Shown: piece by piece, positions 1-64,000 of the stretch | Position numbering within the stretch: position 1 is the first letter of the stretch | Layout of the letters: each line of letters begins with the position of its first letter | NCBI GenBank assembly: GCA_030062745.1 | Contig: CP099839.1 | Span: 24,851,324-24,915,323 of the forward strand | Length of the DNA stretch: 64,000 bases | Reading direction: 5' to 3' | Source: Capitulum mitella | Taxonomy: Eukaryota > Arthropoda > Thecostraca > Pollicipedomorpha > Pollicipedidae | Notes under the pieces: model-generated | The model's input: the letters and a program-made list of their open reading frames with translations, nothing else | Database searches by the model: none | Told to the model about the DNA's origin: nothing | Program-made: the position numbers and the translations under genes

Positions 1-1318
1 CGCTGGCCGCCAGCGCCCTGCAGCCGCCTGTTTGTTTAAAGTGGTCGTGTTTGGGACATGTGGCGCCGAGCGGTCTGCAGCGGTCACCAGGGCCCCATGA
101 CCGGGTGGACTGCGCCTGTCGAGCGGGCAGCCTCAGCCACCCCTCCCCGGCCCTGCCGCGCCGGACAAAGACCGGCTGCCGCCTGCGCCTCGGCCAGAAA
201 ACCGAGACAGCTCACCCTTCACTGGCCGTAATGACTCTGGTAATTGGTCGACGGCGTTCGGCTGGCTGGGCGATTGTAGCCGTTTTCACGCGGTCGGGGC
301 CGACGTCCAATTTTGACGCAAATGAACTGTCATACGGAAGGCAGAAATCGATAGGTTCTCGCGGTGGACCATTATGGAAATGGCTGGCATGTCGCGTGGT
401 GGTGCTCCCTCTGCTCGATAACGCTCTCCTGGCCGCTGACGCTCTGGCGTCGATATTGGTGGAAATGAAGCCCTGAAGCGGTCGCAGCTTAAGTGATAAC
501 ATTTGCCTAGTCAGTTGAAGAGCGCCCCGGATTCCGAAAATAGCTGCTTCGGCGCGTACCGACAGGACGCATGAGGTATTCAATCGAAAACTGAACAGCG
601 AGCTGACTAGAATGAGAGGCCTGACATGCTCTCCTCTGCGCGGATCTGACGCGAATCTCGCGATAGGGGATTGTGGGAGTTCACCCGAAGGCCTGATGCA
701 GGGAAACACCCCGTGCTACAGCGTTTAAGTATCGTGCCTCTGTTCTTTCACCGTTAAAGAATGGGCCGAAAGTGATTGGGGAGTTCAAAAAGCAAGTGCC
801 CCCCTCGAGATCTAAAAATGCTTTATGTGACTGCTGTATGCATTTTAATTCGTCGATACTTCCTTGCTTGTCAACAAAGCCATCAGTTTTGACCGTGTCT
901 TCCTGAGCCGCCAATATTGCTTGTTTCGGAAACAAAGAACCGACCTCTCCCGAAGTATCGCACCATGCGGAAAGGGGACGTTTCATCTGAGTGCTCGCTA
1001 CGGAAGCCTGTGCGGCTTTGCACTCAGCAGACTGGCTCACCCTTGGCCCCGTCCTTGATCGCTGATTGGGCCATTACAACTCCGCAGCGCGGCCGCGCCT
1101 TTGAGCCGTCTCTTTGGCGGCGTATATGGCGGTGTATTTGTGGATGCGCCTTCTCCGTTGCCTGTTTCCGTCCGCAGTTGGGGTGGGCCGAGTCTGAGTA
1201 GGATCAGTGAGTCGATGGCGTTCGTCGCGTTGTTGAGGCGGGAGCGAAATCGCCGCCTGCGCTGCCGGCCAGCGGGCGCCGCGGAAGAGACACCCCTGAC
1301 CGTGCCGACCGCCCACAG
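1..1318. other. Presumed intron upstream of the homeobox exon
   Basis: No coding segment could be supported on either strand. The first 44 homeodomain residues expected upstream of the exon at 1319 are not encoded here in any frame, so the preceding exon must lie before the window. The stretch ends with an acceptor (CCCACAG, last base 1318). Open frames in this GC-rich DNA have no recognisable domain. Confidence 0.6.
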
Positions 1319-1737
1319 GTGAAGATCTGGTTCCAGAACCGGCGCACCAAGTGGAAGAAAGCGGAGAACGAGGCGGCTGCGGCGAACGCCGCCGCGACTG
1401 CCGCAGCCGCCGCGGCCGGCGCCGACGCCGCGCCGGCGGCCGCCACCAGCCCGCGGACCTCCGAGTCGGAGCTGTCGTCGGCCGGGACCGGACTGACCAT
1501 CGATGCGCCGGAGCCGGAGCCGAACGGCGGCAGGCCGGCCTCTTCCGGCGACGAGTCGCAGCCGGTGCCGGCCAGTCCGGCCGCCGCCAGCGGTTCGCCA
1601 TCTCGCTCTCCACCGCCGCCGCCGCCGCAGACACTGCCGCAACAGCTGCCGCAGCAGCAACCGCAGCCTAAGCCTCAGCAGCCGCCGCAGCTGCAGCAGC
1701 AGCCGCTGCAGCCGCAGCAGCAACAGCAGGAGCAGCC

Positions 1738-1787
<50 letters not shown>

Positions 1788-1921
1788 CGCTCCGCCCGGC
1801 CAAACAGCGCAACGGCATCGCCAAGCTGGAGAACTTGGTGTTCGAGCGCGAGAAGGAGGCGGCGCTCAACAACAACAATAACGTAGTCTCGGAACAGAGC
1901 CGACAACGGGCCGAGAGCTGA
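1319..1921 (+). CDS. Homeobox protein, NK-like (ANTP class), last coding exon, partial
   Basis: This is the 3' coding exon of a DNA-binding developmental transcription factor. It opens directly after a CCCACAG acceptor and encodes VKIWFQNRRTKWKK, which is homeodomain positions 45-58: most of recognition helix 3, with W48, F49, N51 and R53 all present. An intron between homeodomain residues 44 and 45 is common in ANTP-class genes. The core fits NK1/NK7-type proteins, but the residues after it (AENE, then alanines) do not match the QNPG seen in NK1, so the subfamily is left open. The tail holds an alanine-rich stretch, proline-rich and glutamine-rich low-complexity regions, a run of 15 glutamines and a terminal asparagine run, and ends at TGA 1919-1921. 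The exon contributes about 200 residues. The helix makes a homeobox identity secure; only the family name is uncertain. Confidence 0.87.
1739..1783 (+). repeat. Pure (CAG)15 tract encoding polyglutamine
   Basis: Fifteen uninterrupted CAG codons lie in the homeobox exon, preceded by about 60 bp of imperfect CAG/CCG repeats. Pure CAG tracts of this kind are prone to length variation, so allele differences are expected here. Confidence 0.95.
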
Positions 1922-3042
1922 TCGCGCTGCCACCTGGTGGGCGCGTGGCGAAACAGGGTGTGGCCGCGATGCCGCTAGATCGCGGCCCGGTCGTACTACA
2001 GGTCACAAGCCAAGCATACGTTGGCTCCCGCCACGCACGTTGGCAGTGCTCTTCCTCTATTTACACCCATTTTGCCTTACTTTCGCTCCGTAGACTGCTA
2101 GCCCAAGCGAAGCGGCGGCGAAATGATCGAGCTCGATGTCGTGGCGTCTCGACCTGGCGGCATCCGCCACCCGTCTCCCCGACTCAAGTGGCGGAAACGC
2201 TCGCCTGAAGACGGCAACGCGTAGCCCGAAACGGACCATAATCTAGATACGTACGCGCGAGTGCTTGTCCATTATTCGCCCCGGCTGTGCGTGCGCGGCA
2301 CGCCGTCGCAGAGAGGCCTTCGTGACACATCATGCTGACGTGCCCGGCGCGGCGGCGGTGGCGTGCGGGCGCCGGCCGGTCGGCGCCAGGCGGGCGGGGT
2401 CGCCGCCCTCGGTGTACTGTGTTAGTCGTGGAGCGCGCCGGCGGCGCACCTATTTTTGTAGGCGACGCGGCGACTTGAGATCGGCTTGCGTAGAGTCCGG
2501 GGCTAGTCATCGTCAGAGCTTATCCGGGGTGCTGGCCGACGTCATCGGGAAATTTCGGCGCGCGGTCACCCCGGCGGAGGGCGATGGCGTCTCGGAGCGG
2601 CGGCAAACGTCGACCGAGGCTGGTCATACCGTGCACCGTGTTCAGGAGCGTCAAATTCGGCCGCGTCCTGACCTCAGTGGCTTCGCAGAACTGGCGGTAC
2701 CGCAAACTCGTTCACGAATTGCTCGTGAATCCGGCCCGCGTGGCTCCTCATGTTATCATGGGCTGGTGGGCAGCGCGCAATACGTTCCCCTTCTGCCCCG
2801 GCCTTTCCGCTCAGTCTCCGGAGGTCGCGGGCAGTACAAAGTTTTTGGATCTTCTGGCCGCGTTGGGATTGGCCAGGCCAGTGCCGCTCTTAGTACACGA
2901 TGTGGTTGGTGTAATGCTGTTGTAGCCGTGGTTTTGTGTTGATTATTTAATTACGAAAGTAATCGCTTAGTTTGCATGTCTTGTTTCCACCACTGAGATG
3001 TGTATGTGCGTGAAAAGGTGGGCGCTTAAATCAAAATACACA

Positions 3043-3048
3043 AATAAA
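3043..3048 (+). promoter_or_regulatory. Candidate polyadenylation signal of the homeobox gene
   Basis: AATAAA lies 1.1 kb after the stop codon and is followed within 25 bp by a G/T-rich stretch (GGCAGGTGGG). I found no better hexamer nearer the stop. The sequence match is clear; use in vivo is inferred. Confidence 0.35.
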
Positions 3049-3508
3049 CACCAGACGGCAGGTGGGAAGATGCATTAGTACGTAGCATACTGAACACACA
3101 AGGTTGTCGTAACGCATGCACGCGTCGTAAGGCGTCTGACATCATGGATCGAGAAAAAGGGTCAACAGTAAGATTTTGACCGAGCGCTTACTTCGAGGGA
3201 AAATAATCGTAGTAGTGGTTGCATGGCGCTTCAAATGCAATACTGATAAGTACTACTTACGATTTCAGCCGGAAAAACCTGAAACACACTATTTCCCCCG
3301 CAACAGATTGCGTCGTCACTGGTATGGTAACCGCCAGCCGCTCGCGTAGGAATTTTTGACGTTTCTGCGTTAAATAGTTTGTTTACGTGAGATCTCGACG
3401 CTGATTGGTCGTCGGTCGGACTCAAGGTTCAATCAAGAGTAATAAAAAAGGTTGGAGAAATAACTAATGCGATATAAATTGTCTTTAAAATGAAAAAGTT
3501 AGTCGTTG

Positions 3509-3510
<2 letters not shown>

Positions 3511-3543
<33 letters not shown>
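3511..3543 (+). repeat. (TAA)11 microsatellite
   Basis: Eleven perfect TAA units lie in an AT-rich intergenic stretch and grade into imperfect AATAAT repeats up to about 3590. Confidence 0.95.
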
Positions 3544-3547
<4 letters not shown>

Positions 3548-3780
3548 ATAGTAGTTATAATAATAACAAACAACAATAATAATAAGAAAGTAAAAATATT
3601 ACAAGGATGGAAAAGTGAACTTGCAGTTTAAAAAATACAAAGTAAAAATGAAAAAGTGAAAAAAAATATCAAAAGGAATCACAGAACAAAACTGAAAAAT
3701 ATTAGGAAGTGAAATAAATAAAACAATTGTGAAAGTGAAATAAATAAAACAATAAATAAAAATTTACCGTAACGTAACAT

Positions 3781-3850
3781 AGTAACTTAACCTAACCTAA
3801 CATAACCTAGTCCAGCACAACCCAACCTAGCAACCTAATGTAACCTAACG
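3781..3850 (-). repeat. Degenerate CCTAA (TTAGG complement) repeat
   Basis: About a dozen imperfect ACCTAAC-like units. They read as degenerate TTAGG telomere-type repeats on the minus strand. Unlike the TTAGG tracts at 11.1 and 36.4 kb, this one is not enclosed by inverted arms. Confidence 0.55.
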
Positions 3851-4981
3851 AGTATTAAATGTCAATGTAATAATACTGATATCAGATATCCCAACAATTA
3901 TCTAATACAATAATATAACGGCGTAATAATTCAGCAGTTCCTCCAAGTTTAGTTTGTGGCAACAAAATAGAATTTTCATACACATGACGTCATTATTCGC
4001 TTGAAGATGCGTGTACGGTCTACACATCCTTGCAGTCAATAACATTAACTTTGGTGGCACTACATTTTCCGCCGCGGAATAATGTTGTTCTCCGCCAGTC
4101 GACTGCAGCACGGTATTACTGAGTCGTACGTTATCGTTCCGATTTTGTTGTTATTTTTTAGACAATCAAGTAGTGGAAAGTACGGTTAGAAACAGGATGA
4201 TACATTCTTTACATTGGTGGCAATTATACAAAGGATTGTTCGCGATTTCGTCGGGCAGAAAGTTACCTTTAGCCACATCCAGCAATGGAACAAAACTTCC
4301 TTGTGTCGATTGTTCGGCATTCTGGGAAAATCACATACTTCCCTCCATGCACCAGTACAGAGGGAGCTGTGCAACTATTATTGCTGGAAAACTGGGCAGG
4401 CGACGCATACGCCGCACCCTGAGTGCATGCCTCTGAAAGTCACAGGTCTCACGAATTCGTCCCTCACAGTGGACAAACGATAAATGAGTTTCATTCTAGT
4501 AACGTGAGCGCACCAGCAGCACACATCATTTTGCCGTAGAATATACAACAAAAGACACAGTTCTGTGCGGGAATGAAAACATCATAACAACCAACTCCGG
4601 GAACCACATCCTGGGCCCCTGGTGCCAGCTGTCGACCGAATCCGGCCGCCAGCGTACACATGAGCAAGTATGTCAGCATTCTGGCGCGAAAAACCAGACG
4701 TCGCGAAGAACACCAATTCTCGTTTTCACCAACAGCGCCGAAAAGCGATAAAGCAATAAGTCGTCCCGTTTCACGACACGAATAAGACTTCTTTCATCTG
4801 TTTCCGTAATTCACTTCCCATCAACCGTTATCGTCTTCCAGAAACCCAACAGCCACTGTCGATTCCTAACCATCCGGTCGCACCCTTCCCTGGGCGTGGG
4901 CGCCAGGGACTGGCGACAATTAAAGCTACACACCCAAATGTGAGCGTGCCACCACCGCCGCCGCCGCCGCCAGCCGCCCTC

Positions 4982-5573
4982 TCAGGCCTGCCGCGTCCGC
5001 AGGTCGTCCTCGCCGTGTGCGTATCTACACTGCGGCGCCGGCAGCGGGCAGCCGGCCGGCAGGTGGTCGTGCTGCCAGCAGCGGCTCGTCTTCAGGCAGG
5101 CGGCCAGCTCGGGCCGCGTGGCGTCGGCGCGCAGCCAGTCGGCGCCCTGCAGCGTGACGGCGCCGCCGCGCACGCGGAACACATGCGCGTGGTTCTTGAG
5201 CAGCGTCTGCAGGCCGCCGCACTGGCGGCGCAACTGGTCGAGCGCCTCGGGGCCGAGCAGCGCGGCGGCGGCCGGCAGCGGCAGCCGGCCCACCTCGGCC
5301 AGCCGCAGCGCCACGCGCCGCACGGCCGCCGCCGCCGCGTCCGCCGCCAGCTGGCTGCAGTTGCGCACCGGCGGCGCGGCGGCGCGCGGCCGGAACGTGC
5401 CGGCGGCCGTCAGCTGGTGCAGGTCGGCGGGGGCGACGGGCCGGGCGCGGCGGCGGCCCACCACGCAGCGGCGCCGCGTCGACGGAATACGGAGCCGGTC
5501 CCGCTCCGGCGAGAAGCCGCACCGTTCGGCCAGGGTGAACACGTACTGCATGTACTCCTCGTACTGCGACAGC
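4982..5573 (-). CDS. TRMT44: TRMT44 exon 6, C-terminal part and CCCH finger
   Basis: The acceptor GATGGCAG before 5573 joins AG to G, restoring arginine (DTR|LSQYEEY). It contains RIPSTRRRCVVG, an alanine- and arginine-rich helical region, CGGLQTLLKNHAHVF, and the CCCH finger; the stop TGA is at 4984-4982. The exon is far more GC-rich than exons 3-5. Confidence 0.94.
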
Positions 5574-8500
5574 CTGCCATCAGAGGGACAACGTGCCCTG
5601 CATGAACTCCTCGAACTGTGATAGCCTCCCGTCAGATGGACAACATGCACCGCACGTTTTCCTCGTACTACGACAGCCCGCCGCGGTGCGGACTACGGTA
5701 AGTGGCAGCCTGCCAAGGGAAGAAACACGGTGCCTGGCTGGGACGGAGGATCGCTGCATTACACAGCGCTACTGCGGAGCAGGATGTGCGTAGTGAAGAC
5801 AAGCGTTAATGATTTTAACTAGCACAGCCTGACCAAAGGCTGACACTTCGACGACAAAGGAGGCAATATAGGGCTTTATATCCTTTATGACAATACAGTG
5901 CGTTTTTATGGAAAGCAATGATCTAAGACGAATCACTGTACGTTCGGTTCCTACATGCACTGGTTGTGATAAAGCAGATGAATACAGATTTGGAACGATC
6001 ATAAGGCAGTGAATGAATCACACTACCACTGTTGTACGACCAGGAGTCGTCAGTTGCGCCCGCCATCACCCAGCAGCGCCCCGAGTGATGCCGCACTCTG
6101 ACCTGGTGTCGCTGCGCTGGTACTTGGAGTAGAAGTCCCAGGGACAACAGGGCAGCAGGAAGAAACTGGTGCTCGGCCCCGTGGCCGCCGCCATCAGTGG
6201 CACCCAGGGCGTCAGCTCGTCCGAGTGGTTTCCGATCAGCCAGTCGCAGCCCGGGTACGTCGTCTCCGCCGACGGACTGATGGTGGCCACCTGGCGGCCG
6301 GCGACGTCATGCGGCGTCAGTGACGTCACCAGAGGGGAGAGGTCAGGGGATACGGCTGCGATGGCACAGGTATTCACTTTTCACGTTGGTGAGCATACTC
6401 GCGGCACTGCGTCCAGCAGATGCGATGGTTCATATGCCAGGTGATCATTGGGTGGGTGTTGTGTGTTAATGGTGGTACCAATAAGGATACATAAAACCAC
6501 TACGTGAACGATGCAAAGAAATTAAATGGCTTTTGCATGCCATCAACATCCCTTTCGTCCCATGGATCAACCTCAGCGAGCACCAGACACGGTGGCTGGC
6601 AGACCGAGCGCCACACAATACCACGCACACACAAATCCATGCACACACCGGCCGTTCTATTCGGTCCAGCCCGTACCAGGCCGCGACAGGCACCCAGTAA
6701 CAGGAATGAGCAGCAAGGCTGACAGTGATGCCAGACCAGTAATCACTCACGTCCCGTCTGGTGCAGTCCAGACAGAGACGGTGCGGTGCGGTGCGGGATT
6801 CCCTTATTTCCGGTTCGGTGGGGCCTGGGTACGGTGACAACAGAACGGGACTCCCCCACTTCCGGCCGGTTGAGTCGCCGCACAGACGGTGATAACGGAA
6901 CAGGCAGAGATGCCTCCCTCACTTCCAGTATAGATCAGCCCGGATGCAGTGTTAGCAGAGAGGGACCTCCTTACCTCCAGTCTGGTGGAGTCCGGGTACA
7001 TTTTCCAGATGGCGCGAGATCGGATGTCGACGCCGTAACCAGGGTGTCCCTCCGAGCAAAGGATGTGCACCTACAGGGGTGCGCCTTTGGGGTTACAAGC
7101 ACACCACCGAAACCCAGTCACAAGAACTGATTCCCGGAACACCAAACAATTAGCACCCAGTAATAAGCAATCCAATAACTAGATCTATATGTGCTGAAGG
7201 AAACTAAAACGTCAAAAGCATACAAAAACGCAACATGAATGCAACATCGTGGTTGTTAAAAATACTTGCCAAACCTGAATGGAAACAAACATCAGCAGAG
7301 CTTTAACGTACTAAAGTGACATGTTGCAGGTTAAATAGATCAAGATCACATATCGAAGTACTCGGAAACAATCCCTGTGGATCTCTTCAGATGATCGGTT
7401 CCGCCCAGTGAATAAAGCCGCTGATCATTTAAACTCGATGAAATGTCCGCTGCAGGTGGAAGCTGTCTTTTCTAAAACACCGCTCAGACCTCACCAGAAA
7501 ACCATTGCCACAACCGATGTCAACAAAGCTCTGCTTCTTGTCGAGCCCAAGACAGTTCCTGTCATCTTCCCAAAGCATCAGAAGGTAGGTGGCGATGGCG
7601 ATGTCTTCATAGACGAACTTCAGGGGATCTGTGTTTTTCGGCCAAATCTGACATAAAACAAGTAAGACCACTCAATCACATGGTGATTCGTTTAAGAAAC
7701 AAATGAAGTACACAAGTTTTTTATCTGGATAAATGACATGACAGCAAGGCCAGATTCAGCTTACACATCAAAAGAGCAGACAAAAAAATCAGCACATACA
7801 AACATGCAAGCAAATGCATAAATGGTGACAAGGGAGGACAACTAGAAGTCTTCAAATATGCTGGTGATCGTAAATACGAAACAGCTGAAGCGACGGCAAT
7901 GTTCCCCAGACGTGGGCCATGCTAATTTACCTTAACAAACTCGGCTCCATATCTCTCTTTCAGTTCATTGTAGAGGTTGGTGTAACGCTCTGGATCAACG
8001 AGCTGCAGAGATGGCTCCGCCTGGGGCCGCGCCGTCTCCGACGCCAGGTCCGCCGTCCAGCGCGCCATCTTCGGCAGCACGTGCTCGGCCAGCCATCTGG
8101 CGGACGGACTGTCAGCCGCCGACGGTGGCGCCAGCAGGCGGACGCTGTCCGACACTAGGTGCACTCGGAACGGGAAGGGTGGGATCAGTCTGCTGTTGTT
8201 CTGAAGTGGCAAGAAAGCCACAAACGTCGCATCTGAAACAAAACGATCACAACGAGCTGAGGTCTCCAACGACGTAGGAAGAAGCTCTCTTACGTCGAGA
8301 AATATACGACACATTTTTATCCAATGTGCATACAATTGATACAATGTACACAATGGATGTACGATGTATATCCATTCACCCCTAACACGGTTGGGGGTAA
8401 ATGGAATGGATATCGAATCTGCCACAAAACATCATTCATTCTATACATCACAATTCATCTGAAGATCAAACAAACAGAGAGGCCCAACCGCGGCCAAACG

Positions 8501-8904
8501 CGGGGCAGTGTGCACATCGCACTGGAGTCCCCAGACACAGGTCACTAACCCTTCACCACCAGGTCGTGCTCCGGGGCAGCGGCGGCCTGGCGGGGCACCA
8601 GCCTCCTGAGGAGCAGCCGACGCTGGCCGGCCGGCCCCTCCGAGCCGCAGAGCGCGCTCACCGCCGCGCAGCCGGCCAGCTCGCCAACGCCGGCCACGGC
8701 AAGCTGGGCGCACGCCGCCCGCACCACGTCATCTGGCATGACGTCATCGCCGGGCGGCCAGGCAGTGGCCGCAGCAACGCGCCGGTTCACCACATGAGTC
8801 CGGCTGATGAGGACGTCCGCCGCCCGCGCGAAGCCGGCTCCACTCCCGTGCGCCACGGGGAGTGACGTCACAGCAGCCAGAGCCTCCAGACAGTGTGGCA
8901 TCAT
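4982..8904 (-). CDS. TRMT44: TRMT44: tRNA-Ser (uracil-44-2'-O)-methyltransferase, six coding exons
   Basis: SAM-dependent enzyme that, in its family, 2'-O-methylates U44 of serine tRNAs. Coding segments on the minus strand are 8904-8550, 8232-7931, 7647-7495, 7070-6975, 6290-6103 and 5573-4982; all junctions are GT-AG and in phase, giving 561 aa. Conserved marks in order: WLAEHVLPKMARW (exon 2), KFVYEDIAIATYLLMLWED (exon 3), SAM-binding motif FVDIGCGNGFL (about 260-270), HILCSEGHPGYGVDIR (exon 4), WLIGNHSDELTPW (319-331), FFLLPCCPWDFYSKYQR (exon 5), RLRIPSTRR (391-399), CGGLQTLLKN, and a C-terminal CCCH zinc finger (C530, C540, C547, H551). It is shorter than human TRMT44 (757 aa, from memory), mainly through a shorter N-terminus and the loss of a linker before the C-terminal part. 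The start is the first of two adjacent ATGs (8904, 8901); an exon farther upstream is possible but not needed. Confidence 0.94.
5574..6102 (-). other. TRMT44 intron 5
   Basis: The intron lies between the CAG|GTCAGA donor and the GATGGCAG acceptor. Nothing beyond the splice sites is recognisable. Near the acceptor, three short near-repeats (CTCCTCGTACTGCGACAGCC-like, at about 5552, 5605 and 5657 on the plus strand) look like local duplications of the exon 6 start. Confidence 0.6.
6103..6290 (-). CDS. TRMT44: TRMT44 exon 5, NHSDELTPW motif
   Basis: The acceptor CCGCCAG before 6290 was chosen because it is in phase 0 with exon 4 and gives exactly the 20-residue spacing between LE and WLIG that I recall from vertebrate TRMT44. 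The donor is CAG|GTCAGA (phase 2). Confidence 0.92.
6291..6974 (-). other. TRMT44 intron 4
   Basis: The intron lies between the GAG|GTAAGG donor and the CCGCCAG acceptor. Its first 230 bases are made of degenerate copies of the exon 4 end (see the repeat at 6746-6999); the remainder shows nothing recognisable. Confidence 0.7.
6746..6999 (-). repeat. Intronic minisatellite made from the exon 4 / 5' splice-site region
   Basis: About five units of 50-60 bp. The unit at 6961-6999 spans the true exon 4 end and donor. Plus-strand units near 6904, 6847, 6796 and 6746 have the same layout: GGGANTCC, then a splice-site-like segment, then a G-rich part resembling TGGTGGAGTCCGG. On the gene strand the donor reads GTAAGG in the real copy, GTGAGG and GTGGGG in the next two, and AATAAG in the fourth. 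Confidence 0.6.
6975..7070 (-). CDS. TRMT44: TRMT44 exon 4
   Basis: Acceptor CCTGTAG, donor GAG|GTAAGG; 32 codons from VHILCSEGHPG to STRLE. The end of this exon and its donor are copied in decayed form several times into the following intron. Confidence 0.94.
7495..7647 (-). CDS. TRMT44: TRMT44 exon 3, SAM-binding motif
   Basis: Acceptor TATGTCAG before 7647, donor CTG|GTGAGG after 7495; exactly 51 codons, phase 0 at both ends. It starts IWPKNTDPLKFVYED and ends in motif I, FVDIGCGNGFL. Confidence 0.95.
7931..8232 (-). CDS. TRMT44: TRMT44 exon 2
   Basis: Acceptor TTTCAG before 8232 (phase 1, rebuilding GAT/Asp); donor AAG|GTAAAT after 7931 (phase 0). It encodes DATFVAFLPLQNN through to YGAEFVKV, the region before the methyltransferase fold. 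Confidence 0.92.
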
Positions 8905-8922
8905 AATGGTTGGCACCTCCTC
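8550..8922 (-). CDS. TRMT44: TRMT44 exon 1 (first recognised coding exon)
   Basis: It follows an acceptor (TTCCCAG) ending at 8923, so a 5' UTR exon probably lies upstream. Coding starts at ATG 8904. The segment HVVNRR near residue 40 and RRLLLRRLVPRQ near the end match the sparse conserved points of the animal TRMT44 N-terminus. The donor is G|GTTAGT, phase 1. Confidence 0.85.
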
Positions 8923-10929
8923 CTGGGAAGAGTAGACATGACAACAGAGCAAGCATGACTGTCTGTCCTCTCTAAGAATGTCTTTGCACATCCAAGACAG
9001 GGATACAGTGATCTGTTGCCTATGCATGCATGTGCTCATGCATGTGTGTCAGCATTCAGAAACATGCGTAAAAAGGCATAATCATGAAAATACTACCTGC
9101 AGAGCTGCAGAGAAAAAAGAGGTTGCAGACATATGCAGTGCCAATATGGATTCACACAGTTAAAGAATTGAGCTACCCTCTGATGAAAATTTCATGACTC
9201 AATATCCATTCCTCCCAAAATCATTGACCTTCAGAATGCATAACAGCTGGGTCAGGCCAGCTGCTTCATTTGGTTGCTTTCTGCTGATTGAAATAATACT
9301 CACTCTGCCTAGACCCTCACTCTACTTCAGTTTTTTTAACAGTCTAGGTGCCAGTGGTGGAGGACTGGGGGGGGGGGGGGCGAGCAGGCAGCAGCTGCCC
9401 CATTTCCAGTCAAAATTTAACATGAATCCCATGGCACTGCATGGCAAGAAACAAGTTAAGACATGGGCTTCCCCCATCTCTGGAGAGGATTTCACACCAA
9501 TGCTGAAGCCAATTTAACAAGAAGTTTTTCCTTGATGATACTAAAGCAATCAATCCACTGTCACAATCTGGACTACAGGTAGGATAGGATGGGGCAATAT
9601 GAGTATAATTCTGATTTCATGTGTGTGTCCCTTCATTCACATATAACCTCAGAGTCCATTGGTAGTGCCAACAGTGTAAATAAGCATCCCTTTGGTTGAA
9701 TCAAGTACATTTTTTTACGGCATATTTTGGTGTTAGGATCATGCCTGGACTACAATGAAAATTATGACTATTCATTTTATCCGACTGAGGGGCAAAATGG
9801 GTGCAGTAGCTTCACTATTGAATTCTATAAAAAAAAATACCCACAGCCCACTTTCTTGATGGTGTCAAAAATGAGCAAAGAAAATCTGTTCTTCAAAAAA
9901 TGTAGGTGCATGATTCCTAGATGATTTTTATTTACCCAAGTTGCACAGAAGGAAACACTAAAAGAATGCATTATTCTTTATCATCAAAATTTTGTCTGAA
10001 AACCCAACTGAGCTTTTTCATTTCAGCATCACAAATTACTTCTCATTCACAATGAAAGGATGCAGCAGCATGCACACCATCCATGCACTCATGAAGAGGT
10101 TGGCCCTGGAGCATGAGAGGGCTTTGGCCTGTTTTACCCATTTTACCACACTGGTTTGCAATGAGGTAAAATGTATACTCATTTCACCCCATTGTAATAT
10201 AATGAGCACTAACACAGTAGACATTTCAAGGTAAATACAATTTTTTGCACTAGAAGAGCCAGTTTATTAACTAAATTTTATGTCCTTAAATCAGTTTTTG
10301 GAGGTAAAGAAAAATGTACATGAAATGTTTTAGATCAAATTAAACAAACAGCACAGCCAATAGATAGAACTGAACATGTAGATGTTATGGGTTCATAACT
10401 GATGTAGATTTTGCAATGCACAATGCACAAAGTCATTAGGGTAATATTTTTTTATAAAGTTGGTCTCTGTGCATTATACTCATTTTGCACCATATGCTAA
10501 TATTGTGCAAAATGTACCCCATCCTACCCTATGTTATCATCTACCTGGCATCAGAACTGCATTCTAGAAAAAAGTGTTTTGATCATTCAGAATGCTTGCA
10601 GAACCTTTTATTTTTTTTATTTTGCCTCAACACAAATATTATCTCTGAATGGCATGACTTGTGCATATTGCATTTTTTTTTACTCTAAAACAGTAAAAGA
10701 ATTTCAATCATCACCAAAGTCCCACAACCTGATAGCTGTTTTGTTAAGTTAAAAATAATGGTCCTCTTCACACATGCAGACGAACAAGATGCAAGCATGG
10801 ATTCTCCATGTACTGTGGTTTGATGGATCGGGGATGTACAAGGTATTCAGCTTAGTAATGCGATGCAATGCCAGAAAAATGACCATCAAGACGGAACAGG
10901 ACTGGAATTTAACGATAACTACCACAGCC

Positions 10930-11523
10930 GGTAATCCTTACCGATCGCACACCATGCGCAGAGTCGAGGGTAAAGTTAACGCGCGAGTGTAGTTTTCAAT
11001 TTCGCCACCAGGGTGATATTCGTTTTTTTTCTCGCCGCTAGGAAGAGTACGTAAAAATACTGACATTCGCTGGATGGTTCCGCTCAAGAACGCGCGAGTG
11101 TAGTTTTCGATTTCGCCACCAGGATAATATTCGTTAGGTTAGGTTAGGTTAGGTTAGGTTAGGTCTGAACGAATTAATCTGCTTTCCATCGTGGTTCGGC
11201 AATTCTGGAGAAAGTGGTCCTTTTTTCATGATTGACCTCACCTGTGACGTCATCAGCGGGTCAAAAGTAAAAAAGTGTGTAAGTCACAGAAACGAAACGT
11301 TCCGCGCTATCAACTGGCGTTCGAATCAGCCGAATCGAACTATTGGTTATCATAACATTGGTTATTGAGCGGAACCATCCTAGCGAATGTCAGTATTTTT
11401 ACGTACTCTTCCTAGCGGCGAGAAAAAGAACGAATATTACTCTGGTGGCGAAATCGGAAACTACACTCGCGCGTTAACCTTACCCTCGACTCTGCGCATG
11501 GTGTGCGATCGGTAAGGATTACC
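10930..11523. mobile_element. Fold-back (long inverted repeat) element with internal TTAGG repeats
   Basis: Arms of about 159 bp, 10930-11088 and 11365-11523, are inverted near-copies. The outer ends read GGTAATCCTTACCGATCGCA and its complement; the inner ends read GGTTCCGCTCAA and its complement. The core is about 276 bp, starting with a second partial copy of an arm segment (11089-11133, matching about 10978-11023) followed by (TTAGG)6. It has no open frame for a transposase, so it looks like a non-autonomous fold-back or MITE-type element. No clear target-site duplication was seen. Confidence 0.8.
11134..11163 (+). repeat. (TTAGG)6 telomere-type repeat
   Basis: Six perfect TTAGG units, the common arthropod telomere motif, lie inside the core of the fold-back element. 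They are interstitial and not a chromosome end, because unrelated unique sequence and genes lie on both sides. Confidence 0.95.
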
Positions 11524-12237
11524 AAAAATATGACATCTAATGAACCACAACGCCAGTACTGTCATTCATAACGCTGGCACTGTTAATCTTACCTTAATTA
11601 TCTTATTGATTACTACAACTATCTTATTATTTCATTCTCTCCTGAAGTGATTCATATGCGTCATATTTGACCCTTCCTGGTTCCTTTAGTAAAATTCATA
11701 ATTGTTAGAGAAATATGATATTCCTAGGTGTTTGCATGCATTAATTAAAAATGAAAATTATTACAATAAAATTTTGGTCATAAGTTGTAGTTAGTTACAA
11801 AAAGAGCAAGCTGGGCGAGACAAAAAAAGTCAAGAGTTCTTTAAACAATCAGCTGATCCCTTGGTCTTTGTTAAACAAAATTTAAGATCATGACCACTAA
11901 ATCCTTTCTTTCTCTAGCCCGTGCAATTTTCTTACTTACATACATTTTGATTCGTATCTGCTGCCAGTTGATAATGCAATCTTGCATCCCGTTACGACTT
12001 GCTTGATGTTGATAAAGGCTGACGATTTTTATTCTTATTAAAGAAGTATTGGATTAAAAATGCAGAGTTGATTAGATGTCATGCCTTGTGACTTCCCAGT
12101 TTTCCTCCTCGAGTGAACTAAGGGAGCATGATTTATAAAATGTCAGTACTTATGCAGGTGAAATAACGACAAATGACCTAACGTCCGCGAAATAAAAACG
12201 TTTTTTTAAGGTTTGTTTCAGACGGGACATATTAACG

Positions 12238-12245
12238 TGACGTCA
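12238..12245 (+). promoter_or_regulatory. CRE-like palindrome upstream of MXD
   Basis: TGACGTCA, a full CREB/ATF consensus, lies about 300 bp before the MXD start codon in a locally GC-richer segment. The sequence match is exact; a promoter role is inferred from position only. Confidence 0.3.
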
Positions 12246-12544
12246 GAGTACGAGCAGTGTTCTGCTACGGCCGTCGCGTTCAGTTGCCACGAGACGGCAG
12301 GCTGAGGCAGTCGGGAACAATCTTGGAAGTCGTAACGCAGGGACGTCGCTGCTCTCAGTTCCATTTGGGCACAACCAAGACGAAGGAGGTTATCATCGTG
12401 GAACCCATTGCTCATTTACATACTGCCTTTATCTGAAATTTTGTTGGATCGTAGTGCACTGTTAGCAATAATATCCTGGCTTTCGGGTGACAACGGTTTC
12501 AGTGAGCTCGCCATCTGTAGAAATTGTATTTCACAGTTCTGATC

Positions 12545-12599
12545 ATGTCTATCGCTGCACTCATTGAAGCTGCTGACTTCTTGGAGAGAAGAGAAAGAG
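12545..12599 (+). CDS. MXD: MXD exon 1, SIN3-interacting domain
   Basis: It starts at ATG 12545 and ends at AGAG|GTGAGG (phase 1). It encodes [18 protein letters not shown]. There is no upstream in-frame extension with similarity, and the initiator lies where MXD proteins start. Confidence 0.93.
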
Positions 12600-15500
12600 G
12601 TGAGGCATCTATGTTGTTGATTGTACCTAGATTCCAGATGGATAAACCAGTAGATTGGGTCATTGTTATTTTTTAGTGCGTTTTGGAATGGAATGCTGCA
12701 AGGTGACTTAAGTTGGCATTAACCTTGGTAAATGAGCCATGTAGGAATGCATGCATTTAAAGGGAAAGGTACAAACCAAAGTTTCCATTGGAGGGATTTT
12801 GACTCTTCAGTTTCTATCAGAAGTTGTGTAGCTGCAGACAATGTACACAGGGAATACATGTTGGTTTTTCAGTAATCTTGAAATCTCTCCTCAGTTACTA
12901 GTGTACAGTGAAGCTCAAAATGTGTCGCATGCATTTGATGGCATGTATAAAGTGAATGGGTCTGCATGAATTAATGAAATTTTGTTGATGTATTTTCCTG
13001 AATTAATGCAATGTACTCATTATTATGCATTCACCACCAGCATAACCAGTTAATCATTGTGTATTTCCATACTGATATCTATCATGTTTCCCAATATGAA
13101 CCAAAAATGGTCCATATTAGGTACATCTGGAAATGTGCACAAGCTTGAAGTTAGGTGGTGAGTGCAGAAACATGATTTCTAGGTTGCATTTGTTGCAATG
13201 ATGTTTCTATAACTCACATAATTTTGTCATGTTTTCTGTACCTGGTTGAGCAGTACAAGAACGTTTTGGTATTGAAAAAGCAATCAGTTTTTTCAAGGAA
13301 TGCTTTGTGCCATACATTTTGGTACTGTGTGATGAGCCATATGTCCAGCATTTCTCAAAGCCTATGCCACATAGGTCATCATGGAATTAAAAGCATGTTT
13401 GATGTATGTTGCCAGAAATCCTGGGATATGTCCTTCTCTTACATGAATGATTTTATCATAAGAAGTGACCTGCTGGTCAGCTGTGAATACACAGATGCTT
13501 AAACTCTTTGCAAGTTGATATCTGTATGGAACAAACATCCATATGTCCAGTCAGCATCATATCAGTTCCAAAGCAAGCAGTTCATGTGTGTACTTCTTGT
13601 TTTACAGAGGCAGAGCATGGCTATGCTATTGTGTCAGTTGTTCCTGCTCAAATTCAGAGGATTGATGCCAAGCTCAAAGTAAAGAGACAGCTGAAAGCCA
13701 GGAAGAGTGTCAACAACAGGTGAGATTAGCTGGTGTTTTTAGTCACATGAGATACCTTGTAATGAGTTTTATGTTTAGCAAAGCTCCAAACATTTGGTTT
13801 AAATTGTTTTGTTTTTGTGTACTGTGGACCTGCAATCATTCTGCAGAAAATAATGTATTTCATGAAGTAACAGGGTTCTTATTTTGTTCCAGGTCTACAC
13901 ACAATGAGCTAGAGAAAAATAGGTAAGTGAACCCAGTTTCATCATGGTGTATATTTAATCCAGTGGCCCCTCTGGGTTTCACTGTTTGGTTTTGTCATTC
14001 CAAGTACCTGTATTAGAAACGGTTCCGAATCAGACTGAGGTAAGGTGAACTCGCACGTGGCCAGAGTCATGCGTCTGTTGCACGCTGCCAGCTGGCTCCA
14101 TCGCGCAGCCGTGCGCCGGCAGGCTTGGTCGTGTGCGTGCGTACCATCCGGGCCGCGTTCCTTTGTTGCCGGAGAGCGCCGCCCCCTATTGATCACGTGG
14201 CGGCCGGTCAGCTGACGCAGCGCGCCACGGCCGCCGCCGCCGCCGCGCGCTCTGCCGGCGCGCGCTTTGTCCGCCGCGCGCCGGCCGCTGTTTGGATGCC
14301 TGCAAATGGCCCAACTGGTGCCCCTGGCCGGTTCAACGGCACCATTAGGGGCGCGCGGAGGACGGCGCCGTAACCGTCGGCGGGGCGGGGCGAGGAGCGC
14401 GCGCTTCACGGCGGCGCAGGAGCCCATGGCGCCGGCGCGCCCGGCATAGTACAACGCTCCGCTGCCGCTTGGCGTCAGTGCTGGCTGTGCGCGGCCGACC
14501 AGTCGGCATATTCAAATTGTGAATCCTGCCGTCCGGGTTTGAATCTCTAAGGCCCTCGTGTCTGCTGGCTGTTGCGCACGTGATTTGGGTTTGGCGGGAA
14601 GGACCGTTGGTTGGTTTTTCAGGGTGAGGAGCGAACACTGGACTTGAGTGGTCCTTTATGTTGGGTCATTTATTAGTATTATTGACATGAATGCTTGATG
14701 TGTTTCATGTCTCGCACTGGTTACAATGCAAGTGAAAGCACGCGACGCCGATAGCGGAGACCGTATAGGTGGAATGACAATACGGTGGAACAGACTACCA
14801 GATGTTTGACAGAGCTCTTCATGCAAGCAGATGAATGAGGAATGGGAACTGAGGCACATGTTTTCTCTCGTCGTCGTCAAGTGCTCTTTGTTCCACTCCT
14901 TTCCCCACTGCCCTGACTGAGGACGCGTCCTTGCATTTCTATGGCCGCCTCGCTTGTCCGGTCACTTGCTACGTCCCAGCGTCAGATGATTCCTGGTTCG
15001 GACCCTGCAGATGACCTCGACTGCGACTGCGGACGGCGCGGCCTCGGACCGGCAGGCCGCCCGGCCGCGTGATTAGCCTTGCAGGCCCGGCTCGGCGCAG
15101 TCGACCGGCGGCCGGCACGTCGGGCTCGGCGGCGCCCCTCCGCGCGGCCGGCCGGTCACGTGGCGGCCGCCGCCGCTGGACGGCCGCGCTGAGTGCTGCA
15201 CTGTCCGGCGCCGGCGGCGCGTGTCGCCGGCGTCCCCGGGCGCCGCCCCGGGTCTTGGCCGCCGCCGGAGGGGAGCCGGCCCGGCCCGGCCCGGCCCGGC
15301 CGCGTGTTTGGATAGTCGGTGTGCCGTGTGGCAGCGGCCGCTGACAGCGCCGCTTTGGCGGTGCGGGCGGCCGCTCGACCGACGGTCGGCGGCGGGGCCC
15401 GGTCGTTCCTGGGGACGGCCGCGGATCAGCTGTTGGCGGGCTGATAGTGGCCTTGCGCGGCCGGCGGAAAAACACTGCGTTGGCTGCAGGCGAAGCGCTG

Positions 15501-18500
15501 GTTAGCGGCGAGATAGTGCCCGATGCATGGCTGCGATCCTGTGGGATGTGCAATCCAGACTTCCAGGATTGGAAAGACGTTGTTTTCAGGTGTTGAGCAA
15601 CACCAAAACAATTTTTGCCCTTAAAACATTTCGTACTCCATTAGCTTGATGCTGTGCCTCCATGGAAAGACTGCATTTTCACCATGCTGACAAATTTCAG
15701 ACCCTACAAGAAAATGACTATCTCCATTCGGTAAGAAGCAGGTATGACGCCATAACTGAATTACACCAACAATGCCAACTTACACCACTTTACACCTCTT
15801 TTCAAAATGGTGTACTGCAAAGCAAAAAGTATACTCCGACGTAAGGAACAAAAACCAAATTTCCAGACCTGCCCTCCCCCTGCCCCCAAGTATTCGGGCG
15901 ATTTAACAGGCCTGTGGCAATGACTAGAAAGAAACGGTCAAAAATCCCGTGTGGACTCCACCCCCTCCCCCCAGATAATTTTCGGAAATCTCCAGCCATG
16001 CCCGGTGTCGCGTTTTTGCGGCAGCGCCGAACAGGCCAGCTCGGTCGGCAGGGAAGACCGTTTGGCGGGCCGCAGTCTGACTAGACTGACGCCGCCGGCG
16101 GCGTGAGGACGCCTCTGACGGGCCGCGCGCCGGTTTCGTTGCTGGCGTTGTCGGCACGGGTGGTGCGCCACAATCGCCGCCATCTGTTGTGTCAGCTGCT
16201 GAGAAAGCTCGCATCTTTTGCCGTGCGCGTCGGTGGTAACGGAACGTTCTTTTCGAACGTTAATTGTGACAGTTTGTGGCGTTTCCTGACTTCACAGCCA
16301 CATTCTGCCTCATGCTGTTCCGAGGTGCCATTTCTTTCGAACCTGGTAGCACAAGAATCTAAAATCTGTGGCGTTTCCTGACTTCACAGCCACATTCTGC
16401 CTCATGCTGTTCCGAGGTGTCATTTCTTTCGAACATGGTAGCGCAAGAATCTAAAATCCGGGATCCAGCCGATTAACCTGCGCACGACCGTGGGTCGGCG
16501 ACGATCACGCCCGCCAGGGGGGAGGGGCGGTTGACCGTTCCCTTCTAATTGACAAACGGTTGGTCGTACGATAAAAATAAGCACACCGTTGGAAAGTTTG
16601 TGACGAGCAGAGCTCGAAACTGGTCTCATTTTTAGTTTTAGATATTATGTAAGCAATTTGCGTCCTATATATGTTTTCTCATAGCCGACTGCATGAGACC
16701 GAGAAACGGCCTGAATCTCAAGGGCTGTGACTAATAACGCATAGGTAAAGGCAAGTAAAGGTCAGCATATGCCGATACATGTCTAATTTCCCAGATTTGT
16801 TCAATATATACGCCGAAACGTTGAGTTAAAGACACGGCAATTTTCACGCCGGTTACCGGTGGGCGCCGCAGCCGTACGCGGTAAGAAATTCACGGGAACT
16901 AATTTTAGCGTTTGTGTTTTATTTTCGCGACATAAGCCTATCCAAGTAAATTGTACTAATCTTATTGGATCTTGTGATGATTTCTCATTCTAAAATTAGG
17001 GAAAAATTCATTAGTTACCAATCTACACAATTGGCAGAGCTTTATTCGCGAGGGTCTGCTTATTTCCAAAATATGCAATTTTTCAAGGTTTTTGAGGTTC
17101 TTGGTATTACTTACGTCTGTGCAAGCCAGTTCTGCCATTTTCTACCCATTCTGAGTAATTCATCGCAGATTTTGACGGTGGTATATTTTGGCCCACTACA
17201 GTTATTCGTGACCTGACATCAGGTCACTGTCTGGAAGTCATTGATTCTTCGCCCAGTGACAGTAACTAAATGTCTGCCTCACACCACACTAAAAATGTTC
17301 TGAAAAATTCCGCCAGTTTCGAAAAAAACGACGACATGTCTAATCCTGTTCCCGGAGGGCTAGAAGGTATGGTCGATTCCCGGCAAGGGGGGCGGATTGC
17401 CCCCCCCCCGACATCTCGAGAACTATTTATCCGATTTCATCGCAACAAACTGCAATCGATATGCCATGACGTGAACTGCATTTTTATAAGAAGAAATTCA
17501 CAAAATTTTGTAAAGGGTGGATACAGGGGGCAAAAATGTCAAAATTAAAAACTGGCATGATTCGAGATATTATGGATCGGACTTTTACCATTGGGACACA
17601 CATCTGAAATTTTGAGGAAATTGGTGGGCGTTCACAGGGTTTCGAAAATAGGACTAGTTTTTTCAACAACTGAATGAACAAAAAGGCAGAAACAGTTTCT
17701 TGGCTTCTGCTAGTCATGTTGCGCTAAAGAAGTACAAATCGCATTACAATGTTTGTATAATGTTAGCAAAGGCGGTGCCAGGAACATGAAAAAGGGGGAA
17801 CTGTCATGGTCACACGTTCTTCAGATCAGCTTGTGACCTCTGACTTTAAATGACCTCCTGTGACCTTGGAGCCACTTGGAATGATCTCGTGTGCACTTAA
17901 TATTATCTGTAAGCGTTTTCAGTCATTCGAATTCACTCTGTTTGAAAAAATTCATTTTATGGATATTGCGATATAGGCTACGCGCACGGGCATTTTAGGC
18001 CATAGCTCCGTGACCCGACCTGATATCAAGCTGAAACTTGGTACGCAAGTGGAGGGCACCTTTCTATGTGATATATATTCCTGGTTTGGCATTTGAAAAA
18101 AAAACAGTGCCGAAATTATTGCAATAAAACCAAATTTTGACTTTTGACCTTGACCTGGCCTTGACCTGAACAAAATTGCATCTGCATGTTGCCCAACTAT
18201 TTTGCTATACATCCATGTAAAGTTTTAAGCTCAATCTTAAAAACGCTATTTTTGGCAGACATTTTCCTTTTTCCCTCAACATGGCCAAAAATGGCCTGAT
18301 GTGCCTCCCGAAAACGTTGCCTGGCTCCGCCCCTGTGTAAAATAGAATTTTGAAATTTCGTCACGGCACGTAGAAAGAATAGCTAGGAAAAGTGACCAAG
18401 TTCCGTGAAGCCGCGTCAAAAAGCCTGGAATTGGCAAGCAAAAAATCCGAGGGGGCTGATTTAGCCCCCCCCCCCCACCGGGAATAGGGTTAAAAAATTG

Positions 18501-21500
18501 GTTTGACCTTAGGTCACCGGAAATAGGGTAAAAAGTTACAGGGCGCTAAACTTTTTTGGACATAGGTCCGTTTGACCTGACCTAGGTCAGACATTTGGCT
18601 TGACCTGAGGTCAAAACTTTGAGAAAGGATGTAAAAATGATCAAGGAAAAAGGTACACGAAGTTTCGTGGCGCTGCGTTTGTTCGTTCTTTCGCAATCCT
18701 AGAAAAACCTCAGGGGAGGGGGGCGGGTAACCCCAACCCCCCCAATCGGGGGCGGGCTAAGAGTAAGGCTCTTGGCCGTGATAGCTCGCTGCTATCCTGC
18801 CGGCCTGCGGATTGTCACTGATCCCCTCACTTGAGGACATATATCTCCCGGATATTCTCGGAACTTCAGCACTCGGAGCCAGTTTTTACCTAGAAGGCCC
18901 TGACCCACTCGGTGGATTGTTCAGCTGCTGCTCGGTGCGCCCCAGATTCTCCACCAGCCTCCTGTTGCCGGCGTCCGAGCTCACCCCATCACTGCTCGGC
19001 TGCCGCGGCGCGCGTCCCGGGGGGTGATCTGGCCGACGCGGAGCAAGCGGCACGTCAAACACGGCCCGGAAGTGGCCGCTCCCGCCATCCCGCAGCCGCA
19101 GTGAATCAGACGTCAAACACGAGCACCCTCACGGCAGCCGGTTCGGCGGCATCACCGGCGCGGCTTGAGCGGCGCATCTGTCGCAAAGCGGGCGCTATTT
19201 CGGTAGGTACGGCCGCCTCGGATCCGGCTTGTTTATGCCGCTGGCCGTTTTTCCAACGTCCCGCCAGCGAGGGACGCGGCCAGGCGGCGGCGGGTATTTT
19301 GCCTCCAAACATCGGGCGGCGGCTGGCGTGCCGGGCGGACACGGCCACGGAGCGCCACCGGCCCTAATGAGCGGTCTCCGGCTAATTGTGCCCGCCATTA
19401 TGTGCGGCACCGTCCGCGCCGCCGCGCCGCTGGAAAACAAGGAAACCACAATGGCATGGCCGGCGGTCCGCATGCGTGCGGGTGGCGCTGGGCCGTCATG
19501 CGGCCGTCACCCGACACTGCGACCGGCGGCCACGGCCGCGCCGTCCGGCTCCCGGCTCCGGCTCCGGCTCCTGGCTCCGGCACCGGCTCCCGTCACGGCG
19601 GCCGGAGCGGCGGCCCGCCGTCGGCAGGTGCGGCCGCCATGCCTGCCGCGGGATTTATGAGGCGGCGCCGGGCGCGCACTTCCTGCGGCCCCGGACCCAG
19701 ACGCACTATTACCGCCCCTCCCGGCCACTTCCTGGGACGCCGACCACCGTCCAAAACGGCATTTTCGGCCGCGAAAGAGTCCGGTGCGCCCTGTTTTGGC
19801 GAGCGGGCGACTGCCAGCTGGCCGTGGCGGCGCTGCCGATGTCCGTCCGCCGGCGCTCGTGGGCGGGCGGCCGGCAGACGCCAGCCGCTGCGTGGCGCCG
19901 GCCCGGTCTGACTCATCCCCCCTCCCGATTGCCGTCGCGGTCGACGATGTGGCGCCGAGACGCTCGCATCGACCGCGGCGCGCAACGAGGTCAGCGAGGG
20001 TCCGGCCGTCGCTGCGGCGGCCTGGCGGCGGCCGGGATCAGACCGCGCTCCGGCCGGCGGTGTAGCCTGCCATCTCCCGCTGCCGGCGGCGGCTGCTCGT
20101 GCGTGCGGGCACGGCTCAGGCCTGCCGGCGGGCGGCGTGCGAAGGCCGCCGAGCCGGTCAGCGCCGACCGGCGCGGCGGCGGCGCCGCTTTTCCTGGCGG
20201 CCACTCGACTGGTTTTCCTGCAGACGAGGTCCGCCGCGTTTCAGAGCGCTCGCCGCCCGCCGGCGCCGCCCCGCTCGACGGCCGGGCGGACCGGCGGCGC
20301 GGTGCGTTTGCATTGGCAGCCGGGTCGGCCGGCGGAGCGGCCGTCACGCTGCCGCCGCCGCCGGTGGATGCCTGATCGCGGCCACTCGCCGCGTCAGCCG
20401 CCGCCCGGACCGATTGTTTCGCGGGGTGCGTGCGCCCGCCGCCCGCCCGCGCCGGCTAATTGCGTGGGACGCTGCGATAAGGCCGCGATTCGGAGAGGAA
20501 GCGCCGGCCAGCTTCCTTTCCACCTGGACACGCGCTACTTCCCGGCAGGCTCCGCCCTTTGTGCGGCTCGCGGACCGGTCGCTGTCGCCCGGCTGTCGTT
20601 CATTTCCTTTGTTTCGTGTCGACTGACACATGCCGTATGGAGGTGTAAATCATTCTTTTGTTGGCGGAGACACCGTGCTAATTAGACCACGAAATAAGTC
20701 GAGTGGTGCTGTAATTTTCCAGACTAATTGAGCGGTCTGTTGCGGCGCGTCCGCGACATACGTAATGAGTCGTTTCAGACTGTTTATAAACATTGTCTGT
20801 TCGGCAGGCCTGGCCGGGCTGGTGTTGGCTTCTGTCCAGCGCTGTTGACGGACACAGCTGATATGCCTGTTTGAGCCGACTGGTGGGCGCCGCACGTGAT
20901 CGTTTCGCGCTGCATGTGACGGCGCTGTGGCGCGGCACCGCGCCTCGTATTCAGATGTGGGACAGACGGCGCCGGTCGGAGTTTGGTCGCCGGCGCCTGC
21001 CAGCTGCTCGGACCACGTGACACTCGCGCACGGACGGCTTGCAGGAACTGGGTCAAGCAGATCGCTGCGAGCAGGCGGCACGTGCCACCTCCCGGCCCCG
21101 GTGTCGGCTTTAAGCTGGTCCCCCGGCCCCGGGTTCAGCTTAGAGGCTAGTCCCCCCTCCTTCCGCCTGAGCTCAAGGACAGCCGTCCGCCGGCAGACAG
21201 CCGAAGGGACGTCACCGGGTCGTCCCGACTGCAGCCATGGCTCCCCAGAGGGCGGCGCGCTAACATTCAGGGCGTATCGCCGCCGGCTGCCGACGCGCCC
21301 GGTTGCGGGCGTCGCCGCCGCGGCTCCGTGAAGCGCCGACAGGGCGCCGCTGTTGTCTAATCCCGTTTCGCCGCGCTATTGTATTAGCGACGACAAAGCT
21401 GCCGCGGCGCTAACGACGCCTGTAAGCCGTCACGGCGGCGGCCGGGGCCGGCCAGCGGCGGGCCTCCCCCTCGCCGGTCGTCGGCACGGATCGCCGCGGT

Positions 21501-24500
21501 GTCGCTGTGTGAGCTGCAGTTAACGGGCCACTCCGCGCCGGGGGCCGCCCGCCCGCACCGGCGCCGACCGAGGGGACCGGCCTCGAATCGATACGCACGC
21601 GTAAAAGAGCGCCGCCGCCGGCGCGCGCGCGTTGGGCCGTGGCCAGCGGCGGCCGGCGGCCGGCCGCTGGTGCTGGCCGCCGGCTGCGCGGCCCTGCGTT
21701 CGCGTAATGGGCCGAGGGCGCCGTATTTAGTGCGCCATCCCGGCCGTAATTGGCTGGCCCCGCCGGGCTGCGCCCAGCGACGCGTCCTTTGTGGCGCGGG
21801 CGCGCCGATGGACGCCGCGCGGCCGATGGCGGGGACGGCGGCGCGTTCGATGAGCCGGCCGGCCCTGCCTGCGGTCCGCCGCGACGTGCGCGGGGCCGGG
21901 CGCCGACTGGTGGTCTGACGAGTCGCACACGGAAGGCACGCGTTTTGCTCCGCGGCGTCCAGCGGGAACGGCTCGGCGCAGCGGGTCCGTCGAGAGCGGC
22001 CGCCGTGCTCGGGGGAGCCGGCCCGGCTGGCGACCCGCCCTGCCGCCGAGCCGTGTTTGCCAAATACCGCCAGCGCGCGGTGACTGACAGCGCGCCGGCT
22101 GACCGCCGCCGGCCGCCGGCCCCGCCCGTCCGTGTGCCGCCGCCGCCGCCGCCGTGGCGTCGTTTGTATGCATATGGCGGCGCGGTTCCGGCGCCAGTCG
22201 CACAGTGCCGTTGCCGCGCCGGGAAATGAACTCGACCGACATGCTATCTTCGCGTTTTGTTTTATAATTAGCATGTCCGACGCATATAATGGCAATTTGC
22301 TGGCGGAAACTGTGCCACTTTCCGGACGAAGCGCTCGCCGAAACAGGTTGACCGCTTCCTGTCAGTTTGAGCTCGACACTGGGCACCCAGCCCAGGTACC
22401 AACGGGCCGTTCGTACGTGCGGACTGCCCGGGGGTGAGTGTTTGAGGTACAGGTCAGCCATATGGGTGCAGTTGTTTCCATCCACCCGTGATGCCCATGC
22501 GGCCTGTCCATCCCGGCCGCAGCCATCGTTCAGGGGTACGTGAAGGCCGCCTGCGGCGGCGGTCCAGCCACGGGCGGGTCGTCCGGACGGCCGGATGCCC
22601 GTCTCCCGGACGGCGCCGGTCGGGGGACGGACTGCCGACTCGGCGTGCCGTCGGCCGGGCTGGTCGGCCGGCGGCGGCGCGCGGCGCACCAGCTGCCAAC
22701 AGCCGGGCACCGGAATGTACGCAGCGTTGCCCGGGGCGCCAATCGGGCCAGCGCCAGCCTCGGCAGTTGGGCTTTTTTGTGGGCCGTTTTTGCCGCCCTC
22801 CGGCTCTCGCCTTCGGCCCGTTTTTCCAAAGATAACAGCGAAAAAGTGTCGCGCCGCCCGGCAGTGGACGGGGCCGACCGGGACGCGCACCTGTTGGCGA
22901 CGGCGCGGGCCGAGGGCGTGGGGCCGAGCGGACGTAAACTCGATCGTTACCGCCCGTGGCCCGGTATTTGGAACGAGGGCGCGCGATAAGATCGGCACGG
23001 AATGACCCGGCCGATTTCGGACGGGTGGCCTTTTTCGTTTTGGACAATGAATGCTTGACTGGCGCACGAGGCGGTCCGGTGGGGACGGACAGGTTGGTGA
23101 ACAGAAGCTGTCGGGGAGGTTAGATTGTCTGATTCGTTTAAGTGAGCTGCGTTACTCATTCTGATGAAAAGTATGTGATTGGGCCAGTTTCACAGTTGCC
23201 TCAGCCGCGGCTATTGAGCCGTGATATGCCTTGCAGCAAAGTTGAAGTCAGAAGTTCAAGCTTTCAACCACCGTGCACCAGATCAGAAACAAAGATTGGT
23301 TTACGTTGGCCTGTCATCACTGGTTTTTGTACTGTTGATTGGGATTTTCCAATACCACTATGCGCATCTGCTGGTGTGCCTTGAGCTGTGTTGTGTGGGC
23401 ATCCTGCCTGAAATGTTTGCTGATGTAATCAAACTCAGCTGATGCAATGAGTGTTGGACATCCGCCCAGTGCCCGTTGCACCCTTTGTTTGGCTTGTTAA
23501 GCATGTCCTCACGTGAACGGATGCTCAACACGTTGACTGTCGGGCTGATGGGATTGCTTCGCTCGCAGTATGAGTGCTGTTTGGCTATGCTGTAACACGG
23601 TACTTTAATTCGCAGTGCCCTGTTCCGAAAGTTCTCAAAGCTGACAGTTGGGCCAACGCATGGCGCCTGCCACCCGATTCGGAAATTACGTACAAACTGC
23701 CGTCACCATTGCACCCCATCCCCACTTTGGCTGCCGTCGGACGATCTGGACGATCTCGAGGAGGATCTCTGAGGATCCAGGGGAGGACCTCGTCCTCCGA
23801 CCGGCTGATCCTGCCGTCCGCTGCCATGTCGCCCTGTCCGACTGCCGGCATGTCGCGGTCAGACGGCGCGGCACCGCCCGGGCGCCGTCCGCTGCTCAGC
23901 CGCAGCGGCCCGCGCTGTCTGCCGGACTCCGCTGCGAAAGGCCACGAGCAGACCGGGACGCGTCGGCCGCGGCCGCCGAGCTACGGCGCCGACGCTGCGT
24001 AGCGACGCCGACAGGGGCGGGGCGCCCGGCCCGGCCGCAGCGGCGCAGGCCGACAGGCTTTGCCACTTTGCCGGAGCTTTCACCGCCGCTGTAGAGAGAC
24101 AGCCCGGCTACGTGAGCCGAGTTCCGTATTGCGAAACGCGCCGTCGCTGGCACGCACTGGCGTTGACCTGCGACTTCTGCAGCCGGGAGCTGCAAGGTGA
24201 TCACGTTCATAACGGTGCTTGTTCAACCGTACATCGCGTACAACGTCGTTCCTGGCGGTCCTTTCTCTTGCTGCTCATGCTGCAGCGAGCCCCTCCGTCC
24301 GGCCCGGGCGGCGGCGGCGGCGACCTCGGGCCGCGGCCCGGTTCGTGCCGCTCCGGGCCGAGGCTAGGGGGCCGCCGGCCCGGCGGCGTAACGGGACAGA
24401 CCGGCCGGCGCGTGCCGCTCCGGGCGGCGGCGGCCGGCGCCGGCCTCTCGCCGGCGGTCGCCGGCTGTTTGTGTTGATCGGCGTGTTTTGTGGTCGAGTG

Positions 24501-27500
24501 CCGGCCGCCGACCAGCGGGGTCGTGCGCCGATGAACCGGGCCCGGTGAAAGTGGGGGCGCCGCCGCTCGGGAGCGAGCCGCGGCGCCGGAGAGGGCGGTA
24601 ACGTGATGCCCGGCTTGCCCGTGACGCCGGCCGCCGCGCCGCATCCACCGGCCCACTCTGGCTTGGCGTCGGCCCCATTGGGCCGGTGATGAACGTCCTG
24701 TCACCGCTGTCACGTGTCCAACACACACACGACGCTGCCGACCCCCTTCCAGCAGCTCATCCGTTACCAGTCAGCCGCCGGGTGGGGGGGGGGCCCGCCG
24801 CCGCTGAACCAGCTGTGCGCCCGCGGCTCGGGCGGCGCGCGGCCGGGCCGGCTGCCGCGGACGGCTCTGCCCGGCTCGCGGCCGATTACACACCAGCTGC
24901 AGGTGAAAGGTAGCGCCGCGCGCCGCCTTCGCACGGCTGCGAAACGGCGCGGCGCGGGCGTGCTCGGTCTGACTGGACGTGACGCGCCGGCCGGCCTCGA
25001 CGGCGTCGCGCTGACGGCCGCGGCCGTGTTTTCTCAGGCGGGCGCACCTGCGGAGCTGTCTGGAGCGGCTGCGGGAGGAGGTGCCGCCCGGCCCGGACGC
25101 CAACCGGCACACCACGCTCGGCCTGCTGACGCGTGCCAGGGACTACATCCGGGTCAGTTGCGCGGCCGCGCCGGTCATGAGCGCCGGCCTTGGCCGGGTG
25201 GCCCGAGGACGGCTCGCCGCGGGCCGCTGCGCCCCGCTCCGTCCTCCGGCGTGGTCGGGAGCCGGGCTGGCCGCGCGGCGGAGGCTCCGGACGGGGGTTC
25301 GCGGCTTACATCTGCGCTCGGGGAGGTGTTTAGATGGGGTGATCTCTCTCTAATGCTTGTTTGTGCTGATGTCAGATTGTTAAAAGTGTGTCATTCGGCT
25401 GAAGGCTTGTCTCAACTGAGAGAGTTCGTAACTAGTTTAAGACGCATTGTTTCATGTTGAAGGTCATTTGGTTGCGTGGTTCGTCATGATATTGTATAGG
25501 ATTGGTACATGTGTACGTTTTGCGTTTGCAGCAAAACGTACACATGTACTTGTTTCACATGTGTACGTTTTGCGCTTTCAGCACAGATTGTACATGTGCT
25601 CCAGAATCCGATTCCCGCGAAGTTGGTGCGCGCAGTGGCTGCGTCGCTTGATAAACATTGTCGTATGCGACTGGAAAGTGCCCGTTCCCTGGCATCCGGT
25701 TGTGGTTGAAAAGAAACTCTCAGAAACTCGGTTCATGCTTATTTTCTCATTACCAGATTAGCTTTTAAAACGAAGCTTCTTTAGTGTGTTTGCGTGGCGC
25801 TGGCCGATTAGGCGCCGGCCCCCATCCCGAGGCCCGTTCTACCATCTGATTTAAGCCGATTGGCTGCCGGGCGCTGATGACTTCGTGAAAGCTGCCCACA
25901 GTGTTTATCGATTAATTGTGTTTGGTGTGATGCCGTTACGGGCGCCCGCCGCGGCTGATAGGACGGTAGCGGTTAGTCCTCTGCGGTCGGCGGCAATAGA
26001 GGCGGTCTCCCGCTGTGTCTTTCGCGTAAATCAGGCCGATAAAGCGATTACGGTACGGACGCCTGCGATGGGATTCCGGGGGACGGCGGCCGCGCGGCGC
26101 GGGAGCGGGCCCGGAGAGGCCGGCCGCGGCGCGTTTTTGTCGGCCGCCGACGCGGCCGAGCGGGGCGGGTCCCGATGCTGCGGAGAGACAAGCCGGCGGC
26201 GGTCCGCCGGCCGCGGAGCGGTGTCCGACGCCGCGCGCTCGTGAGAGCGCGATCGCCGCGGAAGGCGGGTGAAGCGCCGGCCAGCCGACCTGCTCCAGTA
26301 ACAGGGAACTGTCTGTCGTTCTCGGGCCGGCCTGTGGCCGGCGGTGAAGGATGGCGCGCTGGGATCCCGGCCAGTCTGCAGGTCGTGCGGACAGCGACGC
26401 GGCTCATACACGGGCTCGATTGTCGCGGTTTCCCGTTCAGGCCGAAAACAGCGCGTCATTTTGTCGCCCCCCAGTTGTTCATGCACGGCTCGCTCTGGAA
26501 CCCTCGCGCCATCGCCGGCGTCGCTCGCCGGTCCGTTCGCGAGGCCGGGAGCACGCAGCGCGCCCTGATTGCATCAGCCTTGATCCTAATGCGGTCGCCA
26601 TGCGGGCCGGGAGCCAGTTCTCAATCAGACCCGGACCCGGGGCGCGGGCCGGTCGCGGGCGTCTCTCGTTTCCGCAGCTCACACTTGATTGGCTTTGGTT
26701 TCGTCGGCGGCCGTGATCGACAGCGGTCGTCCTGAAGCGCTGCGCGATGATATCGGCCGCCTGTTTGGTGGGCGGGGCGGGGCGAGCGTTCACCCCCCCC
26801 CCCCGCGCCACTCGAGCAGCTGCGGCGCCGCCCCGGCTCGCTGACGTGTTTTGAGGCGCCGTGAGGAGGAGTTGACAGCCGGGCAGAGCGGTCGGGAGGC
26901 GGCGTTGGGGTGCGGCCGCGCGCGGCCCGGTCGCGGCGCGGCCGGTGTCGGGAAACGTCGGGTCGGACCGGGGGTTTCGGGTGGTCCTGACGCGTGATGA
27001 ACGGCTCGGCTGGCCGTTAGGTAGTCACCCCTGATAACGGTCGCCGATTTCGTGCTCTGCCGGGCGTGCTGTTCGGTCGTCATGCTCAGGTTTCCCCCAG
27101 AGGAGACGGCTGGAGTGGACCCGTCGGCCGCCCGGCGTGGGACCTTCCGGTCGGCGTCCGCCGGCCGCCGTTCAGCCGCGCTGACCCTCGGCCGTGGCCC
27201 ACAGTCACTCGAGGAGAAGGACCGCATGAACGACCGGTACAAGGAGCAGCTGGCGCGCGAGCACCGGCTGCTGGCGGAGCGGCTCAGCGAGCTCACCTAC
27301 CGGTGGCGGACGCCGAAGCTGCGCGCCTCCAACAGCTCCAGCTCGTCGTGCTCGTCCGTCTCGTCGGGCTACGCCACCTCCGAGGCGCTGGACTCAGGTC
27401 GGTGGAGCCGGCGGCGGCTGCGACTGGCGAGGTCTGCCTGCTGCCGCTGGGGCCGGGGCGAGGTCCGGGCGGTGCCGTTTGAGAGTGGCGTCATTGCTGT

Positions 27501-30500
27501 CGGACCGAGGTTGGTCTGGTCCAATTTGGGTCGGTGTGGTCCGGGACCGCAGCTGGTGGTGGGCTGGCGGTGTCCTTGACCGCTCTGGTGTTGACCGACT
27601 CAGTTCTGTGTTGTCACTGGGGGGATCCAGTTTGGTATCTGGCCGGGATCAGTGCTGAGAGTGGTAGGTCGGTTTTTCGATGTTGTCGATGTTTCGATTT
27701 CGGTGCTCGCGTTGTTACGACGTGCCGGTTTTTCAACCCATGTTCCATTGCTGTCATTGTTGCGCCCGACTGGTCCAGCTCCTCCGGATCGTTACCGGCG
27801 TCGTATCAGAATGTTAGCGCGTTGTTCCGGAGTGTTATCGGCGTTGTACATCGCTGTTGTCAGCGGATGCCACACCGGTGTCAGTGCCGGTTGTGGGCTT
27901 GCTTCTCCACGCCTGTCACGCTTCCTGGCCGCTAACCACAGGCCTGGCGGCAGCTCGCCTGCCGCGCCGTGCCGGTCTGCCCGACGGTGCTCAGCCTTGC
28001 TCGGCGGCTTGCCGTCCTGAGTAGAGTCCTTGCGGCGCCGGGCCGTCTGCACCGGCGCCAGGCCGCCGCCCAGCTGCGCCTGCCGAGCAGCGGCCGTCGA
28101 GGGCGCGGTCGCGTTGGTCGGCCTCGGCGTCTGTCGGCCTCGCCGGCCGCCTGCCGGCCGGCCGGCGCCGCTGACGGGTCGTTTTGCGCGCGGCGGCGCC
28201 GCCCTGTCACGATGCCCAGCCGTTTTTGTCCGTCTCCGGCGGCTATCGTTATCGGGTTGAGCGGCCATGGGCTACACGGCCGGCGCGGCCGCCCCGTTTT
28301 TGCGCCGAGGGTGCCGTCAATAGTCGGCTGTTCGGCGGCGGCGGCCGGCTCGGGTTCGGCCCGGCAGGCCGGGCGGGAAGGGTCGCCGGTACCGCCCGGC
28401 TGCGGGCTACACCGCGACGCTGGTCGTTTGGTGCTCAACCGCGTTTACGCAGAGGTCCTGGGTCGGCAGCCGCTCAGGACAGCGTCGAACTGGACGCCGC
28501 GTGCCGGCGGTTTCGGCCGGCGCCGTCCCGTCCCGTCCTCTGGCCTGTCTTGTCCCGTCGTCTGGCGTCGCCCCGGCCGGCGCAGGTCGGTGGAGCTCGG
28601 CAGGTGCAGAAGGTCGCCGCTGCGGGGTTCCGCTGGGCGGAGCCGCCTAATTGATCGGGCCTCACGGCCGCGGAAACCGGGGAGTGCAAGGCGATCTGGC
28701 GGGCCGCCGCCCACTGGGCGCCGGAGCTGTTCCTGGACGGAGGCAGCCTGGTGGATGCCACGCCCGCGCTCGGTCGGACAGGTGTCTGACGGGAGGCGAG
28801 CCGTGCGCCCTTGGCAGCAGGTGGCATGTTTTTGCCGTCGAATGTGCTATGCTGTCTCGAGGACTGTTTTTTGTCCGTATTTTCTAGACTGCGAGTTGTT
28901 GCGGCCTTGGTTTCGCAAACGCTGCGCATTTAGTAAGTCCGCACAGATTGTTCGGTGTGTTTCCCTTGAGAATCTGCGTAATATATCGTGCTACCGTATG
29001 GGATCACTAGGCCATGAGCAGTCCAATAGAACAGAGGTTTACCTGGCTATCCGCCTGCTCATCCGTTGCTGTGATAGGCCACCGGCAACAGCCCGATCCT
29101 CCCTGTAGTGGCGTTTCTCGGCCGGCGCCGGACCGGGCCGTTTCGGAGGGCGGTGCCTGCGCCCGGAGCGGGGCTCCGCCAGGGGTCGGGCCGGCCACGG
29201 CTGCCGGACCCTTGGCCGGCCGCCGTCCCGCCGGCCGGACGCGGCGCCGCCGGGACAAAGACGCCGGCGCCGTCCCGCCCCGTCGCCGGCCGAGCCTTTT
29301 TATCGGGCGCTAATTTGCCCATTCAGCGCGACACCGCGCCGCCCCGGGGCGCGGCCGGCGGGCGCGGCGCGCGCGCGAACCGCCGACTCATCGGCCATTA
29401 GGCGGCGGGCGGCGCCGGCGGCCGCTCACCATTAGCCGGGCCGCGCCGCCGGCGGGACGGTCGCCGGCCTGCTCCGTTTGACGGGCTGCGCTGTTTGAGG
29501 GCGGCCGGCCGGACGCCCGCTGTTGACTCGTCGCCCGGCGACAGCGCCGGTTCCGTCCGGCCCCGTCAGGCCGGCGGCGGTCCCGGGGCCGGGACGGCGG
29601 GCTTTCCCGTCGTCTGAGGTGCGGAGGAGGAGGGGGGGGGGGACGAGTGGGCGGCGTATCGCGACCGCGCGCAATGTGACCAAGCTGAGGGGTGCATTTC
29701 GTCAGCAGAGGTTTCCTGTGCCTTTCACCCCGTGGACGCTGGGTAACCACCAGGCGTGTTAAGAAAGCATGGTACGACCGCCTGTGAGATTGCCTAAGTT
29801 CGGACATTTTAAGATGCTTGAGGAAGTTTCCTGTGGTGAAACAGCCGGGTCCACGTGAATGCTGGCAGATGGTTAATGGGATGGATTCCGTTTGAATATG
29901 AATCTGTTTTTTTCGCCGATTCAGTTTCGAATCAGGCTGTATCCGTCCAAATGCTCCATATTGGGTGTGGGGGAGCGTTTGCTTTTTTTGTGACCACTGG
30001 TCGTATGCTTATGCAGTTTTTTTGGTGATGGCGACGACGCCGATCAGAACGCATCCTAAGTTCGCACGGCTGATTTTAGTTTCGCCTTTGACGCCGTGAT
30101 GACTGTCACTGGTGTAGCGTCTGATGTGCATGCGTCACCAAAAAGTCTCTTGCCGAGCCAGAGGAGGGTGGTACCCTCAGTCCATGGTCATTGGCACTGA
30201 TGATGCTGTTGCAGTATTCTTCTCCCGTTGTTGGCCGCGGCGACGCGGCGGTCTCTGCTGTGGAAAGACGAGCCGGCGGGCAGCCTCCTCCCCAGCGCCG
30301 GATGTGGCAGCAGTGCTGTGCCTGCCGCCGGTGGTGGCCGTGTGACCGTGCCGGCGCTGACGCGGCCGCCCCCGCCGTTGACAGACGAGATGGAGAGCGG
30401 CGGCAGCCTCAGCCCCGGCTCGGACAGCGGCCCGGCCGTGGACGTAGAGGGCGCTACGGTCGGCCTCGACTCGCTGGCGATGACGGCCGCCGACGCCGCG

Positions 30501-30527
30501 CCTGTGCCTGCCAGCGGCCGCCAATAG
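12545..30527 (+). CDS. MXD: MXD/MAD-family bHLH-leucine-zipper repressor, six coding exons
   Basis: Nuclear transcription factor; family members pair with MAX, bind CACGTG E-boxes opposite MYC, and recruit SIN3 co-repressor. Coding segments are 12545-12599, 13608-13719, 13893-13922, 25038-25152, 27205-27397 and 30385-30527; phases agree at all five junctions and give 215 aa, close to human MXD1 (221, from memory). Residues 1-19 form the SIN3-interacting helix ([18 protein letters not shown]), followed by AEHGYA typical of MXD. The basic region [15 protein letters not shown] spans 57-71 with the E-box residues H59, E61 and R67; helix-loop-helix runs to about 103 ([10 protein letters not shown]), then a zipper at about 105-138. 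The tail is serine-rich and acidic, with [13 protein letters not shown] resembling the MXD C-terminus. The SIN3 helix plus AEHGYA favours MXD over MNT. Intron 3 is 11.1 kb. The last exon is the least certain part. Confidence 0.93.
12600..13607 (+). other. MXD intron 1
   Basis: AT-rich intron with open frames of low-complexity composition and no recognisable domain. Confidence 0.8.
13608..13719 (+). CDS. MXD: MXD exon 2
   Basis: Acceptor TTTTACAG; G+AG restores glutamate (RRERE|AEHGYA). It continues with a lysine-rich linker ([16 protein letters not shown]) before the basic region. The donor is CAG|GTGAGA, phase 2. Confidence 0.93.
13893..13922 (+). CDS. MXD: MXD exon 3, 30-bp micro-exon (basic region)
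   Basis: Only 30 bases: acceptor TTGTTCCAG, donor AATAG|GTAAGT. It encodes STHNELEKN, with both flanking arginines split across introns. Skipping it would keep the frame but delete half of the DNA-binding basic region. Confidence 0.93.
16275..16458 (+). repeat. Recent 92-bp tandem duplication (2 copies)
   Basis: 16275-16366 and 16367-16458 are nearly identical, differing at only a few positions (for example GGTGCC versus GGTGTC and ACCTGG versus ACATGG). Confidence 0.95.
17209..18616. promoter_or_regulatory. Cluster of AGGTCA/TGACCT nuclear-receptor half-sites
   Basis: I counted 15 exact TGACCT or AGGTCA hexamers in 1.4 kb, several paired: TGACCT-6-AGGTCA at 17209, TGACCTTAGGTCA near 18504, TGACCTAGGTCA near 18577, TGACCTGAGGTCA near 18600, and three direct TGACCT units near 18144-18170. 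The block is AT-richer than its surroundings and has G/C homopolymer runs at about 17390-17410 and 18466-18480, so it may be a dispersed repeat. Function is not shown. Confidence 0.4.
25038..25152 (+). CDS. MXD: MXD exon 4, helix-loop-helix
   Basis: Acceptor TTTTCTCAG; AG+G restores arginine (EKNR|RAHLR). It encodes [11 protein letters not shown], a loop with [10 protein letters not shown], and [12 protein letters not shown]. The donor is CGG|GTCAGT (phase 0). The exon lies in very GC-rich DNA. Confidence 0.95.
25153..27204 (+). other. MXD intron 4
   Basis: GC-rich at both ends with an AT-richer middle (about 25.35-25.95 kb) that contains the perfect hairpin at 25505. No second coding segment was found. 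Confidence 0.75.
25505..25549. repeat. Perfect 19-bp inverted repeat (hairpin) in MXD intron 4
   Basis: Arms 25505-25523 and 25531-25549 (GTACATGTGTACGTTTTGC and its exact complement) flank a 7-nt loop. A third copy of most of the arm follows at about 25557-25574. Confidence 0.95.
27205..27397 (+). CDS. MXD: MXD exon 5, leucine zipper
   Basis: Acceptor GGCCCACAG, phase 0. It encodes [16 protein letters not shown] and [18 protein letters not shown] with heptad-spaced hydrophobics, then a serine-rich tail ending YATSEALDS. The donor is TCAG|GTCGGT (phase 1). Confidence 0.88.
27398..30384 (+). other. MXD intron 5
   Basis: Mostly GC-rich DNA with a G-run near 29630 and a less GC-rich block at 29.7-30.2 kb. 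Nothing could be identified as coding. Confidence 0.7.
30385..30527 (+). CDS. MXD: MXD exon 6, C-terminus
   Basis: Acceptor CCGCCGTTGACAG; G+AC gives aspartate and opens [16 protein letters not shown], then AVDVEG, ending at TAG 30525-30527. It was chosen on phase, the polypyrimidine-like acceptor and resemblance to the SDSD...VDVE tail of MXD proteins. Similarity is short, so this exon is less certain than the others. Confidence 0.65.
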
Positions 30528-30633
30528 GCCGGTGATAGAGGTGAGTTGACCGGGCTGGTTGACGTCGGAAGCTGATTTCTCGTGTGTGAGGGCGCCGTGT
30601 GGCCGTCTAGGTTTTCTGTATCAAACCATTATC

Positions 30634-30639
30634 ATTAAA
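30634..30639 (+). promoter_or_regulatory. Candidate MXD polyadenylation signal
   Basis: ATTAAA lies 107 bp after the MXD stop, followed by the T/G-rich CTTGTGGTTTTGCT. It is a plausible but non-canonical hexamer. Confidence 0.35.
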
Positions 30640-30785
30640 TCTTGTGGTTTTGCTATGTTTCGTAAAGGCGGGCTCTAGGGGATGTCATTACCGTTGCTAG
30701 CTGTGGTGGCTTGTTTGGCCCGGTGTGGAAACGAACGTGACATCACTTTAAGCCACTTTCTGTCTCGGTGTTTACGCTGCGTGAC

Positions 30786-31890
30786 AGTGCCGGCGGCGTT
30801 GAGGTTGACCCTGAGACCGTCAGGGGCACTGGTACAGTCAGGGGCCCTGGATGGTCAAGGCCCATGGGAGCGCCATGAGTCCTTGTCAGTCGGGGGCCAT
30901 GAGATAGTCAGGGACCGTGAGGAAGTGAAGGGCCCTGAGGCAGTCGGGGTCCCCGAGGAAGTCAGGAGTCTCAGAATGCCAAGGGCACCATGGGACGCTC
31001 AGGGATCCTGGGATGGTCAGGGACCTTGAGAGCGTCAAGAGTCCTGAGACGGTCAGGGCCGTGGTGCAGTCATGAGCCCGAGACAGGCAAAGGCCCTGGG
31101 ATGTTCAGGTACCATGAGACAGAATGGCCGGGATATGGTCAGGGGCCCTGAGGGAGTCAGGGTCCCGAGATAGGGACCTGAGACTGCCAGGGGCGCCAAG
31201 GACGGTCAGAGGCCCTGAGGTAGTCAGGGGTCATGGCAAACGGCCATGAGCCTGAAACAGTCAAGGACCATGGAATGGTCAGGCACCATTAGAGAGTCAA
31301 GGGCTCCGAGACAGTCGGAGGTACTGGGACAGTCAGGCACCATCACGCGGTTGTGGGCGTGAAAACAGCCAAAGGTCCTGGAATGGTCGGGCTCTAGGAT
31401 TATCGTCAACCCTGGGAGGGCAAGGGACCTTGGGCTGGAACCGTAGGACTGGTAGGGTTCCTGCAACAGTCAGGGGCCCCCAGGATGGTCAGAGGTCCTG
31501 AAACGGGGGCGTGCGATGGTCAGGAAACCTAGGGTGATCAAGCACTCGAGGAAGCTCAAGGGCCTTTGGACGGCCAGGGGCGCCCTGAAACTGTTATGAC
31601 CATAAACCATTCAGGGGCCCTCGCACGGCCAGGGCCCCTGGAACCGTCGGGACCTGGCACGGCGATGTTCCCCGCAATGGTCAGAAACCCTGAAACGGCA
31701 AGATGCCGTGAGACGGTCAGGGGTCCTGGGACGGTCAAGTGCCTGAGATGGGCAAGGGTACTGTGGCGGCCAAGAACTCTCGGATGTCCAGGGGCCTGGA
31801 ATAGCCATGGGCGTTGGGACGATGAGCGCAGCCCTGGGACGATCATGAGGTTTTACGATTGCTGGAGGCCCTGGGATAGTCATGCTTGAC
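30786..31890 (+). repeat. 1.1-kb degenerate minisatellite 3' of MXD
   Basis: Some 40-50 imperfect units of roughly 20-25 bp related to GTCAGGGGCCCTGAGACG. The period drifts, but GTCAGGG, GGGCCCTGAG and GACGGTC recur throughout. Open frames on both strands across it are by-products of the repeat. Confidence 0.85.
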
Positions 31891-32948
31891 CGCCACCAGT
31901 TGGATTGGTCTCTTCAGAAATAGTCGGATGGGTCAGTTCAAGGCAAAAAGCTGAACCACAGAACCATAGAACCAGAAAAAGATGCGCGTGACTTTACCTT
32001 GTTATACGGCCTTGGTGGGCATCTCGTCGGTTGAAAGAAATGAGAAAACTAGTTGTGTGAGAAGAAGCAGCTGAGATGGTGTGCTTTGCGCCAGATGCTG
32101 TGCAGGTCCATTTTATCATGAAGTGAGCAATAGACTCGGCTGTTTTCTGTGAACACAGTAGTAATGACGCCGCTTGTATTATACAGCGAAAAAGTAAGTG
32201 GTTTATGCGTACGACATTGAGATGAAAACAAAGATAAGCATTAGTTCGGGTGATAGTTCACGTAATGCACTGTTTCCGTGTTCTGTGGCATTGGTTTTTG
32301 CGCGTCCTTGGGTCCTTGGGTCGCATCCGGATCTTTGTGAACGACTGTCATTTCACGTTACGCGAAGTTCAACTGTAGACTCCGCGGAATCTTTCATGTT
32401 AGAGTTTTTCCTCTGCCCATTGCAGCGACTGCTAAATGCAACTGGAACGTGGCCTTGGTTGCCAACTACCCTTCGGGAAATTGTGTAGCGGCACGTTCAT
32501 TACGTTTTTTTGTTTGGTATAACCAGTTTAAAAGAATGCGAACAAAGGTTTTGGGTCCTCCTGACGGGTTTGTAGAACAGATATGTCTGAGGAATTATTC
32601 CGCGTTAGTCGGCAAATCGTGAAAAAAATTGTCGTTTTGGACTGCAGTTGAAGGAACGCAGTGACTGTTTTAGGATTTACATGTTCCCTTGACATGTAAC
32701 ATTTGACATTAACTATATGATGGAATTAATGACGGCTCCTGCATTGTGTGTTTCTCCTCAAATTGTTAGGGTGAATGGGTAAACGATGATATTGCATTAT
32801 GTGACGTGATTGTATTGTCCGGGGTAACTGTTGTCCCCCGTGCGTCGAAATTGGCCTCACACCAGCAGTACCAACGATACAGAAAAACTGATCGCGACTG
32901 TGTGTTCTCGTAGACCACCAGCTGCGTCTTAGTGGATTCGTCTTCGCC
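31891..32948. other. Intergenic DNA between two minisatellites
   Basis: Ordinary AT-balanced sequence. No coding exon, RNA gene or mobile element could be recognised. Confidence 0.5.
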
Positions 32949-33229
32949 GGTGATTGTTGCAGTTCCTGACGTCGCTGACTGCCGGCGATTGTTACAGTTG
33001 CTGACGTCGCTGACAACGGTTGGTTGTTGCAGCTGCAGACGTCGCTGACAACCGGTGATTGTTGCAGCTGCTGGCGTCGCTGACAACCGGCGATTGTTGC
33101 AGCTGCCGACGTCGTTGGCAACCGGCGATTGTTGCTGTCGCCGACATCGCTGATTGCTGGTCATTGTTGCAGCTGCTGACGTTGCTGACAACCGGTGATT
33201 GTTGCAGCTGCTGACGTCGCCGCCACCGG
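32949..33229 (+). repeat. 35-bp minisatellite, eight units
   Basis: Eight units of GGTGATTGTTGCAGCTGCTG followed by ACGTCGCTGACAACC (35 bp), most with the palindrome GCAGCTGC and a GACGTCG core. The period is not a multiple of three, so the repetitive proteins readable across it change frame and are not a sign of coding. Confidence 0.93.
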
Positions 33230-36200
33230 AGCGGCGCTGGATCCGGCTGCGGCGCCGCTCTTCCGCGCCGCGGTCCCCGGCGGCTGGGTCGGCCTCTTCG
33301 AGCGCTGCCCGCCCGGAGCTGGCCGCGGTCAGCGGACTGGCGGCCGTCCGGCGGCCGACCCGCGGCCGGAGTGCGGTCAGAGCCGCCGAGCCGAGCTCGG
33401 CACGCTCCAAGCAGCCGCCGGCTCCCTCCGGGCAGAGAGAGGGGGGAGGAGAGCGCTCTGATCACCACCGTGCTGAGATCGGACGGACCGAGAGCTCAGA
33501 GCTGTCCAGCCGGACGGCTCAGACTCGGCGGACTGCACCCGCGTCGGCTGTCAAAACGAGCCGCTTCGGACCCCACGACCGCAGAGCTGCGAAGTTTTGA
33601 GCCAGAACGCGTCCGGCTGTCAGACGCGTAACTCAGAATGGCCGCCTCACAGGGCTTTGGGCTACTGAGTGAAATATCTTGTCTGCGATGCGGCGAGTCC
33701 AAAGCTGATGGATTTCGGAACCCTGAGCTGTCGGCTGTGAAAATGAGCTATCTGCATAATTCTTAACGACTTGATGGCTAAGCTCCAAGCTGCAGGTCGT
33801 CCATAGCTCTTAGTCGTCGGGACATGTGGCTCTAAGTCATGGGACTGTTTAGCTGTAAGCTATCGTTTCGGTTAGCCCCAAGCCACGGGACCAGATACAC
33901 ATAAGCTATCGGACTCGGCAGCTCTAAGCTGTCGGCTCCAGGCTGAGGTCCTTATGGCTCCTTTCGAGCCGTTAGCTCAAGGCTTTCGGTCCGTATGTCT
34001 GAGCCGTCGGGCCGCAGTGCAGCCAGCCGCCGAAGCCCGAACCTCAGCCTCGTCAGTCGGCCTCCGAGCTCTCGGTCCGCCCCCGCAGTACGCCGGCCGC
34101 CAGCGGCCGTCGCCGCGCCGCTGGCGGCTGATCGTCTACCTCGTCCGGCGCCCGGCCGGCCGCCGTCACCGCGTCTCCGGTGTTCAAACAAAACGATTGC
34201 CAGGATTTCCAAGGTACAAAACTTGGCCCGCGCCGGGCGGCGCGTGCGGGCGCGCCCGCGACTGGCTCGTGTGCCGACCGCCGGCGCCGGCGGTCGGCGT
34301 CCCAACGGTCCGCACGTGGGCCGAGGGCCGTCGCCACCCTGCCGCCGCCACCGCCGCCTTGCTAGACAAATGCCTTGTGGCGCCGGACACCGCAAAGCTG
34401 TTGGCTGTGTGCTGGTGTAAAGCTTTATTTATTAGCTCTCTAGCCCAAACTTTCCAATCGTCTTGGTTTTTAGTGATAAGCTGAACGTGATTTAGGGATG
34501 TATCGGACGTGTACGTTTCGTGTCATAGACAAATCCGATGGCTGCCCGACGTAGTACGGATACATGTAGATGTATAGGCGATTAGAAATTATTTGTTAAA
34601 TCTCTGCCTCTGTTCCAGTCTCTCCGTGAATACAAAGTGAACCTGAAGTCATGCGTTTATGTCCTGTCGTGTGAACACCGGCATTTGATCCGCGACTGCA
34701 TCGCCGTAGTCCTTATTTGGAGCGTCGAGACCATCTTGGAAGCACGTGGACGCAGCGTTGTTGCTCCGACGACCACGACCACTCGACAAGTCCCGGCTAG
34801 TGGTGAACTGGGCGAATGGTTTACAAGCTGGGCAATTGAGTCCATCGTGAAACAAAGAGAAATAAGACTGCAAAATAACGGAACATTTGCGAGTGTACAA
34901 ATGAAGGAAAGCGCACGGAAGTCTCGTATGTGGTTCACAATACCACGTTGTTCGCGATTTTTAGAAACCCACCGCCGCCTGTCAGCCCCTGGATTGGCGA
35001 TGGCGAGCAACAGTTCGTAGCTTTTTTGACCTTTCAATAGGCTTGCAGTGACTAAAAAGCTGATATCACGCGCTAAGAAATGCCAGCACAAAAACTAAGT
35101 ACCCACTTGGCCCAATGTACCGGCTGTTATTCGCTTTGCTGGCTCACGGGACGTTCGCAGAGCGGAAAATATGAATCCCGTCTCGGAAAGCAAAATCCTA
35201 AGCTAGCTGGTCATACCAGTCGAGTGTCACAATCTCATCTACCCACATTTTTATTAATGGGCCATTTTTAAGATGACGGAAGCTACCCTTATATGTGCGG
35301 TTGATTTTTGTTCAGCATTATCTTAGCATCATACACAATGTCTGTGCAATTTATTGGAGCCTGAATGTTACGAACCCCTGATGTGTGTTATGACGTCATG
35401 TAAATGATCATCTCCACAGGCTGGAATCAGCTGATCCTACCTCACGATTTGGTACTTATTGCAAAGTTGGTTTGTTTTTTGCTTATTTATTAGCTAGGAC
35501 ATGAAGCCTCTTGGGCTCAGATGTCCAGGACCTTGTGTCAAGTCTTTTGGTCCGTCTGACGTCCGTCGTCGGTACTTGCCAGGGCCTATATTACTTGTCC
35601 TTGGTTTGCATACCGTGCGCCGCTTTTGTCGCGTTGTCCTTGAAGCAGACCGCGGTGTCATGCCGGAGCTTCGCACGGGTGTGTTTATCATAGCAGAATA
35701 TCGCTTTGATAGTTGTTACGTGTCCACAAATTTCGGAGCGTAAGGATCCTTAAGTAAAACTGACAGGACAGGGTTTTAAGCCGTCGACAACTGTTGATGC
35801 TCTGCACATCGCAGCATCCTGTATATACCGAAAGTGAGTGAACCAGTGTTGGAAATTTGGTTTGTGTTCTTGGTGTCGGGAGAATAATTTTTGTTCTGGA
35901 TTACAACATTTTGCGAGGAGTACTACTGGCACTTGGCATTGTTAACTAAGTCAGTTATGACATGAGACCTATTTTTGACTGAATGGTAGGCAGTCATTTG
36001 CTTGTAGAATTATGAATTTCCCAGCATGGTTATAATATAGTTTTTAGTAGAGGCTTAAGATCATACTTGCAGAGTATGAAATGTCCATTGTAGTACTAAA
36101 TTTATTTTTTTGTATTCATGAGTGCCAAAAAAACAGCACCTTTTCCAATCCTGAAATGAACCATCTAAATCATATGAATGTGGCATTGGTCTTGACCATG

Positions 36201-36236
36201 AATGCACGTAAATGGTTGCAGAATGTTTGTGACAAG
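33230..36236. other. Intergenic region, GC-rich then AT-rich
   Basis: 33.2-34.4 kb is GC- and CpG-rich and could contain the CHTOP promoter and a non-coding first exon, but no transcription start could be fixed. 33.7-34.0 kb holds loose repeats of an AGCTCTAAGCTGTCGG-like unit. Beyond 34.4 kb the DNA is AT-richer with nothing recognisable. Confidence 0.45.
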
Positions 36237-36626
36237 GGCAATCCTTTAGAAGCGCACGCCATAAACCAAGCACACTGGATGACACATATACCGCGCGTGG
36301 CAAAAGGAGACGTCAGCTGTTGCAAGAAACAACATTATGCACTGGAGCTCCAGGTCGTAGATCACCTGCTATTCGCTCTTGTTTTACACAGTAGGTTAGG
36401 TTAGGTTAGGTTAGGTTAGGTTAGGTTAGGTTAGGTTAGGTTAGGTTAGGTTAGGTAAGGTTAGGTTAGGTTAGTTTAGGTTAGCGAATAGTAGGTGATC
36501 CACGACCTGGAGCTCCAGTGCATAATGTTGTTTCTTGCAACAGCTGACGTCTCCTTTTTGCCACGCGCGCCGTGTATGTGTCATCCAGTGTGCTTGGTTT
36601 ATGGCGTGCGCTTCTAAAGGATTGCC
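36237..36626. mobile_element. Second fold-back element with a central TTAGG array
   Basis: Arms 36237-36377 and 36483-36626 (about 141-144 bp) are inverted near-copies; outer ends are GGCAATCCTTTAGAAGCG / CGCTTCTAAAGGATTGCC. The interior consists almost entirely of TTAGG units. The arms share no similarity that I can see with the element at 10930, although the layout is the same. No coding capacity. Confidence 0.85.
36392..36484 (+). repeat. TTAGG array (about 18 units)
   Basis: Near-perfect TTAGG repeats with two or three variants (TTAGGTAAGG, TTAGTTTAGG) toward the right end. They form the centre of the fold-back element. Confidence 0.95.
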
Positions 36627-39307
36627 TGTGACAAGATCCTCATGTTATCAGTTTTCAGGTTGGTTTCCTAATCACCGGTATTATTCATTGGCATTTGCTG
36701 GAATAAGTGCCAGTTGAATGAAAGACATTTTTGGAAGAAAAAATCTGAAAATTTCATCATTTTAATGTTGTATGGTGATGATTAAATCATTCTCTATCAA
36801 GTGGATCTTCTTGTATTGTGATGTTTTATCCTGAAAACAGTGGCAGTGACCTAAAAATGCAGGTAACAGTTGCTAATTTGCCTCTTAACATCCCAACATG
36901 CAACCTGGCATGCATTGAGGCATGGACTAGCTTAAGCATGGCAACAGAAGAGAGTAGAGAAGTGAACATTGTAAAGCAGAACCTCCCATTCCACAATGCA
37001 TGGATTGATCATGCTTTGTAGATGAGGCAACCCAGTATAGCCTTGGGACATTGGTCATTCTTTTGCAGGCCTGCTCCCAGTTAACCTAAGTTAATTATGG
37101 CACATGGCTAGGGTGCACAAAACATCACATGCTATGTGTCATCTCTGGCAGGCTTTGGTTAATGTTGAAATAATGTTATCTTGCCCAGCCTAACTCAGTA
37201 TGATCTAGCCTTACTGAACTTAGCTTACCTAACTAGCTTGAAAATGTACTTTTACTTCTATTTTGCACCTGTCATGGATGCATTTTCTTCTCCCTGTACT
37301 TTGTATATTTTATCTGTGATACTGTTGCCATATTGTGCTGTGTGTACTGCATCCAGGCTGCTTAAATCAGGGCAGTTTTTTGTAGTGGAGACTTGGAGGA
37401 GTAGTGGAGACTCATTACAGTTTTAGAATGACAAACCTGAACCACAAATATAAATCAGACATCATTATTTAGCCTGGTAGGAACCTGTATGCTTGATGAG
37501 CAGTAGAAGGTATTAAGAAACTAGACAAATCTGATTAAGCTGTGTATTTTGAATATTGGGATCTTGAACTATTGCCAGATGTCAGAGTTGAGGTGTTCAT
37601 TGTGTAAAGCTTGTAGCTTGCACCTGGATGCTGTTAGTTCTTGGGCCATGAATGATATGAATGGACTGTCAGAATTGGTCCTGAGTCATCAGAACTGTTC
37701 AACAACTTGACAGTGACACTTGATGATGGCTAGAGGTCCTACAGGCTGTAATGAAGGGATAATTATGATGTTGACAAGCAAAAGTATGAGAATCATAAAC
37801 ACAGTTAAGTGCTGCCTCTCTGTCTGAGTGTCTTGTATGGCTGAGCACTAGCCTGGTGCAATTTTTAAGTGTGTTGGGAATTGATAGGAAGAAGAGCTGC
37901 CAAGGGGCCCAGTAGAAGAGTTTGAGGTTACCGCTCTTCGTGCTGTGCCTGATCTAATGCATAAATCGAGAAGAATTTGTGGTTGATTCACACCTGCTTC
38001 TCAGTGTACCTAGCATTTCTGATGTTTTTTTTTTTTTACAAAGCAAAGACTACTGAAAACTGATGAAAAACTGCATGTATTGTTAGCCTTAAGGCTCATG
38101 TGTTTAGATTTGCTTTGATGGATAATGTGATCCCAGTGCTTGAATTTTTGTCATTCCAAAATTTTCTTGCTGATGAGTGGTCTAGTTTGTTTTTATGGGA
38201 GCATATCCTGTACCACTGCACAAAAAGCCTTGTCCACATTGCAGTTTTTTCCATTGGCAGTGCCTCACAAAAGATGGCATAGTTCATTTTTATCTGCAAG
38301 TTCTAGTTGCATGGTTAAATGGAATGTTCCACCTTGTTAACATTTCAGAAGTATGTATGGTTAGCAAAAAAATGTTGCTGCCATCATTTGTGTGTACACA
38401 TTGCTCTGAACATTCACAAAAACATAGCAAAATGTAATTCATCAAAAACCTTCTTCTGGCATCATCCATTGGTGATGATGCAGCACAGGTCTTCTGCCAG
38501 TATTGATTGCCCTGGATGTGCCTGTGTTGTCAGGCAGTGACTGACATTGGGATATGATGATTGTATGGTAAATTGCTTTGGAATTCCTTGTAGTGTTCTC
38601 ATGCATAATGTATTTTGGAAATGGGATTTGAAGACTACAAACTGCATTTGGGCTATCTCAACATGAGATGTGTGTTAAGAGTGAAACTAGGATAGTCAAT
38701 GTAATGTTCTAACTCAGTAGCTCTGGACGCACCAAGTAAATAGATCAGAATTAGGTTGCATCATATTCATAATATTCATCAAAATCCATTGGAAAGATGA
38801 CAATGTGTCAGCCTTATAGTGGGGAACCTATTTGATTTTTTCTCATTACATATTTCTGAGACTGATTTCTAATTTCAGTAATGATTTCTCATAATGATTT
38901 CAATGATTCTGTAATGATTCCTGAGGCTGATTCATCTTGATTGCACTGACCCTCATACAGACTGCCATCGACCTTCCCCCTTCATGTTATCGTCATTTGG
39001 TATGAAACCTGAAGGTGACAGGATAAGCATTTTGTCACATGGGCATGGCTTCATTCGATCAGTACGGAAACGTTACGGTTTCTTAGATGACGTAATAACA
39101 TACTGGTCAGCAAATGATCCATTACATAATGGAGGTTGCTTATGTAACACAATAACTAGCAATGCAAGCCAGCATGAAAAATGGGGTAACATATTGAGAT
39201 GTTTGGTGCTTCTTTGAAGGGATTTCTTTCATCCTGTTGATATTTTTCCATTTATATGATATCTGTCATGGACTTTTCATATGTTTGCATCTTCCTCTCT
39301 GTTTCAG
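36627..39307. other. AT-rich region upstream of the first CHTOP coding exon
   Basis: Probably a mixture of intergenic DNA and the CHTOP 5' UTR intron, because the first coding exon begins after an acceptor at 39307. Short AT-rich open frames are not supported as coding. Confidence 0.5.
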
Positions 39308-39376
39308 ATAAACAACATCAGATATGATTGGTAGAATTGCTTTGCCAAGGACCACCACAGTTAGTCTGAATGACAG
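39308..39376 (+). CDS. CHTOP: CHTOP exon 1 of the coding part (includes 16 nt of 5' UTR)
   Basis: The exon follows acceptor CTCTCTGTTTCAG; coding begins at ATG 39324. It encodes [17 protein letters not shown] and ends at ACAG|GTGAGA (phase 2). The acceptor before the ATG implies at least one upstream non-coding exon. Confidence 0.88.
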
Positions 39377-41919
39377 GTGAGATGGGATTTTTGTCTGAGT
39401 TGTGTTGATAATAATAGCTGCATGTTTGTAATGACTGAAGGATATGCATCTCCTTGTACCCATCTTAACAGTTGTTAACATAATTGCTTATGATCCAGAC
39501 CTTGCAATATTGTTCAAACAACTGTTTGTTGTCAGTGAAACAGGTATGAATGCCAGCAGGTAATCACTCCATAGATCTTGGGTCTTAGTGAATCCCTTGA
39601 AAAGGAAAGTATCTAAATTTTAGGGTATAGGTAAGTAAATCTGGAATGCAGATGCTGGTGGATCTCTTAAAAAAAAAGAAATGGTGGTCAGATCCTTGAC
39701 ACTGATTCTTATGTTTGGTAAATGCAGCATGTGGATCTCAAATCTCCACAGACCCTTAGATCCTAGATTGTCTTTGGGGTCTTTTAGATCACCATTAGGG
39801 AAAAAGAGAATGTTCCACCTGCAGCACGTGTTTTGAACCGAGATAGCTCAATGGTAGTTTGTATTGTGTCAGGGAAGAGATAGCCAAGTGTGCACTTCTG
39901 TCAGCTGGCCAGTGTCTCTGGCCGTCTGACCATAGCCTCCGTCTATCTTCCTAGCGCCTTTTTCTTATCTGCCCAGCACCTCAAGTCCGTCTGGTGGGCA
40001 CCCACTTTCCCAATGACCAGGATTGCCGTCCATCTGACCAGCAAGACCAGACCCTATGTCCATCCGCCCAGCACCCGAAGTGTATCGGGCCAGCACCTTT
40101 GGCCGTCTGACGGGCGCCTTTGTCGGGCTGATCATCTCCAGTCGTGGCGCAGGTTCTCGACGCTGCGAGAGCTGCGCGAGAAGCAGCAGCAGGAGGTGCG
40201 GATGCAGCAGTCCGCCTCGGAGGCCAGCCGACACCTGGTGGACCACATGGAGGAGCGGCCGGCGGTGCGGGCCGCCCTGGCCGGCCCGCAGCGAGCGGTG
40301 AGGGCCGCGGCCGCTCCGGCGAGGCTGGAGAATCACGCTGGATGGCGGTTGACACCAGCTCCGTCCGGTGGTGTTCGCTCGTAACGCCGGGCAGCGGTGC
40401 GGGCTGCGCGGTTGGTCTGATGGCAGCCTGAAATCGCTCTGCAGAATAGCCTGAAACTCTCCAACGTTGCTGGAAACTAAATGTGGTACTGCCCAGAGAC
40501 CAGCGAGTGGTGTTTCTTCTTCGGTCGCTCTTAGGACTGAGATCCCCTCTTGGCCTTCTCTAGTGTAGCGGTAGGTTTGGTTTTGGGCAGGGCATCGCTG
40601 CCACCACCTGTCCCCATGCAGTTTGTGCAGAGCAAGAAACAAAAGTCTGCCAGCTCTGGATGTGCCAGGCCTGTGTCCCGTGTACCTCTGGACGGCGTGT
40701 CGTCCCGTGACCCCGCCGTCCTCCGGCCGCAGGCGCCGGTGGCCGCGGCGCCGCCGCCTCAGAAGCGGCTGCACGTGAAGCAGCGGCTGGCGATCCAGGC
40801 CCGACTGGGCGTGCTGCGCACGGCGCCGGCCGGCGGCTCGCTGCTGAACAGGCTCGGCCGCGGCCGTGCTCAGGTCAAGAGGCTCCAGACGGCGCGCAGC
40901 CGTGAGTTACGACCGCCGCTCGCCTGTCTGGGAGCGGTGGCCGTGGAACTCGGGGGTGCGGATTGTGCGATGATGTTCAAGTGCGCTTCGTGTGGTGTTG
41001 TTGCGACTTCGACTCACCAGTGGTTGTTTTGCGGCACTGCTTCCGTGTGTCGTGGAGGAGTATAGGACGTGGCCGTATCACGTGCCGAACAGCACATTTA
41101 GACGAGCCACAAACGTTCGACCATTTGCTGGTTGTTCGGATACATGGCTGTTCTAGCGATGGTGGCCGCCATTGATCTCCCCGGTACTAACGTCTGCCCT
41201 CTTTTAGCGGCTGCCGTGACGCAGAAACGAGGATCGACCACGTACAGAGGAGGCCAGGGTCGCGGCAGGGGACGCGGCGCCGCTTCACAGACCAGCTCCC
41301 GGGGACGGTGAGTGGTGTGAGACGGCTCCTGGGAATGTCAGATGATGCCTGGCCGGTCCTCCCGCGGACGGTGCGTGGTGGAGGGCAGTTCCCGCAGACT
41401 GGCCGATGTAGCCGAGCAGTTTGTGACAGTCACCTCGACAGCCGTAGTTTAACGTTGATGTCGCCCAGATTCGCGGCTGCATGTGGTGTGTTGGTTTATG
41501 AGGAAGCCATTGGTTGGGATTAACCCAAACGGCACCGTTCGACCACCGTCGGCGCGGAGTATCGCCAGTCCATGCGACGGATCGGACAGACACCTTGCTG
41601 TTTTCCGAACTGCGGTGTTGCGGTGACTGCACACTGCACCTTCTGCAGCCTGTGTAATATGTGCCGCGGTCTGAGCCTCTTCATCGCCGCCTGACCTGCG
41701 GCGTCGGTCGGCGGCAGGGGCGGCGCGTCGGCCGGCGCGCGGGGCCGCGGCGGCCGCGGCGCCGGGTCGGCCGGCCGCGGCCGCGGCGCCACCCGCGGCA
41801 ACCCGGCTGCCAAGGTGAGCAAGGAGGACCTCGACAAGCAGCTCGACGACTACATGTCCAGCACCAAGGGCCACCTGGACGCCGAGCTGGACGCCTACAT
41901 GAAGGAGGGCGACGCGTGA
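39324..41919 (+). CDS. CHTOP: CHTOP: chromatin target of PRMT1, five coding exons
   Basis: Nuclear arginine/glycine-rich RNA-binding protein. In animals CHTOP joins the TREX mRNA-export complex, binds the helicase UAP56, and is methylated by PRMT1. Coding segments are 39324-39376, 40153-40297, 40733-40901, 41208-41307 and 41718-41919; all phases agree, giving 222 aa (human 248, from memory). The N-terminus [15 protein letters not shown] matches the VLKSTTKMSLNERF region; [11 protein letters not shown] (51-61) matches [22 protein letters not shown] (about 84-94) matches KQRLGKSNIQARLG; an RG-rich segment ([17 protein letters not shown]) provides PRMT1-type sites; and the C-terminus [12 protein letters not shown] / [14 protein letters not shown] is the conserved CHTOP tail. 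The RG region is shorter than in vertebrates. The GC content of exons 2-5 is much higher than that of exon 1. Confidence 0.95.
39377..40152 (+). other. CHTOP intron between coding exons 1 and 2
   Basis: AT-rich at first, turning GC-rich near the acceptor, with loose CCATCTGACCAGC / CCGTCTGACGGGC-like repeats at about 39.9-40.13 kb. No other gene was recognised. Confidence 0.7.
40153..40297 (+). CDS. CHTOP: CHTOP exon 2
   Basis: Acceptor TGGCGCAG was preferred over CTCCAG (40141) because it joins AG to G and gives SLNDR|FSTL, as in vertebrate SLNERF. It holds a glutamine/glutamate-rich helix and [13 protein letters not shown]. The donor is GCG|GTGAGG, phase 0. Confidence 0.9.
40298..40732 (+). 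other. CHTOP intron between coding exons 2 and 3
   Basis: The intron is bounded by GCG|GTGAGG and CCGGCCGCAG. No internal feature was recognised. Confidence 0.75.
40733..40901 (+). CDS. CHTOP: CHTOP exon 3
   Basis: Acceptor CTCCGGCCGCAG. It encodes [20 protein letters not shown], then [18 protein letters not shown]. The donor is AGCC|GTGAGT (phase 1). Confidence 0.93.
41208..41307 (+). CDS. CHTOP: CHTOP exon 4, RG-rich
   Basis: Acceptor CCCTCTTTTAG; C+CG restores proline. It encodes [20 protein letters not shown], followed by [12 protein letters not shown]. The donor is GACG|GTGAGT (phase 2). Confidence 0.93.
41718..41919 (+). CDS. CHTOP: CHTOP exon 5, RG region and conserved C-terminus
   Basis: Acceptor GGCGGCAG; CG+G restores arginine. 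An RG-rich stretch leads into [19 protein letters not shown] and the [14 protein letters not shown] tail; stop TGA 41917-41919. An internal AAGGTGAGC at 41812 resembles a donor but reads through as KVSK, as in the family. Confidence 0.95.
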
Positions 41920-44900
41920 ACGCTGTGACCGCGCGATGTGACCTTTGGTTGGACTGCGGGCCGGGCTGACTCACCTGCCGGACCTGAGTGTGCCTGGCCC
42001 GGCACAGGCAGGGGTGGTGGTCCTCGCGCCCACCCCGCCCGCGCCCCCACCGCATCGGGCGCCGCGGCTCGTCTGCTGTTGCTGTACATAGTATTGTGAT
42101 TGTGAAATGTACTTGTTCCTTGGTGCTGGTGTTTTTCTTTTGGAGGGGGACGGGTCGGGTCGGAGAGTTCATGAGCCTGCAGGAGGCTGTTACGTCATCT
42201 GTGATGTTGGGAAATGTGAGTGTGATGTGAATATGGGCGAGAAGAATCCGGCTGTGGTGACGAAAAGATTTGCCGTATGAGAAGTTACGCACAGGTCTTC
42301 GTCACTGAGAAAACCTTTGTTACATATAATCCTCCATATTTCAACTAGACAGTAAGGGCATTACTTAGTTCGAAGTTCTGGGTTCATAATTGACTTTATT
42401 TGATCAAAAGGCTCTGGCGTGTTTCCACGTCCACAAAAGCTATTGATCGCCCCTTATGGGTATCCGATAATCCACATTATTATGGTAATCTGTTTAAACT
42501 GAACGACAAGGACAGCAGGGCGGGTGTCAGACGCCTGGCATCCGCGTGGGGAACTAGCGATTTAATAGGTGGCGCTACTTTCCTCAGTTTCCCTTGCCCC
42601 GCCAACGATCTGGATCAGGAGGGGTGTCGGACCATAGCTTCGCAGGAGCTACATTCGATGCCCTGTAGAGACATGTCCGCTTTGATCAGGTGTTTCCGCC
42701 TTATAAGTGGTGTTTCCGGTGTGGCGTGCCTCGAGTGCCTGTCCGACCACAGTACCCGGGTCCTACTACCGGCCGCGGCGGCAAGACCGAGCGTAGACCG
42801 AGCTACCGGTTTCCAGTCACTGATCCGATGATAAAAAACTGACGCCGTAAATCTCTACATCAAGACTGACGCTATTTATGCCTCTGCAGCGATATGGGCC
42901 GGAGTTCGAGCCGTCTGGAATGCCGTGTCACGCCGCGCCGCAGTTCCAGGTACTGCGGGGGTTCTCACGCCCGCCGACGGGAGATCCGGGTGACTGGAAT
43001 TAGGAAGGCAGTGTGACTCCTGGTTTCTGCGGCGCCCAAAGCATTACTTCGTCCGTTAGGTATCCACCTGGCTAGATGAGCTGTGGATATGCATGTTAAA
43101 TGGTTGACATGTTGAACTTCTGTAGCGTGTTTATTTGGACATATTGGGAACATAAACGATGAAAGATGGTATTCTCGAGGCATGTTTCGGTGGAACACCC
43201 AAGATTCCTCATCTCAAGCATTAAATGTGCATATGCAAGCTTACGAAGGTGAAGAATTACTACCTCACCTCCGCTTTTCCAAATATTTCCACTTGAATAC
43301 CCACCAACCCGTGGTGCGACCTCTTGACTGACGGTAGCCGTTGAAAAACATAACTCGGCATACTCACGACGACCCACTAGACGAGCCGCACACTTCTTTG
43401 TGGCCCACTTCAGGCGACGGCGCCGGCGGCGGTCCGCCGTCTGGGAGCGATTCATCATCGGGAGACAGAGTCGGCCCTCCGCGCGGAGACAGTCGACCCA
43501 CTATCGCCGCCCGGCCAGGCCCGAGTCGCTCCTAGCAGTGCCCGCCGGCGTCTCGAACTGACGTCACGTGGTCCGGGGAATCGCGCAGTGCAGAAATCGC
43601 CAGGTGTCGAGCGCAAGTCAGGTGGCCGCCGCTTCCTACCTGGGAGGCTCCGAGCGCGTGCGAGGGAGCGTGGCGCGCCTCGAAGCGTTACGGCGCACCG
43701 CCGGGTGTGCGCGGCCCTCCGCGCGGAGGAGGTCTGAGCTTCAGAGCCGGCCATCCTGACGCGGCGGTCTCCGGTCTTGACCGGCTCCGCTGGCCGCGCG
43801 CAAACACGCCGCCCGGCTGCCCAGCTGGCGGAGACCTGCTGGCGCGGCGAGCGTTTGAGGTTCGCCGCCGCCGGCAGCTGGCTGCGGCCGCCGGTGATTT
43901 ATAACCCGCGGAGGCGAATTCGAGCTATCCCGGCGGTGAGTTCCGCGCCGGATTACGCTCCAGCGAAACGCTCGAATTTGCATATTCCCAGCGGAGCTCG
44001 TCAGCGGGCGGCTGGCTGTTCGGAGGTACGCGTCCGGTTCATGAGCGCTTGTTTGGCGGAGAGCTGGGCGGACAAGCCTGCGGAGAAGATGTACGATGGG
44101 TGCGCATGTATCGTTCGCCTGGTCCGTGCTATCGCTGTTAATCAGTGCGGTGGTAAGGCTTTATACCTGGGGGAATCTCGCGGTGCGTTGTTGGATCCGT
44201 CACAACTGCGGCTGTGGGCTTTCACATTGGTCGCGCTTCTGCAAACTGCGCACATGTTGAAGATCGAACACAGGACCTTCCGTCAATGACAGTTGTCTTG
44301 CAGTATTTTGCTCTTTGCGCACATAATTCCATCCATGTCGGTGCCAGATGTAAAACGTCAACAGAACGGACCAGACCCACACATGGGTCACTTCCACGCC
44401 ATGCCCCGCGGCTGAGGGCTGTAGGCTCCCTTGTACACGCATGGCAGGCTACTGCGCTTTGAAACCTCGAGGCAGTAGCACCTGCTGGGCGTGAGCAAGA
44501 TGCTGTGATTCGTCAGACACGACGCTTCTCCGAAAATGTTTTTACGGCTTTGCTACTGCGTTTGCCGTGCAACACAGCCACACCTGAAGCGAACTCGGCC
44601 TCGCTGAACACGAAAAAGAGCGAAAAATGGCAGAGATCACCTATTTGCTTTTCGCGTGGCGACTGTTGCATGTCAGCAGATAATCACGTTTTGCAGAGCG
44701 ATTTGACGTGTAGTGCACTGCTCAGAAGGTCTTCAGAGAGAAGATATGGACTGCGCTGAAGGATGCAAGCTATTTCGAGCGCTCTGACTTGAGAGATGAA
44801 CCTAAAGCTGTTATCCGTCGAGAGGTGAAATATGGTCCCAGATGGACATTGATCCAGGTGTGTTTCCGCTTGTGATTGCCATAAGAGCACATGTCTACAA

Positions 44901-45421
44901 AATGGTATAGCTGAGGGTATCGGTACTTACTGACCGATCTGTCGTGTCATGTGCCCGTCAGCCAATTATGCCGTGTATCTGCATCTTTAGAGTCAGCTTC
45001 CGCCAATGAACACGGTCTTACGATGCATGGTGGTTCATCCCTCGTTGTATGAACGATGTATTCCTGTCTGAGAAAACAACATCCTGGTAATGCTAATAGG
45101 CTCGTAGCAGTACGTTTAAGTTTACAACTCGGTGCTTAAGGATTCCAGATTCCTTAAGGATTGCTTGAAGATTTCTCTTTTCGGCCTAGAATAGCGTCCC
45201 AGTGAACTTTTTAAAAATAATGATTCAACCATTCTTCAGCTAGGCGAGTAAATTTGAACGTCCCAACATGTCGAACGTCTGTTGAGGTCATTGTTCCGGA
45301 TAAACTTTTCAGAAAACGATTATCATTGAAGACTGCCGCAGGCAGAGATCAGGATCTCGATTGCAATATGAGGGTTACATACGTTCTCGAAGATTCTAAC
45401 GAATTACGTAAAACAGATCAA
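41920..45421. other. CHTOP 3' flank and gene-poor DNA
   Basis: No canonical AATAAA was found shortly after the CHTOP stop. GC-rich patches lie at 43.4-44.1 kb. Open frames such as 42400-42831 have no recognisable domain and no splice context, and were not annotated. Confidence 0.5.
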
Positions 45422-45566
45422 GGGCGCAGTCAGGATTTTCTTAAGGGGGGAGCTCAGTGTGAATTGAAATCATACGAAAACCGTCTGCTGAGAATACGAT
45501 GTATAAGGTTTTTCACAAAAAATGCGGGCCTAGGGGAGGGGAGCCGCACCCCTTGGCTGCGCTGGT
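45422..45566 (+). repeat. Dispersed repeat family A, copy 1
   Basis: It begins GGGCGCAGTCAGGATTTTC and ends CCCCTTGGCTGCGCTGG. It shares an interior (AAATCATACGAAA, CGTCTGCTGRGAA, TTTTCACAAAAA, GGGCCTA) with the copy at 48871. The two ends are roughly complementary (GCNGNCAGGATTTTC...CCCTTGGCTGCGC), as in short non-autonomous DNA elements. Confidence 0.7.
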
Positions 45567-46662
45567 GAAACAGAACACTGATACCAAAATTAACCTAAAC
45601 TCATTTGTGGAAAGAAAGCCCGTGTAGGAGACTGTTGCCCATGGGCTAACGTCCACGGGAAACTTGAATTTGGTCTTTGTTCTCGGGTTTGGTAATATTG
45701 TGGCCACTTTGTGGTCGCAGCCCGCGGCCAAAGTCTGCGAGCCGTAACAAGACCAGTTTTTTTTTATAAGACCACGAAAACACCCAACAGTTATTTAACA
45801 ATCCCATCGAAGGAAAACAAAGAAACTATTAAAATGCCCGCTGGCGTTAGCGGATCCACGAGGCAGAGTGTGTTACAAAGCGACATTTATCTTCGTAAAA
45901 AATGGATTTTATTTCAACAGACGATGTTAAAAATCAGGCCATGCTGTCCAGATTCAGGAAAAAATGCTAGTCCTTAGTACTAAATCATGCTTGACAGGGC
46001 TGTCAATTTGTTTTCCTTTGAGAGGGCCCTGGCCCACCCGACGTTCATATGAGCCCACCCAATGTTGGTTTGGGCCCCTCAATATTGTCTGCTGATAGGC
46101 AGAAAGTAGAGAATAAAGTCTAAAGCGATGTATTGGTCTAAATTTCTATCTTGTATTTATACCTATATTCTCTATGCCTATATCTATATCTATATCTATG
46201 TCTATATCTATATCTATATCTTTATCTATGTCTATATTCTGTCTTCTGTCTATCACCTATATACATGGGGATAAAGGTAATTCTTCATTTGATAGATAGT
46301 GACAGAAAAACTTATAGATTTCTGTTGGTCAAAATAAAGTGGGCTAAATCCGTTGAGAAACCCACATTTGGGGGAAGGTTAGATTGTCGGGTCCTCTGCT
46401 CGAACCCTCGTCCCAATCATTTACAGAAATCGACGCTTAATTTCATATCTCTTTTGGCGTTTTAGCATGTAAATTTTTGTATTGATGTTTGATGATGTAT
46501 CCATTTATTTTACCTATCTAATCCATCTCAACATCTTTGTCTACCTCTTATGTCAGGCTTAGTATGTATTTCCTGCCCAACCCGTATGCCTGCCTGTCTG
46601 TACGGTCCTGAATCTTTCGGCCGTTTGCCCATCCCAAACCCTAATCTGTTTACTTTTCCAAA
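45567..46662. other. AT-rich intergenic DNA with a TATCTA microsatellite
   Basis: It contains the TATATCTA array at about 46148-46230. No coding exon was recognised. Confidence 0.5.
46148..46230 (+). repeat. TATATC/TCTATA microsatellite
   Basis: Imperfect CTATAT/CTATGT hexamers over about 80 bp; the tyrosine-leucine open frame across it is an artefact of the repeat. Confidence 0.9.
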
Positions 46663-46791
46663 GCTTTGCTGCTATCTGCCCCGTCTGAAGCCCTGCTGCT
46701 GTCTGCCCCGTCTGAAATCCTGCTGCTGTCTGCTCCGTCTGAAGCCCTGCTGCTGTCTGCCCCGTCTGAAGCCCTGCTGCTGTCTGCCCCG
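46663..46791 (+). repeat. 27-bp minisatellite, about five units
   Basis: Units of GAAGCCCTGCTGCTGTCTGC followed by CCCGTCT. A period divisible by three keeps long frames open on both strands, so the repeated peptides are not evidence of a gene. Confidence 0.93.
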
Positions 46792-46994
46792 GGCCGGCGG
46801 CGGCGATCGTGCGGCCCGGTTCGGCCCGCACGGTCGGCCGATGCCAGCTGCAAACGGGTTCCGGGTACCGGCGTCCGATGGCCCGACCGACTGGTTCTAT
46901 CAGTATGTAATCAGAGTTTATGGAGGGATATTTTTCGGCCCCAGAGCGGCCGCCGGGTTCCCACGCCGCTCAGCGAGCCGGTCAGCGGCCGGTG

Positions 46995-47240
46995 GTCGGT
47001 CACAGAACTCACCGAGCCGGCTGTCCGTCACAAAGCCCAACAGGCAGGCTGTCGGTCACAAAACCCAACAGGCCGACTGTTGGTCACAAAACCCAACAGG
47101 CCGGCTGTCGGTCACAGGACCCAACAGGCCGACTGTCGGTCACAAAACCCAGCAGGCCGACCATCGGTCACAGCAGCTCACCGGACCGCCTGCCGATCAC
47201 AAGACACAACAGGCCAGCTGTCGGTCACAGAGCACACTGC
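46995..47240 (+). repeat. 28-bp minisatellite, about eight units
   Basis: Units of GTCGGTCACAAAACCCAACA followed by GGCCGACT, becoming degenerate up to about 47420. The block starts about 200 bp after the 27-bp array. Confidence 0.9.
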
Positions 47241-47921
47241 GACCTGCATCGGCCACAGACCTCGGCTGACCAGCGGACGGCCACAGCCTTGCCCGACCGG
47301 CGGGGTCCACCAAGCTGGCTTTCGGCCAAAGAGCTCGCCAGACCGGCTGTGGGTTACAGGGCTCACCAGAACGGCGGGCGGTCGCAGAGCTGACCAGGCG
47401 TGCTGTCGCTATATGGCTCGCCCGTCGTCAGCAGCGCTCGGAGGAAACTGCCACGGACAACTGGTGATCGGAGAAGGCACAAAAGCAACTGTAATGGGTC
47501 TGGACACCCATATGATGTCGAGTAAGCACTAGACAGCGGCCCTCGCGTGGCCCAGACACGATCTCAACAGACAGCCGCAGACCTGCCCCGCCGTCAGAGA
47601 CCTCCAAACCCCAGCGGTGCGGCTGCGGTCTCTCGGCGGCCCGCGCGGCCCAGACGGTCCGACCGGCCGCCGGCCGACCGCAACACGCCGAGACGGGCCT
47701 GCGGTGTGCGAGTGGGTCAGACGTGACGGCGCCGACCGCGACCGGGCCAGCAGGCGCCGGGTCGCGGTGGGGGACAGCCGTGACGGGTCGGGTGCCAGGC
47801 ACCGGGCGGCGGTGGCGGCGATGGCCCGGCCGTGATCCGTCCACGAGCGTGGTGACGGACGGCCGGCCGGCGCCCGTGACGGCCTGGTAACGGGGTGAGC
47901 AGGTTGGCCGCGGCGCCCGCT

Positions 47922-47974
47922 GGAGGAGGCGACCAACCTGCGGCCGCGGCGCCCGCAGGTTGGTCGCCTCCTCC
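47922..47974. repeat. Perfect 21-bp inverted repeat
   Basis: Arms 47922-47942 and 47954-47974 (GGAGGAGGCGACCAACCTGCG and its exact complement, shown only by its ends here: CGCAGG...CTCC) flank an 11-nt GC loop. Partial third and fourth copies of the arm lie at about 47901 and 47982. Confidence 0.92.
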
Positions 47975-48870
47975 GCCTCTCGGAGGAGGCGACCGCGTGC
48001 TGGCGTTGGGAGCCGGCGAGGTGGTGGCCGGCGTCGTGGTTTCGAGGCTGGTACGGGACACAAGCCACTGAAGAATTACTGAGGGGCGTATAAAGAAGCG
48101 CTTCCAGCTCTATCGTAATAAGGAAGTGCGGCCATGTTCTGTGAAAAGTCCCCTCCGTGACGAACCAGCCCGCAAACAAAACAAAACCGAAACAATCAAA
48201 AACGACTGCTGTTTTTTATGTTCTCGGAACATGTGTAGCAAAATAAAGCAAAATACCAAATTCATTGCTGTCTGATGTTTCAAAAGCCCTAATTGTTCCC
48301 GATCCCAGGGCCCAAAGGGAGGGCACATGCCGCACGTCACACGCACCCCTTGTGCTCCCCTCTGGCTGCGCCAGTGGTCACAAATGGGCAGCTGCAGCCA
48401 GTAGCGAAGCCTTCTGTACTTAAAGCGTTCGTATTACAATACAGTTCATCTTGCAAATCTAGCATTACGCCTTTTGTGATGATCGAGATGAATAAACCTG
48501 AAGTGGTTTAGACAACATCAGTTCAGCTGGATAAGCCTGAAACCTTGGCTGTGGTTGCTTTGACAAAGTCAGAGCGATTGCTGCATAAGTAGAGTAACCC
48601 ATCAACGGTCATTCGGTGGCCTTGCTAACTTTGGAAAATTTAAATTTGGCTCCATCGTATTGCACGGAAACCACATGCTTCAAATGGCTCTGCTCACACG
48701 AAAGCGTTCCGATATCCACGGATCACAGCACAGAGGAGAGAGCATGTGAATAAAGTCATAAAATCAGGACATAGAAACAACAGCGAGACGAACGCCAGTC
48801 CCGGCGTCAGTAAGCCCACGAGAATCACCGCGGCTATTATGACGCCATCAACTGAATTCTATAGAGGCCA

Positions 48871-49036
48871 GGGACGCAGCTAGAATTTTCTTAAGGGGCG
48901 GGGGGGGCGGAGCCCAATGTGAAATCATACGAAACCGCCTGCTGGGAAGACGATATGCAATGATTTTCACAAAAATCGGGCCTAAGGGGGCCCGGGCCCT
49001 TCGAGCCTCCTCCCCCCTTGTCCACGCCTGTGACTG
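48871..49036 (+). repeat. Dispersed repeat family A, copy 2
   Basis: GGGACGCAGCTAGAATTTTC through to CCCTTGTCCACGCCTGTGAC; the interior matches copy 1 with substitutions and an expanded G-run. A related 3' end alone (CCCCTCTGGCTGCGCCAGTG) lies at about 48356-48375. Confidence 0.7.
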
Positions 49037-52000
49037 GGGACGCACTGATGGAACTCAAGCAGCGCTTTTGGTGTTTGCAGTCCGCAACTAAGAAAGATGT
49101 ATTAACATACTGGTCTTTTCTTTTCTGCCGCAAAAAATCAAAATAAATGCAAAACGTCATACGATTCTCCGCCTCCTTTACAAAGACATACTGTATGGGT
49201 TTCCATTAGCAGGCATCTTTTTGCATTCAGGCATTTATGTTGAAAACTGCTCATGACGTTCTTGCGTCACAGCAATTTAAAGCTCACGAATTCCGTGTAT
49301 TGAAAGAGCCATAAGGCACGAAGACAGCCTCTGAAAAGAGCATCCGTCGGCAGTTGTTCGGAAACAAGAGCGAGATCTTTTCCGTCTGGTTGGAGGGGGT
49401 AATTCACATTCCTTTCGCGGCGTGACAAAAGAGGAGCGTCCGGGACCTGTAGCGACGAGCGCGGATCCACGAATTTATGGCTCTCTCCCGTCCGGAGCTC
49501 TGCCGTAATGCTTCCGTCACGGAACGCGGGCACCGCACCACAGGCGTGCCGAGGGTTTCAGCTGAGGGTGTTAAAGTTTCATAGCCAGACCTCGGCGTGA
49601 ACCCAAGCTTGCGTTTTTAGCGACGCGCCAAAAACTCTGAGCAGCGAGATCGGGAAGCGCTCAGACCATGTCGGCCATTTGCGAGGGACTCGCGCCGCCC
49701 CGTCCCGCCTACCCTGCCGAGGTGGCTGGCTGCGCCCGTGCGTCACGCCTCAGTGGCTCCGGGCCACGGCGCAGGCTCGAACGGCGGGCCCGGTGTCGCC
49801 GCGGTCGAGAGCGCTCCCGGCCGGCGTCAGCTCAGCACCGTTGAACCGAGAGGGGCGGCGGTGATGGACTGCCGTCCCGGCCCGGCCCGGGGCGCCGCGC
49901 CGGACGGGGTTCACTGTGCCGAGACCCGCGAGTTGAGGCCGGCAAACGTGTCGTCGCAGTCAAAGGATAAGGGGATACAACAAGATCAATGGGCGTTTTT
50001 TTCATGCAGCGGTCATGGGCGCACTAAAAAAATGTTTCCCGTCTCCTCCGCTGGCGCCTCTGTGATGCATTTGCATGCGTGATGAAACGCAGAAGACCCA
50101 AGTTACGTCCAAAGAATACATTTGGCAAAGGATTGACTACGCTCTCTAAAAACTTAAATGGCTAAATTACTTAAAAAATAGTCTCACTACAAAAATAGTG
50201 TTCCAAAAGTTCAAGGTCAGGCCAACAAGTCTGCAGTCAGAACATGTACCTACTGAAAGACGATCTCAGCGAAAAAGTTGTTCTGGTATCAGCTGCTGAT
50301 GCTATCACAAAAGCAGGTTTCAAGGGATGGGATACCCTTTCCGTTTCAGCTCCCACTCAGGGCGTACTGAGAGACGATTCCAGCTAAAAAATTATCGTTA
50401 TCATCCACCAGCCACTGTCGATATCAGTTCTGCAGGTTTTGCAGGCGGGCTAGTGTTCCCTTTCCCCTATGCTGACATCTTGATTTATTGTCATGATTGC
50501 TTGGAAATACCTCAGTTTGACCTGCCTCGGATATTTATAGCCCGATGTGTATTTGCAGTTCAAAATAGGACAAAACGATGCTAAGATTTGGAGGCGGCTT
50601 GCCCCACATTGTTACAAGTTTTTGATGTGTAGTCATACTTGATTCGGTGAACAACCAGGTCTTGGTGTTTTTCACAACAGATGTTGCGCGCCCAAAACAT
50701 GCCAAGAAGTGAACAACGTTCTTCATTTGGTGCTAATGGGTGATTTCTGCGGATTGAGATGTTGTACGCGGAGAATTTCCTCCGGTGTGATCAAATGCAA
50801 TTAAACTTTTGCTCCGCATGACGAAGTTTTGTTACCCTTGCCAGGGGAAGAGCTTTCACTTTAATGAGATATCTTGTCTCGCAAGCTTACCTACCATAGA
50901 ATTACAGCCGTCAACCACAGTTAGTTCACGACGCTTGGATTTGAACGGACGCAGATAACAGTACAGATGTAAGGGACCGTCAATAAATTATGCAGATCAT
51001 TTTTGTGTATCTCTTAATGACCCTTCCTTGTAACGCTTCGTAGTGGGCCCGCCCCTTCAAAAAAAGAAAAAAACGTAACGCCCAGCCAGCTCTCTCCCCC
51101 ACGGCTTGTCTCTCCTAACATTTTGAATGGCGTATCACTTATTTTAGTTATCCATAGTTTATGGGCGACTCCCAACTCGTTTTACGATAAGGAAAACCAT
51201 TTTAAAATACTGACAACAAATTTCAAGAGAAAATTTTCATCAAACGACCACGCTGTCAACAGATCTTCATTTAACAAGAGGGACAGCACAAGGTGCGCCA
51301 GTCATCCGGATATTTGCTGTTTGACAGATGACGAAACAGAGTTATCAAGTGAGAGAACAGATTCAGCATCGTTGGTCTGATTTTCGGCCCTGTTTTAAGA
51401 AACACCTGCCTGTCGCACTGTTTGATGAGCCCGTCTCATTGCCTGACATTACATAGACGTCCTAGTCTTCCTGGAGAGACTCCTCAGTCCTCCTGAGAGG
51501 CGTCCCAGTCCTCCTGAGAGACGTCTCAGACCTCCTCAGAGACGTTGCAGTCCTCCCGTTCCTCCCCGGACCGCCGCGTCCTCACGCCGTCCGCCTGGTC
51601 CGGTGTCGGGTCCTCAGGCGGCGAGGTCCACCCGTGGCCGGCCCCGTCTGTGCTAACGCTGCGTGACGTCCGTTCGAGGGGGAGGGGTCCAGGCCCGCCC
51701 AACCCATTAGAAGGACGCCGTCCCCTCCCCCGTTCCTCCGGTGCCCCCCCCCCCCGCCGCCGCCGGATGCCAGACGCGGCGCGTGCCGGGTTTGAACACG
51801 GGCGGCGGCGTGTGGCGCCGGCGGGCCGGTCCTGGACGGCGATGGGGGGGAGGGGGGAGCGGAGAGGCGGGACGACGGACGGGGAGAGCGTCGTCAAGGT
51901 CAGGACTTTCTAGCGAAATGGGTGCAAACAAGCTCCGGCAGATCGGGACCGGTAATAACAGGTGGGCGGCGAAAATTGGCGGGGTTCATTCTTCAGACTG

Positions 52001-53253
52001 ACAACAGCCTAGAGAGAGTTATGGAAGAATCACTTTCAGCAATACGTCTTGTGTCGACTGTTATACAGAGCCGTTGCACGCGCGCGAAATCTCACGTTGA
52101 GAGATACCGGTTCGGAACGTAACCTGGCCCCGGGTCGGCACACGGGCCGCCGAGGTCCCCGCCCGCGGCAACATCATGCAAGAGGTCACGAGGGGGAGTC
52201 GCTCGACCGTCAACCGAAGCGGTCAACATGCACGATGATAACTGCGCAAGATTCCGGGCACTGACAAATCTAGAAAGAGTCCTCCACGACAAAAACTGGC
52301 GCCAGGGTGTGTTTGTCCCCTTATCCGATGGGCATCATTGGGACTTCACTCTCCGAATTTAGAGCTGGTCTTTAAAATGCTAATTTAAAACGGGGAACAA
52401 AGTGGCCAAAATCCGAACAGATATCAGCATTTTAGAATAGGTTGGGTAATACGGAGAGTGACTTGCCCTCCCCCCTCGCACCCAGTGTGGATCTGCCAGT
52501 GATTCCTTGTTAAAAATGTAGACAAACGTCCATGATGTTACTTAAGTCCAGTTAAGAGTCCATACCATACCTATGCTTTAAATAAGATGTGTTTCCAGTT
52601 TCTGTTTTTTTTTGTGGCGTCCTGCCTGCCTAATATATTGCTTCGAGTGCCGTTTTAGGTGCTAATCTTTGTTCTTGGCGGATAAAAGAGTTCCGTAGAA
52701 TATTAACAGTTCAATCGTTTTTGCCACGAGGTCACGTGCATGGGAACGATTTTGAAGTTCGCAGGACCAGAACTATGTGGACATTGCTTTTACACAGCAC
52801 TATACGACTTATGACAAGATTTTCAAAACTTCTCACGATCGCCGCCATGTTTTTTGTGCTCCTGCACCTAAGCGTAAAAAGAACGGATCCAGCCTTATTA
52901 CTTCTGTCACGGTGGCTGCTTTCGTGATAATAGCATTGTGAGATAATTTCGATTCCGGCATGCGATTGTTTTTGCCATGCCGGAAGCCGAAGAGAGAAAA
53001 ACGTTACTGATCAGTCACATGTATGATGAAACCCGAAACCTGTTAACTGCTACTCAAGGAACAGTTTTTCACAACGCTTTTTACCCGGCATGTGCTTTGT
53101 CTACACTCCCTTGTACGTTTGAAGTTATTATTGAGACATGTACGTATATTTTGTCCGTTTCCTCAATGAAATGCGGCGTTTGGTTGGCCTAAACTCGAGG
53201 ATTTCGCTCCAGCTCGGGACAGCTCACGCTCACACCATCCGTATATTCAAACG
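49037..53253. other. Gene-poor DNA with a short minisatellite
   Basis: Mixed composition with a GC-rich patch at 51.5-51.9 kb. No multi-exon gene could be assembled. The hydrophobic-led open frame at 51123-51380 lacks an ATG. A small ATG frame at 52977-53192 has a good context (GCCATGC) but no recognisable domain. Confidence 0.45.
51456..51560 (+). repeat. Short minisatellite, about five units
   Basis: Imperfect units of about 22 bp related to GAGACGTCCCAGTCCTCCT, leading into the GC-rich patch. Confidence 0.75.
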
Positions 53254-53645
53254 TTGACACGTCACGGCCCACGCACGCTCAGCAGTCCGGCAGCAGCAGC
53301 TCCCCCATCCCCCTCAGCGGCTGCCGACACGGTCCCTCTCCGGCCGTCCCAGCCTCCGGCGGCGGCCGGCCGCCAGTCAGCTGACCGACGCCGGTTGCCG
53401 AGCGGCGCCTGGCGGCCGCCGGAGACTCCGACGCCGCACACTCCGCCAGCACCGGCCGGACGGGCCGGAGAGTTGCACGCCGCGCGCGCCCCGTGGGAGC
53501 GAGCGACAGTCGGGCGCGCGACCGCCGCCGGTTGGGATGTGCCGCGACGGCCGCCGTGTGGGAAACGCGTGACGGGCGGAAGTGAGCAGTGAGGAGTCGT
53601 GACGCGGGCGGCGGCCGCCACCCGACGGCGACCGTGAGAGAGGTA
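53254..53645 (+). other. CpG-rich block ending in a strong 5' splice site
   Basis: GC- and CpG-rich DNA ends at GAGAGAG|GTAAGC (donor at about 53643). It resembles a non-coding first exon, but no downstream coding exon could be linked to it. Confidence 0.2.
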
Positions 53646-54390
53646 AGCCATGGACGTCAACCCCGCCGTCGGGCGGACTCGACGGGCCGGACCCGGAGCT
53701 GACGCGCGCGCGAGCACATCGACTTCCCACGAAACCGACAGGCCATTCTAGTTGCACGTAAGACGTCACCGCCGTTCTCAAAGCAGCGTGCACTGGGCGC
53801 GACCGTTCGCATCACGTCAGCACCTCCACGAAACCCGGGCGCTCGCTGCAGCCTACTGCCGCCAGCGCCGGGCGCCGGACGGGATGACCAGGCGCCTGCC
53901 GCCGGCGGTGGCGGTTCGGGCCCCAGGTCGCCGACACCGGCCGCCACGCACCGACCCCGCCCGGCCGGGCGCCGGCTCTCCGCTGACGTCATGCGGGCCG
54001 GCCGCCGCCGGAATACAGAGCGGCAGCCGTGCACGGGACGAGCCGCCGGCGCGGCTGCGCGCGACGCGGCTCGTCGCGGTGACGGACTGACACCAGGACA
54101 CCAAACGAGACCCAAGACTTGACTCAGGACTCGGACGCCTGAGCCGGAGGGGCTGTGCGTCCGAATTCACAAATTAACGGGTGCCGGTAGGTGGGAACTT
54201 GGTCGGGCCGTGGGGCACGGGTATACACGGAGCAGGCACGTAGCCAGGATTTTCCTCAGGAGGGAAAAATGCCAAATTTTGTCATATGCCACAGGCATAT
54301 GAAGAAATTTACAAGCAAAGGCAGCAATTTTAGTCAATTTGTCTTATATCTCTTGCACGGGAAATCATATGTTTGTTTTTGTAACATATA

Positions 54391-55356
54391 CGAGGTCTGT
54401 CCGAAAAGTAGCGAGACTGGCTTTATAAGAACTTTATTAGAAAAAATTGAAAAGTACCAATGTCACATTCCTTCAAAGTAATCCCCTACCAGTCTAACAC
54501 ACTTGTGCATTCGCCTTTTCCAGGATTCAATACACTCCTGGAAGGCATCTTCTGGGATCTTTCTGAGCTCCGTCGTCGCGGCCGTTTTGATGGAATCACT
54601 ATCAGGAAAATGGGTTCCCTTCAGAACAGAGGAAAAAGTCACAGGGGGCCACGTTGGGGGAATATGGAGGTTGTTGCAAAATTGCAATGTTCCTTTCTGC
54701 CAGAAACTGGCGAATATTCGTACGATCCGGAAACGAAGAGACAGAGTCGTGAATGGAAAAGTCCAGGATCCCCAAGGCCAAAAAAAGCAAGGAAGTCGGA
54801 GACGAAAGTGAAAGTGATACTCATTGTGTTTTTCGATATTCAAGGCATCGTTCACTTCGAATTCTTACCCCAAGGCCAAACAGTGAACCGAACCGTCTAC
54901 AAGGAGATTCTTTGGCGCCTCATGAGATCAGTGCGGGACAAGAGGCGGAGCATTTGGCAAACCAACGCATGGGTGCTCCATCACGACAACGCTCCTGCTC
55001 ACACAGCCCTGAGTATTCGCCAGTTTCTGGCAGAAAGGGACATTGCAACTTTGCAACAACCTCCATATTCCCCCAACGTGGCCCCCTGTGACTTTTTCCT
55101 CTTCCCCAAGATCAAATCTGTTCTGAAGTGAACCCATTTTCCTGATAGTGATTCCATCAAAACGGCCGCGACGACGGAGCTCAGAAAGATCCCAGAAGAT
55201 GCCTTCCAGGAGTGTACTGAATTCTGGAAAAGGCGAATGCACAAGTGTGTCAGACTGGAAGGGGATTACTTTGAAGGAGTTTGACTTTGGTACTTTTCAT
55301 TTTTTTCTAATAAAGTTCTTATAAAGCCAGTCTCGTTACTTTTCGGACAGACCTCG
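54391..55356 (+). mobile_element. Self-inverted (hairpin) mariner element
   Basis: A 966-bp IS630-Tc1-mariner relic flanked by TA on both sides (54389-54390 and 55357-55358). The ends read CGAGGTCTGTCCGAAAAGTA and its complement. The similarity does not stop at the usual short terminal repeats: the whole left arm 54391-54717 is an inverted copy of the right arm 55013-55356 (about 330 bp, with one 17-nt gap and scattered mismatches). The right arm encodes the transposase C-terminus, so the left arm is a backward copy that replaces the transposase N-terminus. Non-autonomous. Confidence 0.92.
54718..55284 (+). pseudogene. Truncated mariner transposase
   Basis: A frame encodes the second half of a mariner transposase: YDPETKRQSREW, LIVFFDIQGIVHFEF, then the HHDNAPAHTA and PPYSPNVAPCDFF blocks. 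Two of the three catalytic aspartates are present (GAC 54985 and GAC 55090) with exactly 34 residues between them, the DD34D spacing of mariner. The first catalytic aspartate, the paired-like DNA-binding domain and the start are missing, replaced by the inverted arm. An in-frame TGA at 55129-55131 interrupts the C-terminus; the inverted arm keeps GGA at the matching codon. The natural end is TGA 55282-55284. Confidence 0.92.
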
Positions 55357-55461
55357 TATATGATCACTATTACGTGTTCATGCGAAATCGTCATATATCT
55401 ACTGTAGACCACTTGGCTCAGGGGGCATGGCCCCCATGCCCCCCCCTTGGCTGCAACCCTG

Positions 55462-58400
55462 ACACGGAGGGAGACAAGCCACGAGATACGAGGCTTACAT
55501 TTGGCAGTACGATGCACGTTGGAAGCGACGGGCGTCACCCTGGCTGAGAACGTAGCTGACCCGGAGGAACAGTGGCGCACACGAGGGGAAATCGGCGAGA
55601 CTTCAGCGCCCAGAGCTGCTGCCGGTTGTTCTCTGACAAGGCTTTAGTGGCGGTGGTAAAACGGAATATTCCCGTCCTTAATGCGCGGTGGCCTGTTGGG
55701 AGAAGAAAAAAATCCACGCGGCGGTCGGGCCGGGCACTCTGCGCTTTGATTGATGGTTATGTCCCCTATGTGTTTTACATGTTCTCGTAATGACCCACTT
55801 ACGACTGAGAGATACGGGCCGTATTCTGCAGTGCTGGTCTAGCTTGGAACGCAATGTTTTTGCCGATGACTAATTGATATAGCCGTCCAGCGCTTGCACC
55901 GAGCAGTGCATTCGTGGAAAACGTTGAGATAGATTGTGATGTTGGCATGTTTCTCCGGGAACGCTTTTATTGCTTTTCGGAATTCTGGGTGGTGTCAGCC
56001 TTTGCATATCGGAAAAGCAGAATGGCATCAGATCATGCTGGTGAAAAGGATTGCTTGGAGAAGCGCCTGATAAATGTCTGCCATTTATTCAGTGAATGAT
56101 TGGGAGAGAATCGTTCAACTCATGGACATATGTATAAGTCATCCGGCCGGCTCCATGTTAAAGCATTCGCATTCCAAGTCCTTAATCAATCAATGCCTTT
56201 CAGAAACTATTGGCAGCATTTACAAATGACGCCGAATGCATAAACACAACCTGAGGCACTATGTGGCCTCTGAAGACAGCGTTTTCCAAATGATACCGTT
56301 CGGCTGCCTTCACAGTACAGTGGGCACAACCTCGCCAAAATGCTTTTTCTTTCAGCGATAAAATCCCGATCATTCCGACAGCGACCATTTACAATCAAGG
56401 TTAGCCTGCTTTTTCGAGCCAACGACTTGAGCTTCCCGTGTTGCGGTGTTCGTGGCCGTTTGTCCAGCGGTGCGTAATTAGGCCAGCCTGATCAGTCGGA
56501 CGAGCCATGCACCAGGCGGGGCGCGGGCCAGATTCGACCGATAGCCGCGAGGCCAGGCTTATTACGTTGACGGAGTTCCGTTCAGACGAGCTGCCTCGGC
56601 TCGACCTAGCTCTGTGCAGTCGGTGGATTGGGACAACGTATAGGGGCCCGTCGGAGAGTTCCCCTCTGCAGACAGGCGGGAGGGGAGATCTGAGGAGCAG
56701 CCTGAGAGCCGGTCTCTCACACGTGCAGGCGGGGAGGGTGTCTGTGCCCCGAGGGGCCGCAGGAGAGTTCCGACTTCCACAGGCAGGTGGAGGGTGTCTG
56801 TGCTAGCCGGCAGCTGGCGGGGCCCTCTCTTTCACAAGCCGGGCCGGGGTTTGTGTCTGTGAAAGGACCAGTCGGAGAGCTCCCCTTCGTCTCTCACGGG
56901 CAGGCCGGGTGGGGAGGAGGCGGAGGAACCTGTCTGATCCCAGAGGCTCCCCCTGCTCGGCAGGTTAGGCTGGCGCGAATCCAAGACTTGAGAAGGGCAG
57001 GCGGCATTGGCAGTCGGCCTCCCCATCAATGATCAGTCGACCGGCGGCAACATTCAAATGGCACAAGTAAGCACACGTCGACGAGGACATTCGCTTGTCC
57101 GCGACTGGGTGTAGGGGTCTGAAGGGCCAGCCGGAGTCTGGCTGTCCTTTCATAAGAGGCAGGGTGGCTCCTGCATGCACCAGTCGGAGGGATTTCCCTG
57201 CTGGTCGGCCGCCATTCTTGGCCCGCTCCACAGGACGGACCGACACAGGCTCCTCCAGGCCGCGAGCAATGTGAAATATTTGCAGAAGGCCGGTGTCACG
57301 GACTGCCGGCTTCTAGGATTCGTCGTCATCCAAACACGGCCAGGATGTGCTGTTGGTTCACGGCGCTCCGCCTTCTGACGGGAGAAAGTCGGCTCGTTTT
57401 CACGCTCATTATGTTTGCCGCACAAATAACGGAACGTCCCGGACGCTGCTGTTGTCCCAGTCATTTGTCGATTCACGGGACACGCTCCTCGCTGAGCCAG
57501 CACGGCGTCCCGCGGGCGGCTCTCATGTTCGTCAGCCACCTCGTTCCCGGGGTGGCTGACGAACGTCGTCGTCGCAGGTCGCAAAACCACGCGGCAGGAT
57601 TCGGCCGGGCCGAAATGAATGGCGCGCACTCGGCGCGCCATTCCGCGGGCGGCATTTTTCAACGCGCCATTCGGCGGGCGGCGCTTCGGCTGCGTCGGCC
57701 GTTGATCCGACCGGCTCGCTGACCGCTCGAGGCGGCCGCCGCTCCCGCCCGGCCGGGTCGGGCCTCTGGACACGTCGGCGTGCTGCGGTCGGAAGCACGT
57801 CGCAGCCGCGCGGCCGCTCAGGTGGCACCGGCGTCCGCGCGTGGGAACCGGAGTGACGTCACCGAGCGGGACGTCCAGCGCCTGTCACTCTCGACTGACG
57901 GCTGTCGTTAGCGGTCCGGCCAGCTTGATAAGTTTCGATAGGACAGCGTTTAAGCGCGTTATGGATGTCACGCGTCCGTCGTTAAGTGGGCGTAATGGTC
58001 GGCGAGGATGGGGTGTACGACAGCTTTAGAAGATCGCCGGTGTTTCTTGTCTAACTCTTACCCGTTGGTCTTGGTGAAAGGCGAAAATCACGTTTGCCAT
58101 CACAGTTGCTGGTCATAAGAAGACGCTATGGCTCAGGCAGGAAGATTAATGAATGCTAAGAAGATGATTAATAATCGAACGTAATTTTCCGTGACTCATT
58201 TGCTGCAGATTGTCTCGGTGCTGGCAGATCGCGACGATAAACCAGAGCCCACTAGCTTTCATTTGATGTTGCGAGGCAAATGGCGCAGATTTACAAGTCA
58301 GGTAATCACTACTACTAGAACGGATCTTTTCATAAGTCTTAAACTGACTGTGTCACGATATCGCGCTTTAACGTTCTTTTTTGCCAATGCTTAGTTTTGC

Positions 58401-59120
58401 CCATCGCGACCAATTCTGAAATCAAAGCATGTACCAACCATACAAGAAGTTGATGTCCTTTAGATATGCTGCCTTAATCTAGCGATTGGCCGTGTTGTCC
58501 AGCTAGGTCATCGGAGACATGCACTAAAACACGAAGATAACAAGACAGAGGACTTGCTGGCCTCCATCCGTTTTTTTAACGAAAATCATCGCTGTAAGCA
58601 AACCAACTATGCCCGACCTCAGCCAAGTCTCGGCCACTCTGCCTTTATTACCGAATTCCTGCGCGAATGCCAAAGCCATATACACCTCCGGCTCTGCTAT
58701 CTGCCGCATCAGCCGCAAACCTGTCGGGCCGTGCCGCAGCGGCGTCGTGCGTGCCAGCTCAGTGCGGCGCCGCGCCCGGACGTGAAACGGTCTGACCGCG
58801 CGGCCGACTCACGACCGTCACGACGCGGCCGGCGGCGGCTGGCGAGCTGCGGCCGGCCCGCAGCCTCCCGCCGCCGCACGTGCGCCGAATCGGGCGGCGG
58901 CCGCGCCGCGCCGGACGCCCAATCAGGGCGCGCCGCGCCGCGCTGGCCGCGCGCGCCGGGGCGCCGCGCAGCGCCGACCGGCCGGCGCGCTATCTCGCGC
59001 GGCGTGATGAATTCGCGGCCGGCGGCGGCCGCACCCTATATAGGTCAGACGCGCCGCGGCCGCGCAGGTGTTCGGCCGTGGGTCAGAGAGGAGCGGCAGA
59101 GCAGGTCGTCCCTGAACGGC
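55462..59120. other. Gene-poor DNA
   Basis: AT-balanced sequence to 56.5 kb, then GC-rich patches with loose repeats (GTCGGAGAGTTCCCCTC-like units at 56.65-56.9 kb). At 59034-59042 a TATA-box-like CCTATATAG lies in CpG-rich DNA, but no transcript could be built from it. No coding exon was recognised. Confidence 0.45.
57527..57564. repeat. 14-bp perfect inverted repeat
   Basis: GTTCGTCAGCCACC (57527-57540) and its complement (57551-57564) flank a 10-nt loop. Confidence 0.9.
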
Positions 59121-59369
59121 TTCAGCAGGCCATCTGATGCAGGCCGGAACGGCATTAACAGGCTGTCTGATGCCGGCCTGAACGGCATCAGCAGGCCGTC
59201 TGATGTAGGCCTGAACGGCATCAACAGGCCATTTGACGCAGGCGTGAACGGCATCGACAAGCCATATGATGCAGGCCGGAACAGTATCAACGGGCCGTCT
59301 GATGCAGGCTTGAGCGGCATCAGCAGGCCGTCTGATGCAGGCCTGAATGGTATCAATAAGCCGTGGTAG
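59121..59369 (+). repeat. 33-bp minisatellite, 7.5 units
   Basis: Units of AGGCCGTCTGATGCAGGCCT followed by GAACGGCATCAAC. In one forward frame each unit reads as an 11-residue peptide like RPSDAGLNGIN, open until TAG at 59367-59369. Because the period is 33, open frames are expected on both strands without selection. Confidence 0.93.
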
Positions 59370-61947
59370 GCGAGAGCTGTACCAAAAGGCCACCCGAGGA
59401 AGGCGGAAGACGGAAATCACGCCGGCAAGCTGTTGGTTGCCGTTGGCCGTCTGATGCAGAGATGCCAACAGCGGTGCTGCAGTAGGACTGGCTGGAATCG
59501 GCAGTTTTTTTCACGGACTGAGAAACTCGAACAGCACCCTTTGACGCAAGACGCCAGACGTCAAAGGAGACCACGAATCCATGACTGTCAAACATCAACA
59601 GTGTTGTCTGACGCCGGACATGTGACACCCGCTGTGCCGTGTGCCGCGGTCCCGGCTAGCGCGACAGCGTGCGCCAGTTTTGACGTCACACCTGCCGGCC
59701 ACCGGCCGCCGGCAGCCGGTTTGAATTTGAAGACTCGGCTCCTGGAAGGCGGTCAGGTGACCGGAGCTGGGCGCCGGCCCGGGTGCGGCCGCCGCGGCCG
59801 GAGTCGGCGACGGCCGCTGGTCTGCTGCCGGGTCTGCTGCGTCGCCTGCAGACCAGACGGCAGACCAAACTGGTCTGAGGCTCCCTCTGCATGGACGCTG
59901 CGGCGGAATGGCCTGGCGGCTCGCTGGGTCAGCGGATGCTTGGTAAGGTTGTAATTGTCATAACTGGGGAGAACAGCCACAGACCATTACCCCAGGGACC
60001 CGCTGGAGCCGGTGTCTGGGACGCTGGTGCCCTGCTCTGTAACGGGAGGTCGGCGGCGCTGTCCGAGGCCCGAATCTCTCGATCAGGTACCAGATGTCAC
60101 ACTCAGACAGACCAGATTTGCCATCCACGTAACAGCAGGCAGCAGATCGGCAACCCGCAGTGCAGAGGCTCAAACATCCAATGTGCCCAGGTTATGGATG
60201 TTTGCCCGAAACCGAAAGGACTGTTTCCGGGCAACGACAGCCTGAAAGAAGTAGGACATGGACGACATGTTGCAGCGCCGATAAAAGTGACAAGAACACT
60301 AGCTAATCGCATCATTCGTGGTGCTTCGCGTGATATCATTAGTGCAAACCTGTATCAGACGTTTTCGAAACAATTCGAATTTCAGCGTCTCGAGTCGCGT
60401 GATAACCTCTAATAGGTAAAGTGTCAAAAGATTATTAAGGAAAACAGCGCTCTCCACAGCCTTGAAATAGAGACGTGCAGCTTCAGTTTCTGTGGCAAAG
60501 ATACGAGTGACATGGCAAAAAAACGGCTTGGTCGAATGGCTGAAGAGTTCTGAGAATCGCTGTTTGTGAGGGACAACACTGGAATTCGTGAGCGATTCAG
60601 TAAGTTCGCACGGTTCTCACGTTGTAAATAAAGTCTAATAAACAATGATCTAATAAATAAAGAAATGCTAACTGTAGGCGTAGCAAACGAAGCATGGACC
60701 GAGCAAGGCAGAAATACGCGTTTTTCCGCGACTTGTTTTACATTCGCCACACAATGTTACATGGAAACTAGTTTCAGAATCGTCCAATCACCCTCTATTT
60801 TTCCTGGGTGTCTCCACCCGTGGCGCGCGGCACGATACGTGGACTTTCCGTCTTCCCAGAACGCGAGTGAAAATCAAGCCGACAGACCTCTGTCCAACAA
60901 CGGGACAGGTTGCGGGCCGTGATTGGCGGTCTATCGAGCTGACCGGCAGTCACCGAAACTGACCTGGGAGCTGCTTTTTTAGTCTCTGACTACATGGCAG
61001 TGAGACTTTCTCCCTCAGGGTGGGAGTGTCATGGTAACGACCCGATCTGACGCTCCAGTGCAGTGGCGGGGCTACGAAGTCGCAAGAGGGAGAAGTACTG
61101 GTGTAGAGCTTCTGCGGCAGTTCTGTGAGAGATCTTCCTTTGTAGAGGAGCCAGTGATGTGAGCGCTTCAGTAGAAAGATGCCTTTGACGTAAACAACAG
61201 GGAAACCTGACGAGGAAGCTTGTTCCAGTATCCAGTGAAAAACGAAAGAATGGGCGTTTGGAGGAGTTTTGAACTACGACTGTGAAAGGCACTTTTACCG
61301 ATCAAGCCGATGAGGAGAAAGGAAAAGCAGAAAAATCACCTAACCATTCTCTGCAATACTATTTCCGGCCCCCACACTCGCGAACCGTGACGGGACGTCG
61401 AATCGCCCTGAACCGCCATGAACGTTATCTGGAGCCGACTCATCTAAAGCACTCGCAAGGACACGAGTCCCTCTGAACGTCACCGAAAACCAGCCGGCGT
61501 CGACCAAGTGTGCCCCGCCGTAAAGAGCGAAGGACACCGTCGGGACGCCATTGTCTCCGGAGCCGCAGCGGTTGCGCCACCGCTGGCTGGCGTGACGCCG
61601 CGGCGGCCGCGGCCGGCCGGCGGTGGGCAGGGCCAGAACGAGCCAGCCTCGTGCACGGCTCGTCCCTGGCTCGGCCGGCCGCGGGGGCCGGTCACGGCGG
61701 CGACGTGAGCCGTGCCCAGCTGACGCCGCGGCGGTCATTCGAGTCATGTGCTGAAGGTCGCCTGGAGGTCGACCGAAGACCGGTCACGATTCGTTCGGCG
61801 ATGAGTTTTACCTTTTAATTGGGCTTATCGCGTGCATTTCGAAAGGCAGAGACTCTATTTACTACGCTGTCTTGCTGTTTCTGCCAGTAAGCAAATTGAT
61901 GAAACTACATTTTCTAGACGACGAGAGTAAGTGACTGCCGTCAAGAG

Positions 61948-61950
<3 letters not shown>
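59370..61950. other. Gene-poor DNA
   Basis: Mixed composition. No exon, RNA gene or mobile element could be recognised on either strand. Confidence 0.45.
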
Positions 61951-62019
<69 letters not shown>

Positions 62020-62024
62020 TATAT
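61951..62024 (+). repeat. (AT)n microsatellite
   Basis: More than 30 AT units with one ATAC interruption near 62011-62014. Confidence 0.95.
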
Positions 62025-64000
62025 GATTAATTTTTTCTGTTAACGTAAGGGATACGTGTTCTACACATTGTTGAAGGATTTCTCTTAAATCTCCCAGCCT
62101 AGGAACTGTAAGCCACGTGACGACTTGCTCTCCTTACCCTTGATAAATGCAGTAATGTATTTTTGGAAACAATTTGGTCTCGCGAAAGGGATTATTACGG
62201 TGTTCCTCTCGCATATAGCCTAACAATTCACACAGCATTCGATATCACTCTTGCCATTGCGCACCGTTCGTTTCTAGTTTCTTTCATAGCCAGATACCCA
62301 TCTTAACCTGCTCCACGTCAGAGGGGAAGCAGATCCGCGTTATTTTGCGGGATCCTACGATGACAGATGACTTTCTTCACTTGACTGTGACACGAGATGA
62401 CGGGATCTCCTGCACTGAATTATGTCACGAGTTGGTAGGATCTCCCTCTCCTTCCCCGCCGCATGTCTCAGTCCTGGGTCGGCAAAGCCTCCCTCGCCGG
62501 CTCAGAATAAAGGAAGGTGTTTTGTCGCCCTGAATCTCAGTGAGAAGCATTTCCCCTTTCGACCGTGCTTCAACACACAGAAGATAAAGAAGACCAGGAA
62601 AGTGCGTAAAAATTTCAAATGCCGCCTACTCTCTGCAGACGTAATTAATCTTTCAGTGCTTAATTGGACCGTGTCACAGCACGTAGCTTGGCTGTCATAT
62701 TTCTTCTTTATGGCCTCTACGTGTGGTGTAACAGTCACATGTTCCATTCCCTGGAAGCACTCATTACATTCTCCCATCAAAAGACAACGTGACCTCTAGA
62801 AGAGCTTTCCCATCACGTGACAACCGATCACGCGGGGAGGCCTCTCAGTCTGTTGAGGACCCATGTATGTGCACGTGGAGGCCTCATGATCCTCTGCGTC
62901 TGTCTACACGTGGTTTCCCCGCGATCCCCTCGTCCGTCTACACGTGCAGGCGTGGCGATCGCCGGCCTTTGTCGGCACGTGGACGCCGCGTCGTGACGCG
63001 ACACGCCGGCGTGTTCCCTCAGCGTCGGCGTGTGCCGCGCTGTTCGCCGGACGGCCGAGCACGTGTCATCACCGGCCGCCGCCGGCCGGTCGTCCTAATC
63101 CCGGCGAGACGCCCTGTCCGGGCGGGGATGGCGCTGTTAGCCGCCGTCCAGACGGTGCCCCGCTTGTCGCCATCGAGCCGCCAGCGCTGGCGAGCCGACC
63201 GCGTGGCGACGGGGAGACTGCGGACAGGACTGGGGTGCTGGGGGTCCGCAGGGGGCTGGGAGCGGTGCACGAAACCATGCAGAAGAAAGTGGTGGAGAGA
63301 ACGTCCAGGACGACGGGAATAGAGGCCGTTCGGGGGAAGATACGATGATGTATGGTTCACCCTGGAAGCTACATGTTCAGCAGAGTTCGCCTCTGAATTA
63401 TGTGTGGAGAGATAATTTTAGGGGCAGAATGTGAAGGAGACAAGTCGCTCGACAGTGCGGTAGGGCCCCGGGATAATGCATACCTCAAACCGAATGGGTC
63501 CGTCATGGACGTCCGTCCCAGAGGCGTGGAAGGCTTACCTCACTTCGTGGAAGCAGAGATCATGATGAAGTTCGACAGGGGCGCAGGAACTCCTCTTCAG
63601 CTGGGGGGAGGGGGCAAAGAAGTATTTTGGGACAGTTCTTTCCAGTCAACGCCCATAGGACCAACGTTGAATTAAAAGAGGATTCAGGGCAACTGCCCTC
63701 TCGCTTCTTGCGCCCTTCAGTTACGACGGCGCAAATGCACACCCGCTGATGCGACGCCGGATACTGAGGTCATCGGCCGAAACGCTGTCAATGCCCGTCA
63801 CTCTTTCAGACGGAATGCAACGGCTTTTCACAGACTCCAGTTGAGGAGACGGTGTTTGGGATCGCTGGGTGCATGGGAAGGCGATTACGGGACACCTGTT
63901 GGTCGGTCGTGATGATGATTAACCCTGACATCTTCCAGTGTCGTGCTGAATGGTTTAAGAACAGGAGTTCCGGTTTAGACTTGTGTAAACTGTTTGGAAA
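62025..64000. other. Gene-poor DNA to the window end
   Basis: AT-balanced with a GC-rich patch at 62.9-63.3 kb that contains loose CACGTGGA / TCTACACGTG repeats. Nothing was recognised as coding. Confidence 0.45.

Follow-up and report, generated by a model that had tools for sequence, protein, structure and literature searches.

Positions 54391-55356 of the window, by which we mean the whole 64,000-nucleotide stretch analysed (C1:24851324-24915323, in a genome of 477 Mb searched as 16 contigs), hold a mariner element whose left part is an inverted copy of its own right end. The question raised by this locus is whether such a structure is an isolated accident, or whether the element has multiplied in this form. 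It proves to be a member of a non-autonomous, hairpin-type, MITE-like mariner family and, very probably, this family goes back to one founder, a fold-back derivative of a mariner, which then spread as a non-autonomous hairpin. The features of the window copy are the following:

54389..54390, no strand: left TA, half of the target-site duplication (read in the sequence; all 15 two-ended copies are flanked by TA)
54389..54419, plus strand: left terminal repeat with its TA, 31 bp, one mismatch to the family form (C1:24905712-24905742)
54391..54719, minus strand: left arm, which repeats the element's own 3' end in inverted orientation and has a 17-bp gap (arm alignment)
54703..54735, plus strand: fold-back junction common to the family, in the window form GAAACTGGCGAATATTCGTACGATCCGGAAACG (alignment and 33-base junction search)
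54720..55010, plus strand: unique middle, a portion of the transposase catalytic domain that lacks the first catalytic Asp (Pfam, Mos1 structure match)
55011..55356, plus strand: right arm, the original 3' end; it holds transposase coding sequence as far as the stop codon at 55129-55131, then the untranslated end (sequence, arm alignment)
55328..55358, minus strand: right terminal repeat with its TA, 31 bp, exact family form (C1:24906651-24906681)
55357..55358, no strand: right TA, the other half of the target-site duplication (read in the sequence)

The arm alignment confirms the inverted-arm structure proposed in the initial annotation and corrects its sizes: the left arm of 329 bp is an inverted copy of a 346-bp right arm (not 327 and 344 bp), and the middle between them measures 291 bp (not 295). 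Aligned with each other, the arms are identical in 316 of 346 columns, the differences being 13 substitutions among the 329 bases they share and a single gap of 17 bp on the left side. Both outer ends carry the 31-bp terminal repeat (TA included), and the sequence that follows the left repeat, GCTTTATAAG, is of the 3' type, the 5' type of the full-length relatives being CGACTGCTGC. Pfam analysis of positions 54712-55131 reports Transposase_1 (1.3e-15) and DDE_3 (4.6e-9), while the transposase part matches the structure of Mos1 at 3e-19. The window copy is without a complete transposase, as the HTH part and the first Asp are missing and the frame ends at 55131; a search of this frame for TGD found none. 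From the second Asp to the third position there are 34 residues, both in the window copy and in the full-length relative L029, which is the DD34D spacing; we take the aligned Asp residues to be the catalytic ones, from what is known of Mos1.

Six relatives from the same genome span the junction region: three of about 1.37 kb with both end regions (L029, L030 and L032) and three that are partial (L028, L031 and L033). The relatives of ~1.37 kb bear out the earlier proposal that the 5' half has been replaced by the inverted 3' end; the replacement is the inverted last 346 bp, and the DNA-binding domain and the first catalytic Asp were lost with the half that it replaced. The 5' end of the relatives (...GAGACTGCGACTGCTGC) and the reverse complement of their 3' end (...GAGACTGGCTTTATAAG) agree over about 31 bp, and it is past this 31-bp repeat that the left outer end of the hairpin reveals itself as 3' type. 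The only unbroken full-length frame among the copies seen is that of L029, with 354 codons, HTH_48 and Transposase_1 domains (Pfam) and a match to Mos1 over nearly its whole length (1.7e-43). The frames of L028, L030, L031 and L033 are broken or incomplete; at the third catalytic position these four have Asp, and L029 and L032 have Gly. No catalytically sound full-length copy was found among the copies seen (115 of 1130 candidates scored). The hallmarks of a mariner are all present, namely a DD34D Mos1-type parent transposase (HTH_48, Transposase_1 and the 34-residue spacing), terminal inverted repeats of ~30 bp (here 31 bp), and insertion at TA with TA duplication (flanking TAs in all 15 two-ended copies, and empty sites for one copy).

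The same mariner has given rise to a second derivative by internal deletion (L034-L044 and L048-L054), which measures 756-789 bp in the 11 copies measured (L034-L044). A genome search with the 5' half of L029 returned 27 places, 18 of which are such deletion derivatives according to our class list. This derivative has a junction of its own, where a short fold-back with a 14-bp stem, TTCCTTTCTGCCAG TTT CTGGCAGAAAGGAA (the string tested), lies near the end of the hairpin arm. Two further internally deleted copies, L045 and L046, have their breaks near the TGD codons (parent positions ~723-725), and breakpoints may cluster near these codons.

Sixteen full-span copies of the hairpin, including the window copy, were found in the genome, in addition to three truncated ones (40 of 84 candidates scored). 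The full-span copies measure 949-984 bp and lie on 10 contigs (C1, C2, C4, C5, C6, C8, C9, C11, C13 and C16), the truncated ones on C3 and C7. A whole-genome search with a 33-base junction pattern, allowing up to 3 mismatches, returned 16 places, made up of 13 full-span copies plus all three truncated ones; it added no copy, and the reversed control gave 0. In the remaining full-span copies (L010, L020 and L023) the alignment reveals the junction with a small gap or substitutions, bringing the loci with the fold-back junction to 19, a number which more decayed copies could escape. The initial annotation had reasoned that copies with one junction at different TA sites would mark a mobile unit, and many copies with one junction and different TA sites, rather than a single copy, are indeed what was found. 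The exact junction and terminal-repeat patterns gave 0 and 0 matches in viral_contigs. The truncated copy on C3 (L027, within L058) has ~30 extra T/G-rich bases in its middle part, which are missing from the other aligned copies.

The insertion sites indicate that the derivative moved as a unit. TA is found on both sides in all 15 full-span copies that keep both ends, the left end being lost in L023; at least four of them (L009, L012, L017 and L022) are bordered left and right by TA microsatellites, and flanking TAs are weak evidence there. A comparison of the 400-bp flanks of different loci found no similarity between them; the matches listed each lay inside a single locus, L010 or L022. The three truncated copies share their flanks with L011 and are therefore not separate insertions. 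For L011, we joined its two flanks by a single TA and searched the genome with the resulting 242 bp; 14 places match across the full 242 bp at 93-100% identity, five of them shown as 100%. Furthermore, at L068 and L070 long alignments of L055 break off and restart exactly at the L011 insertion point, while at L069 and L071 the printed alignment pieces (>500 bp) end ~200 bp short on the left side of the L011 join. The earlier suggestion of movement as a unit thus holds, with 16 loci with unrelated flanks, 19 junction loci and empty sites for one copy. Taken together, one junction in 19 loci, TA ends, unrelated flanks and empty sites point to one fold-back founder that was moved whole.

The surroundings of L011 are of interest in themselves. 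This hairpin is embedded in a larger repeated element (L055-L058, on C9, C7, C7 and C3), and hence has been carried along by a second transposon. The copies L056-L058, each with a truncated hairpin, have long inverted arms (~1.5 kb as measured in L057), 329-bp units in tandem (L056) and, as read by eye, target duplications of 9-10 bp. We presume, by the usual criteria, that this larger element (L056-L058) is Mutator-like.

As to what moves the hairpins, a whole-genome search for the 31-bp terminal repeat with up to 3 mismatches returned 80 places (reversed control, 0). The 16 hairpins account for 31 of these (15 hairpins have both ends), 17 deletion copies for 34, nine full-length or broken copies for 11 and truncated hairpins for three; the one stray place, C5:3154671, is a fragment of ~105 bp. 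As 79 of the 80 places belong to the family's own classes, no intact partner with the same ends was seen. Another mariner family, whose protein is 51% identical, includes at least 10 copies whose open frame runs to 366 or 367 codons (115 scored out of 1130 candidates), and three of these copies are 99.3-99.9% identical to L059, which makes it young; it is found at C2:5453264, C10:21985083, C11:25229285, C1:31957426 and other sites. One of its terminal repeats agrees with that of the hairpins at 21 of 31 bases, and that of yet another mariner family at 22 of 31. It is possible, judging from these sequences, that the transposase of a related mariner moves the hairpin. An advantage of two 3' terminal repeats, as reported for Mos1 in PMC4505599, was also considered and set aside: the parent's own 5' and 3' repeats agree over ~31 bp, so that any advantage of two 3' ends would lie further in.

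The junction itself allows the original event to be located. In the six parents the region reads ACTGGTGATGAAACATGGGTATTCGAATACGATCCGG with variations (TGDETWVFEYDP), and in the hairpins AAACTGGCGAATACTCGTACGATCCGG with variations; the bases at the junction are the same in all 19 hairpin loci, and none of the six relatives spanning the region showed them. The initial annotation had placed the breakpoint at the TG[D/E] motif of the transposase, a location which the alignment to full-length relatives rules out: the motif is deleted, and the join lies ~8 codons further on, between WVFE and YDPE. The string that had been read as TG[D/E], ACTGGCGAATA, is plain inverted-arm sequence, the reverse complement of the IRQF codons. 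Microhomology at the fold-back junction is possible on the aligned bases, as CGAATAC lies beside the join in most parents and occurs also in the arm. As a proven route it was rejected, since the hairpin has ~6 extra bases (TCGTAC) separating CGAATAC from GATCC, and since shared inverted 7-mers are frequent in the parent (218 hits per 1368 positions in L029, terminal repeats included), such that a 7-bp match at one junction proves little. A match of TACTC, as in L032, with a 2-bp loss fits as an alternative. A parent allele without the filler was sought in L045-L047, none of which spans the region. Given this filler, more than one exact repair route fits.

A single repair error would account for this structure. 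A DNA strand copied leftward from the 3' end, for instance during gap repair after excision, may have changed template or folded back on its own 3' part, run out through the terminal repeat and been joined there. The founder would thereby have arisen once, and a transposase acting in trans would move the hairpin, given that the family's terminal repeat is present at both of its ends.

The two arms of a copy differ by 3-8%, and their relationships bear on what has happened since. We divided the copies into sub-groups by the variable columns of the arm alignment, a division of our own. In a tree of 48 arms from hairpin, full-length and deletion copies, the left arms of one sub-group tend to cluster, and likewise its right arms, as expected for copies moved whole; the left arms of L011 and L016 are among the exceptions. 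Among the 32 hairpin arms, a single clade of all left arms is rejected (p-AU 0.0045) and a single clade of both arms of sub-group I is not favoured (p-AU 0.07), in a tree where 15 of 29 inner branches are open and support is weak at many forks. At six consecutive diagnostic columns (222-288) the left arm of L016 shows the right-arm state, and at the seven outside it shows the left-arm state. The right arm of L009 carries the 17-bp deletion of the left arms of L009 and of the window copy (L024), the window right arm being without it. Gene conversion would explain both tracts simply, and exchange of sequence between arms by this means, tending to keep the long hairpin nearly perfect, is partly shown. 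Crossing-over between arms, which inverts the middle and swaps the labels, could lie behind part of the deeper clade pattern. Mean pairwise divergence in sub-group I (seven copies) is 1.2% for right arms and 2.4% for left arms, as against 3.5% for 11 deletion copies and 9.0% for five relatives, full-length or partial, so that the hairpins include some younger copies of the family.

A role for the hairpin as a source of small RNAs can be true alongside its transposon origin. Here, read-through from a neighbouring promoter would yield long dsRNA, and siRNA made from it would silence the parent mariner, by analogy with Mu killer of maize; we hold this to be unlikely, although such a source is structurally possible according to the predicted fold. 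The window-copy strand is predicted to fold to a nearly perfect stem at -681.5 kcal/mol, compared with -269 (mean; sd 8) when the sequence is shuffled 20 times. In every one of the 16 copies the arms match each other perfectly over 3-8 stretches of at least 21 bp, and the 508 arm 21-mers of the window copy have 148 perfect matches in L028 and 83 in L029. The lack of a catalytically sound full-length parent among the copies seen (115 of 1130 candidates scored) would suit silencing, but ordinary mutation equally explains dead parents. Among 10 of the 122 window ORFs tested, only one has a Pfam domain, a homeodomain end more than 50 kb away, so no gene is shown beside the window copy. Furthermore, the deletion derivative, which is without long arms, is about as widespread, with 17 loci that carry the terminal repeat; the hairpin form is therefore not needed for success, which argues against a special advantage. 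A more elaborate version, in which the hairpin would be a mobile RNAi trap that bears dsRNA against the transposase within its own body, spreads by the transposase it helps to silence, is kept nearly perfect by conversion between its arms and helped to kill its parent, appears quite improbable. The homeodomain end lies in an exon-like frame at 1211-1921 on the plus strand (QVKIWFQNRRTKWKK, Pfam 1.4e-5) and is followed by a glutamine-rich stretch.

For the origin of the structure, a very unlikely alternative to a single repair error is that two mariners, adjoining or nested in opposite directions, became an inverted pair through a deletion between them. This would also yield two 3'-type ends, TA outside and a unique middle. 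However, it requires two insertions and a deletion in place of one repair error, while the left arm starts exactly at the outer terminal repeat, and a spread from a single origin is still required afterwards; among the loci fetched, no intermediate structure was found. We consider it highly improbable that several independent fold-backs gave the sub-groups, with arms clustering by sub-group and not by side. The left and right arms of a sub-group do have derived sites in common, and the rejection of a single left-arm clade points the same way, but the 19 loci share one junction with bases unseen in the six relatives, and the conversion tracts are seen directly. An artefact of assembly or sequencing is a negligible prospect, for although chimeric reads are known to produce inverted repeats of this kind, the arrangement recurs at 15 further places, which excludes chance and renders an error of assembly very unlikely, the 16 copies lie at unrelated loci on 10 contigs with arms 3-8% different within a copy, they end exactly at terminal repeats and TA, and empty sites exist.

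The single fold-back founder finds its closest published case, as far as we searched the literature on mariner hairpins, long ends, gap repair and hairpin silencing, in Drosophila. PMC4161770 describes seven sublineages of mariner MITEs (including Dromar7, Dromar11, Dromar28 and Dromar36) whose 3' part has given way to 5' sequence, so that their inverted ends are unusually long; each arose from a single founder and was then amplified, and the origin of the rearrangement is termed elusive. Its main text does not contain the terms 'hairpin', 'gene conversion' or 'microhomology'. The MITEs of that study are elements of <1000 bp with at least two copies that have ends and different flanks, and here there are 16 copies of 949-984 bp. 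In both cases one end is replaced by the inverted other, in a single founder that was amplified. The direction, however, differs: the 3' part is replaced by the 5' in all seven Drosophila sublineages described, whereas in the present family it is the 5' half that the 3' end has replaced, which places coding sequence of the C-terminal side of the transposase in both arms. The hairpin family is thus the mirror image, in another mariner, of the published Drosophila arrangement, and the kind itself is known.

Internally deleted mariner derivatives and MITEs, as described in PMC4678618 and PMC5490172 (the shortened Rhodnius lineages are usually 800-900 bp), resemble the hairpins in having two ends, no complete transposase and a similar size class; what is described for them is internal deletion and no inverted duplication, and the genome studied here has a deletion class as well. 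The aphid LTIR group (PMC5490172) consists of DD40-41D elements of another clade with TIRs of >460 bp. Long inverted ends are common to these LTIR elements, to Foldback-type elements and to the hairpins. The arms of Foldback-type elements hold tandem repeats, unlike the element here, where no direct repeat of at least 20 bp was found within 54000-55800. Mu killer, which silences MuDR in maize and for which read-through from a flanking gene was proposed (PMC3440606), is likewise a partial inverted duplication of transposase sequence with terminal repeats and a potential hairpin RNA. It is, however, a silencing locus, while the present case is a many-copy mobile family known from its sequence. 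In function, Mu killer would be the nearest parallel if small RNAs map to the hairpin. What this one genome adds to the known systems is a founder junction, full-length relatives, 16 siblings, an empty site and the opposite direction of replacement; in two copies (L016 and L009) exchange between the arms of a mobile hairpin is directly readable, and, set beside the Drosophila sublineages, the family reveals that either end of a mariner can be duplicated.
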